Below are positions 1-64,000 of a stretch of 64,000 nt of DNA, one piece after another. The translations under genes were made by a program, and so were the position numbers. The stretch lies in assembly GCF_029975155.1 (NCBI RefSeq), contig NZ_JARKPQ010000299.1, positions 1 through 64,000 on the forward strand, in the 5' to 3' direction. The notes beneath the pieces are model-generated. The model saw only the letters and a list, made by a program, of their open reading frames with translations. It searched no databases and was not told the origin of the DNA. Each line of letters starts with the position of its first letter. Position 1 is the first letter of the stretch. This DNA is from Propionicimonas sp. GTDB lineage: Bacteria; Actinomycetota; Actinomycetes; Propionibacteriales; Propionibacteriaceae.

Positions 1-260
1 CGGGATGACAGAAAGCCCACAACGACCCACACCCGCCCCCAGAAACCGTCATCCCGGCGCACGCCGGGATCCCCGCACCAACCCCACAAAGCCGACCGCC
101 AACAAATCCCGGGGCAAGCCCGGGATGACAGAAAGCCCACAACGACCCACACCCGCCCCCAGAAACCGTCATCCCGGCGCACGCCGGGATCCCCGCACCA
201 ACCCCACAAAGCCGACCGCCAACAAATCCCGGGGCAAGCCCGGGATGACAGAGAGGGGCG
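1..260. repeat. 120-bp tandem duplication of palindromic repeats
   Basis: Bases 1-120 and 121-240 are identical, and a third copy starts at 241 and diverges after about a dozen bases. Each unit holds two short palindromes of the type ATCCCGGCGCACGCCGGGAT and CCCGGGGCAAGCCCGGG, flanked by GTCATCCC/GGGATGACA. Related arms recur inside imuB (46951-47062) and scpB (51399-51553), so this is a dispersed family and not a local slip alone. The array probably continues beyond the left edge. No gene is seen in 1-281. Confidence 0.9.
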
Positions 261-281
261 GGGCGCACCTCCTCGGAAACG

Positions 282-1172
282 TCAGGCCCGGGGCGACCGT
301 TCCGACTGGGGCGGACGCGACGTGAGCTCGCCCGCCAGCCAGCTCTCGATCATCCTCCGGGCGATCGAGGTGTGCGGGGGCAGGGTCACCTCGCCGGACG
401 CCATGGCCTCCCGCAGCCCGGGGACGGTGAACCAGCGCGCGAGTTCGATCTCGCCCTCGGCGGCCGTGACGTCGGTACGGGACGCGCGCGCCAGGAAGCC
501 GACCATCAGCGACCGGGGGAACGGCCATGGCTGCGAGCCGAGGTAGGTGATGCCGGCGAGACCGAGGCCGACCTCCTCCGCCATCTCCCGGTGCACGGCC
601 TGCTCCAGCGACTCCCCCATCTCCACGAAGCCGGCGAACACCGACACCCGACCCGGCGCCCAGCTGGGCTGGCGTCCGAGGAGCAGCCGTCCGTCCGGAT
701 CGAGGATCGCGACGATCACGGCCGGGTCGGTGCGGGGGTAGGACTCCCGGCCGCAGCCCGGGCACAGCCGGGACTGCCCGCCGGCGACCACCCGCGTGAG
801 CGAGCCGCAACGGCCGCAGAAGCGCTCTCCGGCGTGCCAGGTGCCCAGACCTGCACCGGTGAAGGCCGCCTGCAGGTGCGGCGCCGGAAGCCCGTCCATG
901 ATCGAGCGCAGCGGGGTGAGCCCGTCCGCCCCGGCCCAGGTGGCGAACCAGGGCGTGCCGTCGACGAGACCGAGCAGGTAGTGCCGCTCCGCGTCGTAGT
1001 CGCCGCTGGTGGCCACGGGCGCCAGCGAGCCGTCAGGCGCGGCGGCGACGGCGGCCTCGCCGACCCGCAGCAGCAGGGCGGACTCCTCGGCCCACGCCGC
1101 CCGCACCCACTCGGGGTCGGTCCGCGCGAACTCGACCCGGTCGAGGGCACTGCCGAACAGCCAGTCACTCAC
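282..1172 (-). CDS. nudC: NAD(+) diphosphatase NudC (Nudix)
   Basis: Predicted to hydrolyse NAD(H) to NMN(H) and AMP, and by family knowledge to remove NAD caps from RNA 5' ends in the cytosol. The 296-aa protein has the NudC layout: an N-terminal domain, a zinc ribbon with CGRCG near residue 119 and CPGCG near 137, then the Nudix box (about residues 178-200, G-x5-E-x7-REMAEEVG). This is followed by SQPWPFPRS, the motif that marks NAD pyrophosphatases among Nudix enzymes. The start is a GTG whose GTGA overlaps the adnB stop, so it is translationally coupled as the last gene of an adnA-adnB-nudC operon. The same order is known near mycobacterial adnAB. Confidence 0.93.
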   Translation of the reverse strand: MSDWLFGSALDRVEFARTDPEWVRAAWAEESALLLRVGEAAVAAAPDGSLAPVATSGDYDAERHYLLGLVDGTPWFATWAGADGLTPLRSIMDGLPAPHLQAAFTGAGLGTWHAGERFCGRCGSLTRVVAGGQSRLCPGCGRESYPRTDPAVIVAILDPDGRLLLGRQPSWAPGRVSVFAGFVEMGESLEQAVHREMAEEVGLGLAGITYLGSQPWPFPRSLMVGFLARASRTDVTAAEGEIELARWFTVPGLREAMASGEVTLPPHTSIARRMIESWLAGELTSRPPQSERSPRA

Positions 1173-4100
1173 TCCGACAGGCTAACCGAGCCCGGTGACC
1201 TCGCCAGCAGGGATTCCAGTCCCGCCCGGTCGGGCAGGCCCTGCGGACGCACCACCTCTGCGGTGTGCAGGTCGTAGAACACCGCGTCGACGTCGGTGAC
1301 CGCCAGCCCGTGCAACTCCGCCCACGCCAGCCGGTAGCAGGCCAGCTGCAGCGGGTCGGAGTGGCGCGCGTTCCCGGTCTTCCAGTCCACCACCTGCGGC
1401 CGGCCGTCCGGACCCGTGAACACCGCGTCGATCCGGCCCCGGACCAGTCGGCCCGCCAGCACCAGCGTGAAGGGCGTCTCCACTGCGAGCGGCACGGCCG
1501 TCGCATACGGGCCCGCCTCGAATCCGGCCTGGAGCTTCTCGAACTCCGCGCCCGCGAGTTCCGCCTCGGGCTCGCCGTCCAGCAGCGGTGCCTGCGTGCG
1601 GAACCGGTGTTCCAGCCAGGAGTGGAAGCCGATGCCCCATCGCTGGGCCTCGCTGACCAGCCGCGGCATCGGCCGGCGCAGCTCGGCCGCGTAGCCGCCC
1701 GGGTCGCGGGCCAGCCGGCCCAGACCGGTCACGGACAGGTAGTCGGGCAGCCGCGCCGCGGTGCGTTCCCGGGCCGCCTCGCGCTCAATCGCGCACAGCG
1801 CCTCCACCCGGGTCCGCCAGCCGGCGACGAGATCGGCCTGGTCGAGGCTGAGCGAGCAGGCCGCGGGAGGCTCCTGGCCGTCGGACCGCCCGCGCATCCG
1901 GCGCACCTCGTCGGCGGCTGCCCTGCGCACCAGCCATGCCTCGGTGTCGCCGACCACGGGCCAGGCCGCCTGTGCGTCCGCGCCCAGCAGTGGGTTCTCG
2001 GCCGGCACGTCGGCGGCCAGCTGGACGGCCTGGGCGTGCTCGGCCAGCACGGTGAAGTACGCCGAGGCCGCCCGCGGCTTCTGCAGGCCCGGACCCCAGG
2101 TGTGGGTGCTGGCCTGCAGCAGCTGTCTGGCCCTGGTCACGGCGACGTAGGCGAGCCGGTCCTCGCCGCGCCGCTGCTGGTCGGTGAGCGCGGACGCGAA
2201 GTCGCCCATCGCCGCGTGGTCGACGGAACCCAGCTGCGGCAACGCATCGGCGTCCCCCCGCAGTGGGTACGGCAGCGTGGACGCACTGCGCAGCCAGTTC
2301 CCGGTGACCCGATCGGTCGGGAAAACGTCGGTGGCCAGTCCCGGCACGAAGACCACGTCCCACTCCAGACCCTTCGCCCGGTGGACGGTGAGGATCTTCA
2401 CCGAGTCCGCGGCGGACACCACCGCCTGCTCCAGTCCGGTGCCGTACTCCCGTTCGGCGTCGAGGTACGCCAGCAGCCCGGCCAGCGAGGCATCGGCGTC
2501 GATGTCGGTGTAGTCGGCGACGGCCTGGACGAAAGTGGCCAGCGGTGCGCTGCCGCCCGCGTCCACCGCCTCGAGCTCGACCGCCAGGTCCAGGACCGCG
2601 ATCACCCGCTGGACCAGTTCGGTGACCGCGTCGCCCGCGTGCCGGCGCAGCAGACCCAGCTCGGCGGTGAGTTCCGCGAACCGGCGGCGGGCGTCGGCGT
2701 GGTACGGCAGCGGGCCCGGGTCCCCTAGGGCCTCCAGCAGGCTCGGCACGGCGGCGGGATCGGTGCCGATCAGGGCTGCGTCGAGGCGGGGGGCTTCGTC
2801 AGGCTCAGCCATCGTCACTCGGCGGGCTGCGTCAAGGCGGGTCTCGACAGGCTCGACCAGCGGTTGGGGGGTGGGCTCGACCAGCGGTTGGGAGGTGGAC
2901 TCGACCAGCGGTTGGGAGATGAACTCGACCAGCGGTTGAGTTGGCTCGGCCAGCGAGTGGGCAGCCTCCCCCTTCGCGGAGGACAGCTCTCGCGCGCGGC
3001 GACCGAGCAGGGCGAGGTCGGGGATGCCGATCGCCCAGCGGGGCGAGGTGAGCAAGCGCAGCAGCGACGGGTTGGCGGTCGCGTCGTCGAGCAGGGTGAG
3101 GGTGGCCACCACGTCGGCGATCGCGGGCAGCTCGAGCAGCCCGCCCAGCCCGACGATCTCCGCGGGGACGTCCCGCGCGGCGAGTTCGGCGTAGACGTCG
3201 GCCACCTGGCTGTTGCGCCGGGCCAGCACCGCGATGCTCAACCACGCCGGAACTCCGCCTGTCGCGTGCAGGGCTGCGATGCGGTCGGCGATCGCGGCGA
3301 CCTCGTCCGGCCAGGTCGCGAACGAGGCCGCCTCCACCCGGCCGGGCGGGGTGCCCGGTGGCGCGACCAGGTCGAGGTCGAGACCATGCGCCACGAGAGC
3401 CGGCTCGGCCCGCACCGGCTCCGCGAGCCGGTTGGCGGCGTCCAGCACGAACTGGCCGCTGCGCCGGTTCACGGTCAGGGCGTAGCTGGTGGCCGGTTCG
3501 CCCGTCGCGGTGGGAAAGTGCCGCGCGAAGTCGAGGATGTTGCTGGCCGCCGCCCCCCGCCACCCGTAGATGGCCTGGCAGGGATCGCCCACCGCGGTCA
3601 CCGGATGCCCCCGTCCCGAGGCCGGATCGGCGCCGGAGAACAGCCCGCGCAGCAGCGTGGCCTGAGCCGCGGACGTGTCCTGGTACTCGTCCAGCAGCAC
3701 CACCGCGAACTCGTCCCGCAATGCCTTCGGCACCGCGGCCACCTCGGTCGCCAGCCGCGCGGCCGCCGCCATCTGGTCGGCGAACTCGACGTAGCCCAGT
3801 TCGGCCTTCACCTCCTCGTACCGCACCACCAGCGCGGCCAGCTCGAGTCGCTCGGCCATCGCCGCCTCCGCGGTCTGCACGGCGGCGTACGCCTGCCCGC
3901 GCGGGCTCCGTGGAGCCTGCTGCAGCGCCGTTTCGAAGGCCACGGCGTGGTCGGCGAGGTCGAGCGGATCGACGAGGTGGGAGCGCAGTTCGGAGGACAG
4001 CTCGAGCAGCCGCTGGGTCACCGAGGCCGGACGCAGCCGGGACAGGCGGGTGAGGCCGGGTGTATCGGCGACCACCCGGGCGGCCAGCCGGTAACGGGCC

Positions 4101-4495
4101 GCACCGGTGATCATCCGGGCGTCGCCCTCGAGACCGAGCATCAGCCCGTACTCGTTGACCAGCCGGCCGGCGAACGCGTCGTAGGTGAGGATCAGTTCCT
4201 CTCCGGCCTCGTGGTCCTCGGTCAGCACGCCGGCCTGGTGCAGGGCCCGGCGCACCCTCGCTGCGAGTTCTCCCGCTGCCTTACGGGTGAACGTCAGCCC
4301 CAGCACCTGCTCGGGACGCACCTGCCCGGACCCCACCAGCCACACCACCCGGGCAGCCATGACCGTGGTCTTGCCCGAGCCGGCGCCCGCGATGATCACG
4401 GCCGGCTCCAGCGGCGCGGTGATCGCCGACAGCTGCTGCTCGGAGAACGGAATGCCCAGCGCCGCGCTGAGCTGGCCGGGGTCGGTGAGTCTCAT
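1169..4495 (-). CDS. adnB: AdnB, helicase-nuclease subunit of the AdnAB resection complex
   Basis: UvrD-family (SF1A) motor fused to a RecB-type nuclease. AdnAB heterodimers resect double-strand breaks in actinobacteria. Walker A GAGSGKT lies at residues 37-43, a DEYQDTSAAQ Walker B follows, and the C-terminus carries the nuclease motifs GRIDAVF (about 1018) and VVDWKTG (about 1036). The length, 1108 aa, is slightly above the mycobacterial protein, partly because of an in-frame repeat insertion (residues about 517-565) reading QPLVEPTPQPLVEPVET-like peptide. ATG start overlaps the adnA stop as ATGA. No iron-sulphur cysteine cluster is visible at its C-terminus, unlike AdnA. UvrD/PcrA-like helicase is the only other plausible label; the paired adnA neighbour settles it. 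Confidence 0.9.
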   Translation of the reverse strand: MRLTDPGQLSAALGIPFSEQQLSAITAPLEPAVIIAGAGSGKTTVMAARVVWLVGSGQVRPEQVLGLTFTRKAAGELAARVRRALHQAGVLTEDHEAGEELILTYDAFAGRLVNEYGLMLGLEGDARMITGAARYRLAARVVADTPGLTRLSRLRPASVTQRLLELSSELRSHLVDPLDLADHAVAFETALQQAPRSPRGQAYAAVQTAEAAMAERLELAALVVRYEEVKAELGYVEFADQMAAAARLATEVAAVPKALRDEFAVVLLDEYQDTSAAQATLLRGLFSGADPASGRGHPVTAVGDPCQAIYGWRGAAASNILDFARHFPTATGEPATSYALTVNRRSGQFVLDAANRLAEPVRAEPALVAHGLDLDLVAPPGTPPGRVEAASFATWPDEVAAIADRIAALHATGGVPAWLSIAVLARRNSQVADVYAELAARDVPAEIVGLGGLLELPAIADVVATLTLLDDATANPSLLRLLTSPRWAIGIPDLALLGRRARELSSAKGEAAHSLAEPTQPLVEFISQPLVESTSQPLVEPTPQPLVEPVETRLDAARRVTMAEPDEAPRLDAALIGTDPAAVPSLLEALGDPGPLPYHADARRRFAELTAELGLLRRHAGDAVTELVQRVIAVLDLAVELEAVDAGGSAPLATFVQAVADYTDIDADASLAGLLAYLDAEREYGTGLEQAVVSAADSVKILTVHRAKGLEWDVVFVPGLATDVFPTDRVTGNWLRSASTLPYPLRGDADALPQLGSVDHAAMGDFASALTDQQRRGEDRLAYVAVTRARQLLQASTHTWGPGLQKPRAASAYFTVLAEHAQAVQLAADVPAENPLLGADAQAAWPVVGDTEAWLVRRAAADEVRRMRGRSDGQEPPAACSLSLDQADLVAGWRTRVEALCAIEREAARERTAARLPDYLSVTGLGRLARDPGGYAAELRRPMPRLVSEAQRWGIGFHSWLEHRFRTQAPLLDGEPEAELAGAEFEKLQAGFEAGPYATAVPLAVETPFTLVLAGRLVRGRIDAVFTGPDGRPQVVDWKTGNARHSDPLQLACYRLAWAELHGLAVTDVDAVFYDLHTAEVVRPQGLPDRAGLESLLARSPGSVSLSE
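2793..2942. repeat. In-frame repeat block inside adnB
   Basis: Four copies of CTCGACCAGCGGTTG-type units plus a TCTCGACAGGCTCGACC arm and a CTTCGTCAGGCTCAGCC arm lie within the adnB coding region. In the gene's frame they encode repeated QPLVE(P/S/F) and AEPDEA peptides. The same arms occur at 9772, 10567, 19012, 21109, 44972 and 49219. The block keeps the frame and sits between helicase segments, presumably in a surface loop. Confidence 0.85.
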
Positions 4496-7400
4496 CGCAG
4501 CACCTGCTCACCGCGCCCGGACGCCGGGCAGCTGTTCGCGAACGCGCAACTGCGGCAGTGCGTACCCGGGGTGGCCGGGTACACCCCGTCCGCGACCACC
4601 CGTGCCGCCGTGGCGACCCGGTGGTGCACCCAGCTGGGGTACTTCTCCTCGTCGGGATCGGTGTACAGGTAGGGCGTGCCGACCAGGGACGACTGGCCGA
4701 ACTCCCGGGGCAGGTCCTCGGGCCGGTCGGGCAGCCGCAGGTACACCGCCGCAGCCCCGGACGGCGTGGTGCGCCCCGGCGCCACGTCGTCGAAGCCACC
4801 GCCGGCCACGGCCAGCTGGTAGACGCCGAGCTGCTCCATGCCGGCGACCGCGGCCTTGGTGGGCGCGGAGCGGGAGGTCTTGAAGTCGACCACCCGCAGC
4901 CCGTCCGGCGTGGCCTCCAGCCAGTCCACCTTGCCGTCGAGGACCACGTCGAGGCCGTCGGCCTGCACGGTCAGCCGGAACGGCACCTCCACCCCGACGA
5001 GTTCGGCGTCGCGCACCTGTCGCCAGGCGAGGAAGCGGGCCAGGCCGAGCTCGACCTCCACCCGTTCGGTCGCGGAGAGCCAGGCCGCCTCGAACCGCAG
5101 CCGGTGCCACACGGCGTCGAGCTCGCCGCGGAGTTCGGCCAGGCCCCATCCCTCGTCGACCGCGCGCTGCACCAGCAGGTGGATCAGCGATCCGAGGGTC
5201 GCCGCCGTGCCCACCTCACCCTCGCCGCGGGCCTCGCGGGCGAGGAAGTAGCGACGCGGGCAGGTCAGCACGCTCGTCACCTGGCTGGGGCTCAGCCGCA
5301 CCTGCGCCCCGGCCGGCAACGGCTCCGGCCGACTGCTCAACTCGCGGACCCCCCACCAGGTGGCCGGGTCGGCCGCCGGGGCGATCGGACGGCCGCTGTC
5401 GTCCGTCGCGTCGGCGAGCCGGGCCAGTTCGACCGCCGCCGCCGCCCGCACCTCGACCGGCACGGACGGGTCGGCCGCCCACCGCCGCAGTTCGGCGACC
5501 AGCCCGGGAATGGTGAGCGCGGTCCGGCCCCGGTCGGGCGCCTCGGCGGGGACACCCAGCTCGGCGAGGAACCGGGACGGGGCGTCCGCCTCGCCCTCCG
5601 TGCCGGCCGCCGCGGTGACGACCAGCCGCTCACGCGCCCGCGAGCAGGCCAGGTGGAACAACCGGCGTTCCCCGGCGAGCAGGTCGCGGTGATCGGTGGC
5701 CCCGACCAGGCCCTCGGAGGTGAGCGCGGCGGCGTCCAGCACGGTGCTGACCCGCCGGCCGACCGGCCACATGCCCTCCTGGACCCCGGCCACGACCACG
5801 AGGCTCCACTCCCGTCCCCGCGCCCGGTGCGCGGTGAGCACCTGCACGCCACGACCCCGCAGCCGCGACTCGCGCTCGTGGTCGGCCGGGATCTGCTGCG
5901 CGGCCAGTTCGGCGAGGAACGCGCGCACGCCGCCGCTACCGCCCCTGCGGTCGGCCTCCGCGGCACTCTCGAAGAAGGCGCACAGGGCGTCGAGGTCGGC
6001 GTCCGCCCGGCTGCCGGCCGCGCCCCCTGCGGCCGACTCGCGACGCAGCTGCTCGGGCCACTCCGTGCCCTGCCAGAGGGTCCAGGCGACGATGTCGACC
6101 GGGTCGCCGGCACCCACCCGTGCCCTCGCGTCGGCCAGCACCGTGAGCAGGGCCTGGAGCCGCCGCGTGTCGGGCGTCGGCGGCGCTGTCTCCAGCCAGG
6201 CGGGCTCGTTGACCGCGGCGGCCGCCTGTTCGGCCAGGGTCACCGGGAGCACCCCGCTGCGCCCCTGCCGCCACTGCCGGGCCAGCCGCCGCAGGGCGAG
6301 CGCGTCGAAGCCGCCCAGCGGCGAGGTGAGCAGCCGGGCCGCCTCGTCGGGAGCCACCCGGCCGGCGGCGGTGACCGCCAGCGCCAGCAGCAGCGGACGG
6401 ACGGCCGGCGCCTGCGCGAGCGGGATCTCGTCGCCGGCGACCTCCACGGGCACCCCGGCGGCGGTCAGCGAGCGCACGATCGGCCCCAGTTGCCGCCGGC
6501 CGGACCGCACCAGCACCGCCATGTCGCCGTAGCGGATGCCGTCGACCACCCGCGCCCGCCGCAGCTCCGCCGCGATCGCCGCGGCCTGGTCGGCCTCACC
6601 GGCACAGGTGAGCACCCGCACGGTGCCGGCCTCCCGCTGACTCGTTCCGACCGCTGCAACAGCCGTACTGCCGGCCGGGCGCGGCAGCCGGGCCCGCACC
6701 CCGGCCACCGCCGCGGCGACACCCTCGCCGAACCGGTGGCTTCCGCTGAGCTCGACCCGCCGGGCGGAGCCGTCGGGCCGGGCGAAGACCCGCTCGAAGT
6801 CGGCCACGGCCCTCGGGTGCGCGCCCCGGAAGGTCGACACCACGCTGTCGGGGTCGGCGGCCGCCAGCACCGGACCCGCGCCCGCGAGCGTGGCCACCAG
6901 GCCGATCTGGGCCGGGTCGAGATCGGCGTAGTCGTCGACGAGCACCGCACCGATCTCACCGGTCACGGTCGCCAGGATCTCCGGATCGGTGAGCAGCAGC
7001 CGCACCCGGTGGACGAGTTCGGCGTAGTCGAGCACGCCCTCCGCATCGAGCACGTCGAGGTATTCGGCGAAGAAGTCGCCGAGCGCGGACCACTCCGGCC
7101 GTCCGGCCGCCTCGCCGAAGGCGACGAGGTCGCCGGGCTCCAGGCCCAGCTGGCGGGCACGGGCCAGCGCAGCGCGCACCTGGGCGGCGAATCCCCGGGT
7201 GCCGAGGGCGTGCCGGAGCGCGTCCGGCCAGACGCCGGGACCGGCGCCGGCCAGCAGCTCGCGCACCCGGAACTCCTGCTCGGGTGCCGCGAGCAGCCGC
7301 AGGTCCGCGCGGCCGGCGAACCGCTGCCACAGCGTGCGGCACAACGCGTGCACGGTGGTCACCGCCGGCTGCCAGGAGCCGTCCCCCAGTTCGGCAGCGA

Positions 7401-7632
7401 CGACATTGCGCAGCGAACTCGCCGCCGTCCGGCTGCCGGCCAGCAGCAGCGGCGGCGGACCGGCCTGCCGGGACCGCCGCACCATGGCGTGGGCGAGCAG
7501 TGTCGTCTTGCCCGACCCCGGGCCGCCGAGCACCAGCAGCGGCCCCGCCCAGCTCGCCAGGACCGCCGCCTGCTGCTGGTCGGGCTGGGGCAGGACCCGG
7601 CCGGACTGGTTCGAACTGCTCACGGCGACCAT
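4492..7632 (-). CDS. adnA: AdnA, helicase-nuclease subunit with Fe-S cysteines
   Basis: Partner of AdnB. Walker A GGPGSGKTTLL sits near residue 39 after a Q-motif-like PDQQQAAVLA. UvrD-like motifs continue to about residue 750. The C-terminal RecB/AddB-type nuclease shows GKVDWLE and VVDFKTS (about 895-917). Cysteines at TCPRRYF (about 788) and HCRSCAFANSC (about 1024-1034, C-x2-C-x5-C) match the AddB/AdnA iron-sulphur staple. I chose the ATG at 7632 because it gives 1046 aa, close to mycobacterial AdnA, and puts the helicase motif at the expected distance; the open frame upstream to 8424 is antisense to telA. First gene of the adnA-adnB-nudC operon, linked by 4-bp overlaps. Confidence 0.9.
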   Translation of the reverse strand: MVAVSSSNQSGRVLPQPDQQQAAVLASWAGPLLVLGGPGSGKTTLLAHAMVRRSRQAGPPPLLLAGSRTAASSLRNVVAAELGDGSWQPAVTTVHALCRTLWQRFAGRADLRLLAAPEQEFRVRELLAGAGPGVWPDALRHALGTRGFAAQVRAALARARQLGLEPGDLVAFGEAAGRPEWSALGDFFAEYLDVLDAEGVLDYAELVHRVRLLLTDPEILATVTGEIGAVLVDDYADLDPAQIGLVATLAGAGPVLAAADPDSVVSTFRGAHPRAVADFERVFARPDGSARRVELSGSHRFGEGVAAAVAGVRARLPRPAGSTAVAAVGTSQREAGTVRVLTCAGEADQAAAIAAELRRARVVDGIRYGDMAVLVRSGRRQLGPIVRSLTAAGVPVEVAGDEIPLAQAPAVRPLLLALAVTAAGRVAPDEAARLLTSPLGGFDALALRRLARQWRQGRSGVLPVTLAEQAAAAVNEPAWLETAPPTPDTRRLQALLTVLADARARVGAGDPVDIVAWTLWQGTEWPEQLRRESAAGGAAGSRADADLDALCAFFESAAEADRRGGSGGVRAFLAELAAQQIPADHERESRLRGRGVQVLTAHRARGREWSLVVVAGVQEGMWPVGRRVSTVLDAAALTSEGLVGATDHRDLLAGERRLFHLACSRARERLVVTAAAGTEGEADAPSRFLAELGVPAEAPDRGRTALTIPGLVAELRRWAADPSVPVEVRAAAAVELARLADATDDSGRPIAPAADPATWWGVRELSSRPEPLPAGAQVRLSPSQVTSVLTCPRRYFLAREARGEGEVGTAATLGSLIHLLVQRAVDEGWGLAELRGELDAVWHRLRFEAAWLSATERVEVELGLARFLAWRQVRDAELVGVEVPFRLTVQADGLDVVLDGKVDWLEATPDGLRVVDFKTSRSAPTKAAVAGMEQLGVYQLAVAGGGFDDVAPGRTTPSGAAAVYLRLPDRPEDLPREFGQSSLVGTPYLYTDPDEEKYPSWVHHRVATAARVVADGVYPATPGTHCRSCAFANSCPASGRGEQVLR

Positions 7633-7694
7633 GCAACCACCTGCCACCGACACCCGCCTATCCGGGCCGGCAACCGCACCCGGCTTGCAGGCGT

Positions 7695-7740
7695 CAAGGT
7701 GGACTGAGACCGTCGACAACGACGGTCTGGGTCCACTTTG
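7695..7740. repeat. 46-nt hairpin element, copy 1
   Basis: A near-perfect inverted repeat: arms GTGGACTGAGACCGTCG and CGACGGTCTGGGTCCAC around ACAA, bounded by CAAG and CTTTG. A second copy of the same length and design lies at 25190-25235. It stands in the 331-bp divergent gap between adnA and telA, which otherwise shows only a weak promoter candidate. It could act as a folded RNA or be a small dispersed repeat. Confidence 0.8.
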
Positions 7741-7900
7741 TGGGAGCCGGACGCTCCGGTGCATCCAGCCCTCGTGCAGACGGGCCGCCCGGAGGTGCTC
7801 AAGCGGCAAGGTGACGGCCACCGGCCCTCGGCGGGAGTCCCGCTCAGGGTTGCCCCCGGCCGCTCCCCGAACCTGCGGCCGGGACGCGTCCCCTGAGCGG

Positions 7901-7928
7901 TTCCACCGTGGGTCCGGGCCGCTAGATT
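7901..7928 (+). promoter_or_regulatory. Candidate promoter of the TelA-PknG operon
   Basis: TTCCAC (7901-7906) and TAGATT (7923-7928) are spaced by 16 bp, about 36 bp before the telA start. The -10 fits the actinobacterial TANNNT pattern; the -35 is weak. Inference from sequence only. Confidence 0.35.
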
Positions 7929-7963
7929 GGGGACCAACGCCCACGAGTCGAGAGGTCTGTGGA

Positions 7964-9196
7964 ATGACCACACCCGCGCAGCCGTCCAGCCAGGGCCAGG
8001 CCGTCCAGCTGGCATCGCCCGACATGCTGAACCTCACCCCGCCCGCACCGCCCGCGGTGGTCACCGAGACCCAGGCGCCGGCCATGGCGCCCCAGGTCGA
8101 AGCCGCCCAGGTCCCGGTGCTGGACGCGAAGGTGAACGACTTCCTGACCGCCCTCAACTCGACCGAGGCGAACTCCCCCACCTTCTCCGCCCAGGCGGAC
8201 GCGGTGCGCAGCATGGGCGACGCCGACATCCGCAAGGCGGCAGAGACGTCCAACCGGCTGCTGCAGACCCCCGTCCGGGCGATCGAGTCCGGCGGGCTCG
8301 CCGAGACCTCCAAGGTGGGCAAGACGCTGCTCGAACTGCGCCGCACCGTCGAGGACCTCGATCCCGCCCAGACGAAGGGCAGCAAGGGCTTCTTCTCCAA
8401 GCTGGGCTTCGGCAAGCAGGTCACCGACTACTTCCGCAAGTACCAGAGCTCCCAGGACCACCTCAACGGCATCCTGCACGCGCTGCGCTCCGGCCAGGAC
8501 GAGCTGACCAAGGACAACGTCGCCCTGAACATGGAGAAGCAGAACCTCTGGACGGTGATGGGCCGGCTCAACCAGTACGTCTACATCGCCGAGCGGCTGG
8601 ACGCGAAGCTCGCCGCCCAGATCGCCGAGCTCGAGCTGAGCGACCAGGAGAAGGCGAAAGCCCTGAACCAGGACGTGCTGTTCTACGTCCGTCAGAAGCA
8701 CCAGGACCTGCTCACCCAGCTCGCGGTGTCGATCCAGAGCTATCTGGCGATCGACATCATCATCAAGAACAACGTCGAGCTGATCAAGGGCGTCGACCGG
8801 GCGTCCACCACGACCGTGTCCGCCCTGCGCACGGCCGTGATCGTGGCCCAGGCGCTGGGCAACCAGAAGCTGGTGCTCGACCAGATCACCGCGCTGAACA
8901 CCACGACCTCCGAGATGATCCAGCGCACCTCCGAGATGCTGAAGGAGAACTCCGCGCAGATCCAGGAGCAGGCTGCGTCCTCGACGATCGGCATCGAGCA
9001 GCTGCAGGCCGCGTTCGCGAACATCTACTCCACGATGGACTCGATCGACCAGTTCAAGCTGAAGGCGCTCGACACCATGGCCGCGACCATCGGCACCCTG
9101 GAGACCGAGGTCGCCAAGAGCAAGGCCTACCTCGAGCGGGTCGCCCAGCAGGACACCCGCGCAGCCTCCCTGCCTGCGCTCTCGATCGACCGCTGA
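7964..9196 (+). CDS. TelA-family toxic anion resistance protein
   Basis: A 410-aa mostly helical soluble protein of the TelA family (toxic anion resistance, PF05816). Family hallmarks are MGDADIRKAAETSNRLL, an FSKLGFGKQVTDYFRKYQ segment, and a long helical rod with IDIIIKNNVELIKGVDRAST in the middle. The Pro/Ala-rich first 45 residues look disordered. TelA proteins are linked to tellurite and membrane stress and are often encoded next to XpaC; the molecular role is not settled. First gene of the 11.7-kb operon, with an AGAGG ribosome site nine bases before the ATG. The next gene starts 7 bp after the stop and is XpaC-like, matching the known TelA-XpaC pairing. Confidence 0.85.
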   Translation: MTTPAQPSSQGQAVQLASPDMLNLTPPAPPAVVTETQAPAMAPQVEAAQVPVLDAKVNDFLTALNSTEANSPTFSAQADAVRSMGDADIRKAAETSNRLLQTPVRAIESGGLAETSKVGKTLLELRRTVEDLDPAQTKGSKGFFSKLGFGKQVTDYFRKYQSSQDHLNGILHALRSGQDELTKDNVALNMEKQNLWTVMGRLNQYVYIAERLDAKLAAQIAELELSDQEKAKALNQDVLFYVRQKHQDLLTQLAVSIQSYLAIDIIIKNNVELIKGVDRASTTTVSALRTAVIVAQALGNQKLVLDQITALNTTTSEMIQRTSEMLKENSAQIQEQAASSTIGIEQLQAAFANIYSTMDSIDQFKLKALDTMAATIGTLETEVAKSKAYLERVAQQDTRAASLPALSIDR

Positions 9197-9203
9197 GGAA
9201 CAG

Positions 9204-9905
9204 ATGGGTTTCTGGGACCGGGTACTGGGACGCGAGGAGCCGCTCGAGCCCGAACAGGAGGAGCAGACGGCAGCCGCACCGACGGCCACCGACATCAGCT
9301 CCTCGCTGGACGGCGTCGAGCGGCTCGTCGCCGACCCGGTCGTGCCCGGCGTGGTCCGGGCGCGCGCGCTCGCGATCACGCGGACGGTGCGCAAGACCCT
9401 GCCCCGGCTCGACCTGCTCGGACTCGGCAGCTACGACTCCTACTCGGTGGTCGCCACGGCGACCGACTACCTTCCGGAGGCCATCGGCGCCTACCTGCGC
9501 CTCCCGCGCGACTGGGCCGACTCGCGTCCGGTCGAGGGCGGCAAGACCTCGCTGCTGCTCCTGGTCGACCAGCTCGACCTGCTCGCCGTCACGATGGACG
9601 CGATCTACGACGCCGCCAACACCACGGACGCCGCAGCCCTGGTCCGCCACGGCATGTTCCTCAAGGCCCGCTTCGGCCACGCCCAGGCCCCCGACCTGAA
9701 CCTCGCCGTCCCCGCCGCCACCCGCAGCGTCTCGACGAGCTCGACGACCGATTCCTCGGCCGAACCGACGGTCGAGCCCGTCGAGACCTCCCAACCGCTG
9801 CCTGAGGAGCCGGGCGCCGGCGAGCCTCTTCCCCCAACGGTCCCTGAGGAGCGTCCGAGGAACGAGGACGCGTCACGAAGGGCCTCCGGAGGCAGCGCAT
9901 CATGA
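9204..9905 (+). CDS. XpaC-like TelA partner protein
   Basis: 233 aa. Residues about 40-170 form an all-helical domain containing a YLPEAIGAYLRLPRDW segment, GGKTSLLLLVDQLDLL and GMFLKARFG. This resembles the C-terminal bundle of XpaC proteins, which partner TelA in other bacteria. No transmembrane segment or enzyme motif is visible. The last 60 residues are low-complexity Pro/Glu/Ser sequence produced by two dispersed repeats (VEPVET and PLPEEP peptides), so the functional part ends near residue 170. The stop overlaps the next start as ATGA. Assignment rests on the helical pattern and the neighbour, so it is moderate. Confidence 0.6.
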   Translation: MGFWDRVLGREEPLEPEQEEQTAAAPTATDISSSLDGVERLVADPVVPGVVRARALAITRTVRKTLPRLDLLGLGSYDSYSVVATATDYLPEAIGAYLRLPRDWADSRPVEGGKTSLLLLVDQLDLLAVTMDAIYDAANTTDAAALVRHGMFLKARFGHAQAPDLNLAVPAATRSVSTSSTTDSSAEPTVEPVETSQPLPEEPGAGEPLPPTVPEERPRNEDASRRASGGSAS

Positions 9906-11575
9906 CCACCCCAACGCTCTCCGCCGCCCTCGCCGCCCTCGCCGCAGCGGCCACCGCAGCCGGCCTCGACCCCACCGCGGCAACGGAGGAAGGCCTGGTG
10001 CTCTCCGCCGCCGTCGCCGAGTCGAACCGCGGCGCGTTCGTCGACTGGTGCCGGGAGGCCGGCGTCCCGACCTCTGCCGAGGCGTTCATGGACGCGGCCG
10101 TCCGCGGCCGCCGCTACCGCGCCGCGCCGACGCCGCTGGCGAGCCAGGCCGCGGCCTCCGGGAACGCGAGGGCCGCCGGCTATGCCCACGCTCTGGCAGA
10201 GGTCTGCCATGCCGCCGCGACGCTCGGCGAGGCCGGCCCCGCGGCCCTCGGCGCAGCCAGCCTCGCCGCCGCCGCCCAGCTGCCGGGCACCGGCCGTTCC
10301 GCTCCGGCGACCCCGCCCGCCGCGGACGACGCCGCCCAGCGCGAGTTCGTCCGCCAGGCGCCCGCGATCCTCACCGACGTGCTGGCGCGCCTGCACGAGA
10401 GCCAGGATCGCCTGCTCGACGTCACCCGACTCGACCCCGCAGCCGGCGGTGCGTTCCCCGGCCTCGGCGGCGCGCCGTTCCCGACTCCGACCACTCAACC
10501 GCTCCCTGAGGAACCGGGGAACGAGCCGGCGTCACGAAGGACCGTCGCCGACGACACCCCCCAACCGCAGGTTGAGCCTGTCGAAACCCCGGCTCCCGAA
10601 GAACCCGACGAGCCCGAGAAGACCGTCGAGGAATGGCTGGCCGAGCTCGACGAGCTGATCGGCCTGGCCAGGGTGAAGACGGAGATCCACCGCCAGACCG
10701 CGATCCTGCGCGTGGACTCGCTGCGCACGAAGGCCGGCCTGAAGAGTCCGACGATGACGCGGCACCTGGTGTTCACCGGCAATCCCGGCACCGGCAAGAC
10801 CACGGTCGCCCGGCTCGTGGCCGGCATCTACAAGGCGCTCGGCCTGCTCAGCAAGGGCCAGCTGGTCGAGGTCGACCGATCGGAGCTGGTCGCCGGCTAC
10901 CTCGGCCAGACCGCGATCAAGACGGCCGAGGTGGCCGCGAAGGCCTACGGCGGCGTGCTGTTCATCGACGAGGCGTACGCGCTCAACGGCGACCAGTACG
11001 GCGAGGAGTCGATCAACACCCTGGTCAAGGAGATGGAGGACCACCGCGACGACCTCGTGGTGATCGTCGCCGGCTACACCGCGCCGATGGCGGAGTTCAT
11101 CTCCAACAATCCGGGCCTGGCGAGCCGCTTCCGCACCACGATCGGGTTCGACGACTACACCGACGAGGAACTGCGGCAGATCTTCACCCAGATGGCCGCG
11201 AAGGCCGACTACGACCTCGGCGACGGCGTGCTGGACGAGTTCAACCGGCAGCTGGCCGACCAGAGGCGCGACGAGACCTTCGGCAACGGCCGCTACGCCC
11301 GCAACCTGCTGGAGGCCGCGATCGGGCGGCACGCCTGGCGCCTGCGCGAGATCGAGGAGCCCACCCTCGAGGAACTCCGCACCCTGCTGCCCGAGGATCT
11401 GCTCGACGAACACGCAACGTCCCCTGAGGAGACGCCCTCTGGAACGGTCCCTGAGGAGCCGAGCGCCAGCGAGACGTCACGAAGAGCACCCCACCTGAGC
11501 GACCTCACCCCGCCCGCCTCGGCCGCCCCGATCGAGCCCGTCGAGTTCCCCGCGCCGCCGACGGAGCCCTCATGA
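9902..11575 (+). CDS. CbxX/CfqX-type AAA+ ATPase
   Basis: 557 aa. Residues 1-180 form an Ala-rich helical region without known motif; 190-245 is a repeat-derived PEEP/VEPVET linker. 245-500 is an AAA+ domain of the CbxX/CfqX (RuBisCO activase-like, EccA-like) class: Walker A GNPGTGKT at 293-300, Walker B GVLFIDEAYAL at 351-361, sensor 1 near VIVAGY, and arginine finger region GLASRFRTTI. The C-terminal 60 residues are again repeat-derived. Such ATPases remodel or disassemble protein complexes; here a partner within the TelA/PknG operon is the natural substrate. Start ATG overlaps the previous stop, and its stop overlaps the next start, both as ATGA. Confidence 0.85.
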   Translation: MTTPTLSAALAALAAAATAAGLDPTAATEEGLVLSAAVAESNRGAFVDWCREAGVPTSAEAFMDAAVRGRRYRAAPTPLASQAAASGNARAAGYAHALAEVCHAAATLGEAGPAALGAASLAAAAQLPGTGRSAPATPPAADDAAQREFVRQAPAILTDVLARLHESQDRLLDVTRLDPAAGGAFPGLGGAPFPTPTTQPLPEEPGNEPASRRTVADDTPQPQVEPVETPAPEEPDEPEKTVEEWLAELDELIGLARVKTEIHRQTAILRVDSLRTKAGLKSPTMTRHLVFTGNPGTGKTTVARLVAGIYKALGLLSKGQLVEVDRSELVAGYLGQTAIKTAEVAAKAYGGVLFIDEAYALNGDQYGEESINTLVKEMEDHRDDLVVIVAGYTAPMAEFISNNPGLASRFRTTIGFDDYTDEELRQIFTQMAAKADYDLGDGVLDEFNRQLADQRRDETFGNGRYARNLLEAAIGRHAWRLREIEEPTLEELRTLLPEDLLDEHATSPEETPSGTVPEEPSASETSRRAPHLSDLTPPASAAPIEPVEFPAPPTEPS

Positions 11576-12798
11576 CCCAGGTGACCGCATCCCCGGGGGT
11601 CGCGACAGCGGAGTTCCCGCCGCCGGTCCCGTCCCGCACCCCCCAACTGCTGCGCCGGCTGCAGGTCGTGGTCGCGCTCGCCGTCCTGATCGCGGGTGCG
11701 GTCAGCGTGTGGGTGATCAGCGATCTGCGCAATGACCTCGCCGCCGCGCCGAACCTCGCGCAGCAGTACGCGCGGCTGGGCCAGGTCCAGCACAGCCTGA
11801 CCCGGGCCGCCGACCTCGCGGCCCGCAGCGTCGTTGCCGGGCAGAACCCGCAGGGAAGCGCCGCCGTCGCGGCGAACAAGGAGGTGGCAACGGCCAACGG
11901 GCTGCTGATCGCGGCCGCGAAGGACCGTCCACAGGACGCGGACGCACTCACCACGCTCAGCCGCGGGTTGCTCGACTACTCGGTGAACATCCACGCCGCC
12001 GCGGGCGCCAGCCGGGCGACGGCCCTGCCCCTGCTCGCGGACGCCGCCGACCAGCTCGACCACCTCACGAGCCAGATCGACACCCTCCAGAAGCAGCTCA
12101 GTACCGAGGCACAGGCGCGTCCCTGGAGCCAGGGCTCCCCCGCCGCCCTGCTGGTGGCGCTCGCCGTGATCGCGGGCATCGGCTGGGTCAGCTGGGTGCT
12201 GGCGCATCGCAGTCACCGGGTGCTGAACGTCGGCCTGGTCGCCGCCGCCGTCGCCGTGCTGGTGGTACTCGGCATGACCACCGCGGCGCAGGGTGCCGCC
12301 TCGGCGGCGTCCGACACCAGCCGGAACGTGCAGTTCACCCACGTCGTGAACGCGACGGCGGCCGTCACCGAGCTCGACACCGCGCAGCACGTGCTGACCA
12401 CCGCCGTGCTCACTCAGGCCTGGACGACGTCCTCGGGTTCGGCCTATTCGAAGGCCTTCGACGCGGCCAGCGCCGCAGCCGACCGGGAGAGCCTCGCCGG
12501 GCTGAAGACCTTCGACCAGGCGAAGACGTCCCTGGCCACCCAGATGACCAAGGGTGACTGGACGGCGGCGTCTACGTCCCTGCTCAGCGGGGACGCCAAG
12601 GGCCTGAACGAGGCAGCGGACGCGTTCCGTGACCGCGCCGACGCCGTCGTGTCCTCCGCCACCGCCACGGCAGCGGACGAGCCGCAGAGCGCCCGCTCGG
12701 GCCTGATCCTGCAACTGGTGATCGCGATCGTCCTCGCCGTCGCCGGAGCCGCCCTCGGCGTGATCGGGATCGACCGACGGCTCAGGGAGTACCGATGA
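11572..12798 (+). CDS. GlnX-like four-helix membrane sensor protein
   Basis: 408 aa with four predicted membrane helices (about 30-50, 191-211, 218-238 and 378-400). The two intervening stretches (about 51-190 and 239-377) are helical, Ala/Thr/Gln-rich and lack Arg/Lys clusters, as expected for extracytoplasmic sensor domains. This topology and its place beside pknG match GlnX, the mycobacterial membrane protein that passes amino-acid sensing by GlnH to PknG. No glnH lipoprotein gene is present in this operon. The assignment rests on topology and neighbourhood more than on motifs. Start overlaps the AAA ATPase stop (ATGA). Confidence 0.65.
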   Translation: MTQVTASPGVATAEFPPPVPSRTPQLLRRLQVVVALAVLIAGAVSVWVISDLRNDLAAAPNLAQQYARLGQVQHSLTRAADLAARSVVAGQNPQGSAAVAANKEVATANGLLIAAAKDRPQDADALTTLSRGLLDYSVNIHAAAGASRATALPLLADAADQLDHLTSQIDTLQKQLSTEAQARPWSQGSPAALLVALAVIAGIGWVSWVLAHRSHRVLNVGLVAAAVAVLVVLGMTTAAQGAASAASDTSRNVQFTHVVNATAAVTELDTAQHVLTTAVLTQAWTTSSGSAYSKAFDAASAAADRESLAGLKTFDQAKTSLATQMTKGDWTAASTSLLSGDAKGLNEAADAFRDRADAVVSSATATAADEPQSARSGLILQLVIAIVLAVAGAALGVIGIDRRLREYR

Positions 12799-12863
12799 AC
12801 ACCCCACGCAGTTCTTCTCCTCCGCTGCGCTCCCCCGAACAACTCCGCGGGGAGGCCGCATGA
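12795..12863 (+). CDS. 22-aa bridging mini-ORF between glnX-like and coiled-coil genes
   Basis: An ATG overlapping the glnX-like stop (ATGA) opens a 22-codon frame whose TGA overlaps the ATG of the next gene (again ATGA). It fills the only sizeable gap (61 bp) in the middle of the operon. The peptide (MNTPRSSSPPLRSPEQLRG...) has no recognisable family. It would let terminating ribosomes reach the next start. Part of it may be repeat-derived. No homology evidence, so low confidence as a functional peptide. Confidence 0.35.
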   Translation: MNTPRSSSPPLRSPEQLRGEAA

Positions 12864-13987
12864 CCACCGTGTCCCCCGCCGCCCCCGGCCAGCTCGGCGT
12901 CGCCGCGCGGCCGGCCGACCTGCTCGCCTACCTGGGCCGGCTGGACGCCTGGCTGGGCGGGCGCCGCGCCGAACTCGACGCGCTGGACGAGCAGATCGTC
13001 TCCTCCGGTCGCCAGGCCGAACTCACTCAGGACATGGCCCTCGCCCTCGCCCTGTGGCAGGCGGCCAAGACCCGGCAGAACCTGCTGCTGGCCACCTGGG
13101 ACTCCGGCCGGGTCGGCCAGCAGGAACTCGAGCGCCTCTCCGCCCTGATCTGGGGGCGGCTCGACACCGCAGGCAGCGAGGTGGCCCAGTTGCAGTCGAT
13201 GTCGGTGTCGCTGCCGGAGGCCGGCCGCCTCTGCGACGCCCTGGTCGCACAACTGCGCACCCGCCTGGACACCGATCCCAACGCCGAGCAGCAGCAGATC
13301 CGGCTTCGGGACCTGCGTGCCCAGCTCGAGCGGATCCGCGATCAGGTGAAGCTCGAACCGCCGGCCCTCGCCCCCGCCGCACAGGCCAAGCTGGCCGTGC
13401 TGGTGACGCGCACCACGGAGCTCGCGGACAAGCGGACGCGGGGCGGCGACATCGGCGGGCTGCTGGGAACGCTGGAGATCGACGCCGCGCGGCTCGAGCG
13501 CGACCTGATCGTCGGCGCTGCCCAACGGCGGGAGGCCCGCGACCTGCTGACCAGGGCACGGGAGCAGCTCGCCGAAGCCTCCGCGCGCGAGCAGGCGGTC
13601 CGCTCGCTCGCCGCGCAGGTCGGCGCGTCGGTCTGGCCGGCGCCGGACGCCGTCCTGCCGAGCGTGGCAGGGCTGGGGCCGGTGCCCAACACGCGCACGG
13701 CGCTGGTGGGCTACGTCGACGGACTCACCCGGGTGGACGCCCAGCTCAACGACGCTCACGCGGCGCTCACCCGCGCTCTCGCCCAGCGGGATGCGGCGGC
13801 GTCACTGCTGGCGGCGCTGCAGGCGAAGGCGAACGGCCTGGGCCACGCCGCGGACGCCCATCTGCAGGAGATCGCCGCGGCGGCCACGAGCGCGCTGGCC
13901 GGGAGCCCGGTCGTGCTGCCGGTCGTGCAGCAACTGCTCAACGCGTTCTCCGCCCAGCTCGACTACCTGTCGGGGAGCCGGCGATGA
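12860..13987 (+). CDS. Cytoplasmic coiled-coil protein of the PknG operon
   Basis: 375 aa, no signal peptide or membrane helix, rich in Ala, Leu, Glu, Gln and Arg with heptad-like spacing over most of residues 20-270 and 300-370. I do not recognise a family. It occupies the position between glnX and pknG where glnH lies in other actinobacteria, so it may be a structural adaptor linking the membrane protein to the kinase; that is inference. A GGGGAGG ribosome site lies seven bases before the ATG. The stop overlaps the pknG start (ATGA). Confidence 0.75.
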   Translation: MTTVSPAAPGQLGVAARPADLLAYLGRLDAWLGGRRAELDALDEQIVSSGRQAELTQDMALALALWQAAKTRQNLLLATWDSGRVGQQELERLSALIWGRLDTAGSEVAQLQSMSVSLPEAGRLCDALVAQLRTRLDTDPNAEQQQIRLRDLRAQLERIRDQVKLEPPALAPAAQAKLAVLVTRTTELADKRTRGGDIGGLLGTLEIDAARLERDLIVGAAQRREARDLLTRAREQLAEASAREQAVRSLAAQVGASVWPAPDAVLPSVAGLGPVPNTRTALVGYVDGLTRVDAQLNDAHAALTRALAQRDAAASLLAALQAKANGLGHAADAHLQEIAAAATSALAGSPVVLPVVQQLLNAFSAQLDYLSGSRR

Positions 13988-16290
13988 CGTGCGCGCAGCC
14001 GGGCTGCACCGGCACCATCGTCGACGGCTACTGCGACGTCTGCGGCATGCCCGGCAGCACCATGCCAGTGGGTCGGGGGGTGCCGGGCGGCCGGCCGTCC
14101 GTCCGGGCCACGGGCGCCTGCCGGCAGCCCGGCTGCCCCGGGCACATCGTGGACGGCTACTGCGACGTCTGCGGCGCGCCGGACGCCCCGCCGGAGTCCC
14201 CGTCCGCGCCGCTGTCGCCGGGCTCCTCGGTGACCAGGACCTCCATCCACCTCGGCTCGACGGCGCTCGGCTCGGCGCGGGCCACGTCCTTCGGTGGCCG
14301 GCCCAGGCGGCACACCAGCTCGGAACGGCTCACCACCGGCCGGATCGGGGCGGGCCTCACCCGCGTCCCGCCGGCCCCGGCGATCGACCCGAGCAAGGCC
14401 GTGCTGGCCAAGCCGGAGGTGCCGCTGGACGCCCGGGTCTGCGCGCGCTGCGGCGCCAAGGTCGGCCAGGGAGCGGAGAACGTGGCGTCCCGGTCGGAGG
14501 GCTTCTGCCCCTCCTGCGGGGCGCCGTACTCCTACACGGTGAAGCTGAAGTCCGGTGACGTGGTCGCCGGGCAGTACGAGGTCGTCGGCGCGCTGGCCCA
14601 CGGCGGCATGGGCTGGATCTACCTGGCCAAGGACCGCAACGTCTCCGGCCGGTGGGTGGTGCTGAAGGGGCTGCTCAACTCCGGCGACCGGGACGCCGTC
14701 GCCGCCGCCATCGGCGAGCAGCGCTTCCTCGCCCGGGTGGAGCACCCGCAGATCGTCGAGATCTACAACTTCGTCACCCACGACAACGCCGGCTACATCG
14801 TGATGGAGTACGTGGGCGGTCGCTCGCTCAAGCAGCTGCTGAAACAGCGGATGACGGCCAATCACGGCGAGGCCGATCCGCTGCCGGTCGACCAGTCGCT
14901 GGCGTTCCTGATCGAGATCCTGCCGGCGCTGGGCTACCTGCACGAGCTGGGTCTGCTGTACTGCGACTTCAAGCCCGACAACGTGATCCAGGTCGGGGAC
15001 TCGCTGAAGCTGATCGACCTCGGCGGCGTCCGGCACATCGGCGACGAGGACTCGGCGATCTACGGCACGGTCGGCTTCCAGGCACCGGAGGTGGCCACGC
15101 TCGGCCCGTCCGTCGCCTCCGACATCTTCACGGTCGGCCGGACGCTGATGGTGCTCAGCGCCGAAGTGCCCGGCTACCAGACAGAGTACGAGTCGCGGAT
15201 CCCGCCCGCGGACGAGCTGCCGGCGTTCGCGGCGCACGACTCGCTGTACCGGCTGCTGCTCAAGGCCTGCGCGGCCGATCCGAACGACCGCTTCACGTCC
15301 GCGGAGGAGCTGCGTCTGCAGATGCTGGGCGTGCTCCGCGAGGTGGTCGCCGCGGCCACCCCCGGCGTCGCCACGACGGCCGCGTCCTCGGTCCTGTTCG
15401 AGGCCCCGACCGTCGCCAGCGAACGATACGGGCAGCGGCAGTTGCCCCGGCTGCGTCCGGACCCCTCGGACTCGCAGGCGGCGTGGCTGTCCCGGATCAG
15501 CGTGGAGGACCCGGTGCAGCGGCTCGCCGCTCTGTCCGCCCCGCCGTCGGTGTCACCGGAGGTGCTGCTCGCCCGGGGCCAGGCCGCGTTGGAGGCGAAC
15601 AATCCCAAGCTGGTGGACGAGTGCGTGCGCACGCTGCTGACCAACGACCCCTGGGAGTGGCGGGCCGTCTGGCTGGCCGGCCTCGGGGCCCTGCAGGCAC
15701 GGGACTACAAGACCGCCCAGAGTTCGTTCAACGCCGTCTACGGACAGGTGCCCGGTGAGCTCGCGCCGAAACTGGCCCTGGCTCTGGCGTGCGAGCTGGG
15801 CGGCGAGCTCGACATCGCCGAGGGCCTGTACCGCACCTGCGCGAGCACGGACGCGGCGTACGTCACCCCCGCCGCTTTCGGACTGGCCCGGGTGCGGGCG
15901 GCCCGCAACGACCTGCCGGGGTCGCTGGCCGCGCTCGAACTGGTGCCGAGCACGTCCCGCGGCTACCCCGAGTCGCAGCGGCTGAAGACACGGCACCTGG
16001 TCACGCTGGCCGCGGACGGCAACGGCATGAACGAGGCGTTCCAGGCGATCGCGCAGGCACGGCTCGAGCCGGAGACCGAGGCGCAGTACGAGGCGCTGCT
16101 GTACCGCAGGGCGCTGACGCTCGCCGGCAACGGCAACCTGCGGCTGGGCGGCGAGACCCTCACTCCCGCCATGCTCCGCGACCGGCTCGCCGGCGCCTAC
16201 CGCGACCTCGGCCGTCTCGCCGACGACCCCGCCGTCCGCGCGGGCTACGTCGATGTCGCCAACTCCCTTCGTCCCTGGAGCCTGCTGTGA
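13984..16290 (+). CDS. pknG: PknG-type Ser/Thr protein kinase with N-terminal zinc modules and TPR tail
   Basis: 768 aa. The N-terminus has a duplicated C-x4-C-x8-C-x2-C module (C3/C8/C17/C20 and C46/C51/C60/C63), then the rubredoxin-like pair CARC (153-156) and CPSC (175-178) typical of PknG. The kinase domain runs from about 195 to 450: glycine loop AHGGMGWIY, Lys228 (VVLK), catalytic YCDFKPDN with Asp328 and no preceding Arg, and DLGG (Asp345) in place of DFG, as in mycobacterial PknG. TPR-like helices fill about 500-740. PknG phosphorylates FHA regulators of glutamate metabolism in mycobacteria. Here an FHA gene and a PP2C gene are in the same operon. The duplicated extra cysteine module is not found in the mycobacterial protein. 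ATG overlaps the previous stop; the next gene starts at the overlapping GTG. Confidence 0.93.
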   Translation: MTCAQPGCTGTIVDGYCDVCGMPGSTMPVGRGVPGGRPSVRATGACRQPGCPGHIVDGYCDVCGAPDAPPESPSAPLSPGSSVTRTSIHLGSTALGSARATSFGGRPRRHTSSERLTTGRIGAGLTRVPPAPAIDPSKAVLAKPEVPLDARVCARCGAKVGQGAENVASRSEGFCPSCGAPYSYTVKLKSGDVVAGQYEVVGALAHGGMGWIYLAKDRNVSGRWVVLKGLLNSGDRDAVAAAIGEQRFLARVEHPQIVEIYNFVTHDNAGYIVMEYVGGRSLKQLLKQRMTANHGEADPLPVDQSLAFLIEILPALGYLHELGLLYCDFKPDNVIQVGDSLKLIDLGGVRHIGDEDSAIYGTVGFQAPEVATLGPSVASDIFTVGRTLMVLSAEVPGYQTEYESRIPPADELPAFAAHDSLYRLLLKACAADPNDRFTSAEELRLQMLGVLREVVAAATPGVATTAASSVLFEAPTVASERYGQRQLPRLRPDPSDSQAAWLSRISVEDPVQRLAALSAPPSVSPEVLLARGQAALEANNPKLVDECVRTLLTNDPWEWRAVWLAGLGALQARDYKTAQSSFNAVYGQVPGELAPKLALALACELGGELDIAEGLYRTCASTDAAYVTPAAFGLARVRAARNDLPGSLAALELVPSTSRGYPESQRLKTRHLVTLAADGNGMNEAFQAIAQARLEPETEAQYEALLYRRALTLAGNGNLRLGGETLTPAMLRDRLAGAYRDLGRLADDPAVRAGYVDVANSLRPWSLL

Positions 16291-17495
16291 CCGATTCCGA
16301 GTGGCCGACCATGCCCCAACCGGTCCCTGAGGAGCCGAGCACCACCCCCACCCCACCGCTCCCTGAGGAGCCGAGCGCCAGCGAGGCGTCACGAAGGGCT
16401 CCCGCCTGCCCCGACTGCGGCGCCCCGATCGACCCGGCCGCCTGGTACTGCGAGGCGTGCGGCAACCCCCTGATCCCCACGGCCCCGGCACCCGCGTCCG
16501 CGCAGCCTCCGTCCGCCGATGCGCCGTCCACCCAGACGCGCCGGCTGGGCGCCAGGGCGAGCCAGCTCACCTCCTGCCCCGTGTGCGGCGGCACGGTCGG
16601 CTCCGACGGCTACTGCCAGACGTGCGGCGCGAAGGCGCCAAGCGCTCGAGACCACTTCAGCGAGACGCCCTCCGAGTGGGTCGGCGGGGTGTGCGACCGC
16701 GGCGTCCAGCACCACCGCAACGAGGACGCGATGGCGCTGTGGGCCGAGGACGGGCGGGCGGTGCTGGTGGTGTGCGACGGGGTGTCGACCAGCATCGACT
16801 CCGACGTGGCCGCGATGGCCGCCGCGGAGAAGGCCCGCGACGTGCTGGCCGAACGGCTCGGCGCGACCGGACCGGACGACGCCGCGCTGGCCGAGGCACT
16901 GGTGGCCGCGACGGCAGAGGCCAACGCCGCCGTCGTCGCCACGACGGCCGCGGACAGCACGAACGCTGCGTCCGCGACGTTCGCCGCCGCGGTGGTGGTC
17001 GGCGACCGGGTCCACTACGCGAACCTGGGCGACTCCCGGGTGTACTTCATCGGCGCGACCCAGCAGCAGCTGCTGAGCGTGGACGACTCGATGGCCCAGG
17101 CGTTCATCGCCGAGGGCATGCCGCGGGAGGAGGCGGAGGCCCTGCCGCGGGCGCACGCGATCACGAAGTGGCTGGGACGGGACTCGCTCGACATCGTCCC
17201 CCGCACCGGCGTCCTCGCGGTCCCGGAACCGGGCTGGCTGGTGGTCTGCTCGGACGGACTGTGGAACTACGCGTCCGCCCCGGAGGAGTTGGCCGCCCAG
17301 GTGGCCACGGCCACCGCCGGCACCGACCCGACCTCCTCCGCCCAGCGCCTGGTCGCCTGGGCGAACGCCCAGGGCGGCCACGACAACATCACCGTCGCCC
17401 TGGCCCGCGTCCCGGCGCCCACCGCCGAGGCCTCGTCGCCTACTCTGGGAGCGGCAGTCCCCACCGAACCGAAGGAGCAGCCTGACCATGGCTGA
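16287..17495 (+). CDS. PP2C-family Ser/Thr phosphatase with two zinc ribbons
   Basis: 402 aa from a GTG that overlaps the pknG stop. Two zinc ribbons occupy C41/C44/C55/C58 and C97/C100/C110/C113. The PP2C domain (about 131-390) shows RGVQHHRNEDA, VCDGVST (the metal aspartate motif), NLGDSRVY, CSDGLW and GGHDNITVA. It should reverse PknG phosphorylation of shared substrates. Residues 10-40 are repeat-derived PVPEEP/PLPEEPSASEASRRAP sequence. It overlaps the next start by 8 bp, so kinase, phosphatase and the von Willebrand protein are made together. The DGVST variant in place of DGxGG keeps the metal-binding Asp and is common in actinobacterial PP2C proteins by my recollection. Confidence 0.9.
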   Translation: MTDSEWPTMPQPVPEEPSTTPTPPLPEEPSASEASRRAPACPDCGAPIDPAAWYCEACGNPLIPTAPAPASAQPPSADAPSTQTRRLGARASQLTSCPVCGGTVGSDGYCQTCGAKAPSARDHFSETPSEWVGGVCDRGVQHHRNEDAMALWAEDGRAVLVVCDGVSTSIDSDVAAMAAAEKARDVLAERLGATGPDDAALAEALVAATAEANAAVVATTAADSTNAASATFAAAVVVGDRVHYANLGDSRVYFIGATQQQLLSVDDSMAQAFIAEGMPREEAEALPRAHAITKWLGRDSLDIVPRTGVLAVPEPGWLVVCSDGLWNYASAPEELAAQVATATAGTDPTSSAQRLVAWANAQGGHDNITVALARVPAPTAEASSPTLGAAVPTEPKEQPDHG

Positions 17496-18768
17496 GTTCA
17501 CCTCCGCCGTCTACCAGAACGAGTTCCTGCCCGACGGCGGAACCGACGTCAACGCGATCGTCACGATCAGTTGCACGGGCGCGGGTGCGGCCGGCCGCAC
17601 CGGCAGCGGGGACGCGGGCGAGATCGTCGTCGTGGACACCTCCGGTTCGATGGGGGTGGCGAACATGAACGCCGCCAAGCAGGCCGCGATGGTCGCCCTG
17701 GACAACATCCTCGACGGCACCTACTTCGCCGTCGTGGCGGGCAACCACAAGGCGTACCTCGCCTACCCGATGGTGCAGACCGGCGCCGGCATGGTCCGGA
17801 TGGACGCGCGAACGCGGGCCGAGGCCCGGCGGGCGATCAGCTTCTTCCGGGCCGAGGGCGGCACCGCGATGGGCACGTGGCTGAACCTGTGCAAGGCGCT
17901 GTTCGCGTCCATCGGGAACCTCGCGCAGAAGCACGTGATCCTGCTCACCGACGGCGAGAACCACAACGAGACCGCCGCCCAGCTGGACGCGGCGATCGCC
18001 AATTGCGCCGGCGACTTCCAGGTGGACGCCCGCGGTGTCGGCGTCGACTGGAAGGTCGCCGAGATCCGCAAGATCGCCCAGGCGCTGCTGGGCACGGTCG
18101 ACATCATCGGCGACCCCGGCCAGATGGGCGCGGTGTTCGCCGAGCTGATGCGCAGCTCGATGGCCCGCGGCGTGGCGAACGCGGACCTGCGGGTGTGGAT
18201 CCCGCAGGGTGCCCAGGTGCTGTTCATCCGGCAGGTCTCCCCCACCGTCGAGGACCTCACCCATCGCGGCACGCCGGTGAACCAGCTCACGATGAGCTAT
18301 CCGACCGGGGCGTGGGCCGACGAGGAGCGGGACTACCACATCTCCGTCCGGCTCGCCGCGAAGTCGGTCGGCCAGGAACAGCTCGCCGCGCGCGTGCAGC
18401 TGGCCGTCGGCCCCGAACTGCTCACGCAGGGGCTGGTGAAGGCCAAGTGGTCGTCCGACACGAACCTGACCGCGCAGATCAACCCGGAGGTGGCCCACTA
18501 CACCGGCCAGGCCGAGCTCGCGCAGGTCATCCAGGAGGGCCTCGCCGCCAAGGCCGTGGGTGACGAGGCGACCGCGACCACCAAGCTGGGACGCGCGGTG
18601 CAGCTCGCCACCGAGAGCGGTAATGCCGAGGCCACGGCCAAGCTGCGGAAGGTCGTCGACATCGCCGACGCGCGGACGGGTACGGTGAGGTTGAAGAAGG
18701 CTGTGGACAAGGTGGACGAGATGGCCCTGGACACGGCATCCACCAAGACCACGAGGATCAGGGGCTGA
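17488..18768 (+). CDS. von Willebrand factor A domain protein
   Basis: 426 aa, cytoplasmic. A complete MIDAS metal site is visible: DTSGS at residues 50-54, the Thr in EGGTAMGTW, and the Asp in LLTDGENHNE. The vWA domain covers about 45-220; the C-terminal half is beta-rich then helical (about 325-426), without a recognised domain. vWA proteins often scaffold AAA ATPases or bind ligands through Mg; the CbxX-type ATPase in the same operon is a possible partner. Only one base separates its stop from the FHA gene. Confidence 0.88.
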   Translation: MAEFTSAVYQNEFLPDGGTDVNAIVTISCTGAGAAGRTGSGDAGEIVVVDTSGSMGVANMNAAKQAAMVALDNILDGTYFAVVAGNHKAYLAYPMVQTGAGMVRMDARTRAEARRAISFFRAEGGTAMGTWLNLCKALFASIGNLAQKHVILLTDGENHNETAAQLDAAIANCAGDFQVDARGVGVDWKVAEIRKIAQALLGTVDIIGDPGQMGAVFAELMRSSMARGVANADLRVWIPQGAQVLFIRQVSPTVEDLTHRGTPVNQLTMSYPTGAWADEERDYHISVRLAAKSVGQEQLAARVQLAVGPELLTQGLVKAKWSSDTNLTAQINPEVAHYTGQAELAQVIQEGLAAKAVGDEATATTKLGRAVQLATESGNAEATAKLRKVVDIADARTGTVRLKKAVDKVDEMALDTASTKTTRIRG

Positions 18769-18769
18769 C

Positions 18770-19624
18770 ATGCCGATCTGCCCGGCCGGGCACCAGACGA
18801 ACGCCACGGACTTCTGCGACACCTGTGGCCTGCCGATCGCGCCCGGGGACGCGGCCGTCGCACCCGCCCCGATCCCGGCCCCGGTCGGCGGCCCGGTGAT
18901 CTGCCCGCACTGCCAGACCCCGAACGTCGCGGACGCCCTCTTCTGCGAAGCCTGCGGCTACGACTTCACCACCGGCTCCCTGCCCATCCCGGACGTCGGG
19001 GCCGCCCCCGAACCGTTGGTCGAGCCTGTCGAGACCACCCCCGAGCCGGAACCGTTGGTCGAGCCTGTCGAGACCACCCCCGAGCCCGCCGCGGAGCCGC
19101 CCCCCGAGCAGCCGAGCACCACTCCACCACCGCTCCCTGAGGAGCCGAGCGCCAGCGAGGCGTCACGAAGGGCCCCCCAGAGCCCCGCCGAGCCTCCCGC
19201 CCGTCCCCAGGTCGAGTGGGTGGCCGAGCTCTGGATCGACCCAGACTGGTACGCAGCCCAGGGCTCGTCCGACCCGCTGCCCTCCCCCGGCCTGCCCGAC
19301 ATCGTGCCGCTGGTGAAGCCGAGCAACCTCATCGGGCGCGTGTCCCACAGCCGGGGCATCTTCCCCGATGTGGACTGCGAGCTCGACTCCGGCTGCAGCC
19401 GCCGCCACGCCATGCTCACCACCGACGGCACCCGCTGGTGGATCGAGGACCTCGACTCCGCGAACGGCACCTTCGTCGGCGCCGCCGCCGGCCCCCTGCC
19501 CGCGATGCCGATCCCGCAGGGACGGGTCGAGCTCACCGCCGGCCAGCGCATCTACGTCGGCGCCTGGACCCGGATCGTCGTCCGCCGCGCCACCGAGGAC
19601 GAGCAGGAAGCCCTCGCCAGCTGA
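18770..19624 (+). CDS. FHA-domain phospho-threonine binding protein with zinc ribbons
   Basis: 284 aa. Two N-terminal zinc-binding segments (C4, C16, C19 and C45, C48, C59, C62), a Pro/Glu linker (about 75-150) built from dispersed-repeat peptides (VEPVET twice, PLPEEPSASEASRRAP once), and a C-terminal FHA domain (about 180-275). The FHA core residues are present: IGRVS, DSGCSRRHA and DLDSANGTFVG. It probably reads PknG phosphorylation, filling the role that GarA has in mycobacteria, but it is larger and different outside the FHA fold. Last gene of the operon; a strong hairpin repeat follows. Confidence 0.9.
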   Translation: MPICPAGHQTNATDFCDTCGLPIAPGDAAVAPAPIPAPVGGPVICPHCQTPNVADALFCEACGYDFTTGSLPIPDVGAAPEPLVEPVETTPEPEPLVEPVETTPEPAAEPPPEQPSTTPPPLPEEPSASEASRRAPQSPAEPPARPQVEWVAELWIDPDWYAAQGSSDPLPSPGLPDIVPLVKPSNLIGRVSHSRGIFPDVDCELDSGCSRRHAMLTTDGTRWWIEDLDSANGTFVGAAAGPLPAMPIPQGRVELTAGQRIYVGAWTRIVVRRATEDEQEALAS

Positions 19625-19625
19625 C

Positions 19626-19699
19626 CTGAACGGAAAGGAACCCGTCCCCTTTCCGTTCAGTCCTGTGAACGAAAAGGGGACGGGTCCCTTTCCGTTCAG
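19626..19699. repeat. REP-like double hairpin downstream of the FHA gene
   Basis: Outer arms CTGAACGGAAAGG and CCTTTCCGTTCAG frame a centre with CCCGTCCCC / GGGGACGGG. The AAAGG-GGACGGGTCCC-TTTCCGTTC design resembles REP elements that elsewhere accompany Y1/IS200-like transposases; no such transposase is in the window. Its place immediately after the last operon gene means it could also serve as the transcription terminator. Confidence 0.7.
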
Positions 19700-19829
19700 G
19701 GACGGTTCCTCACTCGGTCCAGCTTCAGCACGTCGGCCGGCTGCCGCTCCGTCCGCTCTCGGCGTACGCACGCCCGTCCGGCCCGATCCCGCTGGTAGCT
19801 TGGCGACCGGAACCAGCACAGGAGGAACG

Positions 19830-20054
19830 GTGGAGATCAAGATCGGCATTCAGCACGTCACCCGCGAGCTGACGGTGGAGACCGAGGCCACCGCGGCCGA
19901 GGTCGAGGCGGACCTGCGCAAGGCCCTCAGCGACGGCACTCTGATCGCGCTCACCGACGAGAAGGGACGCAAGGTGCTCGTCCCCGCGGACAAGGTCGCC
20001 TACATCGATCTCGGCCAGGAGAAGACCCGGCCGGTGGGCTTCGGCGCCCTCTGA
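19830..20054 (+). CDS. DUF3107 family protein
   Basis: 74-aa protein from a GTG preceded by a perfect AGGAGG at four bases' distance. The sequence IKIGIQHVTREL, a helical AAEVEADLRKAL segment and VPADKVAYIDLG match DUF3107, a small conserved actinobacterial family of unknown function. In mycobacteria the family member lies close to the rhlE-type helicase, as here. Its upstream 130 bp carry no gene. Confidence 0.85.
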   Translation: MEIKIGIQHVTRELTVETEATAAEVEADLRKALSDGTLIALTDEKGRKVLVPADKVAYIDLGQEKTRPVGFGAL

Positions 20055-20067
20055 GCTCGCCGGGCCG

Positions 20068-20097
20068 TTGCCCGCCGGAGCCGTCCACTGTTAGCGT
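20068..20097 (+). promoter_or_regulatory. Candidate promoter before the leader ORF and RIO1 kinase
   Basis: TTGCCC (20068-20073), 18-bp spacer, TAGCGT (20092-20097). The same TAGCGT -10 occurs in the sugar-transporter promoter at 28880. It would start an RNA about 35 bases before the mini-ORF at 20140. Confidence 0.4.
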
Positions 20098-20139
20098 TGC
20101 CGAGGCGCAGTTGCGCCCCCGCTGGAAGGAGGTCGTGAG

Positions 20140-20202
20140 ATGTCACCCACTGTCCGTGGGCTGAACGTGTTCGCCCGTCCAGCTGAGGCCCCCGCCGCCT
20201 GA
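20140..20202 (+). CDS. 20-aa leader-like ORF upstream of RIO1 kinase
   Basis: A 20-codon frame starts eight bases after a near-perfect ribosome site (AAGGAGG, 20126-20132), stronger than that of most genes here. The peptide MSPTVRGLNVFARPAEAP.. has no signal or known family. Its stop codon lies in the loop of the GC hairpin 20185-20219, 37 bases before the RIO1 start. This is the arrangement of a leader peptide controlling a downstream gene, but no regulatory codon run is obvious. Could also be an independent small protein. Confidence 0.45.
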   Translation: MSPTVRGLNVFARPAEAPAA

Positions 20203-20219
20203 TCCGACGTCGGGGCCTC
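20185..20219 (+). promoter_or_regulatory. Hairpin between leader ORF and RIO1 kinase (attenuator-like)
   Basis: GAGGCCCC (20185-20192) pairs with GGGGCCTC (20212-20219) across a 19-nt loop. The left arm is coding sequence of the mini-ORF, so a translating ribosome would melt it. The following CCAGGAGA (ribosome site of the kinase) is just downstream. No U-tract follows, so either attenuation or translational control is possible. Confidence 0.45.
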
Positions 20220-20238
20220 CTCCTCCAGGAGAATCCCG

Positions 20239-21096
20239 TTGTCAGATCCGTCCATCCGTCCCGTCGACTGGGACACCCTCACTTTCCATGCCCTCAACGA
20301 GGAGCTCGACGTCGTCCAGCGCTGGTCGACGTGGGGCTCGGTCGAACGATCCGCTCGCGGACCGCAGCCGTGGCCCGGCTGGCTGGTCACCTCCGCCGCG
20401 GCCCTCGACACCGACCTCGGCGTGCTCAAGACCGGCAAGGAGGCCGACGTCGTGCTGGTGGAGCGCGCCGTCCCCGACGATCCGGAGCAGGCCTGCCTGC
20501 TCGCGGCCAAGCGCTACCGCGACACCGACCACCGGCTGTTCCACCGCGACGCGGCCTACACCGAGGGCCGGCGGATCCGGAACAGCCGCGACGGCCGCGC
20601 GATGTCCGGCAAGACCGCCCACGGACGCGCCGTCGCCGCCGGACTGTGGGCGCGCTCGGAGTGGACGGCCCTCAACCAGCTCTTCGCCGCGGGCGTGCCG
20701 GTGCCGTATCCCGTGCAGCTGGACGGCAGCGAGATCCTGATGGAGTTCGTCGGGGACGGCGACGCCGCCGCGCCGCGGCTGCAGCAGGTCCGTCCCGCGC
20801 CGGCGCAGCTGGCGGCGCTGTTCGACCAGCTGCTCGCCGCCCTGCGGGCGATGACCGGGCTCGGCATCGTCCACGGCGACCTCAGCCCGTTCAACACGCT
20901 GGTCACGGGTCTGGACGGCACCGCGCCGCGCCTGGTGGTCATCGACGTCCCGCAGGTGGTCGACCTGGTGGCCAACCCGAACGCCGTGGAGTTCCTGCAC
21001 CGCGACTGCACGAACATGGCCGAGTGGTTCAGCGGACGGGGCCTGCCGGTCGACGCCGACGTCCTGCTCGCCGACCTGCTGGCCCACGCCTGGTGA
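20239..21096 (+). CDS. RIO1-family kinase/ATPase
   Basis: 285 aa from a TTG start with CCAGGAGA nine bases upstream. RIO hallmarks are the flexible-loop P-loop KTGKEADVV (about 73-81), a basic loop with two short repeats, HGDLSPFNTLV as catalytic loop and VIDVPQVVD as metal-binding loop. The basic N-terminal extension is short. Bacterial RIO1 proteins are atypical Ser kinases/ATPases of unclear role; the next gene downstream encodes an RNA helicase, which fits an RNA-related role by analogy to eukaryotic ribosome assembly, but that is inference. Confidence 0.85.
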   Translation: MSDPSIRPVDWDTLTFHALNEELDVVQRWSTWGSVERSARGPQPWPGWLVTSAAALDTDLGVLKTGKEADVVLVERAVPDDPEQACLLAAKRYRDTDHRLFHRDAAYTEGRRIRNSRDGRAMSGKTAHGRAVAAGLWARSEWTALNQLFAAGVPVPYPVQLDGSEILMEFVGDGDAAAPRLQQVRPAPAQLAALFDQLLAALRAMTGLGIVHGDLSPFNTLVTGLDGTAPRLVVIDVPQVVDLVANPNAVEFLHRDCTNMAEWFSGRGLPVDADVLLADLLAHAW

Positions 21097-21107
21097 CACC
21101 AGTGCTC

Positions 21108-21150
21108 CCCGAGCCTGACGAACGGTTCCCTGAGCCTGACGAAGGGCGAT
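21108..21150. repeat. Dispersed repeat pair CCTGACGAA-type
   Basis: Two adjacent GAGCCTGACGAA units (CCCCGAGCCTGACGAACGG and CCCTGAGCCTGACGAAGGG). The second is identical to arms found inverted and in-frame within dnaE2 (44972-45060). Confidence 0.8.
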
Positions 21151-21186
21151 GCGCAGGGTTCAACCGGCGGAAGCGGGAAGGCACGC

Positions 21187-21192
21187 TACACT
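21187..21192 (+). promoter_or_regulatory. Candidate -10 element of the DEAD-box helicase
   Basis: TACACT, about 100 bp before the helicase ATG, with no recognisable -35. It would leave a roughly 95-nt 5' leader, as is common for cold-shock-type RNA helicases; I see no clear structure in that leader. Confidence 0.3.
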
Positions 21193-21294
21193 GACCCTCG
21201 GCGCACACCACCGTGCGCGCCTGCCTTGAGCGGCCCACTCGCGCCGCCGGCGGGTTCCGCTACTCAGCCGACCGGCTGCAGTGACAGATAAGGC

Positions 21295-22824
21295 ATGACC
21301 CTGACCGACATCAACGACCACCTGCCCCAGGCCGACGCCGAGCACACCTTCGCCGACCTCGGCGTCATCCCCGAGATCACCGAGGCGCTGGAGAAGCTGG
21401 GCATCGTCAACCCGTTCCCGATCCAGTCGCTGGCGATCCCGATCGCGATCGCCGGCACCGACATGATCGGCCAGGCCCGGACCGGCACCGGCAAGACGCT
21501 GGCCTTCGGGGTGAGCCTGCTGCAGCGCATCGCCGTCCCGACCGACCCGGCCTACGCCGAGCTGAAGGCGCCGGGCCTGCCCCAGGCGCTGGTGATGTGC
21601 CCCACCCGCGAGTTGGCCCTGCAGGTGGCCCGCGACCTCGCGGACGCCTCCACCGTGCGCCGGGCCCGGGTGCTCACCGTCTACGGCGGTGTGGGCTACG
21701 AGACCCAGCTCGACACCCTCGCCGCCGGCGTGGACGTCGTGGTGGGTACGCCCGGTCGCCTGCTCGACCTGGTCAACCGCCGGTCGCTGGACCTGTCCCA
21801 GGTCAGGGTGCTGGTGCTGGACGAGGCGGACGAGATGCTCGACCTCGGCTTCCTCCCGGACGTCGAGCGGCTGATCAGCAAGACTCCGGCGTCCCGGCAG
21901 ACGCTGCTGTTCAGTGCCACCATGCCGGCCGCCATCGTGGCGTTGGCCCGGATGCACCTGAACCAGCCGGTGAACGTGCGCGCCGAGGCCCACGACTCGC
22001 AGCTGACCGTTCCCGACACCACCCAGTTCGTCTACCAGGCGCACGACCTGGACAAGCCGGAGATCGTCGGCCGCATCCTGCAGTCCCCGACCTGCACCCG
22101 GACGATGATCTTCACCCGCACCAAGCGCGCCGCCCAGCGGCTCGCGGACGAGCTGGTCGATCGCGGCTTCAAGGCGACCTCGATCCACGGCGACCTCAAC
22201 CAGGTGGCCAGGGAGAAGGCGCTGAAGAAGTTCCGGGAGGGCAAGGTCTCGGTGCTGGTGGCCACGGACGTCGCCGCCCGCGGCATCGACATCACCGATG
22301 TCAGCCACGTGATCAACTACGAGTGCCCCGACTCCGAGATGACCTACGTGCACCGGATCGGCCGGACGGGCCGCGCCGGCGCGAAGGGCACGGCGGTGAC
22401 GCTGGTCGACTGGGCGGACATCACCCGCTGGAAGGTGATCAACCGTGCCCTCGACCTGCACTTCCCCGAGCTGCTCGAGACGTACTCGACGTCTGCGCAC
22501 CTGTACGAGGACCTGGAGATCCCCGAGGGCACGAGGGGACGGCTGGTCGACGCCGCCCCGCGCGAGCCTCGTCACAAGGACTCCGACGGCCACCACAAGG
22601 ACGGTCATCACAAGGACCGGCACAAGGATCGTCCCAAGCGCGAGCGCAGCCGTCGCCGCCTGCGCAACGGCGAGCCGGTCGAGGGTGCTGCCGAGGCGCC
22701 CGAGTCGGCGCCGGCCGAGTCAGCGCCGGCCGAGTCGGCTGACGCCGGTGAGGCCAGGCCCGCCCGCAACCGCCGTCGTCGCCGCCGTTCCACCGGCTCA
22801 GCCGATCAGGCACCCACGGAGTAG
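21295..22824 (+). CDS. DEAD-box ATP-dependent RNA helicase
   Basis: 509 aa. It has all the core motifs: Q motif (FADLGV ... PFPIQ), Walker A ARTGTGKT, PTREL, TPGR, DEADEMLD, SAT, and HRIGRTGRAG. After the two RecA-like domains (about 1-375) comes a charged tail of about 110 residues with HHKD/HKDR repeats, an RRRLRN basic patch and repeated ESAPAES, ending in RRRRRS. Such tails bind RNA. Likely acts in ribosome assembly or mRNA decay; it corresponds by neighbourhood to the mycobacterial rhlE region. GATAAGG precedes the ATG by three to four bases. Confidence 0.92.
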   Translation: MTLTDINDHLPQADAEHTFADLGVIPEITEALEKLGIVNPFPIQSLAIPIAIAGTDMIGQARTGTGKTLAFGVSLLQRIAVPTDPAYAELKAPGLPQALVMCPTRELALQVARDLADASTVRRARVLTVYGGVGYETQLDTLAAGVDVVVGTPGRLLDLVNRRSLDLSQVRVLVLDEADEMLDLGFLPDVERLISKTPASRQTLLFSATMPAAIVALARMHLNQPVNVRAEAHDSQLTVPDTTQFVYQAHDLDKPEIVGRILQSPTCTRTMIFTRTKRAAQRLADELVDRGFKATSIHGDLNQVAREKALKKFREGKVSVLVATDVAARGIDITDVSHVINYECPDSEMTYVHRIGRTGRAGAKGTAVTLVDWADITRWKVINRALDLHFPELLETYSTSAHLYEDLEIPEGTRGRLVDAAPREPRHKDSDGHHKDGHHKDRHKDRPKRERSRRRLRNGEPVEGAAEAPESAPAESAPAESADAGEARPARNRRRRRRSTGSADQAPTE

Positions 22825-22847
22825 GCCGCGCCCCACCGGGCGGCCCC

Positions 22848-22894
22848 CTTCGTGACACCTCGCTCGCTGCGCTCACGAGCCTCCTCAGGGAGCG
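22848..22894. repeat. Dispersed CCTTCGTGAC...CTCAGGGA repeat between convergent genes
   Basis: CCCTTCGTGACACCTCGCTC ... GCCTCCTCAGGGAGC lies in the 94-bp gap between the helicase and trpS. It is the intergenic form of the element that is translated in-frame in dnaE2, imuB, the PP2C and FHA genes. As it stands between converging genes it may also end transcription. Confidence 0.75.
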
Positions 22895-22918
22895 CTTTCT
22901 GAGACGGGTTCCGAAGCG

Positions 22919-24031
22919 TCAGTAGACCATGTTCATGGCCGCGCGCACCTCGGCGAGGGTGGCGTCGCCCACCTCGTTGGCGCGGGCATTGCCCTTGCGG
23001 AGCACGTCCAGCAGGTAGCCGGGGTCGGCGGCCAGCTCCGTCCGCCTCGCGCGGATCGGGGCGAAGAACTCGTTCACGGTCTCGGTGACGAGCTTCTTCA
23101 GCCCGCCGCCGCCGGCGTTGCCGACCTCTGCGGCCACGTCCAACGGGTCGCGTCCCGTGCACAGGGCGGCCAGCATCACCAGGTTCGACACCTCGGGACG
23201 GTACTCCGGGTCATAGGTGATGAAGCGGTCGGAATCAGTGACCGCCCGCTTGATCAGCTTGGCGGTGGTGTCGGCGTCCATGCCGATCTCGATCACGTTC
23301 CCCTTGGACTTGCTCATCTTCGTGCCGTCCAGTCCCAGCACCGTGGACGCCGTCGACAGCAGCGCCTCGGCCTGCGGGAAGACCGGACGGGAAGGATCGA
23401 CGCGCCCGTAGCGCTCGTCGAAACGCCGGGCGACCACGCGAGTCTGCTCCAGGTGCGGCAACTGGTCCTTCCCCACCGGCACGAGGTTGGCCTTGCAGAA
23501 CAGGATGTCCGCGGCCTGGTGGACCGGGTAGGTGAGCAGCAGTCCTGACATCGGCCGGTCGCCGGTCGCGTCGAGCTCAGCCTTCACGGTCGGGTTGCGG
23601 CGCAGCTCCGAGTCGGTCACCAGCGACAGGAACGGCAGCAGCAGCTGGTTCAGCGACGGCACCGCGGAGTGCGCGTAGATCGTCGTGCGCGACGGATCGA
23701 GCCCGATCGCCAGGTAGTCGGCCATCATGCCCAGCACCCGCTCGCGGATCGGGCCGGTGCCGTCCCGGTCGGTGATCACCTGGTAGTCGGCGACGAGGAT
23801 GTAGGTCTCCACGCCGGCGTCCTGCAGCCGCACCCGGTTCGCCAGCGAGCCGAAGTAGTGGCCCAGGTGCAGGTTCCCGGTCGGCCGGTCGCCGGTCATC
23901 ACCCGGAAGCCGGACGGGTCCTTCGCGATCTGCGCCTCGATCTCCGCGCTGCGGACCTCCGTGCGCCGCAGGGAGGCGTCCGAGGTGGAAAGTGCCAGAT
24001 CTTCCCCGGCATCCCGGGCCTGGTCGGTCAT
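22919..24031 (-). CDS. trpS: Tryptophanyl-tRNA synthetase
   Basis: Class I aminoacyl-tRNA synthetase charging tRNA-Trp. Motifs are PTGNLHLGHYFG (HIGH class) and KMSKSKGN. The sequence GDRPTGNLHLGHY with an N-terminal extension of about 50 residues before HIGH resembles the longer actinobacterial TrpS type. I chose the ATG at 24031 (370 aa); GGAGG lies eleven bases upstream. The open frame continues to 24118 but that part is repeat-rich intergenic sequence. It converges with the helicase gene. No T-box or leader peptide is evident. Confidence 0.9.
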   Translation of the reverse strand: MTDQARDAGEDLALSTSDASLRRTEVRSAEIEAQIAKDPSGFRVMTGDRPTGNLHLGHYFGSLANRVRLQDAGVETYILVADYQVITDRDGTGPIRERVLGMMADYLAIGLDPSRTTIYAHSAVPSLNQLLLPFLSLVTDSELRRNPTVKAELDATGDRPMSGLLLTYPVHQAADILFCKANLVPVGKDQLPHLEQTRVVARRFDERYGRVDPSRPVFPQAEALLSTASTVLGLDGTKMSKSKGNVIEIGMDADTTAKLIKRAVTDSDRFITYDPEYRPEVSNLVMLAALCTGRDPLDVAAEVGNAGGGGLKKLVTETVNEFFAPIRARRTELAADPGYLLDVLRKGNARANEVGDATLAEVRAAMNMVY

Positions 24032-24100
24032 TGCTTGCACTGCCTCCGCGATCGATTCTGAACCGACTGGTGACTCTACACCGGCCCGACCCATCTGCCC

Positions 24101-24289
24101 TTGTCGTGATCCAGCCACGCGACCCCGGGATTGTGACGGGTGGTGCGATTGGGACAGCTCAACTGGCCAGATCGCGACACGGGCCCGAGATGGCGCCGAC
24201 GGATGCCGGCTGTCGCGATCTGGCCACGCTGCCTTGCACTCGCGTCACATGGGTCACAGCTGGGACGCAGAGCGGCCACATCGCGACAC
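24101..24289. repeat. Four-arm TGTCGCGATCTGGCCAC repeat, copy 1
   Basis: The 260-bp gap 24032-24291 contains no gene but four copies of one motif in alternating orientation: TTGTCGTGATCCAGCCAC (24101), ACTGGCCAGATCGCGACAC (24162), TGTCGCGATCTGGCCAC (24211) and CGGCCACATCGCGACAC (24273). The same forward-reverse-forward-reverse plan recurs at 55970-56187. It can fold into two long stems. Confidence 0.8.
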
Positions 24290-24291
24290 CG

Positions 24292-25140
24292 CTACAGCTG
24301 GCCGCCTCGCACACTGACCCGGGTGTCGATCTCGGCCAGCACGTCCGCGGCCGTGGTGTTGCAGCCGAGGTCGTGGTCGATCTTGCCGGTGCCGTGGTAG
24401 TCCGACGACCCGGTGGCCAGCAGGGCCAGTCCGTCCGCGAGTTCGCGAAGCTCGGTCCGCGTCGCGGCGTCGTGGTCCTGGTGGTCGACCTCCACTCCGT
24501 CCAGCCGGCCGGAGGCGGCGAGCTCCGCCAGCAGGGACGGCGGCAGCTGGTCGCGGCTCACCCGTCCCCATGGGTGCGCGATCACCGCCACTCCGCCCGC
24601 GGCCCGGATCAGGTCCAGGCCGAGCTCCAGCGGGGTGGAGTACCGCGTCACGAACATCGGTCCGTCGTCGGCGAGGTAGCGGTCGAACGCCTCTCTGCGG
24701 TCGGCGACGTAGCCCTTGGCGACCATCGCGTCCGCGATGTGCGGACGGCCGACCGACGGGCTGTCGCCGGCGATGTCGGCCAGTACGTCGTCGATCGGCA
24801 TTCCGGCTTCGGCGAGCTTCGCCAGCATCGCCGGGATCCGTCCGCTGCGGCCGAGCCGGATCCTGGCCAGCTCCGTGGCCAGCGCGGCGTCGTCCGTCCG
24901 GCAGCCGTAGCCCAGCAGATGGACGGACGTCCCGTCGTGCTCGGCCGAGATCTCGATCCCCCGCAACACGCGGACGCCCAACCGGTGGCCGACCGCCACC
25001 GCCTCGTCCAGTCCGTCGAAGGTGTCGTGGTCACTCAGCGCCACGACGTCGAGACCGGCCGCGGCGGCGGCCGCGACCAGCTCCGCGGGCGCGTCTGTGC
25101 CGTCGGAGACCGAGCTGTGCGTGTGCAGGTCGATGCGCAT
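24292..25140 (-). CDS. PHP-domain metal-dependent phosphoesterase
   Basis: 282 aa from the ATG giving MRIDLHTHS. PHP metal ligands are visible: DLHTHSSVSDG, ALSDHDT, GIEIS, the HPWG loop and GSSDYHG. Length and motifs match the TrpH/YciV group, which hydrolyses 3',5'-nucleotide bisphosphates and trims RNA 5' ends; that substrate is by family. The stop is only 2 bp from the repeat array at 24273-24289. The upstream gap carries a 46-nt hairpin and no promoter I can recognise. Confidence 0.85.
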   Translation of the reverse strand: MRIDLHTHSSVSDGTDAPAELVAAAAAAGLDVVALSDHDTFDGLDEAVAVGHRLGVRVLRGIEISAEHDGTSVHLLGYGCRTDDAALATELARIRLGRSGRIPAMLAKLAEAGMPIDDVLADIAGDSPSVGRPHIADAMVAKGYVADRREAFDRYLADDGPMFVTRYSTPLELGLDLIRAAGGVAVIAHPWGRVSRDQLPPSLLAELAASGRLDGVEVDHQDHDAATRTELRELADGLALLATGSSDYHGTGKIDHDLGCNTTAADVLAEIDTRVSVRGGQL

Positions 25141-25189
25141 AGGGATCATCCTGCCCTGACCCGCGGCCATCCCCACTCATCCCCCACCG

Positions 25190-25235
25190 CAAGGTGGACC
25201 GTAACCGTCGATGACGACGGTCACGGTCCACCTTG
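25190..25235. repeat. 46-nt hairpin element, copy 2
   Basis: CAAGGTGGACCGTAACCGTCG - ATGA - CGACGGTCACGGTCCACCTTG: same length, arm sequence and loop size as 7695-7740, with compensating differences in the stem. It lies between the divergently placed PHP gene start and the sugar-binding protein gene end. Confidence 0.82.
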
Positions 25236-25282
25236 ACGGGAGTCGGCGCGGAGGGCCCAGGACGCCGACCCGGTGTCGGCCG

Positions 25283-26254
25283 CTACTTCTTCAGGGCGTC
25301 GAGCGCGGCCTGCGCGTTGGCCTTCGTGTAGACGTCGTTGGGCACGATCGTCTCCGCCTCAACCGTCTTGCCCTCGAGCAGATCGGCCGCGGCGTCGGCG
25401 GCCAGAGTGCCCTGCTGGGCCGTGCCCTGGCCGATGGTGGCGGCGAGCTTGCCGTCGAGAACCGCCTGAAGCCCTTCGGAGGTCGCATCGACGCCGTAGA
25501 TCTTGATCTTGCCGGTGAGCTTCTTGTCCGAAACGGCCTTCGCCGCACCGACCGCCATGCCGTCGTTCTGCGAGATGATCGCGTCGATGTTCTTGCCTGA
25601 GTTCAACCAGTTCTCCACCAGCGAGAGCGCCGGCTCGGTCTCCCAGTTCGCGGCGTCCTGGAACACGACCTTGAAGCCGGCGTTCGCGTCGATCACCTTC
25701 TGGAAGCCCTCCGAGCGCCCGACCTGCCCGTCGGAACCCATCGGGCCGAGCAGCAACGCCAGGTCGCCCTTCCCGCCGAGGTCAGCGCTGGCCTGGTCCA
25801 TCACGGCCTTGCCGGTCGCGACATTATCGGCGCCCACATAGGCGTTCGCCGCGCTCGGATCGGAGATCTTCTGGTTGACGATGACGACCTTGACGCCGGC
25901 GGCCTTCGCCGCCCGCACGGCCGGCACGATCCCGTCGACGGACACCGGCTCGATCACGATCGCTCCGACACCCAGGCTCACGGCCTGCTCGATCTGGGTC
26001 TGCTGCTTCGCCGCGTCCTGTGCGGCGTCATAGACCTTGTACTGGTAGCCCCGGGCGGCGACCTGCGCCTCGACCGCACTGGACAGGGTGATCGTGAACT
26101 CGTTGCTCATGTGGGTCATGAACAGCGAGATTGACTTGGTGTCCCGCGCAGGCCCCGATGCCGTGCCGGCAGGCTGCGCGGACGTTGCCGGGGTGCATCC
26201 CGCCGCGAGGGCGATCACCGCGGTCGTCGCGACACCGATGAACAGTTTTCGCAT
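25283..26254 (-). CDS. Sugar ABC transporter substrate-binding lipoprotein (RbsB-like)
   Basis: 323 aa. Signal peptide with lipobox LAAGC puts the acylated Cys at residue 19. The rest is a ribose/galactose-type periplasmic-binding fold (Peripla_BP_4): HMSNEFTITLSS, AIVIEPVSVDGIVPAV, YVGADNVATGKAVMD, ISQNDGMAVGAAKAV and GVDATSEGLQAV. It captures a sugar outside the membrane and delivers it to the permease encoded just upstream. The sugar cannot be read from the sequence. AAAGGAGAG lies four bases before the ATG; 21 bp separate it from the permease stop. Last gene of the ATPase-permease-binding protein operon. Confidence 0.92.
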   Translation of the reverse strand: MRKLFIGVATTAVIALAAGCTPATSAQPAGTASGPARDTKSISLFMTHMSNEFTITLSSAVEAQVAARGYQYKVYDAAQDAAKQQTQIEQAVSLGVGAIVIEPVSVDGIVPAVRAAKAAGVKVVIVNQKISDPSAANAYVGADNVATGKAVMDQASADLGGKGDLALLLGPMGSDGQVGRSEGFQKVIDANAGFKVVFQDAANWETEPALSLVENWLNSGKNIDAIISQNDGMAVGAAKAVSDKKLTGKIKIYGVDATSEGLQAVLDGKLAATIGQGTAQQGTLAADAAADLLEGKTVEAETIVPNDVYTKANAQAALDALKK

Positions 26255-26275
26255 TCTTCTCTCCTTTGAGTTGGA

Positions 26276-27226
26276 TTAGGCAGACACGGCCTTCTTGCCG
26301 CGCAAGTCGAAATAGACGGCGAACGCGATGATCGCGCCCTTGATGATGGCTTGGTAGTTGCTGTTCACACCCAGGATGTCGAGGCCGCTCGAGATCACCG
26401 CAATCAGCAGTGCTCCGATCATTGGGCCATACCACTTACCGGAGCCGCCGGACATCGATACACCACCGATGACCACGGCGGCGATCGCATCCAGTTCGTA
26501 GCCGTTGCCCGCGGTCGGGGACCCCTGCATCGTCCGGGAGGCGACGAGCAGACCGGCCAATCCGGCCAGAACACCCGAGATGGTGTAGACACTGAGGAGG
26601 TAGCGCTTTGTCCGGATACCCGAGACCGTGGCTGCCGCGATGTTGCCACCGAGTCCGTAGATACGCCGTCCGTACACGGTCCTGGTGAGGACGAAGCCGG
26701 AGACCGCAACCGTGATCAGGAAGTAGGGAACCAGGACCGGCACGCCGAGGACGAAGCTCGACGCGATGTTCTCGAAGTCCGGAGGCAAGCCGTAGATCGG
26801 CGAACCACCCGACACGATGAGGGCGAAGCCGCGGACGGCTGTCATCGTCGCCAGCGTGATGATGAACGCGGGCAGCCCCGCGTAGGCGACACCGACGCCG
26901 TTGATGAGCCCCACGAGGGCGCCTGCCGCGAGCGCGGCCAGCATCGCCACGAACAGCGGCACACCCGACGCCTTGGCCGTGATCGCCGCGACCACGCCGG
27001 AGAAGGCCACCACGGCACCGGGCGAGAGGTCGATTCCTCCGGTGATGATCACCAGGGTCATGCCGACGGCGATGATTCCGTTGATCGATGCCTGCTTCAC
27101 GACGTTGACGAGGTTCGCCGGCTGCGCGAACCCGTCCGGCGAGATGGCCATGAAGAAGACCACCAGCAGCAAGAGCACAGCCAGGATGCCGAAGTCGTGT
27201 AGGTATCGCGTGGACCTAATTCTCAC
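26276..27226 (-). CDS. Sugar ABC transporter permease (RbsC-like)
   Basis: 316 aa with about nine to ten hydrophobic helices, of the branched-chain/ribose permease family. Conserved segments are INGIIAVGMTLVIITGGIDLS, AYAGLPAFIITLATM, GGNIAAATVSGI and AAVVIGGVSMSGGSG. I chose the GTG at 27226, which lies 8 bases inside the end of the ATPase gene and has GAGGGTGG upstream; an ATG at 27241 is the alternative. Homodimer forms the membrane channel for the adjacent ATPase and binding protein. Confidence 0.92.
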   Translation of the reverse strand: MRIRSTRYLHDFGILAVLLLLVVFFMAISPDGFAQPANLVNVVKQASINGIIAVGMTLVIITGGIDLSPGAVVAFSGVVAAITAKASGVPLFVAMLAALAAGALVGLINGVGVAYAGLPAFIITLATMTAVRGFALIVSGGSPIYGLPPDFENIASSFVLGVPVLVPYFLITVAVSGFVLTRTVYGRRIYGLGGNIAAATVSGIRTKRYLLSVYTISGVLAGLAGLLVASRTMQGSPTAGNGYELDAIAAVVIGGVSMSGGSGKWYGPMIGALLIAVISSGLDILGVNSNYQAIIKGAIIAFAVYFDLRGKKAVSA

Positions 27227-28772
27227 TGTTACCACCCTCATCGTTCCCAGCAGCGAACATGGAAGCGAGAGCCAGGATCCGCTCCGAATCGAACTCGACG
27301 CGCTCAAGCTCGCCGGTCTTCCTTCCCTCGCACATCACCGCTATGCGATCCGACATCCCCAGCAGTTCACTCATCTCGGAGGAGATCATGATGATCGCTT
27401 TCCCATCGGCGGCGAGGGAGTTTATGAGGCGATAGATCTCCTGCTTGGCCCCTACATCGATTCCTCGGGTTGGCTCGTCGAAGATGATCACGTCCGGATC
27501 GGCTTCGAGCCATTTCGCGAGCACCACCTTCTGCTGGTTCCCCCCAGACAGCGAGACCACCGGTGTGTTGATCGACGGGGTCTTGATTCGCAACTGGTCC
27601 ACGACCCGCGTCGCCGCGGCGTGCTCGGAGCGGGCGCTCAGCACCCCTGCCCTGGCGAAGTCCTCGATCGAGACCAGGGTCACGTTGTCCCGCACCGATC
27701 CGAGCAGGTTGAGCCCGGTCAGCTTCCGGTCCTCGGTGACGAAGGCGATGCCCTCGGCGATGGCATCGGCTGGGTGCCGGATAGCGAGTTCCTTCCCGTT
27801 GTGGACGATCCGGCCCGAGGTCATCGGCCGCAGCCCGAAGACCGCCTCCATGAGTTCCGACCGGCCGGCGCCGACCAGTCCGGCCACGCCGAGCACCTCC
27901 CCGGCACGCACCGAGAGCGACACATGGTCCGCGCGGTCCGAGGTCGCTTCCACGATTTCGAGCACGGTGTCGCCGAACGCCGCATGGCTGCGCTCCGGGT
28001 AGCGCTGGTCGATCGTGCGGTTGACCATGAGACGAATCAGCTCGTCCTCGTTGAGGTCGCTCGCGCGATACTCACCGACGAGCGTGCCGTCCCGCAGCAC
28101 GGTGATGCCATCGGCGATGTCGAAGATCTCGTTCATCTTGTGCGAGATGTAGACGAAAGCGACCCCCCGCTCGCGCAGGCGTCTGATCTGGGCGAACAGC
28201 AGGGCTGCTTCGGCGTCGGTGATCGCCGAGGTGGGCTCGTCCAGGATGATCACGCGCGCGTCCAGGCAGATGGCCTTGACGATCTCGACCAGCTGGGTCT
28301 GGGCGACGCTCAGCGTGCTCACTAGCGCATCCGGGTCAATGGAGATGCCGATGTCGGCGAACAGGTCCCGTGCCTTCGCGCGCATGGCCCGCAGGTCGGC
28401 CAAGGGCGACCAAGACGGGCCGAGCTTGAGTTCGTGACCCATGTAGATGTTCTCTGCCACCGACATGTCCCGTACCGGGTTCAGTTCCTGGTGGACCATG
28501 GCGAGACCGGCCGCCATGGCTTCGTGCGGCCCGCTGAGCGAGACCGGCCGTCCACCCAGGCGGATCTCCCCTCCGTCCGGCCGGTACAGCCCGACGAGGA
28601 TCTTCATCAGCGTCGACTTGCCCGCCCCGTTCTCGCCCATCAGCGCCATCACCTCGCCCGGACGCACGCGCAGGCTCACCGAATCGAGCGCACGGACTCC
28701 TGGAAACGACTTCGTGATGCCGGCCATTTCCAGCGCGAACTCGGGGGCCGCTCCCGGATCTGACGTGCCCAT
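27216..28772 (-). CDS. Sugar ABC transporter ATPase, two-domain (RbsA-like)
   Basis: About 518 aa with two fused ABC domains, as in RbsA/MglA/XylG. N-terminal domain: Walker A GENGAGKST, signature LSVAQTQLVEI and Walker B VIILDEPTSAIT. C-terminal domain: a degenerate GLVGAGRSEL Walker A, LSGGNQQK signature and VIIFDEPTRGID. Such proteins energise import of pentoses or hexoses. First gene of the operon; transcription should start at the promoter at 28880-28908. The divergent ROK gene 270 bp upstream is the likely regulator. Confidence 0.93.
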   Translation of the reverse strand: MGTSDPGAAPEFALEMAGITKSFPGVRALDSVSLRVRPGEVMALMGENGAGKSTLMKILVGLYRPDGGEIRLGGRPVSLSGPHEAMAAGLAMVHQELNPVRDMSVAENIYMGHELKLGPSWSPLADLRAMRAKARDLFADIGISIDPDALVSTLSVAQTQLVEIVKAICLDARVIILDEPTSAITDAEAALLFAQIRRLRERGVAFVYISHKMNEIFDIADGITVLRDGTLVGEYRASDLNEDELIRLMVNRTIDQRYPERSHAAFGDTVLEIVEATSDRADHVSLSVRAGEVLGVAGLVGAGRSELMEAVFGLRPMTSGRIVHNGKELAIRHPADAIAEGIAFVTEDRKLTGLNLLGSVRDNVTLVSIEDFARAGVLSARSEHAAATRVVDQLRIKTPSINTPVVSLSGGNQQKVVLAKWLEADPDVIIFDEPTRGIDVGAKQEIYRLINSLAADGKAIIMISSEMSELLGMSDRIAVMCEGRKTGELERVEFDSERILALASMFAAGNDEGGNSEN

Positions 28773-28879
28773 CACCGCCCGCCTGCCCGCCGAGGCCCCT
28801 GTGCCATCGTCTCCTCCTCGAGTCCACGACGGTCGGTACAGGGTCGGTTGCGACCGGGCTCGCCTCGTGGTGCATCCGC

Positions 28880-28908
28880 ACGCTAACAGGGTTGAGTTTT
28901 GTCGTCAA
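28880..28908 (-). promoter_or_regulatory. Promoter of the sugar transporter operon
   Basis: On the minus strand, TTGACG (28908-28903), a 17-bp spacer and TAGCGT (28885-28880). This is the best -35/-10 pair seen in the window. Its -35 lies inside the first GTTG-N11-CAAC operator candidate, so a bound repressor would block it. Confidence 0.65.
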
Positions 28909-28909
28909 C
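28891..28909. promoter_or_regulatory. Operator candidate 1 (GTTG-N11-CAAC)
   Basis: GTTGAGTTTTGTCGTCAAC, a 19-bp inverted repeat with GTTGA/TCAAC ends overlapping the transporter -35. It has a partner at 28939. ROK-family repressors bind such A/T-centred palindromes; the ROK gene is adjacent. Confidence 0.5.
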
Positions 28910-28938
28910 CTCAAACACGCGAACAATCGATTCTTGGC

Positions 28939-28957
28939 GTTGGATCTCAAAGTCAAC
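28939..28957. promoter_or_regulatory. Operator candidate 2 (GTTG-N11-CAAC)
   Basis: GTTGGATCTCAAAGTCAAC, the same length and outer bases as the site at 28891. The centres are 48 bp apart, so two repressors could bind and interact. It lies upstream of both divergent genes. Confidence 0.45.
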
Positions 28958-29031
28958 TCGGAGGGGGCGGCGGACCACCGACACGCCCCGACTTCTCCCG
29001 GCCAGGCGTAGCTGGGCGCCAGACAAGGCGG

Positions 29032-29037
29032 TAGGGT
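29032..29037 (+). promoter_or_regulatory. -10 element for a leaderless ROK mRNA
   Basis: TAGGGT ends six bases before the GTG of the ROK gene, the right distance for transcription to begin at the start codon itself. No ribosome site is present before that GTG. An identical TAGGGT precedes the GTG at 38116. Confidence 0.45.
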
Positions 29038-29043
29038 GACCAC

Positions 29044-30240
29044 GTGGCGGATGGCACCGTGTTCGGCTCGCAGAGTTCTCTGCGCGAAGCCAATCGTTCC
29101 CGCGTGGTCGAAACCGTCAAGCGATTCGGTGCGATCACGCAGGTAGAACTGGCGGACGCGACCGGCTTGTCACCCGGCACCATCTCGACGATCGTCAAGG
29201 AACTCCAGGAAGCCCGGATCGTCGACACCAGCCCGACCTCCCGCTCCGGTCGCCGCGCCGTCCAGGTGACCCTTGCGCACCAGCTTGGCATCGTCGCCGG
29301 CGCGCACTTCTCCCGCCGGATGCTGCGGGTCGCACTCGCCGACCTGTCCGGAGAGGTGCTGTCCGAACGGCAGCTCCCGCTGGCGAAGGACCACCGGGCC
29401 GACACAGGACTCGACCGGGCCGCAGCCCTCATCTTCGACCTGCTCGACCACTCGAAGGTAAGCCGTCACGAACTGCTCGGCATCGGGGTGGCTATCGGCG
29501 CACCGATCGACCGCGCCACCGGCACGATCTCCGCACCCAACCTGATGCGCGGGTGGGAGGGCGTGCCCATCGCCGAGGCCTTCGAGAAGCGCACAAAAGT
29601 ACCGGTCGCGGTGGACAACGACGCGAACCTGGGAGCGCTCGCCGAAGCCAGGTTCGGCGCCGGACAGGGCTTCGACCCGATCGTGTACATCACTGCGTCG
29701 TACGGCATCGGTGCGGGCCTGTCCATCGGCGGCCAGCCTTTCGGCGGCTACTCCGGTGTCGCCGGAGAGCTCGGGCACATCAGCGTCGATGAGAACGGCC
29801 CGATCTGCCACTGCGGCAACCGAGGCTGCCTCGAGCGAGTGGCAGGTGTCCCCGCGATGCTGGAGTCGCTGCGACTCACGCACGGCAATCTGACCTCCCG
29901 CGACCTCGTCTCCCAGGCGCTGGACGGCGACGTCGCCTGCCGCCGCGTGATCGCCGATTCGGCGCACTACTACGGGCTCGCGCTCGCGAGCGTGTGCAAC
30001 TTCATCGATCCCCAGCGCATCATCGTGGGTGGCGACCTCGCCGATGTGGGCGACATCTTCCTGGAACCGCTCCGGGTCGTCACCTCCCGCTTCACGCTGC
30101 CGGGACTCAGCTCGACGATCGAGATCGTCCCCGCCGCACTCACCCCCCGCTCCGAGCTGCATGGAGCGCTGTTCCGCGCCCTTGAATCCGTCGCCGTCCC
30201 CGGACACGTCGAAGGAGGGACCATCCGTGCCACCGCCTGA
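29044..30240 (+). CDS. ROK-family transcriptional regulator
   Basis: 398 aa. Residues about 15-70 form a winged helix-turn-helix (ITQVELADATGLSPGTISTIVKEL). The rest is the ROK sugar-kinase-like fold: VAVDNDANLGALAEA, the ASYGIGAGLSIGG loop, and the ROK zinc signature GELGHISVDENGPICHCGNRGCLE with its CHCGNRGC cysteines. ROK repressors such as NagC, Mlc or XylR bind a sugar or its phosphate and control uptake genes. Its position, divergent from the transporter with paired palindromes between, makes it the likely regulator. The downstream ABC ATPase gene starts within its last codons. Confidence 0.9.
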   Translation: MADGTVFGSQSSLREANRSRVVETVKRFGAITQVELADATGLSPGTISTIVKELQEARIVDTSPTSRSGRRAVQVTLAHQLGIVAGAHFSRRMLRVALADLSGEVLSERQLPLAKDHRADTGLDRAAALIFDLLDHSKVSRHELLGIGVAIGAPIDRATGTISAPNLMRGWEGVPIAEAFEKRTKVPVAVDNDANLGALAEARFGAGQGFDPIVYITASYGIGAGLSIGGQPFGGYSGVAGELGHISVDENGPICHCGNRGCLERVAGVPAMLESLRLTHGNLTSRDLVSQALDGDVACRRVIADSAHYYGLALASVCNFIDPQRIIVGGDLADVGDIFLEPLRVVTSRFTLPGLSSTIEIVPAALTPRSELHGALFRALESVAVPGHVEGGTIRATA

Positions 30241-31042
30241 CCCCACGAGCGAGCCGCTGCCCCTCCGCTCCCCCACGCTCACGCTGCGCGGGATCGACGT
30301 CTTCTTCGGCGAGAAGCAGGCGCTCGACAGCGTCGACCTGGACCTGTATCCCCGGGAGATCCTCGCCCTCGTCGGCGAGAACGCCGCCGGCAAGTCAGTG
30401 CTCGCCAAAGTGCTCACCGGCCTTTGCCGGCCGAGCGCGGGCACGATCACCGTCGACGGTGCACAGGTCACCATCGGGTCCCCGACAGCTGCCCATCGGC
30501 TCGGTATCGCGACCGTCTTCCAGGATCTCGCCCTCGCCGACAACCTCGATGTCACGGGGAACATCTTCTTCGGACGTGAACTGCACACCAGCGGCGTCAT
30601 GCGTCGCGGTCACATGGAAGCCATCGCGCGGGAGAAGCTCACCGAGATCGGCGCGAAGATCCCGTCCGTTCGCGCACCGGTGGTCACGCTGTCGGGTGGT
30701 CAGCGCCAGTCCGTGGCGATCGCCAGAGCGATGCTCGGCGATCCCCGGATCATCATCCTGGACGAGCCCACGGCGGCGCTGTCGGCAACCCAGACCGCCG
30801 AGGTGCTCGACGTCATCGAGCGGCTGCGCGACCTGGGACGGAGCATCGTCTTCATCAGCCACGATCTGGACGACGTGAGGGCGATCGCGGATCGCGTCGT
30901 GGTGCTGCGCCATGGACGGGTCAACGGCAGCGCTCCCGTCTCCGGGGTGACCTACGAGGCCATCGTGGCGGCGATCACCGGGATCACCGATGCGCTTCCC
31001 GGTACCGGTAGGGGCGCTGTCCCTCGCGTGGTCAACGGCTGA
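30227..31042 (+). CDS. Single-domain sugar-type ABC ATPase
   Basis: 271 aa from a GTG with AGGAGG eight bases upstream, overlapping the ROK stop by 14 bp. One ABC domain only: Walker A GENAAGKSV, Q-loop VFQDLALADN, signature LSGGQRQ, Walker B IIILDEPTAAL, and the H-loop ISHDLDD. It resembles the single-domain ATPases of fructose-type (FrcA) importers more than the fused RbsA type. No permease or binding protein is next to it, so it may serve the divergent transporter, an unlinked permease, or a regulatory role with the ROK protein. The GENAAGKS variant keeps the essential Lys and Ser. Confidence 0.88.
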   Translation: MPPPDPTSEPLPLRSPTLTLRGIDVFFGEKQALDSVDLDLYPREILALVGENAAGKSVLAKVLTGLCRPSAGTITVDGAQVTIGSPTAAHRLGIATVFQDLALADNLDVTGNIFFGRELHTSGVMRRGHMEAIAREKLTEIGAKIPSVRAPVVTLSGGQRQSVAIARAMLGDPRIIILDEPTAALSATQTAEVLDVIERLRDLGRSIVFISHDLDDVRAIADRVVVLRHGRVNGSAPVSGVTYEAIVAAITGITDALPGTGRGAVPRVVNG

Positions 31043-31067
31043 CGGCGCGGAGCGGACGTCGCCGGGC

Positions 31068-34000
31068 TCAGCCGAGCAGCGACCGCAGCTGGCCGAGACC
31101 CACGTTCATCCGGGCGACGTCGGCGGGTCCGTCCGCCACCTGGTGGATGGTGGCGGCACGCGCGGCCAGCGACGGCGCGGACGCCAGCCAGGCGGCCACC
31201 ACCTCCTCGGACGACGCCCCCGGATCGGCGCCGGCCAGCACGGCGGCGGTGAGCTCGGCATGGGCGGCCACCAGTTCGTCGCGCAGGGCCGCCCGCGCCA
31301 TGGCGTCCCAGCGCTCCTGGCGCGGCAGGCCGTCGACGCCGGCGTCCAGCAGGTCGATCCCGACGACAGTGGCCAGCCGGTAGTGCACCTGGGCCACCCG
31401 CAGCGGCGGCAGGCCCAGCCGGTGCGCCACCTCCACGACGCTGAGCAGCGTGTGTGCCTGGGCGGCCGTCGCGATCGTGGCGGCCAGATCGTCCGGCAGC
31501 CCGGCCTCCTGCCAGCGGGTGAGTGCCGCTCGCGCGTCCTCCGCCTGCCCGCCGGCCAGCAGGCCGGACAGCTCCGGCCGGAGCGCGGCCACGTGCGGTC
31601 CGTACTGCGCGACGGCACCGATCACGTCCAGCGCGCCGTGCTGGTGGTGCAACAGCCACCGGGTGGACCGCTCCACCATCCGGCGCAGGGTGACCCGCAG
31701 CTCGGTCGCCGTCGCCGCGGCCAGGCCGCTGTCCCGGCGCAGCCGCACCTCGTCCTTGCCGACCGCGAAGATCGCCCGTGACGCGAGCTGCGCCCTGATG
31801 ATGTCTGCGACGCCGGCCCCGGTCTCCGTCGACAGCCGGTGGTAGGAGGTGATGCCCTGGCTGTTCACGAACCGGTTCACGGCGACGGTCGCGATGATCT
31901 CCCTGGCCAGCCGGTGCCCCGGCATCCGGTCGGCGTAGCGCTCCCGCAGCGGCTCGGGGAAGTACTGGACGAGCCGGTCGGCGAGGTACGGGTCGTCCGG
32001 CAGGTCGGACGCGAGCACCCAGCGGTCGAGCGCGATCTTCGTGTACGACAGCAGCACCGCCAGCTCCGGACGGGTGAGTCCCTCCCCCGCGGCGATCCTC
32101 GCGGTCATCTCGGCCGTGCCGGGCAGTGCCTCCAGCTCCCGGTCCAGCAGCCCTTCCGCCTCCAGGGTCCGCATCCATGACTCGTGCTGGCCGGCGAGCA
32201 CGAGCCGGCGGTACATCGAGTTCGCCAGGGCGAGGTTCTGGTCGAAGTTGTGCGCGAGCACCAGCCGCGCCACCTCGTCGGTCATGGACCCGAGCAGGTC
32301 CCGGCGGTCGTCCTCGGCCAGCCGGCCGGACGCCACCTCCGGCGCGAGCAGGATCTTGATGTTCACCTCGTGGTCGGAGGTGTCCACGCCGGCGGAGTTG
32401 TCGATGAAGTCGGTGTTGATCCGGCCGCCGGCCTGTGCGTACTCCACCCGTCCGCGCTGGGTGAAGCCGAGGTTCCCGCCCTCCGCGACGCAGCGCGCCC
32501 GCACCTGGCGCCCGTTCACCCGGACGGCGTCGTTGGCCTTGTCGCCGGCCTCCGCCTGAGGCTCCGCGGACCCCTTCACGAATGTGCCGACCCCGCCGTT
32601 GAACAGCAGGTCGACCGGCGCTCTGAGGATCGCGCTGACCAGTTCGTTCGGGGTGAGGCGGGCCGTCCCCTCGCGCAGTCCCAGCGCCGCGACGGCGGCA
32701 GCCGACAGCGGCACCGACTTCGCGGCCCTGGAGAACACTCCTCCCCCTGCGGAGATCGCCGCGGCGTCGTAGTCGGCCCACGTCGAGCCGGGCAGGCCGA
32801 ACAGCCGCTGCCGTTCGGCGAACGAGGCCGCCGGGTCCGGGTCGGGGTCGAGGAAGATGTGCAGGTGGTTGAAGGCCGCGACCAGCCGCATCCGGTCGGA
32901 CTGCAGCATGCCATTGCCGAACACGTCCCCGGCCATGTCCCCGATGCCGACGCAGGTGAACTCGTCGGAGGCCGGGTCGAGGCCGAGGTCCGCGAAGTGC
33001 CGCTTCACCGACTCCCACGCCCCGCGGGCGGTGATCCCCATCGCCTTGTGGTCGTAGCCGCTGGAACCACCGGACGCGAACGCGTCCCCCAGCCAGAAGC
33101 CCCGGCCGACCGACACCTCGTTGGCCAGGTCGGAGAAGGTCGCGGTGCCCTTGTCCGCCGCGACCACCAGGTACGGGTCGTCGCCGTCGTAGCGCAGCAC
33201 CCGCTCGGGCGGCACGACGGCCCCGTCGACGATGTTGTCGGTGACGCTGAGCAGCGCGTCCACGAACAGCCGGTAGCACGCGCGGCCCTCCGCCAGCCAG
33301 GCCGCCCGGTCGGACGGATCCGGCAGCCGCTGCGGCACGAAGCCGCCCTTCGCGCCGCTGGGCACGATCACCGTGTTCTTCACCAGCTGGGCCTTCACCA
33401 GCCCGAGCACCTCGGTACGGAAGTCCTCCTTGCGGTCCGACCAGCGCAGGCCGCCGCGGGCGACCGCACCGAACCGCAGGTGGACGCCCTGCACGCGCGG
33501 CGAGTAGACGAACACCTCGAACGCCGGACGCGGCTCCGGCAGCAGCGCCAGCTGTTCGGGCAGCACCTTCAGCGCGAGCACCTCGGCCCCGGTGAAGGCG
33601 TTCGTGCGGACGCAGGCGTCGATGACGGCGAGGAAGGCCCGCAGGATCCGGTCGTGGTCGAGGCTCACCACGGCGTCCAGCTGCGCGGCCAGCCGTACCC
33701 GGTGTGCCGCCACGGCCGCGTCGCGCTCCTGCGTCGTGCCGAAGGCCTCCGGGTCGAACTTCGCGGCGAACACCGCGGCCAGACCGGCGGCCAGCGTCGG
33801 GTTGGCGTTGAGGGCCGTGGCGAGGTAGGGCTGGCTGAACGGCAGGTTGGCCTGCTGCAGGTAGCGGGAGATCGCCCGGAGCCAACTGATCTGCCGCCAG
33901 TCCAGGCCGGCCGCGGCGACCAGCCGGTTGAGGTCGTCCGCCTCGCAGCGCCCGGTCAGGGACGCCACGAAGACGTCCATGAACCGGCGCCGCAGGCTCA

Positions 34001-35804
34001 CCTCCCCTGCGCGCACGACCAGGTCGGGCGGCAGCTTCAGGCCGAAGTCGTAGACCAGCGTCCGCTCGCCGCGCAGGTCCCAGCTGTAGGGACGCTCGTC
34101 GATCACCTCGGCCCCCAGCACCGACAGGTGCGGCATCGCCTCGGTGAGCGACATCGCCCGCTGGGTGATCACCTTCAGCCGGACGTCCGACGGATCGGTC
34201 TCCTCCAGCGGCGCCGAGATGCTCAGCCGCAGGTCGTCCGGCCCGGACAGCCTGTTGGCCAGCGCGAGGTCGGCGACCGCGACAGCCGGCGGGTAGTCGG
34301 CGGTGTAGGCCTCGCTGAACTCCACGCCGCGCTGCTCGCTGGGGAGGTCATCGACCAGGGCGGTGAACTCGTCCGCCCAGCTGCGGGTGGCCGCGGCCAC
34401 CTCGGTCGCGATCAGATCGGCGTCGGGCTCCTCGGGCGCGTCCTCCGCCAGCCGGACGACGAAGAACAGCCTGGTCAGCACGGACTCGCTGACCAGCGTG
34501 GTGAACTCCAGCTCGACCCCGCCGAGCCGTTCGAGCAGGATCTGCTGGATCCGCAGCCTGGTGGCGGTGTTGTACCGGTCCCTCGGCAGGTAGACCAGCG
34601 CGGTGGCGAAGCGGCCGTAGCGGGCGCGGCGCAGGAAGATCCTGGTCTGGCGGCGCTCGCGCAGAGCCGCGACGGCCGCGACGATCGGGGCGAGCTCCTC
34701 GACCCTCGCCTCGAACAACTCGTCGCGCGGATACGTGGCCACCACCTGCCGGACCGCGTTCCACCCGTGCGAGTGCTGCTCGAACCCCGAGCCTGCCAGC
34801 AGCCGGTCGGCCTTGGCGGCCAGCACGGGGATGTTGGCCACCGACTCGGTGTAGGCGGAGGCCGCCAGCAGCCCGAGGAAGCGGTGCTCGAGCGCCGGGG
34901 TCCCGTCCGCGGCGAGGCGGCGGACGCCGAGGTGCTCCAGGTACACCGGACGGTCGACGGGCGAGCGGCGCGGGTCGCGGACGAGGATGAGCAGGTCGTG
35001 CTCGTCGGGCGCGGGGACGGCGACCGCGTCCGGTTCGCTGGCGCCGGTGAGGATGCCGAGGCCGCTGCCCGGCACCGGCACCCACTGCCCGTCGACCAGC
35101 GTGTAGTCCGCGCAGCCGAGGAAGACGAAGTTGCCGGCCGTGAGCCAGTCGAGCAGGGCAACCGCCTCCTCGGCGTCGGCGCCGCCGAGCGGCCGCAGTT
35201 CCGCTGCGGCGGCGCGTGCCCTGGCCACCATCGGCTGCCAGTCGCTGACCACGACCGACAGCGCGTCGAGGGCGCCCCGCAGGCCGGCCAGCAGGGGTTC
35301 GGCGAGCACCTCGGCGGACTGGCCGAGCGGCGGGTAGATCTCGACGGCGATCCACGACTCGGGCAGTCCCGCCGCGCCGCCGGGCAGTGCGGTGAGCCGG
35401 CCGGCGTCGTCCCTGAGCACGCGGAGCTGGGGGTGGTAGAGCCGGCGCAGGCTCCACTCCTGGCGGGTCAGCTCCATGGTGACGGTGTCGACGAGGAACG
35501 GCCGGTCGTCGGTGACGAGCAGCAGGAGGGTGGAGCCGTCCGCACCGGCACCGGCCAGCTGGCCCGGGGGCAGCGCCCGGAGCCGGTGCTCGCCCCGCGC
35601 GCGGATGGCGCCGAGGTCGAGGTGGGCACCGGCGGTCGCCGCGAGCGTGCCCGGGTCGATGCCGACCAGATCGGGCTCGGGAACGGGCGTCAGGTACGCC
35701 GCCACCAGCTGCGCGGCGTCCGCACGCTCCCCCACGGCCGCTGTGGCCGCCGTCCTCAGCGACTCACGCAAACCCGCCGAACTCCCCGGCACGACACTGG
35801 ACAC
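31068..35804 (-). CDS. gdhB: NAD-specific glutamate dehydrogenase, large (L180) type
   Basis: 1578 aa, the size of the bacterial 180-kDa NAD-GDH family that converts glutamate to 2-oxoglutarate and ammonia in the catabolic direction. N-terminal regulatory (ACT-like) region about 1-650; catalytic region shows GGLRWSDRKEDFRTEV, LVKNTVIVPSGAKGGF with the catalytic Lys (about 818), and the NAD-binding VGIGDMAGDVFGNG (about 951). The helical C-terminus is also typical. I chose the GTG at 35804, which has TGGAGGAGCAGC directly upstream and fits the family N-terminus; the open frame upstream is antisense to the DUF2505 gene. In mycobacteria NAD-GDH is a target of the PknG/GarA switch, so it may be an output of the operon at 7964-19624. 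The gene symbol is by family analogy. Confidence 0.93.
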   Translation of the reverse strand: MSSVVPGSSAGLRESLRTAATAAVGERADAAQLVAAYLTPVPEPDLVGIDPGTLAATAGAHLDLGAIRARGEHRLRALPPGQLAGAGADGSTLLLLVTDDRPFLVDTVTMELTRQEWSLRRLYHPQLRVLRDDAGRLTALPGGAAGLPESWIAVEIYPPLGQSAEVLAEPLLAGLRGALDALSVVVSDWQPMVARARAAAAELRPLGGADAEEAVALLDWLTAGNFVFLGCADYTLVDGQWVPVPGSGLGILTGASEPDAVAVPAPDEHDLLILVRDPRRSPVDRPVYLEHLGVRRLAADGTPALEHRFLGLLAASAYTESVANIPVLAAKADRLLAGSGFEQHSHGWNAVRQVVATYPRDELFEARVEELAPIVAAVAALRERRQTRIFLRRARYGRFATALVYLPRDRYNTATRLRIQQILLERLGGVELEFTTLVSESVLTRLFFVVRLAEDAPEEPDADLIATEVAAATRSWADEFTALVDDLPSEQRGVEFSEAYTADYPPAVAVADLALANRLSGPDDLRLSISAPLEETDPSDVRLKVITQRAMSLTEAMPHLSVLGAEVIDERPYSWDLRGERTLVYDFGLKLPPDLVVRAGEVSLRRRFMDVFVASLTGRCEADDLNRLVAAAGLDWRQISWLRAISRYLQQANLPFSQPYLATALNANPTLAAGLAAVFAAKFDPEAFGTTQERDAAVAAHRVRLAAQLDAVVSLDHDRILRAFLAVIDACVRTNAFTGAEVLALKVLPEQLALLPEPRPAFEVFVYSPRVQGVHLRFGAVARGGLRWSDRKEDFRTEVLGLVKAQLVKNTVIVPSGAKGGFVPQRLPDPSDRAAWLAEGRACYRLFVDALLSVTDNIVDGAVVPPERVLRYDGDDPYLVVAADKGTATFSDLANEVSVGRGFWLGDAFASGGSSGYDHKAMGITARGAWESVKRHFADLGLDPASDEFTCVGIGDMAGDVFGNGMLQSDRMRLVAAFNHLHIFLDPDPDPAASFAERQRLFGLPGSTWADYDAAAISAGGGVFSRAAKSVPLSAAAVAALGLREGTARLTPNELVSAILRAPVDLLFNGGVGTFVKGSAEPQAEAGDKANDAVRVNGRQVRARCVAEGGNLGFTQRGRVEYAQAGGRINTDFIDNSAGVDTSDHEVNIKILLAPEVASGRLAEDDRRDLLGSMTDEVARLVLAHNFDQNLALANSMYRRLVLAGQHESWMRTLEAEGLLDRELEALPGTAEMTARIAAGEGLTRPELAVLLSYTKIALDRWVLASDLPDDPYLADRLVQYFPEPLRERYADRMPGHRLAREIIATVAVNRFVNSQGITSYHRLSTETGAGVADIIRAQLASRAIFAVGKDEVRLRRDSGLAAATATELRVTLRRMVERSTRWLLHHQHGALDVIGAVAQYGPHVAALRPELSGLLAGGQAEDARAALTRWQEAGLPDDLAATIATAAQAHTLLSVVEVAHRLGLPPLRVAQVHYRLATVVGIDLLDAGVDGLPRQERWDAMARAALRDELVAAHAELTAAVLAGADPGASSEEVVAAWLASAPSLAARAATIHQVADGPADVARMNVGLGQLRSLLG

Positions 35805-35861
35805 GCTGCTCCTCCACGGTGATGAAGCTCTGTCCACCCTATCCACGCGAGAATGGGCGGC

Positions 35862-36332
35862 ATGGAGATACACGCCACCAATGACTTCGCCGCTTCGGTG
35901 CCGACGGTGTTCGCGATGCTGACCGACCGCGTCTTCCTGCGTGCGGTGTGCCTGGCGACCGATCCGCTGGAGCACGAGGTCTGGGTGGACGGCCTTCGCA
36001 CGGCGACGCGCCGGGTGATGCCCACCCCGTCCGTGGTCAGCCGGCTCGCCGGGCCGACGATGGCCGTGGTGGACGAGATCACCTGGGCGGCCGACGGGAA
36101 CGGCGACGGCCGCAGCGGCGCTGCGCATATCACCGTCGAGGGCATGCCGGCGGAACTCGTCGGCACGGTCACGCTGCTGCCCGGCGGTCGCGGCTCGGTC
36201 CTCACCTACGCGGGAGAACTCACGGTGCGGATCCCGGTGCTCGGCCCGGGGTTGGCAAAGCAGGCCGCGCCGCTGCTGCTGGAGGCCCTGGAGATCCAGC
36301 AGCGAGTGGGCAACGAGTTCCTGGCGCGCTAG
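35862..36332 (+). CDS. DUF2505 family (SRPBCC-like) protein
   Basis: 156 aa. The N-terminus MEIHATNDFAASVPTVFAML and a C-terminal helix of 30 residues match the DUF2505/START-like small ligand-binding fold of actinobacteria. Function unknown. The ATG at 35862 gives the usual family start; an ATG three codons upstream (35853) is an alternative. Divergent from the glutamate dehydrogenase gene, only 57 bp away, so the two promoters must overlap. Confidence 0.75.
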   Translation: MEIHATNDFAASVPTVFAMLTDRVFLRAVCLATDPLEHEVWVDGLRTATRRVMPTPSVVSRLAGPTMAVVDEITWAADGNGDGRSGAAHITVEGMPAELVGTVTLLPGGRGSVLTYAGELTVRIPVLGPGLAKQAAPLLLEALEIQQRVGNEFLAR

Positions 36333-36360
36333 CCCGGCCCACGCCCGGCCGAGCCTGGCG

Positions 36361-37770
36361 TCAGGAGACCTGGGCGATCAGCTGCAGCAGCTTGTCAGCG
36401 GCCGCCTTCTGGCCCGCGGCGTTGAGGTGTCCTTCGGGGCTGTCGAGCGAGTATCCCGAGTACAGGGCCTGGTAGGCCGTGCCGTTGTAGGTGCCACCGA
36501 CAGTCGAGCCGTCCGGAGCCTTGGCCTCGATCGCCGCGATGTCCCACAGCCGGCTCGTGCCAGCGTACTCCTGCCGGACCAGTGCGTTGTAGCGCGCCCG
36601 AGCGGCGTTGTCCGCCGGGCTCGCCGGGGTCAGCGGAGTGGTCGCATAGAGGAAGGTGACGCCCGGGTAGGAGCTCTCGAGGCTGGCCATCGTCGACCTG
36701 TACTGCTGGAACACGTCGGTCACATTCGAGCCGGCGGTGATGTCCACGTAGCAGAACTTCATCAGGGCGATCTTGACCTTGCCGGCCACCCCGCCACGCA
36801 ACATCGAGCTGAAGGCGTTCAGCTTGGAGGCCGGGTTGCCGTTGGTGCCGATGTAGCTCTCCGCGATCACCCCTGCCGTCCCCGTGGGCAGTGAGGAACT
36901 GCCCGAGATGGTCCGGCGGTTCACGCTGATCCCGCGCTCGCTGGAGAGGGTCTCGATGCCGGACAGCACATTCCCGCCGACCGACTGATGGCCGAAGTAC
37001 ACGCGGGCCGCGGCGGCAGCCCGCAGTTGTGCGTCCGTGATCGTGGCGTTCGGCGGGGTCGGGGTCGGGGTGGCGGTCCGCGTCGGCGTCGGCGTCGGGG
37101 TCGGTGTGGGCGTCGGGGTGGGTGTCGGGGTCGGGGTCGGGGTGGGCACGCTTGCCGGCTCGAAGACCACATCGACGAGATAGCTGTTCTGGCGTGTCGA
37201 GGTGGGCCGGGCGAGCTTCGTCCCGTACTTGTAGACCCCACCCTTCTTCGGGACCGTGAGCCCGTTGCGGGTATAGGCCTTGGCGAAGAGCTTCTTGGTC
37301 GCGGCGTAGCGTCCACCGCTGGCCAGATAGGACGCGGTATAGCTGGTCTTCTTCTTGATCACCACGGGCTTCGAGAGCTGGGCCGTCTGCCAGCCGGGCA
37401 CCGTCGAGGCCGGGAACTTCGCCGTCGCCAGCCGCTTTCCGCTCGAGGACCACAGCGCGCCGGTATAGGTCTTCGTCTGCTTCGCACTTCGGTAGATCTT
37501 GAGCGCGGTGACCGTGCCGTTGCGGGAAGAGGTGAACTTCATTCCCAGGTTCACCGACCTGCTGGAGGCGACCGCGGCGATCTTCGGCGTATCCGACGCC
37601 GCATACAGGCCGACCGAGTCGGCGGCGGCAGCGGTGGGGACGCCGACGAGGAAACCCGCCGGACCGACCAGGCCGATCAGCAGCGGGATGAGCACTCGCC
37701 GGAGCCGGCGCGAACGCCCGGGCTTTGCGGTCATCGTCGGGTGGGGGCTGGGGACAGGCGTGGACGTCAT
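36361..37770 (-). CDS. Secreted DUF4082 - SGNH hydrolase fusion
   Basis: 469 aa. A long signal peptide (to about residue 50, ending AAAAD) leads into a DUF4082 domain (about 52-205: GLYAASDTPK, FTSSRNGTVTALKIYRS, a GWQTAQLSKPV stretch). A pure Thr-Pro linker (about 208-240) follows, then a C-terminal SGNH/GDSL-like domain beginning YFGHQSVGGNVLSGI and ending PEGHLNAAGQKAAA with the catalytic His. Likely an extracellular esterase or carbohydrate deacetylase acting on cell-surface or environmental glycans. DUF4082 domains are usually found on secreted glycan-active proteins. It has its own promoter (37837-37866). Confidence 0.8.
   Translation of the reverse strand: MTSTPVPSPHPTMTAKPGRSRRLRRVLIPLLIGLVGPAGFLVGVPTAAAADSVGLYAASDTPKIAAVASSRSVNLGMKFTSSRNGTVTALKIYRSAKQTKTYTGALWSSSGKRLATAKFPASTVPGWQTAQLSKPVVIKKKTSYTASYLASGGRYAATKKLFAKAYTRNGLTVPKKGGVYKYGTKLARPTSTRQNSYLVDVVFEPASVPTPTPTPTPTPTPTPTPTPTPTRTATPTPTPPNATITDAQLRAAAAARVYFGHQSVGGNVLSGIETLSSERGISVNRRTISGSSSLPTGTAGVIAESYIGTNGNPASKLNAFSSMLRGGVAGKVKIALMKFCYVDITAGSNVTDVFQQYRSTMASLESSYPGVTFLYATTPLTPASPADNAARARYNALVRQEYAGTSRLWDIAAIEAKAPDGSTVGGTYNGTAYQALYSGYSLDSPEGHLNAAGQKAAADKLLQLIAQVS
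37057..37150. repeat. Thr-Pro linker repeat
   Basis: About fifteen GTCGGG/GTGGGC-type six-base units (Thr-Pro codons) with one interruption encoding TRTA form the linker between the two domains of the SGNH protein. Copy number may vary between strains. Confidence 0.85.
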
Positions 37771-37836
37771 GTCCGGATCCTCTTCTTCGGAGACGGCAGC
37801 ACCGTCTCGGCCTCCCCCCAGAGACGATCGCGTACG

Positions 37837-37866
37837 AGGCTAGGTGGTGCGAACCGACGTCGTCAA
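37837..37866 (-). promoter_or_regulatory. Promoter of the DUF4082-SGNH gene
   Basis: Minus strand TTGACG (37866-37861), 18-bp spacer, TAGCCT (37842-37837), about 65 bp before the ATG. It leaves a short leader with an AGAGGA ribosome site. Confidence 0.5.
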
Positions 37867-37909
37867 GGTGACCCGCGATGCGGAGACAGCACGAGCGGGC
37901 CGGGAACCT

Positions 37910-38116
37910 CTAGCCGTCGCCCCCAGGTCCGATGAGCACGTACCGGACGAATCCCGGTTCTGCGGAGGCCAGCCGGCCCGTCACCTCCCCGCCGTCACAG
38001 GTGAGCAGGTCGACGATCGCCCGGCCGGCGTCGAGTTCGCGCAGTACCCAGTCGGCGCCGGACGCCTCCCAGCGCAGCAACGCCGCCAGTGCGTCCCCGG
38101 CTCGCTCGGCGTCCAC
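37910..38116 (-). CDS. Small uncharacterised protein, probably leaderless
   Basis: 68 aa from a GTG. Acidic, without signal peptide or membrane segment; the sequence (ADWVLRELDAGRAIVDLLTC, then a beta-like RYVLIGPGG) suggests a compact alpha/beta fold. I do not recognise the family. TAGGGT (38129-38124) lies seven bases before the GTG, suggesting a leaderless mRNA. Also possible that it is read with the neighbouring secreted-hydrolase gene downstream, which has its own promoter. Confidence 0.55.
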   Translation of the reverse strand: MDAERAGDALAALLRWEASGADWVLRELDAGRAIVDLLTCDGGEVTGRLASAEPGFVRYVLIGPGGDG

Positions 38117-38138
38117 GGCACCAACCCTAGGCTCGGAC

Positions 38139-39080
38139 CTACTTCTTCAGCGAGTAGACGTGGACCTTCGCGCCGATGGGGGTGTGCTTGAAGATCCAGA
38201 TGGCATCGGCGAGGTTGCCGACGTTCACGCAGCCGTGACTGGCGCCGGCGTAACCGACGCTGCGGAAGCCGGACGAGTAGTGGACGTACATGTCCGGGTA
38301 GAACATCACGCTGTACGGCATCGCGCCGGAGCCGTAGTTCTCCGACTTGGGGTTGACCTGCTTGTCGTACACCTTCCAGGTGCCGTTGGCGGTCGGGTAG
38401 ACCCGCCACTGCTTCGGCTTCTTGGGGTGGTTGTTCCAGCCGCCCAGGCGGATCTTGACGGTCTTGACCACCTTGCCGTTCTTCAGCCAGAACAGTTTGC
38501 GGTGGGCCTGGTCGACGCAGATCACTACACCCTTGGTCAGGCACTTGCCGGGCAGTACCTGCGGGACGGCCTTCGCCTTGGTCGCCAGCGCCAGCCAGGT
38601 CTGCTTGGCGACCGTGCCCGTGGCCTTGATCCCGCGTGAGCGCTGGTAGTTCAGGATGGCGTTCGCGCCGACGGCGCTGATCCGGCTGGTCATGGCCCAG
38701 GGGTAGAACTTCGCCGCCTTGAGCTTCTTGATGACCAGCTGCGCGCACCGTCCGCTCGAACCCGGGCTGACGGCCTTGTCGAAGCAGCCCTTGAACTCTT
38801 TCTTGGTCTTCTTGCTGAGCGCGTCGAAGGGGTCGACGGGCTTGGGCTTCTTGGTCACGGTCGGCGTGGGCGTGGGGCTCGGCGTCACCGGCGGGAGCAC
38901 GGGCGTGGTGGACGGGCTGGGCGACGGCTGGAGTTGCCCGGCGGCTTGGCCGCCGAACGTCCCTGCGGTGGGTGCGACCTGCGTCCGGGCACAACCGGAG
39001 AGCAGGATCGCAGAGGATATCGCGATGACGGCGAAAGATCGCCGGAACCGACCGCGCGGGTGCGTGGACGACGTGCTCAT
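38139..39080 (-). CDS. L,D-transpeptidase lipoprotein (YkuD domain)
   Basis: 313 aa. A signal peptide ends in lipobox LLSGC (Cys about 28). A Ser/Pro/Thr linker (about 45-80) is followed by a peptidoglycan-binding-like helical segment (about 110-170) and the YkuD catalytic domain with MYVHYSSGF ... GASHGCVNV, which holds the catalytic His and Cys. It should form 3-3 peptide cross-links or attach proteins in the cell wall. ATG at 39080 has AAAGG seven bases upstream; the frame upstream to 39197 is repeat-free intergenic sequence. Similar lipoproteins are typical of actinobacterial cell envelopes. Confidence 0.9.
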
Positions 39081-39245
39081 GGAAGCCTTTCGTCGGGGTG
39101 GTGGCAAGGTGACGGAGCATCCCGTCGCGACCTCGACGCAGACAGGGTACCTGCCGAAAGTGAACGCAAGCTGAGTGCTGGACCCCCAACCGGGCAACCT
39201 TGCGTAGTCCGCCGGAGGTTCAGCCGGCGGGCAGATCCGCGCCGT

Positions 39246-39398
39246 TCAGGGGATCACTACCGTGTCATGCCAGCACATCGTTCCCGGGTCCTTGACCACT
39301 CTGCCGTCCTCGTCATAGATGAGCCACCTGTCGGTGCACTCGTCTCTGGGGACCAAACTCACGCTGGTTCGCTCCCAGGCAGGCAACGTGTGACTCAT
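39246..39398 (-). pseudogene. Truncated copy of the neighbouring small lipoprotein
   Basis: The frame MSHTLPAWERTSVSLVP.. to the TGA at 39246 encodes 50 residues that align with the C-terminal half of the lipoprotein at 39478-39891: RDECTDRWLIYDEDG against GECTNKWLIYDEN, and KDPGTMCWHDTVVIP against KDPGTMCWHDTVTIP. The signal peptide and N-terminal half are missing. An ATG with GGAG lies at its start, so a short cytoplasmic product is conceivable, but a remnant of duplication is more likely. It occupies most of the 397-bp gap 39081-39477. Confidence 0.7.
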
Positions 39399-39477
39399 AC
39401 TCCATCACATGACCCGGTTGGCTTCATGGCCGATCAGCGTCTTCAAGTAGACACACCCACCCGGATGCCTCCGGCAG

Positions 39478-39891
39478 TCACGGGATCGTGACCGTGTCAT
39501 GCCAACACATCGTTCCCGGGTCTTTAACGACTAGCAGGTTCTCGTCGTAGATGAGCCATTTATTCGTGCATTCTCCTTCGGGAACAATTCCGGCAACAGA
39601 GCGCTCACGAGGAGGTAGACCGAAGTAGACACTACTTCCCGAAGAGGGCAACTCTCTGGGCCGCAGGTACAACTTGCTGTCGGTGTTATTTTGAAAATAC
39701 ACGTTCGTATTTGGGATACAGCCGCCAAGAGCAAGACTCATGCTGATCATCGCGGCGATCTTGCCAGCCACACACGTCACACGGGCAGCGGATCTTGGCG
39801 TGGCCCTAGACAATCTCGCTGGGGTGCCTAGCCTACCTATAGACCATATCCCTGATTGCTCAGAACAAGCCTGCCGCAGTCCGCGATTCAT
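39478..39891 (-). CDS. Small lipoprotein coupled to the metalloprotease
   Basis: The frame from the ATG at 39891 overlaps the protease stop as ATGA and encodes 137 aa. A hydrophobic stretch MISMSLALGGC forms a lipobox with Cys at residue 58, which would be too deep for a signal peptide, so the functional start may be the GTG near 39780 (100 aa). The mature part is small, with NVYFQNNTDSKLYLRP and a conserved C-terminus ending KDPGTMCWHDTVTIP; one Cys is in the CTNKW and one in the MCWHD segment, likely a disulphide. No family recognised. Lower G+C than the surroundings. It may anchor or inhibit the co-encoded protease; that is speculation. Confidence 0.6.
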   Translation of the reverse strand: MNRGLRQACSEQSGIWSIGRLGTPARLSRATPRSAARVTCVAGKIAAMISMSLALGGCIPNTNVYFQNNTDSKLYLRPRELPSSGSSVYFGLPPRERSVAGIVPEGECTNKWLIYDENLLVVKDPGTMCWHDTVTIP

Positions 39892-42545
39892 GGGGTATCC
39901 TTGAATCCGATAAGGACGGTACGGTCGCCATCGACGGTCGAGATCTCGGCGACCACGGAGGTAGTAACATCGAGAGAATTGAGAATACTATGCGCCTCGC
40001 CAGCACTGCCGGTTATTCCGTAGAACATGGAGAAATCCGGTGCGTTGGGATCGGTGCGCGTACCGCTGCCGATAGCGACGTCAACAGCCAGCCCACGTGC
40101 GATACTGGTGCGCCAGTCAGAAATATCGGCGAAGGCGTAGTGGGGAAGCGCAACCCGTGGGTCATCGATGTAGCCCGGCCACGGATCTTCCGCCCAGTCC
40201 CAGAACAGCGTTGTGGTCGCGTCAGCAACTCCGTCTCCGGCACCCCGAACCAGGCTGACATAGTCGGGCGCCATCTCACTAAGGTTGGCGCCGTCCATCT
40301 CCAGCGGCACGACACGGCGATAGATCAGCGGCTGGGCTTGATAGCCGTCCGTGGGCTGGACTGTGACGTCAAGCTGGTAGACTTTGTTGCTGGCAGATGT
40401 CGGGTGCCAGTGGTGGATAAGTTGGTAATCCTCTTCGAGCGGAATCACCGATGTGGCCTCACTGGTGGTGTGAGTAAAGCTGCCGATCTTGCCGAGGTAC
40501 CGCTCTTGGCTGGCAATTACTGGCCTGGACCAGACGACGGCCGCGCCGTCGATGGTGCGGTTTGGGTTAGCAACGGACCAACCCTCGGCAAGATCGGGAT
40601 TGCCGCAGGGAAGGTGCCAACTATCCCTGATCGCGTCGAATCCGGTGGCGTTATCAATCAAGCCAGGCCCGGGCGAGTCCTCAGCGGTGTATCGGGCCGA
40701 CGTACGGTCGGCCGTCCGGCACACGTAAATCGGTGGCTCGCCGAGTCCAAGCGCACCGTCAGGAGTGACGCCAAGAGTGAGGGTGCCATTGGTGATCGTG
40801 CCGCCCGCACTGAACAACTGCCACGACACTGGAGCTACCACCTCCGTCGAAAGGATCCCATCCGTACTCCGGACGTTCACCAACAACAGGGTCGCGTAGG
40901 TGCAGTCGTTCGGAATGAGTATTCGGAACGCAAGCTTATCGGCGGCGGAAGCAGGGTAGTCTGCCCACTCGGTCTGACAGACCTCACCGCCGGGGGTGTC
41001 CTTCCAGGCGAGCACAGCCCACTCGTCGCCGGCCTCCACCTGCCCACTCTCGAACTCCAATGCCAGCACGGTCCCTTGTGAATTACCCGCCACCTGGAGT
41101 GCGAAGTCGATGAAAGCGGCACCCGACTTGGACAAGCTAAAGTCATGGTGACCAGCAGAATTCAGCGACATCAGTTCGGTCTGATGAATAGGACGGGCCG
41201 TCGGCCACCCGGGGTTAGTCTCCTGCATGTCCGCGGCGCCACACCAGCCGTTCACCAACTCGCCACCCAGCCTCCACCATTCTGACGACGCGCCGGGGTC
41301 ACACATGGTGTACATCGATAACCATAATCCGGTCAGCCACTGATCCAGCGAGTAATCGTAGGTGACCAGTGCATCATTGATCTGTGAGTACCCGTCCAAG
41401 AAGATTGGATTCAAGGCTTCGAACGACCGCTTCACAAAATCGTCAGACGTCTGCTGGGTGAAGAATTCCACCACTGGCATCGCCCCATATGCCCGGGGGC
41501 CACTGATAGTCGCGCCAGCCCCAGCCCCGCGCGATACGATCCCCTCGTTAACGCTGGAAAAGAACGCACTTATGAACTGTGCCTCTCCGCCTGTCACAGA
41601 CGGTCTTTGCTCGAGGATGTCATCAACGAAGTGAGCAGCCGCCCAGTTGGCTGTCGATTCCATCCATGGGTTGATATTCAGCAGACTGATCACCCACAGC
41701 ACAGGAGTCACAAGAAGGGCCGAGGGGAAGTAATGCCATTGAAACTGGTGGAATACCTCATGCGACACGAACCAGTCAAGTGATTCTTTGTTGAACTGCC
41801 CACCACAGTAAATAAAGGAGTTGGGCCATGATGCACACAGCGAGTCCAAGTCAGCCGTCAAGTCGATGTTGACACGATCACCGACGGGAATCATCCCTAA
41901 ATCATTCTCGTAGTAGTCCCACGAGCGGTCGGCCATGCTCGCCCACGTCTCGATGTAATCGGGGATTCCATCGCTGTCGGCATCCTCACTCTCACTTGAG
42001 GACAGTTGTTCCTGCTCGTAGATGACTGTCGCACTCGTTCCATGGTAGCTGCACAAGTGTCGGCCATCGGGGTCCATCGCGACACAATCCAGCGCGCCAC
42101 TCGTCGGTGATCGCCGTTCTGCCGAGCCAGGCATGATGGTCTCCGGACCGACTACGGCCCCCAGAGCCAGGAGATCCGCTTCAGTGACATCGGGCCCGAG
42201 TCGATACCGCTTCGCAACCCCACTCCGATCGACGACCATGTCTAGCGCAACCTTCGCGGCGGCCTTGCGACCGAGATCTTTGCTCTTCATATCCGACAGA
42301 AGTCGACGGACGGGCGCACTCAACTCTGAGGGGATCTCATCAAGATCAGGAACTGTGATCTTCGCGCGGGATGCCTTCGCCCGACTCGGGTCAGGACTAG
42401 GTTCAGCGGGTAGTCCGTTCCGTGACGCTTGAGCGTCGGAGGGCGGTGGAGTCGGCGACGGCTCAGCGCCAGCCGGGCTCGCCGACACCGAAGCGAACAC
42501 AGGAAGGACGAGGGAGGCAATAACGAACAATATGCAACGGCGCAT
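39888..42545 (-). CDS. Secreted zinc metalloprotease, MXAN_6640-like
   Basis: 885 aa. Signal peptide (about 1-27), a pro-region with Ser/Pro (28-60), then a putative protease: HEVFH (262-266) as zinc site and NPWMESTANWAA with the third ligand Glu296. A calcium-like DADSDGIPDYIE loop (188-199) precedes it. The HExxH-N29-E spacing and the WMESTA segment resemble MXAN_6640-type putative metalloproteases. About 500 C-terminal residues are beta-rich with cysteines, perhaps for substrate binding. ATG at 42545 has AGGAG upstream. Its G+C is clearly below that of the flanking genes, with many A/T-ending codons, which suggests transfer. The following lipoprotein is coupled to it by ATGA. Confidence 0.75.
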   Translation of the reverse strand: MRRCILFVIASLVLPVFASVSASPAGAEPSPTPPPSDAQASRNGLPAEPSPDPSRAKASRAKITVPDLDEIPSELSAPVRRLLSDMKSKDLGRKAAAKVALDMVVDRSGVAKRYRLGPDVTEADLLALGAVVGPETIMPGSAERRSPTSGALDCVAMDPDGRHLCSYHGTSATVIYEQEQLSSSESEDADSDGIPDYIETWASMADRSWDYYENDLGMIPVGDRVNIDLTADLDSLCASWPNSFIYCGGQFNKESLDWFVSHEVFHQFQWHYFPSALLVTPVLWVISLLNINPWMESTANWAAAHFVDDILEQRPSVTGGEAQFISAFFSSVNEGIVSRGAGAGATISGPRAYGAMPVVEFFTQQTSDDFVKRSFEALNPIFLDGYSQINDALVTYDYSLDQWLTGLWLSMYTMCDPGASSEWWRLGGELVNGWCGAADMQETNPGWPTARPIHQTELMSLNSAGHHDFSLSKSGAAFIDFALQVAGNSQGTVLALEFESGQVEAGDEWAVLAWKDTPGGEVCQTEWADYPASAADKLAFRILIPNDCTYATLLLVNVRSTDGILSTEVVAPVSWQLFSAGGTITNGTLTLGVTPDGALGLGEPPIYVCRTADRTSARYTAEDSPGPGLIDNATGFDAIRDSWHLPCGNPDLAEGWSVANPNRTIDGAAVVWSRPVIASQERYLGKIGSFTHTTSEATSVIPLEEDYQLIHHWHPTSASNKVYQLDVTVQPTDGYQAQPLIYRRVVPLEMDGANLSEMAPDYVSLVRGAGDGVADATTTLFWDWAEDPWPGYIDDPRVALPHYAFADISDWRTSIARGLAVDVAIGSGTRTDPNAPDFSMFYGITGSAGEAHSILNSLDVTTSVVAEISTVDGDRTVLIGFKDTP

Positions 42546-42674
42546 TTGGGGCTCCTGAGGGTAGATCCGGTTCGATCATGGCACTGCCGAGGCATGGCAG
42601 GGGCAAAACCGGAACTTTCGGAGGACTTCTTCAACGAGACGAGCTGAAGTTACGCGACTCAAAACTTATGTTGC

Positions 42675-42723
42675 GCTCAGTGGAAATCACGGGACTTGTG
42701 CGCCACCGTGACCGGCAGGGCTC
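42675..42723 (-). pseudogene. Remnant of a second dnaE2 3' end
   Basis: Forty-nine bases match the last codons and stop of the intact dnaE2 at 43024 with a few substitutions. In the same orientation they encode LPVTVAHKSRDFH-stop against LPIMVVHKSRDFH-stop. Homology ends abruptly upstream. It marks a recombination or insertion boundary next to the low-G+C segment. Confidence 0.7.
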
Positions 42724-42763
42724 CAACCGGCTCACGGTCGCGTCATGGCGCTACCGTGTTCGG

Positions 42764-42968
42764 ATGTTTGAGCCGATCGGCCTCCAGGAGCACCTCGACT
42801 GGTTGGGCAAACAGGTGCTGACGCCTGGCCCGAATGCGACGGCTGGCGCGAGCAGGCCTGTCCACCGAGCCGGACGGATCAATCTGGGTACCAGCCGCCC
42901 CGATCGGCCGTGTCTTCATGGCCGATCTGCATCACGCTGGGTTCTGGCGGAGGATTCTGCACCGTTGA
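42764..42968 (+). pseudogene. Probable frameshifted small gene
   Basis: ATG at 42764 opens MFEPIGLQEHLDWLGKQVLT, which then turns into low-complexity sequence. In the next frame a convincing continuation appears: LARMRRLARAGLSTEPDG.. IGRVFMADLHHAGFWRR, ending at the TGA 42966-42968. The whole is 205 bases, one base more than a multiple of three, consistent with one inserted base near 42820. The family is unknown. The frame-zero alternative runs intact to 42997 (77 aa). The 478-bp gap 42546-43023 holds this and the dnaE2 remnant only. Confidence 0.35.
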
Positions 42969-43023
42969 CAGTGGACAATCCTCCGCGTACCGGTTGACTC
43001 TGCGCGAACAGGCCGACACACCC

Positions 43024-46000
43024 TCAGTGGAAGTCGCGAGACTTGTGCACCACCATGATCGGCAGGGGCTCCAGGTGGTCGGCGACCACGTTCACCACTC
43101 CTTCCGGCGAGCGTTCCAGCTTGCCGCGCACCACCAGCGCGGGCGAGGACCGGGCGATCCGGCGGTGACGCTGCCACACCCCCACCGAGCACACCACGTT
43201 CACCAGGCCGAACTCGTCCTCCAGGCTGAGGAATGTGATTCCGGACGCGGTCGCCGGACGCTGCCGGTGAGTGACCAGTCCACCCACCTCCACCCGGCGG
43301 TCCAGCGGAGCCGTGGCGAGGTCGGCCGTCGCGAGCACCCCGCGTTCGACGAGTTCCCCGCGCAGCTGCCCGATCGGATGGTCTCCGGTGCTCACTCCGG
43401 TCGCCCACAGGTCATCGGCCAGCACCTCCGTGGGTGTCGGATCGTCGAACAGCAATGGCTGCGCCTCCACCAGCGTGCCCGGCAGCGAACCGGGTTGGTC
43501 CAGCGCGGCGCTGCCCGCCCGCCACAACGCCTGCCGGCGGGTCAGGCCCAGGCATTCCAGCGCCCCGGACGCGGCCAGCGCCTCCAACTGTTCGGCGGTC
43601 ACCCCCGTCCGGCGGACCAGGTTCTCCATCGACGTGTAGTTCCCGTGGGCTTGACGCTCCCCGACGATCTGGGTGGCCACCGTCTTGCCGATCCCCCGGA
43701 CGCCGGCCAGGCCCAGCCGCACCGCGAAGCGTCCGTCCCTGCGGTGGGACGCGGACTCGTTCGGCGCGGATGGGTCGAACTCCTTGATCTTCGGCTGGTC
43801 GGGATCGAGGCAGGAGTCGAGGCCGGTCGCCTTTCGCACGGTCCCTGAGGAACTCGCGAGGCACGAGCGAGCGTCACGAAGGGCCGACGATGCCTCGCCA
43901 GACTGGGCCAGCGGCCCTTCGTGGCGCTCGCCGGTTCGTTCCTCACCGACGAGCTCCTCAGGGACCGGCTTGGCTGCCTCGAGTGTCGCCTCCGCACCAG
44001 ACCGGGCGAGGTCGGGGCGCAGCACCTCCACGCCGTGTCGGCGGGCGTCCGAGACGAGGGTGGACGCGGAGTAGAACCCCATCGGCTGGGCGCGCAGGAG
44101 GCCGGCGAGGAACGCCGCCGGGTAGTGCAGCTTCAGCCAGCTGGACGCGTAGACCAGCAGCGCGAAGCTCAGCGAGTGCGACTCGGCGAAGCCGAAGTTG
44201 GCGAAGGCCTTGATCTGGGCGTACATGTGCTCGGCGGCCTTGCCGGTCAGGCCGTTGCGGGCCATGCCCTCGAAGAGCTTCCGCTCCAGCGACTCGATCC
44301 GCTCCTCGCCGCGCTTGGAGCCCATCGCGCGGCGCAGCAGGTCGGCGTCCTCGCCGCTGCACTCCCCCACGGCGGTCGCCATCTGCATCAGCTGCTCCTG
44401 GAACACCGGCACCCCCAGCGTCCGCTCCAGCACCGGCTCCAGCAACGGATGCGGATAGGTGACCGGGTCGAACCCCTGCTTGCGACGGACGAACGGGTGC
44501 ACCGCACCGCCCTGGATCGGCCCGGGACGGATCAGCGCGATCTGGATCACCAGGTCGTAGAACTTCCGGGGCTGGAGCCTCGGCAGCAATCCCATCTGTG
44601 CCCGTGACTCCACCTGGAACACCCCGATCGAGTCGGCCCGGCAGAGCATGTCGTAGACCGCCGGCTCCTCCTTCGGGATGGTCTCCAGCTTCCACACCTC
44701 ACCGGTCGAATCCCCGATCAGGTCGAAGCAGTGCTGCAGCGCAGCGAGCATGCCCAGCCCGAGCAGGTCGAACTTCACCAACCCCATCCAGGCGGCGTCG
44801 TCCTTGTCCCACTGGATCACGGTCCGCCTCTCCATCCGGGCGTGCTCGATCGGCACCACCTCGCCCACCGGACGCTCGGTGAGCACCATGCCGCCGGAGT
44901 GGATGCCCAGGTGCCGCGGCGCCTTCAGCAGTTGGGTGGCCAGGTCGGCGACCTGAGCCGGTATCGCAGTGGATGCTCCCTGAGCCTGACGAAGGGCCAC
45001 CCGGGCTTCGTCAGGCTCAGCCAGCATCCCCGCCCCGGCTTCGTCAGGCTCAGCCACCATTTCGGCGAGTGACGAACCCCAGCGCTCCACCTGCTTGGCG
45101 AACGCGTCTCCCTGACCGGGGCTGTAGCCCAGCGCCCTGGCGATGTCGCGGACGGCGTTCTTCGGCCGGTACTGGACGACGTTGCACACCTGAGCGGCAC
45201 GCTCGCGTCCGTAGCGGTCGAACACCCACTGGATGATCTCCTCGCGCCGGTCTGAGTCGAAGTCCACGTCGATGTCGGGCTCCTCGTCACGCAGGGCGGA
45301 GAGGAACCGCTCGAACGGCAGGTCGTAGCGGACCGAGTCCACCGCGGTGATGCCGAGCAGGTAGCAGACCGCCGAGTTGGCCGCGGAGCCGCGTCCCTGA
45401 CACAGGATCTTGCGGTTGCGCGCCTCTTCCACGATGTCGTGCACGATCAGGAAGTAGCCGGGGAAGTCCTTGGCCTCGATCACGGCGAGCTCGCGCTCGA
45501 TCCGCGCGACGGTCTCTGCCGGAGCCGGATCGCCGTAGCGCTCCGGCACTGCCTTCCAGACCAGGTGCCGCAGCCAACTCATCGGGGTGTGGCCGTCCGG
45601 AACCTCCTGCGTGGGCAGGGCCGGCTTGGCCCGGCGCAGGGGGAACGCCAGTTCGTCGGCCAGTGGGACGGTGCGCGCGACCGCCCCCGGGTAGCGGGCG
45701 AACCGGGCGGTCATCTCCGCACCCGAGCGTAGGAACGCCGTGCCCGCCGCGGGCAGCCAGCCGTCCAGGGCGTCCATGCTGCGATTGGCGCGGACGGCCG
45801 CCACGGCCTGCGCGAGCGGGTGCTGCGCCGGGGTGGCGTAGTGGACGTTGCCGGTGGCGATCGTCGGCAGCCTCCGGTCCGCGGCCAGGGCGGCGAGCGC
45901 GTCGTTGTGGGTGGAGTCCAGCGGGTTGCCGAGATCGGTGAGCTCCACGAACACCCGCTCCGGCCCGAACAGGCGGACGAGGTCGTCCAGCTCGCGTCCG

Positions 46001-46614
46001 GCCGCGTCCATCCCCTGACCGGCCAGCGCCTGCCGTACCGCACCCTTGCGGCAGCCGGTCAGCACCACCCAGTGCCCGTCCGCCCGCTCGGCGAGGTCCT
46101 CCGGGTCGTACCACGGACGCCCCTTCTCCCCGCCGAGCAGCTGGCCGTGCGTGATCGCCCCGGCCAACCGGTGATAGCCCTCCTCGCCCGCGGCCAGCAC
46201 GAGCAGGTGCGAGCCGGCCGGATCAGCCCGGCCACCCTGCGGCGCCGGGAGCTCGAGGGACAACTCCGCGCCGAACACCGTCTTCACCTGTCGGGTCTCC
46301 GCCGCCTCGGCGAACCTCACGATGCCGTACAGCCCGTCGTGGTCGGTCAGCGCCAGCGCATGCAGGCCCAGCCGCTCGGCCTCCTCCGCCAGCGCTGTCG
46401 GCGCGGACGCTCCGTCCAGGAACGAGAAGGACGAGTGCGCGTGCAGCTCGGCGTAGGGCACGGCATCGTCGGGACGCTCGATCGGCGTCGGCACGTAATG
46501 CCCCCGCCGGTGGGAGGTCGGGACGTCCCGGGCCGGCACCTGGTTGAGCCGGTCGGGGCTGCTGAGCGTGCGTTCCAGCGTCCGCCAGGTCATCGGCGGG
46601 TTGTGGAAGCCCAT
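43024..46614 (-). CDS. dnaE2: Error-prone DNA polymerase III alpha subunit DnaE2 (ImuC)
   Basis: 1196 aa. Translesion polymerase of the SOS mutasome. N-terminal PHP domain (YAELHAHSSFSFLDG, ALTDHDGLYG), palm with DEEPDIDVDFDSDRREE containing the catalytic Asp residues, CQGRGSAANSAVCY, helix-hairpin-helix region (GVRGIGKTVATQI) and C-terminal OB fold. It is longer than usual because of two in-frame repeat insertions: around 45000 (AEPDEA peptides) and around 43900 (the ALRDARS and LASSSGT peptides). ATG 46614 shares one base with the imuB stop (TGATG). The open frame upstream to 47253 is antisense/alternate-frame to imuB. Third gene of the SOS-controlled imuA'-imuB-dnaE2 operon. Confidence 0.95.
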   Translation of the reverse strand: MGFHNPPMTWRTLERTLSSPDRLNQVPARDVPTSHRRGHYVPTPIERPDDAVPYAELHAHSSFSFLDGASAPTALAEEAERLGLHALALTDHDGLYGIVRFAEAAETRQVKTVFGAELSLELPAPQGGRADPAGSHLLVLAAGEEGYHRLAGAITHGQLLGGEKGRPWYDPEDLAERADGHWVVLTGCRKGAVRQALAGQGMDAAGRELDDLVRLFGPERVFVELTDLGNPLDSTHNDALAALAADRRLPTIATGNVHYATPAQHPLAQAVAAVRANRSMDALDGWLPAAGTAFLRSGAEMTARFARYPGAVARTVPLADELAFPLRRAKPALPTQEVPDGHTPMSWLRHLVWKAVPERYGDPAPAETVARIERELAVIEAKDFPGYFLIVHDIVEEARNRKILCQGRGSAANSAVCYLLGITAVDSVRYDLPFERFLSALRDEEPDIDVDFDSDRREEIIQWVFDRYGRERAAQVCNVVQYRPKNAVRDIARALGYSPGQGDAFAKQVERWGSSLAEMVAEPDEAGAGMLAEPDEARVALRQAQGASTAIPAQVADLATQLLKAPRHLGIHSGGMVLTERPVGEVVPIEHARMERRTVIQWDKDDAAWMGLVKFDLLGLGMLAALQHCFDLIGDSTGEVWKLETIPKEEPAVYDMLCRADSIGVFQVESRAQMGLLPRLQPRKFYDLVIQIALIRPGPIQGGAVHPFVRRKQGFDPVTYPHPLLEPVLERTLGVPVFQEQLMQMATAVGECSGEDADLLRRAMGSKRGEERIESLERKLFEGMARNGLTGKAAEHMYAQIKAFANFGFAESHSLSFALLVYASSWLKLHYPAAFLAGLLRAQPMGFYSASTLVSDARRHGVEVLRPDLARSGAEATLEAAKPVPEELVGEERTGERHEGPLAQSGEASSALRDARSCLASSSGTVRKATGLDSCLDPDQPKIKEFDPSAPNESASHRRDGRFAVRLGLAGVRGIGKTVATQIVGERQAHGNYTSMENLVRRTGVTAEQLEALAASGALECLGLTRRQALWRAGSAALDQPGSLPGTLVEAQPLLFDDPTPTEVLADDLWATGVSTGDHPIGQLRGELVERGVLATADLATAPLDRRVEVGGLVTHRQRPATASGITFLSLEDEFGLVNVVCSVGVWQRHRRIARSSPALVVRGKLERSPEGVVNVVADHLEPLPIMVVHKSRDFH
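43844..43970. repeat. Two inverted CCTTCGTGACG elements inside dnaE2
   Basis: GGTCCCTGAGGAACTCGCGA ... GCGTCACGAAGGGCC (43844-43893) and the reverse form CCCTTCGTGGCGCTCGCC ... CTCCTCAGGGACCGG (43916-43970) stand head to head in the coding sequence. They keep the frame and add about 40 residues between the polymerase core and the helix-hairpin-helix part. Confidence 0.8.
44972..45060. repeat. Three CCTGACGAA-type repeats inside dnaE2
   Basis: CTCCCTGAGCCTGACGAAGG followed by two GCTTCGTCAGGCTCAGCCA units. In dnaE2 they encode MVAEPDEAGAGMLAEPDEA and an RQAQG segment. Same unit as 21108-21150 and 2793. Confidence 0.8.
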
Positions 46615-48467
46615 CAGTCGTACCGCCCCTCGGCCCACCAGGCGCTGCCCTGGAGCACCAGCAACCAGGCTGTCCCGGTGCCGTCGACGATCTGGAACCG
46701 GCTGGCGCTGCGGGCGCGGACAGGGTCCCAGGTCCGCTCGTCGATCGGCCACGGACCGGCCCAGCCGATCACCGTCCGCCGCTCGTCGCCATCGCGCAAC
46801 ACCGTGGGCACGCCGCGCAGCTGGCAGCGTCCGTCGAGGGACACCGGATTGCCGTCCCTGGTCAGCAGCTGCACCGGCCGTGGCTCGGCGAACACCGCGG
46901 ACGGCAGCGGGTCGGGCAGGCTCCCGGGCCAGGGCGCCGCCACCACCGTCATCCCGGAGCCCCCACTCGTCATCCCGGGCTCGATCCGTGTCATCCCGGG
47001 CTCGATCCGGGATCCCGTTCCTGATCCGGCTGCCGGGGATCCCGGCGTCCGCCGGGATGACGTGGATGGGGATCGGGATGACGTGGATGGGGATCGGGCC
47101 GGCGTGGATGGGGATCGGGCCGGCGTGGATGGGGATCGGGCCGGCGTGGGCGAGGAACCGGCAGGCGTGGGCGAGGAACCGGCCGGCGTGGGTGAGGACG
47201 ACCCCGAAGCCCGGTCCCCCCACGGCACCAGCATCTGCCGCTCGGCCAGCCACCGGCCGCCGCCGACCTGAGGGGTGAGCACCCCGTCGTGGCCGAGCAT
47301 GGCCTGCACGCGGGAGAGCACGTGGTGCACGCGCTGGTCCGGCCCGGTGCCGAACAGGCCGGCCTCATGATTGGCCAGGGCGTCCACGGCCACCGGCTCC
47401 AGCCGCAGGCTGGTGACCGCGCTGTACAGGTCCCTGCCGGCGGCCGCCTGCAGCTGCCAGCGGATCCGATCGACCACGGCGGGGGCGTCGAACATGGTCG
47501 GGGCCCCCCAGGTGCGGGTGAGGAATTCGTCCTGCTCCCCGGTGAGTTCCACCCGCAGCTCGGTGCAGGCCAGGCCGGCCGTGGTGAGCGCGGCGATGAA
47601 CTGCTCCACCGTGGCCCGCGCGGTGAAGGCGACCTGGTCGACCAGGGTCAGCGGCGGCTCGAAGTGCATCTCCCTGACCAGCTCGGGGGGTGGGACGCGG
47701 GGCTGCACCGCGCGCGGATCCGCCCCGGCCGCCAGGGCGTGCAGCCGCTCCCCGTGCCGTCCGAACCGGTCGCGCGCCGCCGCGGCCCCCAGCGCGGCGA
47801 AGTCGCCGAGGGTGTGCACGCCCAGCCGCGGCAGCAAGGCGGCCAGGGCCTCATCACCGAGCCGGGAGACCGGCAACGGGGCGACGAAGCCGGCGGAACC
47901 GCCGGGCGGCACGATCCGCACCGGATCGCCGGCGTAGGCGGCCTGCAGCGCGGCGAACAGCCCGTCCGCCACCCCGGCCCGGCCCGTGGTGATGCCGAGA
48001 TCGCTGACCGCCTCCAACAGCACTTCGGCGGCTTCCGCCTCGCTGCCGATGTAGCTGGCGAACCCCCGCGCCCGCAACGCGCACACCCCGGGACGGACCA
48101 CCTGCACCCCCGGTGCCAGCTGTTCCACGCATGTGACGACCCGGACGAACTCGCGGTTGTCCCGGCCTTCGTCAGCGGTCAGCACCGCGAGGCCGGGACA
48201 CCGCGACTGAGCCTCCCTGCGGCGCTGCCCGGTCACCACCCCTTCCGCGGCCGCCTCCGGCGAGCACGCCACCACCCGGTTCGCCGCCACCACGGCGATC
48301 GGACGGCTCACGTCCATGCCCTCGGACAGCGCCCACGCCGTCACCGCCCAGCCCGGGAACCAGAGCACCAGGCAGCGCTCACCCACATCGGTGCCTGAGC
48401 CTGTGTTGCTGGCCCTTCGTGACGCTCGCTCGTTCCTCGCGAGCTCCTCAGGGAGCGTTCTGGTCAT
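46614..48467 (-). CDS. imuB: ImuB, catalytically inactive Y-family polymerase adaptor
   Basis: 617 aa. Y-family fold without the acidic active-site residues: it opens CLVLWFPGWAVTAW where active enzymes have DMDAFF. It also shows a VSRLGDEALAALLPRLGVHTLGDFAAL helix-hairpin-helix region and a C-terminal part ending VLQGSAWWAEGRYD. ImuB links DnaE2 to the beta clamp. Three oddities come from repeats. The first 23 codons (RTLPEELARNERASRRA) are a dispersed repeat. Residues about 416-471 are a seven-residue tandem repeat (SPTPAGS/SPSTPAR). The stretch after it (RIEPGMT) is another repeat. The start is fixed by TGATG overlap with imuA'. So the gene has absorbed insertions at its start and in its linker. 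Confidence 0.92.
   Translation of the reverse strand: MTRTLPEELARNERASRRASNTGSGTDVGERCLVLWFPGWAVTAWALSEGMDVSRPIAVVAANRVVACSPEAAAEGVVTGQRRREAQSRCPGLAVLTADEGRDNREFVRVVTCVEQLAPGVQVVRPGVCALRARGFASYIGSEAEAAEVLLEAVSDLGITTGRAGVADGLFAALQAAYAGDPVRIVPPGGSAGFVAPLPVSRLGDEALAALLPRLGVHTLGDFAALGAAAARDRFGRHGERLHALAAGADPRAVQPRVPPPELVREMHFEPPLTLVDQVAFTARATVEQFIAALTTAGLACTELRVELTGEQDEFLTRTWGAPTMFDAPAVVDRIRWQLQAAAGRDLYSAVTSLRLEPVAVDALANHEAGLFGTGPDQRVHHVLSRVQAMLGHDGVLTPQVGGGRWLAERQMLVPWGDRASGSSSPTPAGSSPTPAGSSPTPARSPSTPARSPSTPARSPSTSSRSPSTSSRRTPGSPAAGSGTGSRIEPGMTRIEPGMTSGGSGMTVVAAPWPGSLPDPLPSAVFAEPRPVQLLTRDGNPVSLDGRCQLRGVPTVLRDGDERRTVIGWAGPWPIDERTWDPVRARSASRFQIVDGTGTAWLLVLQGSAWWAEGRYD
46951..47062. repeat. ATCCCGG...CCGGGAT repeats inside imuB
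   Basis: Several GTCATCCCGG / CCGGGATCC arms (GTCATCCCGGGCTCGATCCG twice, then GGATCCCGGCGTCCGCCGGG) of the family at 1-260, read through in-frame as GMTRIEPGMT and RRTPGSPA peptides. Confidence 0.85.
47054..47221. repeat. Eight 21-bp tandem repeats in imuB
   Basis: Units of GGGCCGGCGTGGATGGGGAT plus C repeat eight times with gradual change (GGGATGACGT... at the left, ...GTGGGCGAGGAAC at the right). They encode SPSTPAR/SPTPAGS heptapeptides in the linker before the C-terminal part of ImuB. A likely variable-number site. Confidence 0.9.
48413..48456. repeat. Dispersed repeat forming the imuB N-terminus
   Basis: CCCTTCGTGACGCTCGCTCG ... GAGCTCCTCAGGGAGCG begins four codons after the imuB ATG and is read in-frame as the TLPEELARNERASRRA peptide. 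The core ImuB homology starts directly after it. Confidence 0.8.
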
Positions 48468-49156
48468 CAGCCCACCGCCCGCAGCGCTGCCGGCTGGGCC
48501 GCCGGCTCGGGCAGCAGGGCCAGCCGTCCGTCCGGGGCAGGCAGGACGAGCCGGACGGTCCGGGCGCCGGGAACCCGGCGGGAACGGACGGTCACCGTCA
48601 CCTCACGGCTGGTCAGGTAGCCGTAGCCGTCCCCCACCCCGGACCAGCGGGGTTCCCCGAGGGCCAGCGAGGCCTCCACCCGCGGCCACGGCCCGTGCAC
48701 CAGCAGGACGGATCCCCGGTCCCGCAGCCGGGACGCGAGCCGGGCTGCGTCCGCCTCACGCACGCGTCCGGTCGGCCGGACGGCCACCACCGGCAGCGCT
48801 TCGGCCAGAGCGGCCGTCGCGGCCAGCCACTGCTCCGCCGGCTCGGGTACCAGCGCCACCCGGTCGAGAGCCACCCCGGCGCGTCCCGCTGCCTCCGCAC
48901 CGAACTCCGGCATGCCCACCACGCCGCACCAGTGGCCTTCCGCGGACGGCCCGGCCAGCAGGGCCAGCAGCAGCGCACCCGGAGTGGCGAGCGAGTAGGC
49001 AGCCCCCGGCTTCAGCCCACCCTCCAGCAGCCCGGCCAGTTCCGCGGGCACCGGGAACGGGGACGGCCGCACCCGTGCTTCCTTCGCCGTGACCTGCGCG
49101 CGCAGCCGTTCGAGCAGTTCCCCTCGCGGGACCTGGATCTCCGGCGTGCGCTTCAC
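48467..49156 (-). CDS. imuA: ImuA', mutasome RecA-like accessory protein
   Basis: 229 aa from the GTG at 49156. Weakly RecA-like (LLEGGLKPGAAYSLATPGALLLALLAGPS in place of Walker A, ALVPEPAEQWLAATAALAEAL). It ends in the short basic-hydrophobic tail typical of actinobacterial ImuA', which binds ImuB. The start is chosen by promoter geometry: the SOS promoter -10 (49168-49163) puts transcription at or very near 49156, giving a leaderless mRNA. The next upstream GTG (49174) lies inside the LexA box, so it cannot be used from that promoter. Its stop overlaps the imuB start (TGATG). Confidence 0.85.
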   Translation of the reverse strand: MKRTPEIQVPRGELLERLRAQVTAKEARVRPSPFPVPAELAGLLEGGLKPGAAYSLATPGALLLALLAGPSAEGHWCGVVGMPEFGAEAAGRAGVALDRVALVPEPAEQWLAATAALAEALPVVAVRPTGRVREADAARLASRLRDRGSVLLVHGPWPRVEASLALGEPRWSGVGDGYGYLTSREVTVTVRSRRVPGARTVRLVLPAPDGRLALLPEPAAQPAALRAVG

Positions 49157-49162
49157 CCATCG

Positions 49163-49191
49163 ATGATCGAACACCCGTTCGATTTCGTCAA
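49163..49191 (-). promoter_or_regulatory. SOS promoter of imuA'-imuB-dnaE2
   Basis: Minus strand TTGACG (49191-49186), 17-bp spacer, GATCAT (49168-49163). The LexA box fills the spacer and overlaps the -10 by two bases, so LexA binding must block RNA polymerase. Confidence 0.65.
49167..49182. promoter_or_regulatory. LexA (SOS) box
   Basis: TCGAACACCCGTTCGA is a perfect match to the actinobacterial SOS box TCGAAC-N4-GTTCGA. It is placed in the promoter of the mutasome operon, whose mycobacterial counterparts are SOS-induced. Confidence 0.93.
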
Positions 49192-49218
49192 GGTGATGGA
49201 ACTCCTGGCCTCGACAGC

Positions 49219-49312
49219 CCCACTGCTCACACGGGGTCTCGACAAGCTCGACCAGCGATTCACGGGGCAATGCCCCCAGGGTCTCGACAAGCTCGACCAG
49301 CGGTTTTATGCG
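49219..49312. repeat. GGTCTCGACAAGCTCGACCAGCG repeat pair
   Basis: Two copies of GGTCTCGACAAGCTCGACCA, 54 bp apart, in the gap between imuA' and pafA. Related units are translated in adnB, the AAA ATPase and the FHA protein. The second copy reaches into the last base of pafA's 3' flank. Confidence 0.85.
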
Positions 49313-50643
49313 CAGGCCGCGAGCAACTCCTCCAACTCGGGCGTGGTGGTGGCCAGGGGGTCGTCCAGAACCACGGTGTGGTCGGTGCGGTGGCCTTCGG
49401 CGTCGGGCAGGTCGCGGACGGTGCAGGTCCGCCAGTCCACGCTGTGGGTCAGCCGCCCGGCACCCACCGCGCGCAGGAAGGACGCCCGGGCGACCGCCCG
49501 CGTCGGCTCGGGCGGGTCGGAGAGGGCCCGGGTGACCTCCACCGGGTCAGTGAGCCGGGTCACCGCTCCCCCGCCCTCGAGCACGGCCAGCGGCCCGCCG
49601 AGCTGGTGGAAGGCGAGGTCGAGCTGGGCCAGCCGCGGGTCGTCCGTCGCCAACCCGTGCCGCTGCCGGAACTCGCGGAGCAGCCGCAGCTTGGCCGCCC
49701 ATTCCACGGTGTCGGCGACGAGATCGGGCTCGCCGGCGGCCAGCGCGTCCAGCACCCCTGCCCACAACATCGCCAGGCCGGTCTCTGCGTGCGGAGCCGC
49801 CAGGTCGAGATACGCCCGCTGCACATCGACAGCGGTCGCCGTCCGCCCGTCGGCCAGTTCCAGCACGGCCAGCGGGTCCCGGGCCACCCGGCGCAGGGCG
49901 ACCGCGGGATCCGCCAGCCGCAACGCCGCCAGCCGCGCGTCCGGCCCCTCCGGGCGGTCGAGCAACTCCAGCACCGCCGCCGTCGTCCCCACCTTCAGCC
50001 AGCCGGACGGCTCGACGAGGTTCGAGTCACCGGCCAGCACGTGCAGCCGCCGGAACCGGGCCGGGTCGGCCAGCGGCTCGTCCCGCGTGTTCACCAGCGG
50101 CCGGGCGCGCGTCGTCAGCGCGGACAGCTCCTCGTGCAGATGGTCCGCGCGCTGGCTGATCCGGAACTCCCCGCGGTGCCAGCGTCCGGTGCCGCACAGC
50201 ACCTGCCGGGTGACCAGGAACGGCGTCAGCAGCTCCACCGCACCCGCCAGTTCCAGCTCGCGGCTGACCAGGTAGTTCTCGTGGCAGCCCCACGAGTTGC
50301 CGAAGCCGTCCACGTTGTTCTTGAACAGCCGGAACGCGACCTCCGTCCCGGTCGAAGCGGCGAGCGCCGTCGCCCGGGCGGCCAGGTCGGCGAGCAGCTC
50401 GTCCCCCGCACGCTCCGCGACCAGCACTCCGCGCGGCGTCCGGCACTCGGGCGTCGCGTATTCCGGATGCGCCCCCACGTCGAGGTACAGCCGGCCGCCG
50501 TTGGCCAGGAACGCGTCGGTCGAGCGGTGCTCCGCCACCACCGGACGGAACAGCAGCTCCGCCGCCTCCGGGGCGCTCAGCCGGCGTCCACCCGCCCGGG
50601 CGCTCAGCCCGTACTCGGTCTCGACGCCCAGCACCCGCTCCAC
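49306..50643 (-). CDS. pafA: Pup-protein ligase PafA
   Basis: 445 aa. Links the small protein Pup to lysines of targets for proteasomal degradation. The glutamine-synthetase-like fold shows VLGVETEYGL at the N-terminus, FLANGGRLYLDVGAHPEYAT, LFKNNVDGFGNSWGCHENYL, and VNTRDEPLADPARFRRLHV; the phenotype FLxNG-x-RLYLD is PafA- and not Dop-like. Length fits (mycobacterial PafA 452). GTG start, two bases after the rluB stop. No pup, dop, mpa or proteasome gene lies in the window, so it is split from its usual neighbours. Confidence 0.92.
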   Translation of the reverse strand: MERVLGVETEYGLSARAGGRRLSAPEAAELLFRPVVAEHRSTDAFLANGGRLYLDVGAHPEYATPECRTPRGVLVAERAGDELLADLAARATALAASTGTEVAFRLFKNNVDGFGNSWGCHENYLVSRELELAGAVELLTPFLVTRQVLCGTGRWHRGEFRISQRADHLHEELSALTTRARPLVNTRDEPLADPARFRRLHVLAGDSNLVEPSGWLKVGTTAAVLELLDRPEGPDARLAALRLADPAVALRRVARDPLAVLELADGRTATAVDVQRAYLDLAAPHAETGLAMLWAGVLDALAAGEPDLVADTVEWAAKLRLLREFRQRHGLATDDPRLAQLDLAFHQLGGPLAVLEGGGAVTRLTDPVEVTRALSDPPEPTRAVARASFLRAVGAGRLTHSVDWRTCTVRDLPDAEGHRTDHTVVLDDPLATTTPELEELLAACA

Positions 50644-50645
50644 GG

Positions 50646-51377
50646 CTACAGCTTCGCGAGGTCGAGCAGCGCCCCGAGCTCCTCGCGGGTCAGGTCGCGG
50701 ACAGCGCCCGACTTCAGGTCACCGAGGCGCACCGGTCCGATCGCGATCCGGGACAGCTTCCGCACCGGATGCCCGACCGCATCGAACATGCGCCGCACCA
50801 CCCGGTTGCGCCCCGAGTGCAGGACGACCCTGACCAGGGACCGGTCGCCGAGTTGCTGGACGAGTTTGGTGCGGTCGGCCTTCACCGGTCCGTCCTCCAG
50901 CATCACCCCGGCGCGCAGCTTCTTCAGCGTCGCCTCCGTCACCTGGCCGGCGACCTCGGCGACGTAGGTCTTCGGCACCTCGAACGACGGGTGCGCCATC
51001 CGTTGGGCGAAGTCACCGTCGTTGGTGAGCAGCAGCAGGCCCTCGGTGTCCGCGTCCAGCCGCCCCACGTGGAACAGCCGGCCCCGGTTGCCCAGATAGT
51101 CGGCCACGGTCGGACGGCCCTGCGGGTCGTCCATCGTCGAGACCACGCCGCGCGGCTTGTTCAGCACCACGTACAGGTGTGCCCGCTGCGGCGGGATCCG
51201 CTTGCCGTCCACCCGGATCACATCGGACGCCGGGTCGACCCGCAGCCCCTGCTCGCGCACCCGCTCGCCGTTGACCTCCACCCGGCCGCGCGCGATCAGG
51301 TCCTCCGCCGCCCGCCGGGACGCCACCCCGGCCTGAGCCAGCACCTTCTGCAGCCGGACGCCCTCCGCCTCGCTCAT
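50646..51377 (-). CDS. rluB: 23S rRNA pseudouridine synthase RluB
   Basis: 243 aa. An S4 RNA-binding domain (RLQKVLAQAGVASRRAAEDL) leads into the RsuA/RluB catalytic domain with GRLDADTEGLLLLTNDG holding the catalytic Asp and a KPRGVVSTMDD motif. By family it modifies a U of the large-subunit peptidyl-transferase region. ATG overlaps the scpB stop (ATGA). The parA-scpA-scpB-rluB order is conserved in actinobacteria. Confidence 0.92.
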   Translation of the reverse strand: MSEAEGVRLQKVLAQAGVASRRAAEDLIARGRVEVNGERVREQGLRVDPASDVIRVDGKRIPPQRAHLYVVLNKPRGVVSTMDDPQGRPTVADYLGNRGRLFHVGRLDADTEGLLLLTNDGDFAQRMAHPSFEVPKTYVAEVAGQVTEATLKKLRAGVMLEDGPVKADRTKLVQQLGDRSLVRVVLHSGRNRVVRRMFDAVGHPVRKLSRIAIGPVRLGDLKSGAVRDLTREELGALLDLAKL

Positions 51378-52150
51378 TCGGGCTCCTCGTCCTCCGGGAT
51401 CCCGGCGTCCGCCGGGATGACAGTGGGCTGGGATTCCTCGTCCTCCCCGCCCACCTCGTCATCCCCGCCCACCCCGTCATCCCGGGCTTGACCCGGGATC
51501 CCCGAAGGATCACTCAGGTCGGTGCGGGGATCCCGGCGTTCGCCGGGATGACGTGGGGGGTCCTCGCCGCCGGCGATCGGCAGCGGCTCGTCCGTCCCGT
51601 GACCCGCCAGGCCGGCGAGTTCGGCCTCGAGCGCTGCCGCGTCGGGAAGATGGGGGGCGAGGGGCGGCAGTTGGTCGAGACTGGTCAGTCCCATCCGCTC
51701 CAGGAAGTACGACGTCGTACCGAACAGGCGTGCGCCGGTCTCCTCGTCCCTGCTCACCTCCTCGATCAGGTCCCGGGTGGCCAACGTGCGCATCACCCCG
51801 TCCACGTTCACCCCGCGCACGGCGGAGACCCGGCCCCGCGAGATGGGCTGCAGGTACGCCACGACCGCGAGGGTCTCCAGCGCGGCCTGACTGAGCGTGC
51901 CCCGCTGCCCCTCCAGCAGCCAGCGGCCGATCACGTCGGCGTGCTCCTCGCGGGTGTAGTAACGCCAGCCGCTGCCCACCCGGCGCAGCTCGAACCCGCG
52001 CCCGGTCTCGTCGTAGAACGCGGCCAGTTCGGCCAGGCAGTCCTCCACCTCGGGCACGGGTGCGTCGACGGCCTCCGCGAGGTCGGCAGCCGGGACGGGC
52101 TCCGTCGCCATCAACAGCAACGCCTCGATGGCTCCGGCGATCTGGCTCAT
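51374..52150 (-). CDS. scpB: Segregation and condensation protein ScpB
   Basis: 258 aa. Winged-helix kleisin-associated subunit that works with SMC and ScpA in chromosome compaction. Core residues about 1-180: IAGAIEALLLMATEPV, GQRGTLSQAALETLAVVAYLQPISR, IRGVNVDG-like VRGVNVDGVMRTL, LFGTTSYFLERMGL. The last 60 or so residues (RHPGERRDP, GIPGQARDD, VIPADAGIP) are encoded by dispersed repeats of the 1-260 family. They are absent from typical ScpB. ATG overlaps the scpA stop (ATGA). Confidence 0.93.
   Translation of the reverse strand: MSQIAGAIEALLLMATEPVPAADLAEAVDAPVPEVEDCLAELAAFYDETGRGFELRRVGSGWRYYTREEHADVIGRWLLEGQRGTLSQAALETLAVVAYLQPISRGRVSAVRGVNVDGVMRTLATRDLIEEVSRDEETGARLFGTTSYFLERMGLTSLDQLPPLAPHLPDAAALEAELAGLAGHGTDEPLPIAGGEDPPRHPGERRDPRTDLSDPSGIPGQARDDGVGGDDEVGGEDEESQPTVIPADAGIPEDEEPE
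51399..51553. repeat. Three ATCCCGG-type palindromes forming the scpB 3' end
   Basis: GGGATCCCGGCGTCCGCCGG, GTCATCCCGGGCTTGACCCG and GGGATCCCGGCGTTCGCCGG lie within the last 190 bases of scpB. They keep the frame and replace the protein's natural tail. Same family as 1-260. Confidence 0.88.
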
Positions 52151-52977
52151 TCTGGGCTCTCCTGGGTCTTCGTCTCGTCGAATTCTGCGCCGATCCGGGC
52201 GGCATCCACGTCCGCGCCGAGCCAGCGGACGGTCAGCTCGCCCAGGGGCGTGAGCTGCTCGAAGCTGACCGCCTTCTCCCGGAACAGCTCCAGCAGCGCG
52301 AGGAACCGCGCCACGACCACGATCCGGTCGGCGCCGTCGGTCAGCGCCCGGAAGGTCAGCGCGGTGTGCTCGCGCAGCCGCCGGACGATCTCCTCGGCCT
52401 GTTCCCGCACGCTGACCAGCGGCGCATGCAGGTGTTCCAGCGAGACCAGCGGCGGGTCCTTCGGCGTCAGCGCCCGGCCGGCGAGCACGGCGATGATGTC
52501 CGCGAAGCCGTCCAGCTCCACCTCGGGCAGCAGGGACGCGAACCGCTCCTCCAGCCCACCCGGACGTGGATGCCGCCGGGCCTGCGCGTCCAGCGTCTGG
52601 GCCAGCCAGCGACTGACGATCTTGAATGCCCGGTACTGCAACAACCGGGCGAACAGCAGATCGCGGGCCTCCAGCAGGGCCAGGTCCTCGGCGTCCTCCA
52701 CCTCGCCCTGCGGGAGCAGCCGCGCGGCTTTGAGGTCGAGCAGGGTGGCCGCCACGACGATGAACGAGCTGGTCTGGTCGAGGTCCCACGCGGTCGCGCC
52801 CTTGGCGGCCTGCATCGCCCGGATGTGCGCGACGAACTCGTCGGTGACCTTCGACAGCGCGACCTCGGTCACGTCCAGCTTGTGCTTGCTGATCAGCTGC
52901 AGCAGCAGATCGAACGGTCCGGAGAAGTTGGTCAGGTGAACGGTGAACTCGTCCTCCGTCGCGGAGAGCAGGCTCAC
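52147..52977 (-). CDS. scpA: Segregation and condensation protein ScpA
   Basis: 276 aa kleisin that bridges SMC heads. N-terminal FTVHLTNFSGPFDLLLQLISKHKLDVTEVALSKVTDEF and C-terminal winged helix with RFLALLELFREKAVSFEQL match the family. GTG start overlapping the preceding stop (GTGA) and TGA overlapping scpB; the genes are made as one unit. Confidence 0.94.
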   Translation of the reverse strand: MSLLSATEDEFTVHLTNFSGPFDLLLQLISKHKLDVTEVALSKVTDEFVAHIRAMQAAKGATAWDLDQTSSFIVVAATLLDLKAARLLPQGEVEDAEDLALLEARDLLFARLLQYRAFKIVSRWLAQTLDAQARRHPRPGGLEERFASLLPEVELDGFADIIAVLAGRALTPKDPPLVSLEHLHAPLVSVREQAEEIVRRLREHTALTFRALTDGADRIVVVARFLALLELFREKAVSFEQLTPLGELTVRWLGADVDAARIGAEFDETKTQESPE

Positions 52978-53309
52978 TGGCCGAGCCCGCGGACCAGGTC
53001 GGAGTCGGCGCCGCGGGCGGCCAGGTCGGCCATCGCCAGCCCGATCGCCGTGCGGACGATCCGGCCGCGGTCCACCGCCACGCCGTGCTGCGCCCGCAGA
53101 GTGAGCCGGGCCTGTTCGAGTGCCAGCAGCTCGTCACTGCTGACGTACACCGTGATCTTCTCCTCGTGCCGCACCCGGCCGGAGCCGGGAACAGCCGCCT
53201 GCCCGTCGTCCGCGGCGGGTGCGGACGGGGCACTCGGCTGGCTCGCGTCCGGGAGCGACGTGGGCCGGAACAGCTCGGCCGCTCCGGGCAGCCCTACGCG
53301 CCGGGGCAT
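52974..53309 (-). CDS. Ribbon-helix-helix-like protein between parA and scpA
   Basis: 111 aa. The N-terminus MPRRVGLPGAAELFRPT is followed by a disordered Ser/Ala/Pro stretch and a C-terminal EEKITVYVSSDELLALEQARL / RGRIVRTAIGLAMADLA segment that looks like a ribbon-helix-helix DNA-binding fold. Overlaps the end of parA by 16 bp and the start of scpA by 4. It may be the DNA-binding partner of the ParA-like ATPase. Function inferred from fold and place. Confidence 0.75.
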   Translation of the reverse strand: MPRRVGLPGAAELFRPTSLPDASQPSAPSAPAADDGQAAVPGSGRVRHEEKITVYVSSDELLALEQARLTLRAQHGVAVDRGRIVRTAIGLAMADLAARGADSDLVRGLGQ

Positions 53310-54196
53310 CTGGCGAGCACCTCCCGCGCGAGCATCCGGTAGGCGGCCGCGCCGGGCGAGGACGTGGCGTAGGTCGTGATCGGCTCGCCGGCCACGGTGG
53401 TCTCCGGGAACTTGATCGTCCGGCGGATGACGGTGTGGAAGACCGTGTCGCCGAACGCCTGAACGACCCGCTCCAGCACCTCGCGGCTGTGCAGCGTCCG
53501 GGCGTCGTACATGGTGCCGAGGATGCCGAGGATCTCCAGCTCCGGGTTCAGCCGGTCCTGCACCTTGTCGATGGTGTCCGTGAGCAGCGCGATCCCCCGC
53601 AGTGCGAAGAACTCGCACTCCAGCGGCATCAGCACCTTGTCGGACGCGGTCAGCGCGTTCACGGTGAGCAGACCCAGCGACGGCGCACAGTCGATCAGGA
53701 TCACGTCGTAGCTGTGCCGCACCTTGGTCAGCACCCGGCGCAGGGTCTGCTCGCGGGCGACCTCGGAGACCAGTTGCACCTCCGCGGCGGACAGGTCGAT
53801 GTTGGACGGCAGCAGGTCCATCCCGTCCACGACGGTCGGGGCGATCACGTCCTCGACGGCGGTGTGCTTGTTCAGCAGCAGGTCGTAGACGCTGGTCTCC
53901 AGCGTGTGCGGGTTCACCCCCAGGCCCACCGACAGCGAGCCCTGTGGGTCGAAGTCGACCAGCAGCACCTTGCGCCCGGTCTCGGCCAGCGCGGCCCCCA
54001 GGTTGATCGTCGTGGTGGTCTTGCCCACCCCGCCCTTCTGGTTGCACATCGCGATGATCAGCGCCCGCTTCGGGTGGGCCGGGTCCGGAGCGGCCGGCTC
54101 GGGCAGATCGGGCAGCGGACGTCCGGTGGGGCCGAGCCCCTGCGCGTCGAGCATCGGTTCGGGGTCGATCAGGGCGGGAGCATCGGTCACGGGCAC
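53294..54196 (-). CDS. ParA-family ATPase (second, Scp-linked)
   Basis: 300 aa. Deviant Walker A KGGVGKTTT with the signature Lys (about 54), DFDPQGSLSVGLG, LIDCAPSLGLLTVNAL, and a basic C-terminal part typical of Soj/ParA. A Pro/Asp-rich extension of about 45 residues precedes the ATPase. It sits upstream of scpAB and not beside parB near the origin, as does its mycobacterial homologue, so it is the Scp-linked ParA-like protein; role in chromosome positioning is likely. Confidence 0.9.
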   Translation of the reverse strand: MPVTDAPALIDPEPMLDAQGLGPTGRPLPDLPEPAAPDPAHPKRALIIAMCNQKGGVGKTTTTINLGAALAETGRKVLLVDFDPQGSLSVGLGVNPHTLETSVYDLLLNKHTAVEDVIAPTVVDGMDLLPSNIDLSAAEVQLVSEVAREQTLRRVLTKVRHSYDVILIDCAPSLGLLTVNALTASDKVLMPLECEFFALRGIALLTDTIDKVQDRLNPELEILGILGTMYDARTLHSREVLERVVQAFGDTVFHTVIRRTIKFPETTVAGEPITTYATSSPGAAAYRMLAREVLARCPGA

Positions 54197-54199
54197 AGC

Positions 54200-54580
54200 C
54201 TAGGATGAATTGTCGACAAGTCTCCACCGACGCGCCGATCTCCTGCGGCGCCCTGGCCTCGGCAGGCTGAGGACGCCTGCCCGGCGAGCGTGGCGGGCGA
54301 CCCTCATCGCCCGGGCCGGACCCACCCAGAGGACGAAGCCCGCGACCGCGGCGAACCGGCGAAGGTCCACCGCACGGCCCAGCAGCCGGACGGTGAGCAC
54401 CGGTTCGGTGAGCTCGGGCGCCGGTGCCCCCACCAGCCGGCCGTCCGAGCCTTCGACGATCAGCGCGGCGAAAGTCCGGCACGCGCGGCAGGTGGAGCGG
54501 TACGCCAGGATCGCCGGGACGCCGACCACCCGTCCCGGCCGCCCGATCCGGCGTCGCGCCGGATCGGGCCGGACAGGCAT
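54200..54580 (-). CDS. Small protein with CRAC motif, coupled to collagen-like gene
   Basis: 126 aa from the ATG at 54580 that shares a base with the upstream gene's stop (TGATG). The segment VGVPAILAYRSTCRACRTFAAL resembles a thioredoxin-like Cys-x2-Cys site near a beta strand. A hydrophobic stretch FAAVAGFVLWVGPARAM and a very basic tail follow, which suggests a membrane-attached thiol-disulphide protein. The family is not recognised with confidence. It lies in the parA upstream gap, co-oriented with it. Confidence 0.55.
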   Translation of the reverse strand: MPVRPDPARRRIGRPGRVVGVPAILAYRSTCRACRTFAALIVEGSDGRLVGAPAPELTEPVLTVRLLGRAVDLRRFAAVAGFVLWVGPARAMRVARHARRAGVLSLPRPGRRRRSARRWRLVDNSS

Positions 54581-55275
54581 CACAGTTGCCGGAAATCCCC
54601 GGAGCCGGGGCCACCGGCCGCGCCGGGACCGCCGATTCCGCCCGGGCCGCCGTTGCCACCCACCCCGGGCGGATTGCCCGGCTCGTAGTCGGAATGGCTG
54701 TAGGACGTGGACTTTCCCTTGCCCGTGCGGCCGTTGGGTCCCGCAGGACCGCCGGAGCCGCCGTTCCCTCCGATTCCCGGTGCGCCGCCGAACACGTTCC
54801 ACACCGGCGGGTTTCCGCCGCTGAGGTCGCGCCGGTAGTAGATCGTGATCGATCCGCCTCGTCCTCCGGAGCCCCCGTTGCCGCCATTGCCTCCGTTACC
54901 GCCGTTGCCGCCGCTGCCGCCATAGGCGTTGGCCTCGCAGTCGGCGCCCCAGCCACCGTCGCCACCGGGACCACCGACTCCGCCGGTGCCGCCGTCGCCG
55001 CCACGACCGCCCGTACCACCCTGGCAGTTGGCCTCGATACCGCCGCGGTACTCGTCGACCTCGATGGTGACCGCGCCGCCGGCGCCGCCGTCTCCGCCGG
55101 CCGTGCCCCCGCCGGCGTCGCTGCCCCGGCCGCCCGCCGTGCCTCGCGTCGGCTCGTTGTCGTCCCAGAACCCGCAGTCCGCGTCCTGGCCCGGGACCCC
55201 GCCGGGTCCGGGCGTCCCGTCGAAGCCACGGCTCCCGTTCGGGCCGTTCTGGCCCCTGGCATCGATGTTGATCAT
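54580..55275 (-). CDS. Collagen-like glycine-rich protein
   Basis: 231 aa, about 40% Gly. Runs of GGxGGxGGDGG and NGGNGGNGG alternate with three non-repetitive islands: DADCGFWDDNEP, AVTIEVDEYRGGIEANC and SITIYYRRDLSGGNPPVW. Five-odd cysteines lie in the islands. No signal peptide. It resembles glycine-rich parts of mycobacterial PGRS proteins and collagen-like proteins, but without GXY periodicity throughout. Could be a structural particle or appendage component, or a substrate of its coupled partner. Start ATG is 10 bp after the upstream gene. Confidence 0.7.
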   Translation of the reverse strand: MINIDARGQNGPNGSRGFDGTPGPGGVPGQDADCGFWDDNEPTRGTAGGRGSDAGGGTAGGDGGAGGAVTIEVDEYRGGIEANCQGGTGGRGGDGGTGGVGGPGGDGGWGADCEANAYGGSGGNGGNGGNGGNGGSGGRGGSITIYYRRDLSGGNPPVWNVFGGAPGIGGNGGSGGPAGPNGRTGKGKSTSYSHSDYEPGNPPGVGGNGGPGGIGGPGAAGGPGSGDFRQL

Positions 55276-55285
55276 GCCCGCCTCC

Positions 55286-55858
55286 TCACTGCTCGCCCTT
55301 GATGGACGTGGCCCGAATGCTCACGCCGCCGCCCCGAACCACGATCCGGCCGGTCCGGCGGATCAGCAGGTGCCGACAGAAGAACCCCTTCTGGGCACCC
55401 GTGAACTCCAGCGTCGCGCCCGCCTCGATCGTGCAGTCGGTCGTCAGCAGCTTGATCAGCCGTCCGGCCGCGGTCGACGCGAACTCCCAGTCCTTGGTGA
55501 CCTTCGCCGCCGAGGTCGGCTCGATCTCGCGGAAGAACCGCCAGAAGGCCGCCTGCTCGATCGGCCGCGCCTCGGCGCTCGCTCCGCTGAACGCCGTGTA
55601 GCGGCCCAGGTCGAGGCGCCTGGTGCCTGGGACGAACCGGGTGTCCCGGGTCGTCGACAGGTTCTCCAGTGCCCGGACCGTCACCTGCTTGCCCGCATCG
55701 AGCAGGCCGTTCAGCGCCTTCTCCCGGATCAGGCCGGCCTGCACCAGGTCCGAGAACGTCCTGACCTCCACCCGTTCGACGTAGGCGTCGAGTTCGGGAC
55801 CCGGGTCGTCCCCCACTGTGAGCACGGTGTTCGCACTCACGACCAGATTCTCTGGCAT
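55286..55858 (-). CDS. Uncharacterised beta-rich protein next to the collagen-like gene
   Basis: 190 aa from an ATG with GAGAGGAG upstream. It opens MPENLVVSANTVLTVGDD and has a helical segment (LVQAGLIREKALNGLLDAG) and a C-terminal beta-rich end (GATLEFTGAQKGFFCRHLLI, TGRIVVRGGGVSIRATS). The end resembles the strand repeats of a beta-helix, as if it were a nucleus for the glycine-rich product. No family recognised. First gene of the three-gene module. Confidence 0.7.
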   Translation of the reverse strand: MPENLVVSANTVLTVGDDPGPELDAYVERVEVRTFSDLVQAGLIREKALNGLLDAGKQVTVRALENLSTTRDTRFVPGTRRLDLGRYTAFSGASAEARPIEQAAFWRFFREIEPTSAAKVTKDWEFASTAAGRLIKLLTTDCTIEAGATLEFTGAQKGFFCRHLLIRRTGRIVVRGGGVSIRATSIKGEQ

Positions 55859-55969
55859 GACACGCTCCTCTCGTCCGCGTTGCCGGTCGGAGGTCTGCGG
55901 CCGTTCCGTCGATACCCGCACGGGCACAATTGCGGCCGCGGCGCTCACATCGCCGCGATCACCACCGAC

Positions 55970-56187
55970 TGTCGCGATCCGGCCACTTTGGGTGTCCCAC
56001 TGCGCTCACCCGTCACGATGAGGAACTCGAGTGGCCAGATCGCGACAGGCCCCGGGGAGACGTGCACGACACCCAGACCTCCCCGACTCAGGCCGTCAGA
56101 ATGGAGAGCTGTCGTAATTCGGCCGCTCTGGCGCCGAGATGTGACTGGAGAGGACTGTGGGACCTACGAACTGGCCAGATCACGTCA
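55970..56187. repeat. Four-arm TGTCGCGATCTGGCCAC repeat, copy 2
   Basis: The 343-bp gap 55859-56201 contains no gene. Four motif copies alternate in orientation: TGTCGCGATCCGGCCAC (55970), GTGGCCAGATCGCGACA (56031), TGTCGTAATTCGGCCGC (56110) and ACTGGCCAGATCACGTCA (56170). It matches the copy at 24101-24289 in plan and spacing. Confidence 0.8.
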
Positions 56188-56201
56188 ACTGCACGGCGGG
56201 C

Positions 56202-57137
56202 TCAGCGAGCGCGGGGGTGAGCGGCGAGGAACACCTCCCGCAGGTGCTCGACGGTGACGAGGGTGTAGATCTGCGTGGTGGTCACCGAGGCATGGCCGAG
56301 CAGTTCCTGCACCACCCGGACGTCCGCTCCCCCGTCCAGCAGATGGGTGGCGAACGAGTGCCGCAGGGTGTGCGGCGACACGTCCACGCCGAGGTGCGCG
56401 GCCTCCGCGGCCTTCTGCAGCACCCCGTAGGCGCTCTGCCGGCTGAGTCGCTGCCCCCTGGCGTTCAGCAGCAGCGCCGGGCTCGGCCGGACGGACGTCC
56501 CCGCGAATGCCGGACGCCCCCGCACCAGCCACGCCTCCACTGCCCTGCGAGCGTACGACCCGACCGGCACCAGCCGCTCCTTGCGGCCCTTGCCGAACAG
56601 CCGCAGGCCCGCGTCGGGGTCGGCCAGCGTCCCGGACACGTCGTCGACGTCCAGATCGAGGATCTCCGAGATCCGCCCGCCGGTGCCGTACAGCAACTCC
56701 AGCAGGGCGGCGTCCCGCAGCCCCATCGGAGTGTTCACATCGGGCGTGTCCAGCAACGCCTGCACCTGGCCGATGTCCAGCGCCTTGGGCAGTCGGCGTC
56801 CGGCCTTCGGGGGTTTCACCGCAGCCGCGGGGTTGGCCGGCGTCAGTCCCTCCGCCGCGGCGAACACGTGCAACGAGCGGACGGCGACCAGCGTGCGGGT
56901 CGCGCTCGCCACCGACAGGGGGACGTGCCCGTCCGTCGGCGCCTGCAGCGAGGTGAGGAATCCCGCCACGTCGGCCTCGCTGATCGCAGCGGGGTCGTCG
57001 ATCCCCCGCGCGGCGAGGAAGGCGGTGTAGCGGGCGAGGTCACGGCGATACGCGGCCACCGTGTGCGGGGACGCGCCGCGCTCGACCGTCAGGTGGTCGA
57101 GGTAACCGCGGACCAGCCGCTCAGCCGGCGTCGCCAT
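56202..57137 (-). CDS. xerD: Tyrosine recombinase XerD
   Basis: 311 aa. Resolves chromosome dimers at dif together with XerC. An N-terminal SAM-like domain ([27 protein letters not shown]) is followed by a catalytic domain with GTGGRISEI (Arg), [12 protein letters not shown] (His-x2-Arg), [13 protein letters not shown] (His and nucleophile Tyr). The ATG at 57137 overlaps the Nudix gene by 17 bp and gives the standard XerD length. XerD is conserved in this place in actinobacteria. Confidence 0.93.
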
Positions 57138-57809
57138 CCCGCCCGGCCAGCGACTCGTTGTGCCGCTCCCACGCGTCCCGGGCGGGCCAATCGGCGTCCG
57201 CGGCGCGCAGGTCGTCCAGCCGCCCGGACAGCCTCGCCACCTCCAGCGCCAGCAGTCCGGACACCATCGTCGGGTTCTGCAGCCGGCCGGCCAGGATGCC
57301 GTCCACGAGATCGGCACGGGCCGCCCAGCAGGCCTCCATGTGCGCCTCCTCGTGCGCGGCGACGAAACCCTCGGGCGCGGCGGCCTCGGACAGGTCGCGC
57401 GCGAGGTAGATCCGCAGCGACTCCTGGCAGGCGCCCGGAGAGGTGAACAGGTCGACCAGCACCTGCCAGCGCTGTGCCTGCAGCCCCGCCTCCTCGGCGA
57501 GCTCCCGCTGCGCTGCGGTCAGCCAGCTCTCGCCGTCGGCGTCCAGCAGGCCCGCGGGCGGCTCCACCAGCTGGAAGGACGCCGGGTGCCGGTACTGCCG
57601 CACGACCGCGATCCGGTCCGCGTCGTCCCATGCGATCACACCGACCGCGCCGGGATGCAGCAGGTACTGCCGGTCCATGCTGCCGCCGTCCGGGGTCTCC
57701 ACGGTGTCGTTCACGAAGTCGGACACCGAGCCGGACGCGAGCACGCGGTGCGCGGCCACCGGCCAGGTCAGCGGCTCGTCCGTGGCCTCGTCCCCGCTCA
57801 GCTCGCGCA

Positions 57810-57810
<1 letters not shown>
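57121..57810 (-). CDS. ADP-ribose pyrophosphatase (Nudix hydrolase)
   Basis: 229 aa. ADP-ribose hydrolase-type Nudix protein: [22 protein letters not shown] precedes the Nudix box [22 protein letters not shown] shares a base with the pyrG stop (TGATG). The pyrG-nudix-xerD order is the same in mycobacteria. Conversion of ADP-ribose to AMP and ribose-5-phosphate is by family. Confidence 0.9.
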
Positions 57811-59579
<1,769 letters not shown>

Positions 59580-60119
59580 TCAGCCGAAGAACGCATCGTC
59601 GGCGAAATGGCTCACCGCCTCGTAGAAGGTCTTGGCCGCCGCCTTGCAGGCTGCGCGCAGCGGGGCCTTCACGACGCCCCCGTACTTCTGGTCGCACTGG
59701 ATCTTCATGTTGCTGTGGAACCGCGAGTCGATCTTGTTCTTGGTGGCCCTGGTCGCGCTGAACTTCGGGTGGACGCCGGGGGTCGACGTGTTCGAGCCGA
59801 AGTTCCGGTAACCGAAGTCGTGTCGGTCGCAGGAGTGCTCGAAGACCTTGCCGTAGGCCTTCAGCACCACTCCGAGGCCACCGGCGATGAGCACCTTGTC
59901 CGGCACGCTGCAACCGTCATTGGTCCAGTTCAGCTCCGTGGGGTACTTCGCCTTGTACGTCGCGTAGTTCGAGCCGCCGACCTTCTCGTACGCGACGGCC
60001 TCGGCTGCGGCCTTCAGGGTCGCCCGGGGTGTCGCGGAGGCCGGGGGCGCGACCAGGCCCACAGCGGTCACGACCGCCAGCATCGCGGTGGCCAGGCTGC
60101 GGATGATCCAACTCCTCAT
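59580..60119 (-). CDS. Secreted prokaryotic phospholipase A2
   Basis: 179 aa with a signal peptide ending about residue 30 (PASAT). The mature domain shows NDGCSVPDK, then HSCDRHDFGYRNF with catalytic His100-Asp101 and the Cys pair 70/97, as in the prokaryotic PLA2 family. It should release fatty acids from phospholipids outside the cell. GAAGGA precedes the ATG at 60119 by nine bases. It is divergent from the TetR gene, with a palindrome between them that may regulate both. Inserted between recN and pyrG, which are usually closer together. Confidence 0.88.
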   Translation of the reverse strand: MRSWIIRSLATAMLAVVTAVGLVAPPASATPRATLKAAAEAVAYEKVGGSNYATYKAKYPTELNWTNDGCSVPDKVLIAGGLGVVLKAYGKVFEHSCDRHDFGYRNFGSNTSTPGVHPKFSATRATKNKIDSRFHSNMKIQCDQKYGGVVKAPLRAACKAAAKTFYEAVSHFADDAFFG

Positions 60120-60163
60120 TGCGCGGGTCCTTCCGATGGTCTGCTCCGGACGTTCTCGCCCGG

Positions 60164-61546
60164 TCACCTCATCCTGACCGCGCGCGATCTCCCCGCGGAA
60201 CCCCGGCCGCGCCGAAGTAAATTACTTCTCGAACGCCCCCAGGGACCCCTGACCTCGATGGACCACCAATGCCACGACGCAGTGCCGAAGACACCCGCCG
60301 CCGGTTGATCGCGATCGGGCTGCAACTCCTGCATGAGCGCGGACCGTCCGCCGCGGTGGGTCACATCCGGCTCAGTTCGGTGCTGCGCCGGGCCGGCATG
60401 ACCACCGGCGCGGCGTACCGGATCTGGGAGGACCAGACCGCCTACCAGCGGGAGTTGGCGCTGGAGGCGGTGCGCTACCGCGACCGCGTCTCCAACGAGC
60501 GAACCGCGGCCGCAGCGATCCCCACGATGCTCGATCCGGCCGGTACCTGGTACGACGCGATCCGGCAGGGCTCGGAACCGAACCTGCGCAGCTACCCCCA
60601 GGACGTCGCCTTCCTGACCACGCTGGCGATCCGGGCCAGCTCGTACAACGACCAGGAGCTGGTCGAGGCCGGCCGTCGCCGGCATGAGGAGGCACTGGCC
60701 TCCTACGGCGAGGTGTACGACGCCGTGCTGCGGTGGAGCGGACGGCGGATGCGGACCGGATTCACCCTGCACGACCTCGCGGCCGCGCTGGCCGCCGTCT
60801 CCGAGGGCTTCGGCCTGCAGAACGCGGCCGGCGTCCCGCACGAGCGGTTGCCCCTCGATCCCACGGCGAGCGGACCGGGAGACCGAGACTGGTCGCTGCT
60901 CGCGGTGGTCGCGGTCGCCGTCTGCGAGCACATGACCGAGCCGGATCCGCAGGCGCCCCCCTTCGACGTCGCGATGCTTCCCGCCCAGTGGCTGGCGGCC
61001 GCCTCGACCCGGGAGTGACCGGCCGGCGATCTCCAGCCGGTCAGTCGCCGCACAGCCTCGGAGCATCCGCCCTAGGCCGTGTTGCGGCACCTCGGAGCGG
61101 GGAACGACCGTCGCCTCGGCAGCGTAGTAACCCGCCGGACCCTGATTGGGCAGGTGGAACGACGTCCCGTCGTCGAGGACGAGGGCTGTGCCCGCGTCGT
61201 AGCCGGCGAGCCCGTACACCCACAGCGTCCGGTACACCTCGCCGGCGCCGGTGAAACGCATCACGGTGATCCGACGCTGCTCCAGCTCGGCGGCGCTGTA
61301 CGAGCGCAGCGCGAGCCGGTCGTACGGGAAGGCGGTCTGACAGAGCGTGCGCGCGCCGTCGCCCTCGAGCACGTGGAGGTCGGCCGCCGCGTGGTCGCCG
61401 TAGGTGTTGAAGATCTCCACGCGGGTGACGTCGTCAGGGCACGGTGCGAAGGCAGCGGTGGAGGATGTGCACGCGCCGAGCAGGGTGAGCATCACCACCC
61501 CGGCGACCGTTCCGACCACGGCGGCCCGCCAGAAGCCGGCCCTCAC
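60164..61546 (-). CDS. Lipoprotein gene with uncertain 3' end
   Basis: From the GTG at 61546 (GAAGGTGAG upstream) the frame encodes a signal peptide with lipobox LLGAC (Cys about 21) and a plausible secreted domain of about 150 residues, with EIFNTYGDHAAADLHVLEGD, RITVMRFTGAGEVYRTLWVYG and PNQGPAGYYAAEATVVP. After about residue 175 (near 61020) the frame stays open to 60164, but that part is antisense to the TetR gene and has shadow-like Arg/Gly-rich composition. Either the stop codon was lost or a frameshift lies near 61020-61080, where another frame ends at 61041. Only 61019-61546 is likely real coding. Confidence 0.5.
   Translation of the reverse strand: MRAGFWRAAVVGTVAGVVMLTLLGACTSSTAAFAPCPDDVTRVEIFNTYGDHAAADLHVLEGDGARTLCQTAFPYDRLALRSYSAAELEQRRITVMRFTGAGEVYRTLWVYGLAGYDAGTALVLDDGTSFHLPNQGPAGYYAAEATVVPRSEVPQHGLGRMLRGCAATDRLEIAGRSLPGRGGRQPLGGKHRDVEGGRLRIRLGHVLADGDRDHREQRPVSVSRSARRGIEGQPLVRDAGRVLQAEALGDGGQRGREVVQGESGPHPPSAPPQHGVVHLAVGGQCLLMPATAGLDQLLVVVRAGPDRQRGQEGDVLGVAAQVRFRALPDRVVPGTGRIEHRGDRCGRGSLVGDAVAVAHRLQRQLPLVGGLVLPDPVRRAGGHAGPAQHRTEPDVTHRGGRSALMQELQPDRDQPAAGVFGTASWHWWSIEVRGPWGRSRSNLLRRGRGSAGRSRAVRMR
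60214..60228. promoter_or_regulatory. Palindromic operator candidate for the TetR regulator
   Basis: GAAGTAAATTACTTC is a perfect 15-bp palindrome and one of the few A/T-rich stretches of this region. It lies in the 149-bp divergent gap between the phospholipase and TetR genes. TetR-family proteins commonly bind such sites. Likely autoregulation and control of the phospholipase. Confidence 0.65.
60269..61018 (+). CDS. TetR-family transcriptional regulator
   Basis: 249 aa. N-terminal helix-turn-helix (AEDTRRRLIAIGLQLL ... RLSSVLRRAGMTTGAAYRIW) followed by an all-helical ligand-binding domain. The ligand is unknown; the neighbour is a secreted phospholipase, so lipid or acyl signals are plausible. 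ATG at 60269. A perfect palindrome lies 41 bp upstream. Confidence 0.85.
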   Translation: MPRRSAEDTRRRLIAIGLQLLHERGPSAAVGHIRLSSVLRRAGMTTGAAYRIWEDQTAYQRELALEAVRYRDRVSNERTAAAAIPTMLDPAGTWYDAIRQGSEPNLRSYPQDVAFLTTLAIRASSYNDQELVEAGRRRHEEALASYGEVYDAVLRWSGRRMRTGFTLHDLAAALAAVSEGFGLQNAAGVPHERLPLDPTASGPGDRDWSLLAVVAVAVCEHMTEPDPQAPPFDVAMLPAQWLAAASTRE

Positions 61547-61645
61547 GGGATGCTCACCTTCGGCCACTGGGACGGCTCGGCGGGCGTGTTCGCAGCCGGA
61601 TCGGACGGGGTGCCGGAGTCCCCTGCCACGGCTCACGCGGCTCCC

Positions 61646-63322
61646 TCAGCCGCGCACGGACGCCAGCAGCTCGCGCGCGTGGGCGAGGCTGGAATCGCTC
61701 GACTCGAGCCCGCCCATCATCCGGGCGAGGGTCTCCAGGCGCTCGTCGTCGGTGACCAGACGGACGCCGCTGGTGGTCACCGACCCGTCGTCGGACTTCG
61801 CCACCACGTAGTGCCGGTCGGCGAACGCGGCCACCTGGGCGAGGTGGGTGACCACGATCACCTGGCAGCGTTCGGCCAGCCGGGCCAGCCGCCTGCCGAT
61901 CTCGAGGGCCACCGCGCCGCCGACGCCGGCGTCCACCTCGTCGAAGACGAAGGTCTCCCCGGACGCCTCCGTGGCCAGCACCACCTCCAGGGCCAACCGG
62001 ACGCGACTCAACTCGCCACCGGAGGCGACCTTGCCCAACGGGCCGGGCGCGCTGCCCGGATTGGCCGAGAACAGCAGGTTCACCTGGTCGGCACCGTTCG
62101 GTCCCAGCTCGGACGGGGTGAGTTCGAACGCCAGCCGAGCCTTCGGCATGGCCAGTGCCGTGAGTTCGGCCGCCACCAGTCGGGCCAGCTCACCGGCCGC
62201 CGCCTGCCGCTGGGCGGTGATCCGGTCCGCGGCCGACCGCAGCCGCTCGTCCAGGCCGTCGATGGTCACGCGCAGTTCCGCGACCCGGTCGTCGCCGGCG
62301 TCCAGCTGGGTGACCCGGCCGACCGCGTCGGCAGCCCAGGCCAGCACCTCGTCGACGGTGTCGCCGTACTTGCGGGTGAGGTGCGCGAGCTCGGCGCGGC
62401 GGCCGGCGATCCACTCCAGGCGCAGCGGGTCCGCGTCCAGGCTCGCGGCGTACGAGGCGAGGGACGACGCCACGTCGGCCAGCCCGGCCGCGGCCCCGGC
62501 GAGTTCCTCCGCGATCGGCGCCAGCTCCGCATCCTTCTCCACGGCGGGCGCCAGCGCCTTGCGGGCAGCACCCGCGAGGCTGAGCGCGTCGGGTGTGTCG
62601 TAGGCGTCCTCGTCGCCGGCGAGCGCGATCAGCGCGGCGTGCGCGGCCCGTCGCAGGTCGTCCACCGCCTGCAACCGCACGGCCTCGGCGGCGAGCGCCC
62701 GATCCTCGCCCGGCTGCGGATCGACCGTGGCGATCTCGTCGAGCCCGAAGCGCAGCAGGTCGAGCTCCCTGGCCCTGGCCTGCGACTGCGTGGTGAGTTC
62801 CGCCAGCTCCGCTGCCGCCGCCCGGCGCGCCGCATAGTCGGCGCGATACGTCTCGAGGTCCGTGGCGAGCGCCGCCCCGGCGTACCGGTCGAGCACCTCC
62901 AGCTGCCGCTCGGTGGTGCCCAGCCGCAGCTGTTCGGACTGGCCGTGCACGGTCACCCATTCCCCGACCAGCGCCGCCCCTGTGGCCAGCGGCACCTGCG
63001 CACCACCGACCGTCATCCGCGAGCGGTTGGCGCCCAGATGGCGGCTGACCAGCACCTCGCCGTCCTCGGTCTCGGCACCCAACTCCGCCAGGAGCTCGGC
63101 CTGGTCACCCGCGACCTGCCAGCGCCCCTCCACCAGCGCCCGGGACGCGCCGGAGCGCACCAGCCGCGGGTCGGCCTTCGCCCCGGCCAGCAGCGCCAGC
63201 CCGGTGACGATCATCGTCTTGCCCGCACCGGTCTCGCCGGTGACGGCCGTGAACCCCGGACCGGGCTCGACGGTGGCGTCGCCGATCACCCCCAGATCGG
63301 CGATCCGGAGCTCAGCGAGCAT
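61646..63322 (-). CDS. recN: DNA repair protein RecN
   Basis: 558 aa SMC-like ATPase of double-strand break repair. Walker A GETGAGKTMIV near residue 33; long coiled-coil middle; C-terminal signature LSRVRLALEVVLA and Walker B ETFVFDEVDAGVGG. The ATG at 63322 overlaps the nadK stop by 11 bp. nadK-recN is a conserved actinobacterial pair. No SOS box is seen at its start because it is inside the nadK operon. Confidence 0.94.
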   Translation of the reverse strand: MLAELRIADLGVIGDATVEPGPGFTAVTGETGAGKTMIVTGLALLAGAKADPRLVRSGASRALVEGRWQVAGDQAELLAELGAETEDGEVLVSRHLGANRSRMTVGGAQVPLATGAALVGEWVTVHGQSEQLRLGTTERQLEVLDRYAGAALATDLETYRADYAARRAAAAELAELTTQSQARARELDLLRFGLDEIATVDPQPGEDRALAAEAVRLQAVDDLRRAAHAALIALAGDEDAYDTPDALSLAGAARKALAPAVEKDAELAPIAEELAGAAAGLADVASSLASYAASLDADPLRLEWIAGRRAELAHLTRKYGDTVDEVLAWAADAVGRVTQLDAGDDRVAELRVTIDGLDERLRSAADRITAQRQAAAGELARLVAAELTALAMPKARLAFELTPSELGPNGADQVNLLFSANPGSAPGPLGKVASGGELSRVRLALEVVLATEASGETFVFDEVDAGVGGAVALEIGRRLARLAERCQVIVVTHLAQVAAFADRHYVVAKSDDGSVTTSGVRLVTDDERLETLARMMGGLESSDSSLAHARELLASVRG

Positions 63323-64000
63323 GGGCGGCGTCCCGTTCCGCCGCGCCGCGCCAGCCGTCGACCGGCAGCCCGAACTTGCGCACCAGGCGGTTCACGAACG
63401 GCTGCACGGACGTGCGGGCGAGCCGCAGCCGGTGCCGGCCCACCGTGGCCACGATCTCCATGCCGCCGGTGACGTCGGTCGTCCGGCGCCCGTCGCACCA
63501 CACCACGCCGCCGGGGCTGCCACCGGGCAGCATCTCGATCGAGACGACGGTCTGCTCCCCCAGCACCAGCGGACGCGCGAACAGCGCGTGCGCGCTGAGG
63601 GGCACCAGCAGCAGCGCGGACAGGTCGGGCCAGATCACCGGGCCGTGGGCGGAGAAGGCGTAGGCTGTGGAGCCGGTCGGGGTCGCGACCAGCACTCCGT
63701 CCGTGGCCCACCGGGACAGCGGCCGGTCGTCGATCCGCACGAGCACCTCGATCATGCGCTCGCGGGCGAGCTTCTCCACCGAGATCTCGTTGATGGCGAA
63801 GGAGTGCCACAGCTCCTCCCCGCCCCGTTCGGCCCGCACGGACACCTCGATGGTCATCCGCTCCTCGACCTCGTAGTCGCCGCGGGCGACGTGCTCGATC
63901 AGGGTGGGCACCTGCGACGACTCGAGCTCGGCGAGGAAGCCCACGTGGCCGAGGTTCACGCCCAGCACCGGTACGCGCCGGGGCAGCGCCCACTCCGCGG
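63312..64000 (-). CDS. nadK: NAD kinase (N-terminal part outside the window)
   Basis: The C-terminal 229 residues are visible; the gene enters from the right edge in the frame ALPRRVPVLGVNLGHVGF. NAD kinase motifs are LGVNLGHVGFLAE, NEISVEKLARERMIE, and TDGVLVATPTGSTAYAFSAHGPVI. The GGDGT phosphate-binding motif should lie just outside the window. Phosphorylates NAD to NADP. Its stop overlaps the recN start. Confidence 0.93.
   Translation of the reverse strand, partial: AEWALPRRVPVLGVNLGHVGFLAELESSQVPTLIEHVARGDYEVEERMTIEVSVRAERGGEELWHSFAINEISVEKLARERMIEVLVRIDDRPLSRWATDGVLVATPTGSTAYAFSAHGPVIWPDLSALLLVPLSAHALFARPLVLGEQTVVSIEMLPGGSPGGVVWCDGRRTTDVTGGMEIVATVGRHRLRLARTSVQPFVNRLVRKFGLPVDGWRGAAERDAAHAR

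Follow-up and report, generated by a model that had tools for sequence, protein, structure and literature searches.

A putative Propionibacteriaceae form of an extended PknG operon, with a GlnX-type sensor, a vWA/FHA pair of ArnAB-like build and a TelA-led gene trio

In the 64-kb stretch of DNA analyzed here (the window), nine genes on the plus strand occupy 11.7 kb and, judging from their arrangement, almost certainly constitute a single transcription unit and one operon. The genes for GlnX, PknG, a PP2C phosphatase, a vWA protein and a zinc-ribbon FHA protein travel together over several families of actinobacteria. In one clade, glnX is preceded in the same gene string by a trio comprising telA, an XpaC-like gene and an AAA+ ATPase gene, and in the window glnH has been lost. 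The locus could be the version of an extended PknG operon that Propionibacteriaceae carry, encoding a whole pathway with the trio at least co-regulated, a reading to which we give an even chance. The operon, of long standing and wide distribution, seems to link a nutrient-sensing kinase pathway that is already known to a phosphorylation switch resembling the archaeal ArnAB and to membrane-stress proteins, and it yields testable clues to how the signal passes from sensor to kinase.

The operon opens with telA (7964..9196; 410 aa), of the toxic anion resistance family (PF05816, E 8.8e-95), followed by the XpaC-like gene (9204..9905), which is conserved in position and encodes a helical protein of 233 aa, and by the gene for an AAA+ ATPase of the SpoVK/CbbX type (9902..11575; 557 aa), which matched PF00004, PF17866 (AAA_lid_6) and, under its cut-off, TIGR02881. 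The glnX gene (11572..12798) encodes a four-TM sensor/transducer of 408 aa and of the divergent, GlnH-less type; the 61-nt gap behind it (12799..12859) is the place that glnH, the gene for a solute-binding lipoprotein, holds in relatives. It is followed by the gene for an all-helical ('coiled-coil') protein of 375 aa (12860..13987), found in all 67 evaluable loci, and by pknG (13984..16290; 768 aa), whose product carries two N-terminal zinc ribbons and then rubredoxin, kinase and TPR domains in that order (PF16919, PF00069 and PF16918). The last three genes encode a PP2C phosphatase with N-terminal zinc ribbons and a GTG start (16287..17495; 402 aa; PF13672 1.1e-15, PF12773), a vWA protein in which the MIDAS residues are present (17488..18768; 426 aa; PF00092 and PF18571, the VWA and VWA_3_C families), and an FHA protein with a double zinc ribbon and an ArnA-like layout (18770..19624; 284 aa; PF12773 and PF00498). 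From telA to the FHA gene, the junctions measure +7, -4, -4, +61, -4, -4, -8 and +1 nt, confirming the tight linkage given in the preliminary description. A scan of the region for the sigma-70 consensus returned no site, which says little in such DNA, and two terminator-like sites were found on the opposite strand, against 3.0 expected.

The family labels TelA, AAA, GlnX, PknG, PP2C, vWA and FHA proposed earlier were borne out, but 'XpaC' was not. None of the 34 XpaC-like homologues scanned had an XpaC-type Pfam match at E<=1, leaving that label unsupported, and none was found in the scanned TelA-neighbor proteins of other families either. The model of the XpaC-like protein (pLDDT 77) had no PDB match at E<=0.001, and on the Pfam scan and the model search together an XpaC identity for the gene at 9204..9905 was rejected. 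The all-helical protein had no Pfam match, and its confident AlphaFold model (pLDDT 94, pTM 0.62) found no PDB fold match at E<=0.001.

The order telA, XpaC-like, AAA, glnX, (glnH), helical, pknG, PP2C, vWA, FHA was intact in 67/67 evaluable loci, window included, as was the strand, a recurrence beyond chance and in agreement with the earlier view of the nine genes as one operon; the exceptions were one locus in which AAA was absent (L123) and one in which TelA was cut off (L150), each of the two being present in 66 of the 67. That set was nevertheless not complete, since a tenth gene, glnH, had been overlooked: it lies directly behind glnX in 52 of the 67 loci and is missing in 15. Overlaps of 4 nt were found between AAA and GlnX in 57/64 loci, GlnX and GlnH in 49/50, the helical protein and PknG in 50/65, and vWA and FHA in 44/65; the first of these, which joins the end of the AAA gene to the start of glnX, ties the TelA trio to the PknG part. 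Loci were considered evaluable when both ends were visible, and for those cut short the lengths were used as a check. The XpaC-like and FHA genes were both present in 65 of 87 loci; among the 22 others, 20 reached a contig end before the XpaC-like gene, and two contained insertions and were filled in from the genome sequence. One locus (L112) was left out as a copy of L034, and weak rows were counted as present (L146, with broken frames and scores of 24 bits for PknG and 119 bits for AAA; L096 and L113, with a broken PknG frame; and L232, with GlnH at 250 bits). The loci that bear names are the 80 best of at least 569 and therefore lean toward the kin of the window. Shared reading frames were seen for the XpaC-like protein and AAA in L075, for PknG and PP2C in L120, and for two pairs in L146; these were not taken as gene fusions, since frameshifts in draft genomes or MAGs might account for them.

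The PknG-PP2C-vWA-FHA part is more widespread than the TelA-bearing form and is found with no TelA nearby: other families carry glnX, glnH, pknG, PP2C, vWA and FHA without TelA, or glnX-glnH-pknG only. Two of the families, f4 and f5, are by our guess Streptomyces-like and mycobacteria-like, respectively. This vWA was present at 174 bits or more in 49 of 246 class genomes, a count based on 61 places taken from a longer list (78 genomes at E<=0.001) and including partial or broken frames (G369, G423); in the same count, 99 PknG and 42 TelA places lay over the cut-off and one 20-bit TelA place was left out. PknG was found in all 49 genomes and within 5 kb of the vWA gene in 46, the remaining three, on our reading, being G369, where the vWA gene is distant and in a broken frame, and G451 and G512, where the two genes are on different contigs. 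A vWA of this kind was missing from 28 of 77 PknG genomes, indicating that PknG works without the switch.

The preliminary description had treated all nine families as a single signalling machine, a putative complex with TelA or XpaC as candidate outputs or substrates. A co-occurrence survey found the set conserved within one clade, but the TelA-PknG neighborhood is not general: of the 29 class genomes that have both, 8 have TelA close to PknG, all 8 belonging to a single clade of the tree, and in the other 21 the two are unlinked; PknG is missing altogether from 12 TelA genomes. This distribution favors the possibility that the trio is a co-transcribed passenger, that is, an independent membrane-stress unit that has a promoter in common with the PknG set but does not exchange phospho-signals with it. 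In keeping with this, TelA with AAA (L033) and TelA with the XpaC-like gene (L043) persist in genomes without PknG, and the trio joined the PknG set once in a tree of 62 of the 65 loci, for which the program warned of long branches meeting and from which L146, L096 and L113 were omitted for their short PknG pieces. Within the clade, however, the linkage holds in every evaluable locus and is reinforced by the AAA/GlnX overlap. Furthermore, samples from f2, a large family of the window's order, were all-or-none (5 of the 18 genomes had TelA, PknG and this vWA, and 13 had none of the three), although a single deletion of a linked block would yield the same pattern. We therefore regard an independent trio as a serious contender, falling a little short of an even chance. 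That the trio is instead an output of a GlnX-PknG-vWA/FHA-PP2C switch is possible but doubtful; if it were, this would imply a phospho-regulated role for the TelA family.

Evidence for the switch itself comes in part from the vWA and FHA proteins. The vWA protein is a full-length relative of PDB 4FX5 (E 1.3e-107), which has an ArnB-type build of vWA domain, beta-sandwich and C-terminal helix bundle, and by way of this structure the window protein is predicted to share the ArnB architecture. Its profile matched ArnB (8s05_A) at E 0.006 over residues 46-135, the ninth of nine PDB hits at E<=0.01, and Pfam VWA_3_C had no match in any control genome, the controls in earlier searches including Sulfolobus acidocaldarius. 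The best PDB matches of the FHA protein were to ArnA (5a8i and 8s05_C), spanning 37 residues only. The C-terminal tail of the vWA protein, DTASTKTTRI (18730..18759), is a candidate PknG phosphosite and FHA ligand: DTASTKTTR is exact in 58/65 cases, with close variants in 6 and absence in 1, and its STKTTR portion resembles the GarA sites of the same clade. VETT peptides in the window FHA protein resemble the GarA site of mycobacteria but were not accepted as a phosphosite, as they translate a DNA repeat found at several places. The PP2C motifs NEDA, DGVS, GDSR, SDGLW and DN are conserved across 65 loci. As candidates, the operon offers a dedicated PP2C and, for a second output of PknG, a vWA/FHA pair built like ArnAB.

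Alternatively, the PP2C-vWA-FHA genes might merely recruit and reset GarA phosphorylation, as an accessory of GlnX-PknG-GarA with no second output. GarA was found above 130 bits in 30/32 genomes, nearly all of them cassette-bearing, and in 13/13 relatives searched, with TT-type sites in most of those inspected; in addition, the GarA of this clade shares the layout of zinc ribbon, TT motif and FHA domain. No GarA was found in the draft assembly of the window (best match 54 bits). On the other hand, GarA stays in 15/15 searched genomes without PknG, which indicates that the GarA branch does not need PknG and that the constant companion of PknG in many lineages is this gene set. PknG genomes of the family guessed to be mycobacteria-like lack the vWA, and the vWA tail has a conserved TT motif of its own. 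We consider a purely accessory role rather unlikely.

At the sensor end, the window GlnX gave a full-length match to NCBIfam NF058618 (1.2e-26), but its 93.8 bits fall short of the curated cut-off of 250, which the GlnX of a relative (L037) exceeds. GlnH is absent from the window, with no strong match elsewhere in its assembly (best 141 bits), so the sensor as first described was incomplete; nor was a strong GlnH found elsewhere in the genomes of the 15 GlnH-less loci. In the tree, glnH was lost twice, with GlnX divergence at each loss. GlnX scores were 66-328 bits in the 15 GlnH-less loci versus 436-578 in the 50 others, with a minimum of 38% of the median, and in four loci its length is reduced to 281-338 aa. 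Meanwhile, seven other operon proteins (AAA and GlnH being left out of these ratios) hold 0.87-1.0 of their median score in the GlnH-less loci, the median ratio for PknG being 0.94. The fall in GlnX, along with the presence of a rubredoxin domain in PknG, might suggest that the sensor end is decaying in these clades and that the pathway is run by this redox domain or by other kinases rather than by GlnX. However, PknG has not decayed, and GlnX remains an open frame in all 15 loci, where divergence is seen in its outer domains and the C-terminal peptide on its cytosolic side is mostly retained. The C-terminal RxxE[YF] motif is present in 50/50 GlnH-bearing loci, 12/15 GlnH-less loci and 31/32 GlnX proteins of other families, and the GlnX of GlnH-less loci keeps R231, N234 and G236 of the inner loop and G414, E421 and Y422 at the C-terminus. 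A decaying sensor seems improbable to about the same degree as the accessory role. In the window, the conserved peptide is the decapeptide GIDRRLREYR (12766..12795), a candidate for docking on the TPR domain of PknG. One report (PMC9769921) calls the route of PknG activation by GlnX elusive; the nearly invariant GlnX tail is a concrete candidate TPR ligand for this step, and with its two losses of GlnH nature has already set up a test of the GlnH-GlnX model.

A conflict module, whether antiphage or of the TerY-P type, is very improbable: the vWA, PP2C and kinase genes are adjacent, as in TerY-P triads (PMC11090510), and PADLOC models match the kinase, but the PADLOC matches are generic (kinase, AAA, PP2C), on which ground the antiphage reading was rejected, the kinase is a PknG with N-terminal ribbons, a C-terminal TPR domain and no C-terminal zinc ribbon, and the set is stable inside its clade rather than scattered.

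That GlnX, PknG, the vWA/FHA pair and PP2C form one switch is a proposition we hold to be evenly balanced. In such a switch, an outside signal would enter via GlnX, from GlnH-bound amino acids in most relatives and by a direct, changed or constitutive input here, and the C-terminal RxxEYR peptide of GlnX would engage the TPR groove of PknG. In addition to GarA, which is encoded elsewhere, PknG would then phosphorylate C-terminal threonines of the vWA protein. The FHA protein would bind the vWA protein in two ways, loosely through the zinc ribbon and, once the vWA protein is phosphorylated, tightly through the FHA domain, in the manner of ArnA with ArnB, and PP2C would reset the switch; the TelA trio would act at the membrane, beside or downstream of it. 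In its fullest form, the proposal is that Actinobacteria possess their own bacterial equivalent of ArnAB, the archaeal switch, directly connected to a nutrient receptor in the membrane, in which RxxEYR docking, vWA-tail phosphorylation, the FHA lock and the PP2C reset would allow the locked complex to steer the TelA/AAA membrane unit in Propionibacteriales and part of Micrococcales, with altered receptor input in GlnH-less clades. This complete scheme is tentative and, taken as a whole, somewhat unlikely.

The operon can be compared with four known systems. The ArnA-ArnB module, which represses the archaellum in Sulfolobus, combines zinc-finger and phospho-dependent FHA binding with nutrient control, a TPR-like kinase and a phosphatase, and paired alanine changes of ArnB threonines left motility unaltered (PMC6509490, PMC12852372). 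The operon shares with it a vWA protein with a beta-sandwich and a helical C-terminus bearing TT motifs, a zinc-ribbon FHA protein encoded next to it, a TPR kinase, a phosphatase and nutrient control. It differs in using PknG rather than ArnC and PP2C rather than PP2A and in having a transmembrane receptor within the same operon; the vWA sequence similarity to ArnB is marginal, and a complex of the two proteins is putative here. As in TerY-P triads, vWA, PP2C and Ser/Thr kinase genes lie side by side; the TerY-P kinase, as described in PMC11090510, carries a zinc ribbon fused to its C-terminus, whereas the kinase here has N-terminal ribbons, rubredoxin and TPR domains and is linked to GlnX and FHA genes. 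The TelA-XpaC stress pairs yaaN-xpaC and lmo1967-lmo1966 (PMC12791056) likewise consist of TelA followed by a small gene, in a TelA family associated with envelope stress; here, in contrast, the small gene is not recognized by Pfam as XpaC, and an AAA+ ATPase and the PknG set lie downstream. Finally, the GlnH-GlnX-PknG-GarA/OdhI pathway (PMC6069109, PMC9769921 and PMC8546545) has in common with the operon GlnX and a PknG with rubredoxin and TPR domains, and relatives of the window carry GlnH directly behind GlnX and GarA elsewhere in the genome. In contrast to that pathway, GlnH has been lost here, and genes for the helical protein, PP2C, vWA and zinc-ribbon FHA have been added, with TelA, the XpaC-like gene and AAA in front in this clade, all of which go unmentioned in the available parts of those three papers.

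The nine genes lie where the preliminary description had placed them (7964-19624), all on the plus strand, in the order telA, XpaC-like, AAA, glnX, helical, pknG, PP2C, vWA and FHA, with successive junctions of +7, -4, -4, +61, -4, -4, -8 and +1 nt. Pfam and NCBIfam backed the TelA, GlnX, PP2C and vWA labels of the window proteins, gave PknG rubredoxin, kinase and TPR domains, placed the AAA+ ATPase closest to SpoVK, EccA and CbbX, and showed a double zinc ribbon in the FHA protein. The XpaC label is unsupported: 34 homologues of the second gene were scanned at E≤1, and none matched an XpaC-type Pfam family. The gene first called coiled-coil is present and is relabelled as encoding an all-helical protein, as modelled (pLDDT 94, pTM 0.62); no PDB match to this model was found at E≤0.001, and a credible Pfam family was found in 0 of 40 homologues.

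Some smaller features of the window accompany these genes. A DGYC..CG zinc ribbon occurs in two copies at the PknG N-terminus (14023-14178) and once more in PP2C (16605-16631), and could be a shared docking element. Interspersed in-frame DNA repeats (9754-9884, 10491-10592, 11420-11566, 16312-16413 and 19002-19187) sit in linkers of four genes (XpaC-like, AAA, PP2C and FHA). They translate into PEEPSASE(A/T)SRR and VEPVET, the latter with related copies near 2840 and at 49236-49298; a GarA-type phosphosite in these peptides was rejected as accidental mimicry arising from translation of a DNA repeat. Directly 3′ of the FHA gene, a long inverted repeat (19627-19699; two related 34-nt halves, TGAACGGAAAGG... 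and ...CCTTTCCGTTCAG) was flagged by a scan as terminator-like on the opposite strand.

We scanned named genomes with the vWA protein, not TelA, as seed; because only the best 80 of at least 569 relatives were kept, the locus set leans towards the window's kin. The closest named vWA among these 80 belongs to the MAG 'Actinomycetota bacterium isolate PROP2' (95% identity), followed by Propionibacteriaceae MAGs, which places the window near that family; its own assembly comprises 404 contigs, with contamination at 8.31%. Together with the window and seven clusters found via TelA, minus one duplicate, 87 loci were read, 65 of which show both the XpaC-like and FHA genes (20 of the other 22 stop at a contig end). 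Order and strand are identical in all 65, with TelA in 64 (cut off in locus L150), AAA in 64 (absent from L123, Propionimicrobium) and GlnH in 50. Enemella (L082) and Microlunatus flavus (L105) have an insertion between PP2C and vWA, and their upstream genes are complete; with these two, GlnH is present in 52 of 67 loci and the order is kept in all 67 evaluable loci, counting the weak rows L146, L096, L113 and L232 as present. The proposed conserved gene set is thus borne out, and one conserved operon, wider than nine genes, is confirmed. Its carriers include Propionibacteriaceae, Nocardioides, Kribbella, Cellulomonas, Cellulosimicrobium, Oerskovia, Janibacter, Intrasporangium and Mobilicoccus. 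Overlaps of 4 nt join AAA to glnX in 57/64 loci, glnX to glnH in 49/50, helical gene to pknG in 50/65, vWA to FHA in 44/65, XpaC-like gene to AAA in 38/64 and pknG to PP2C in just 11/65; the AAA/glnX junction, linking the TelA trio (telA, XpaC-like, AAA) with the kinase part, ranks as one of the tightest. The PP2C-vWA insertion occurs in three lineages (L037, L082 and L105), and in L037 it holds an opposite-facing gene with an HEVGH motif (13947-14990, operon orientation, minus strand), which we take to be peptidase-like.

The tenth gene became apparent in the seven TelA-derived clusters, where a further gene, some 320 codons long, separates glnX from the helical gene. In one of them (L036) it encodes a solute-binding protein of family 3 (PF00497, 1.3e-21) with GlnH among its NCBIfam relatives, the same place and kind as GlnH in the known GlnX/GlnH/PknG operon. 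In the window this place is a 61-nt gap only, and the best match to a GlnH profile outside the operon in its assembly reached 141 bits. Across 15 GlnH-less genomes the profile gave at most 172 bits (two had no match at E≤1e-10 at all), compared with 395-524 bits in four genomes with the gene. The PknG tree requires two losses of glnH, one in a Propionibacteriaceae group including the window and one in Mobilicoccus.

GlnX divergence accompanies both losses. GlnX profile scores are 66-328 in the 15 GlnH-less loci versus 436-578 in the 50 with GlnH, a median ratio of 0.38, whereas seven other operon proteins have ratios of 0.87-1.0. At 99 positions, each conserved in 80% or more of GlnH-bearing GlnX (L036 numbering), the GlnH-less proteins retain the residue at 37% on average. 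Wholly lost residues (e.g. G104, N157, N158 and D340) fall in two outer stretches, and retained ones include R231, N234 and G236 between the middle TM helices and G414, R418, E421 and Y422 at the C-terminus. An RxxE[YF] terminus, followed by at most one residue, ends 50/50 GlnH-bearing and 12/15 GlnH-less GlnX as well as 31/32 from other families, including three mycobacteria-like ones; among the nine other operon families, no protein ends this way. The available text of PMC6069109 suggests that short cytosolic GlnX termini are typical of TPR partners and names no motif in them, and that of PMC9769921 terms the GlnX-PknG interaction mode elusive. These conservation data single out the C-terminal peptide of GlnX as a candidate, which we infer would bind the TPR groove of PknG.

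How general the TelA-PknG link is was assessed in 246 genomes of the class, of which 41 had TelA and 77 PknG over the cut-off. A vWA of at least 174 bits was found in 49; all 49 have PknG, within 5 kb on the same strand in 46, and 28 of the 77 PknG genomes lack such a vWA. Of the 41 TelA genomes, 29 also have PknG, with the two genes no more than 12 kb apart in 8; the other 12 lack PknG. The proposed neighbourhood of TelA and pknG is therefore rare overall but universal within one clade. In the large family in the window's order (f2), 18 genomes were sampled: 5 carry all three of TelA, PknG and vWA, the other 13 none, apart from a generic 27-bit vWA match in one. Among 40 stretches around PknG or vWA in other families, a Streptomyces-like family (f4; the label is a guess) and most of f86 have glnX, glnH, pknG, PP2C, vWA and FHA, with the helical protein matched weakly in some and TelA not near; in f85 the pknG-to-FHA part precedes glnX-glnH, some members lacking vWA or more; a family tentatively labelled mycobacteria-like (f5) has glnX, glnH and pknG only; second copies and broken contigs have fewer parts. 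A PknG tree of 83 rows groups the ten-gene type in a single clade (62 rows, SH-aLRT 100, one change), which sits among rows of the seven-gene type if the tree is rooted on three mycobacteria-like rows. This makes it most likely that the trio was added to a pre-existing set in a single event; the trio may serve as a lineage-limited output of the pathway. Also of the ten-gene type is L135, titled Streptomyces sp. SID13031, which clusters with Kribbella on this tree, and its record label may be wrong. In L033 (3790-6674), from a genome without PknG, TelA is followed directly by AAA, about 71% identical to the window, possibly a cassette remnant.

GarA/OdhI, the known PknG substrate, is encoded outside the operon. 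A homologue above 130 bits, mostly under the curated cut-off of 200, was found in 30 of 32 genomes, the two without being the Intrasporangium flavum genome and the window's assembly (best 54 bits), where an assembly gap is the probable cause. GarA was also found in 13/13 relatives searched beside the window's genome (three shared with the set of 32), in 13/13 cassette-less f2 genomes and in another two genomes that have TelA but not PknG. GarA is thus independent of PknG, and PknG's steady company in these lineages is the operon itself.

Within that company, the vWA-FHA pair resembles the ArnA-ArnB module of Sulfolobus. The window vWA aligns over its full length with PDB 4FX5 from Catenulispora (1.3e-107), whose vWA, beta-sandwich and four-helix build is, in the available text of PMC6509490, that of vWA2, an ArnB paralogue. 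The best PDB matches of the FHA protein are ArnA (5a8i, 9.7e-9) and, from the ArnA-ArnB crystal 8s05, chain C (1.3e-8), over 37 residues only, with GarA behind (0.003); the vWA profile picks up chain A of 8s05 at E 0.006, with several unrelated vWA proteins scoring better. According to the accessible parts of PMC6509490 and PMC12852372, ArnA combines a zinc finger, which holds ArnB, with an FHA domain, which binds too once the ArnB C-terminal domain is phosphorylated (phosphopeptides include IETTRR); the kinase ArnC, which includes a TPR-like stretch, is opposed by PP2A, and control is by nutrients. In the same sources paired alanine changes left motility unaltered, which speaks against a simple site model. 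Here four genes stand side by side: those for the TPR kinase, the phosphatase, the vWA of ArnB build and the zinc-ribbon FHA protein. The vWA tail DTASTKTTR is exact in 58/65 loci, closely varied in 6 and absent in 1, and S[TV]xT-type tails end 20/24 vWA of other families (the four without are mostly second-type copies); GarA sites of the same clade include ETTRI, DTTKV and DTTRV. On paper the set would work like ArnAB, without a claim of membership, and anatomy and precedent make a single pathway from GlnX through PknG to vWA/FHA, with PP2C, likely. That an ArnAB-like switch is wired to the GlnX receptor via PknG and steers the TelA/AAA unit is a tentative and rather doubtful proposal, whose odds are slightly lowered by the weak matches and the alanine result. 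Neither an ArnAB-PknG link nor the seven- or ten-gene operon was found described in the portions of the open-access literature available to us, and Figure 2B of PMC6069109, on operon conservation, could show these neighbours. The operon is a variant of the known GlnX-GlnH-PknG kind, with added genes.
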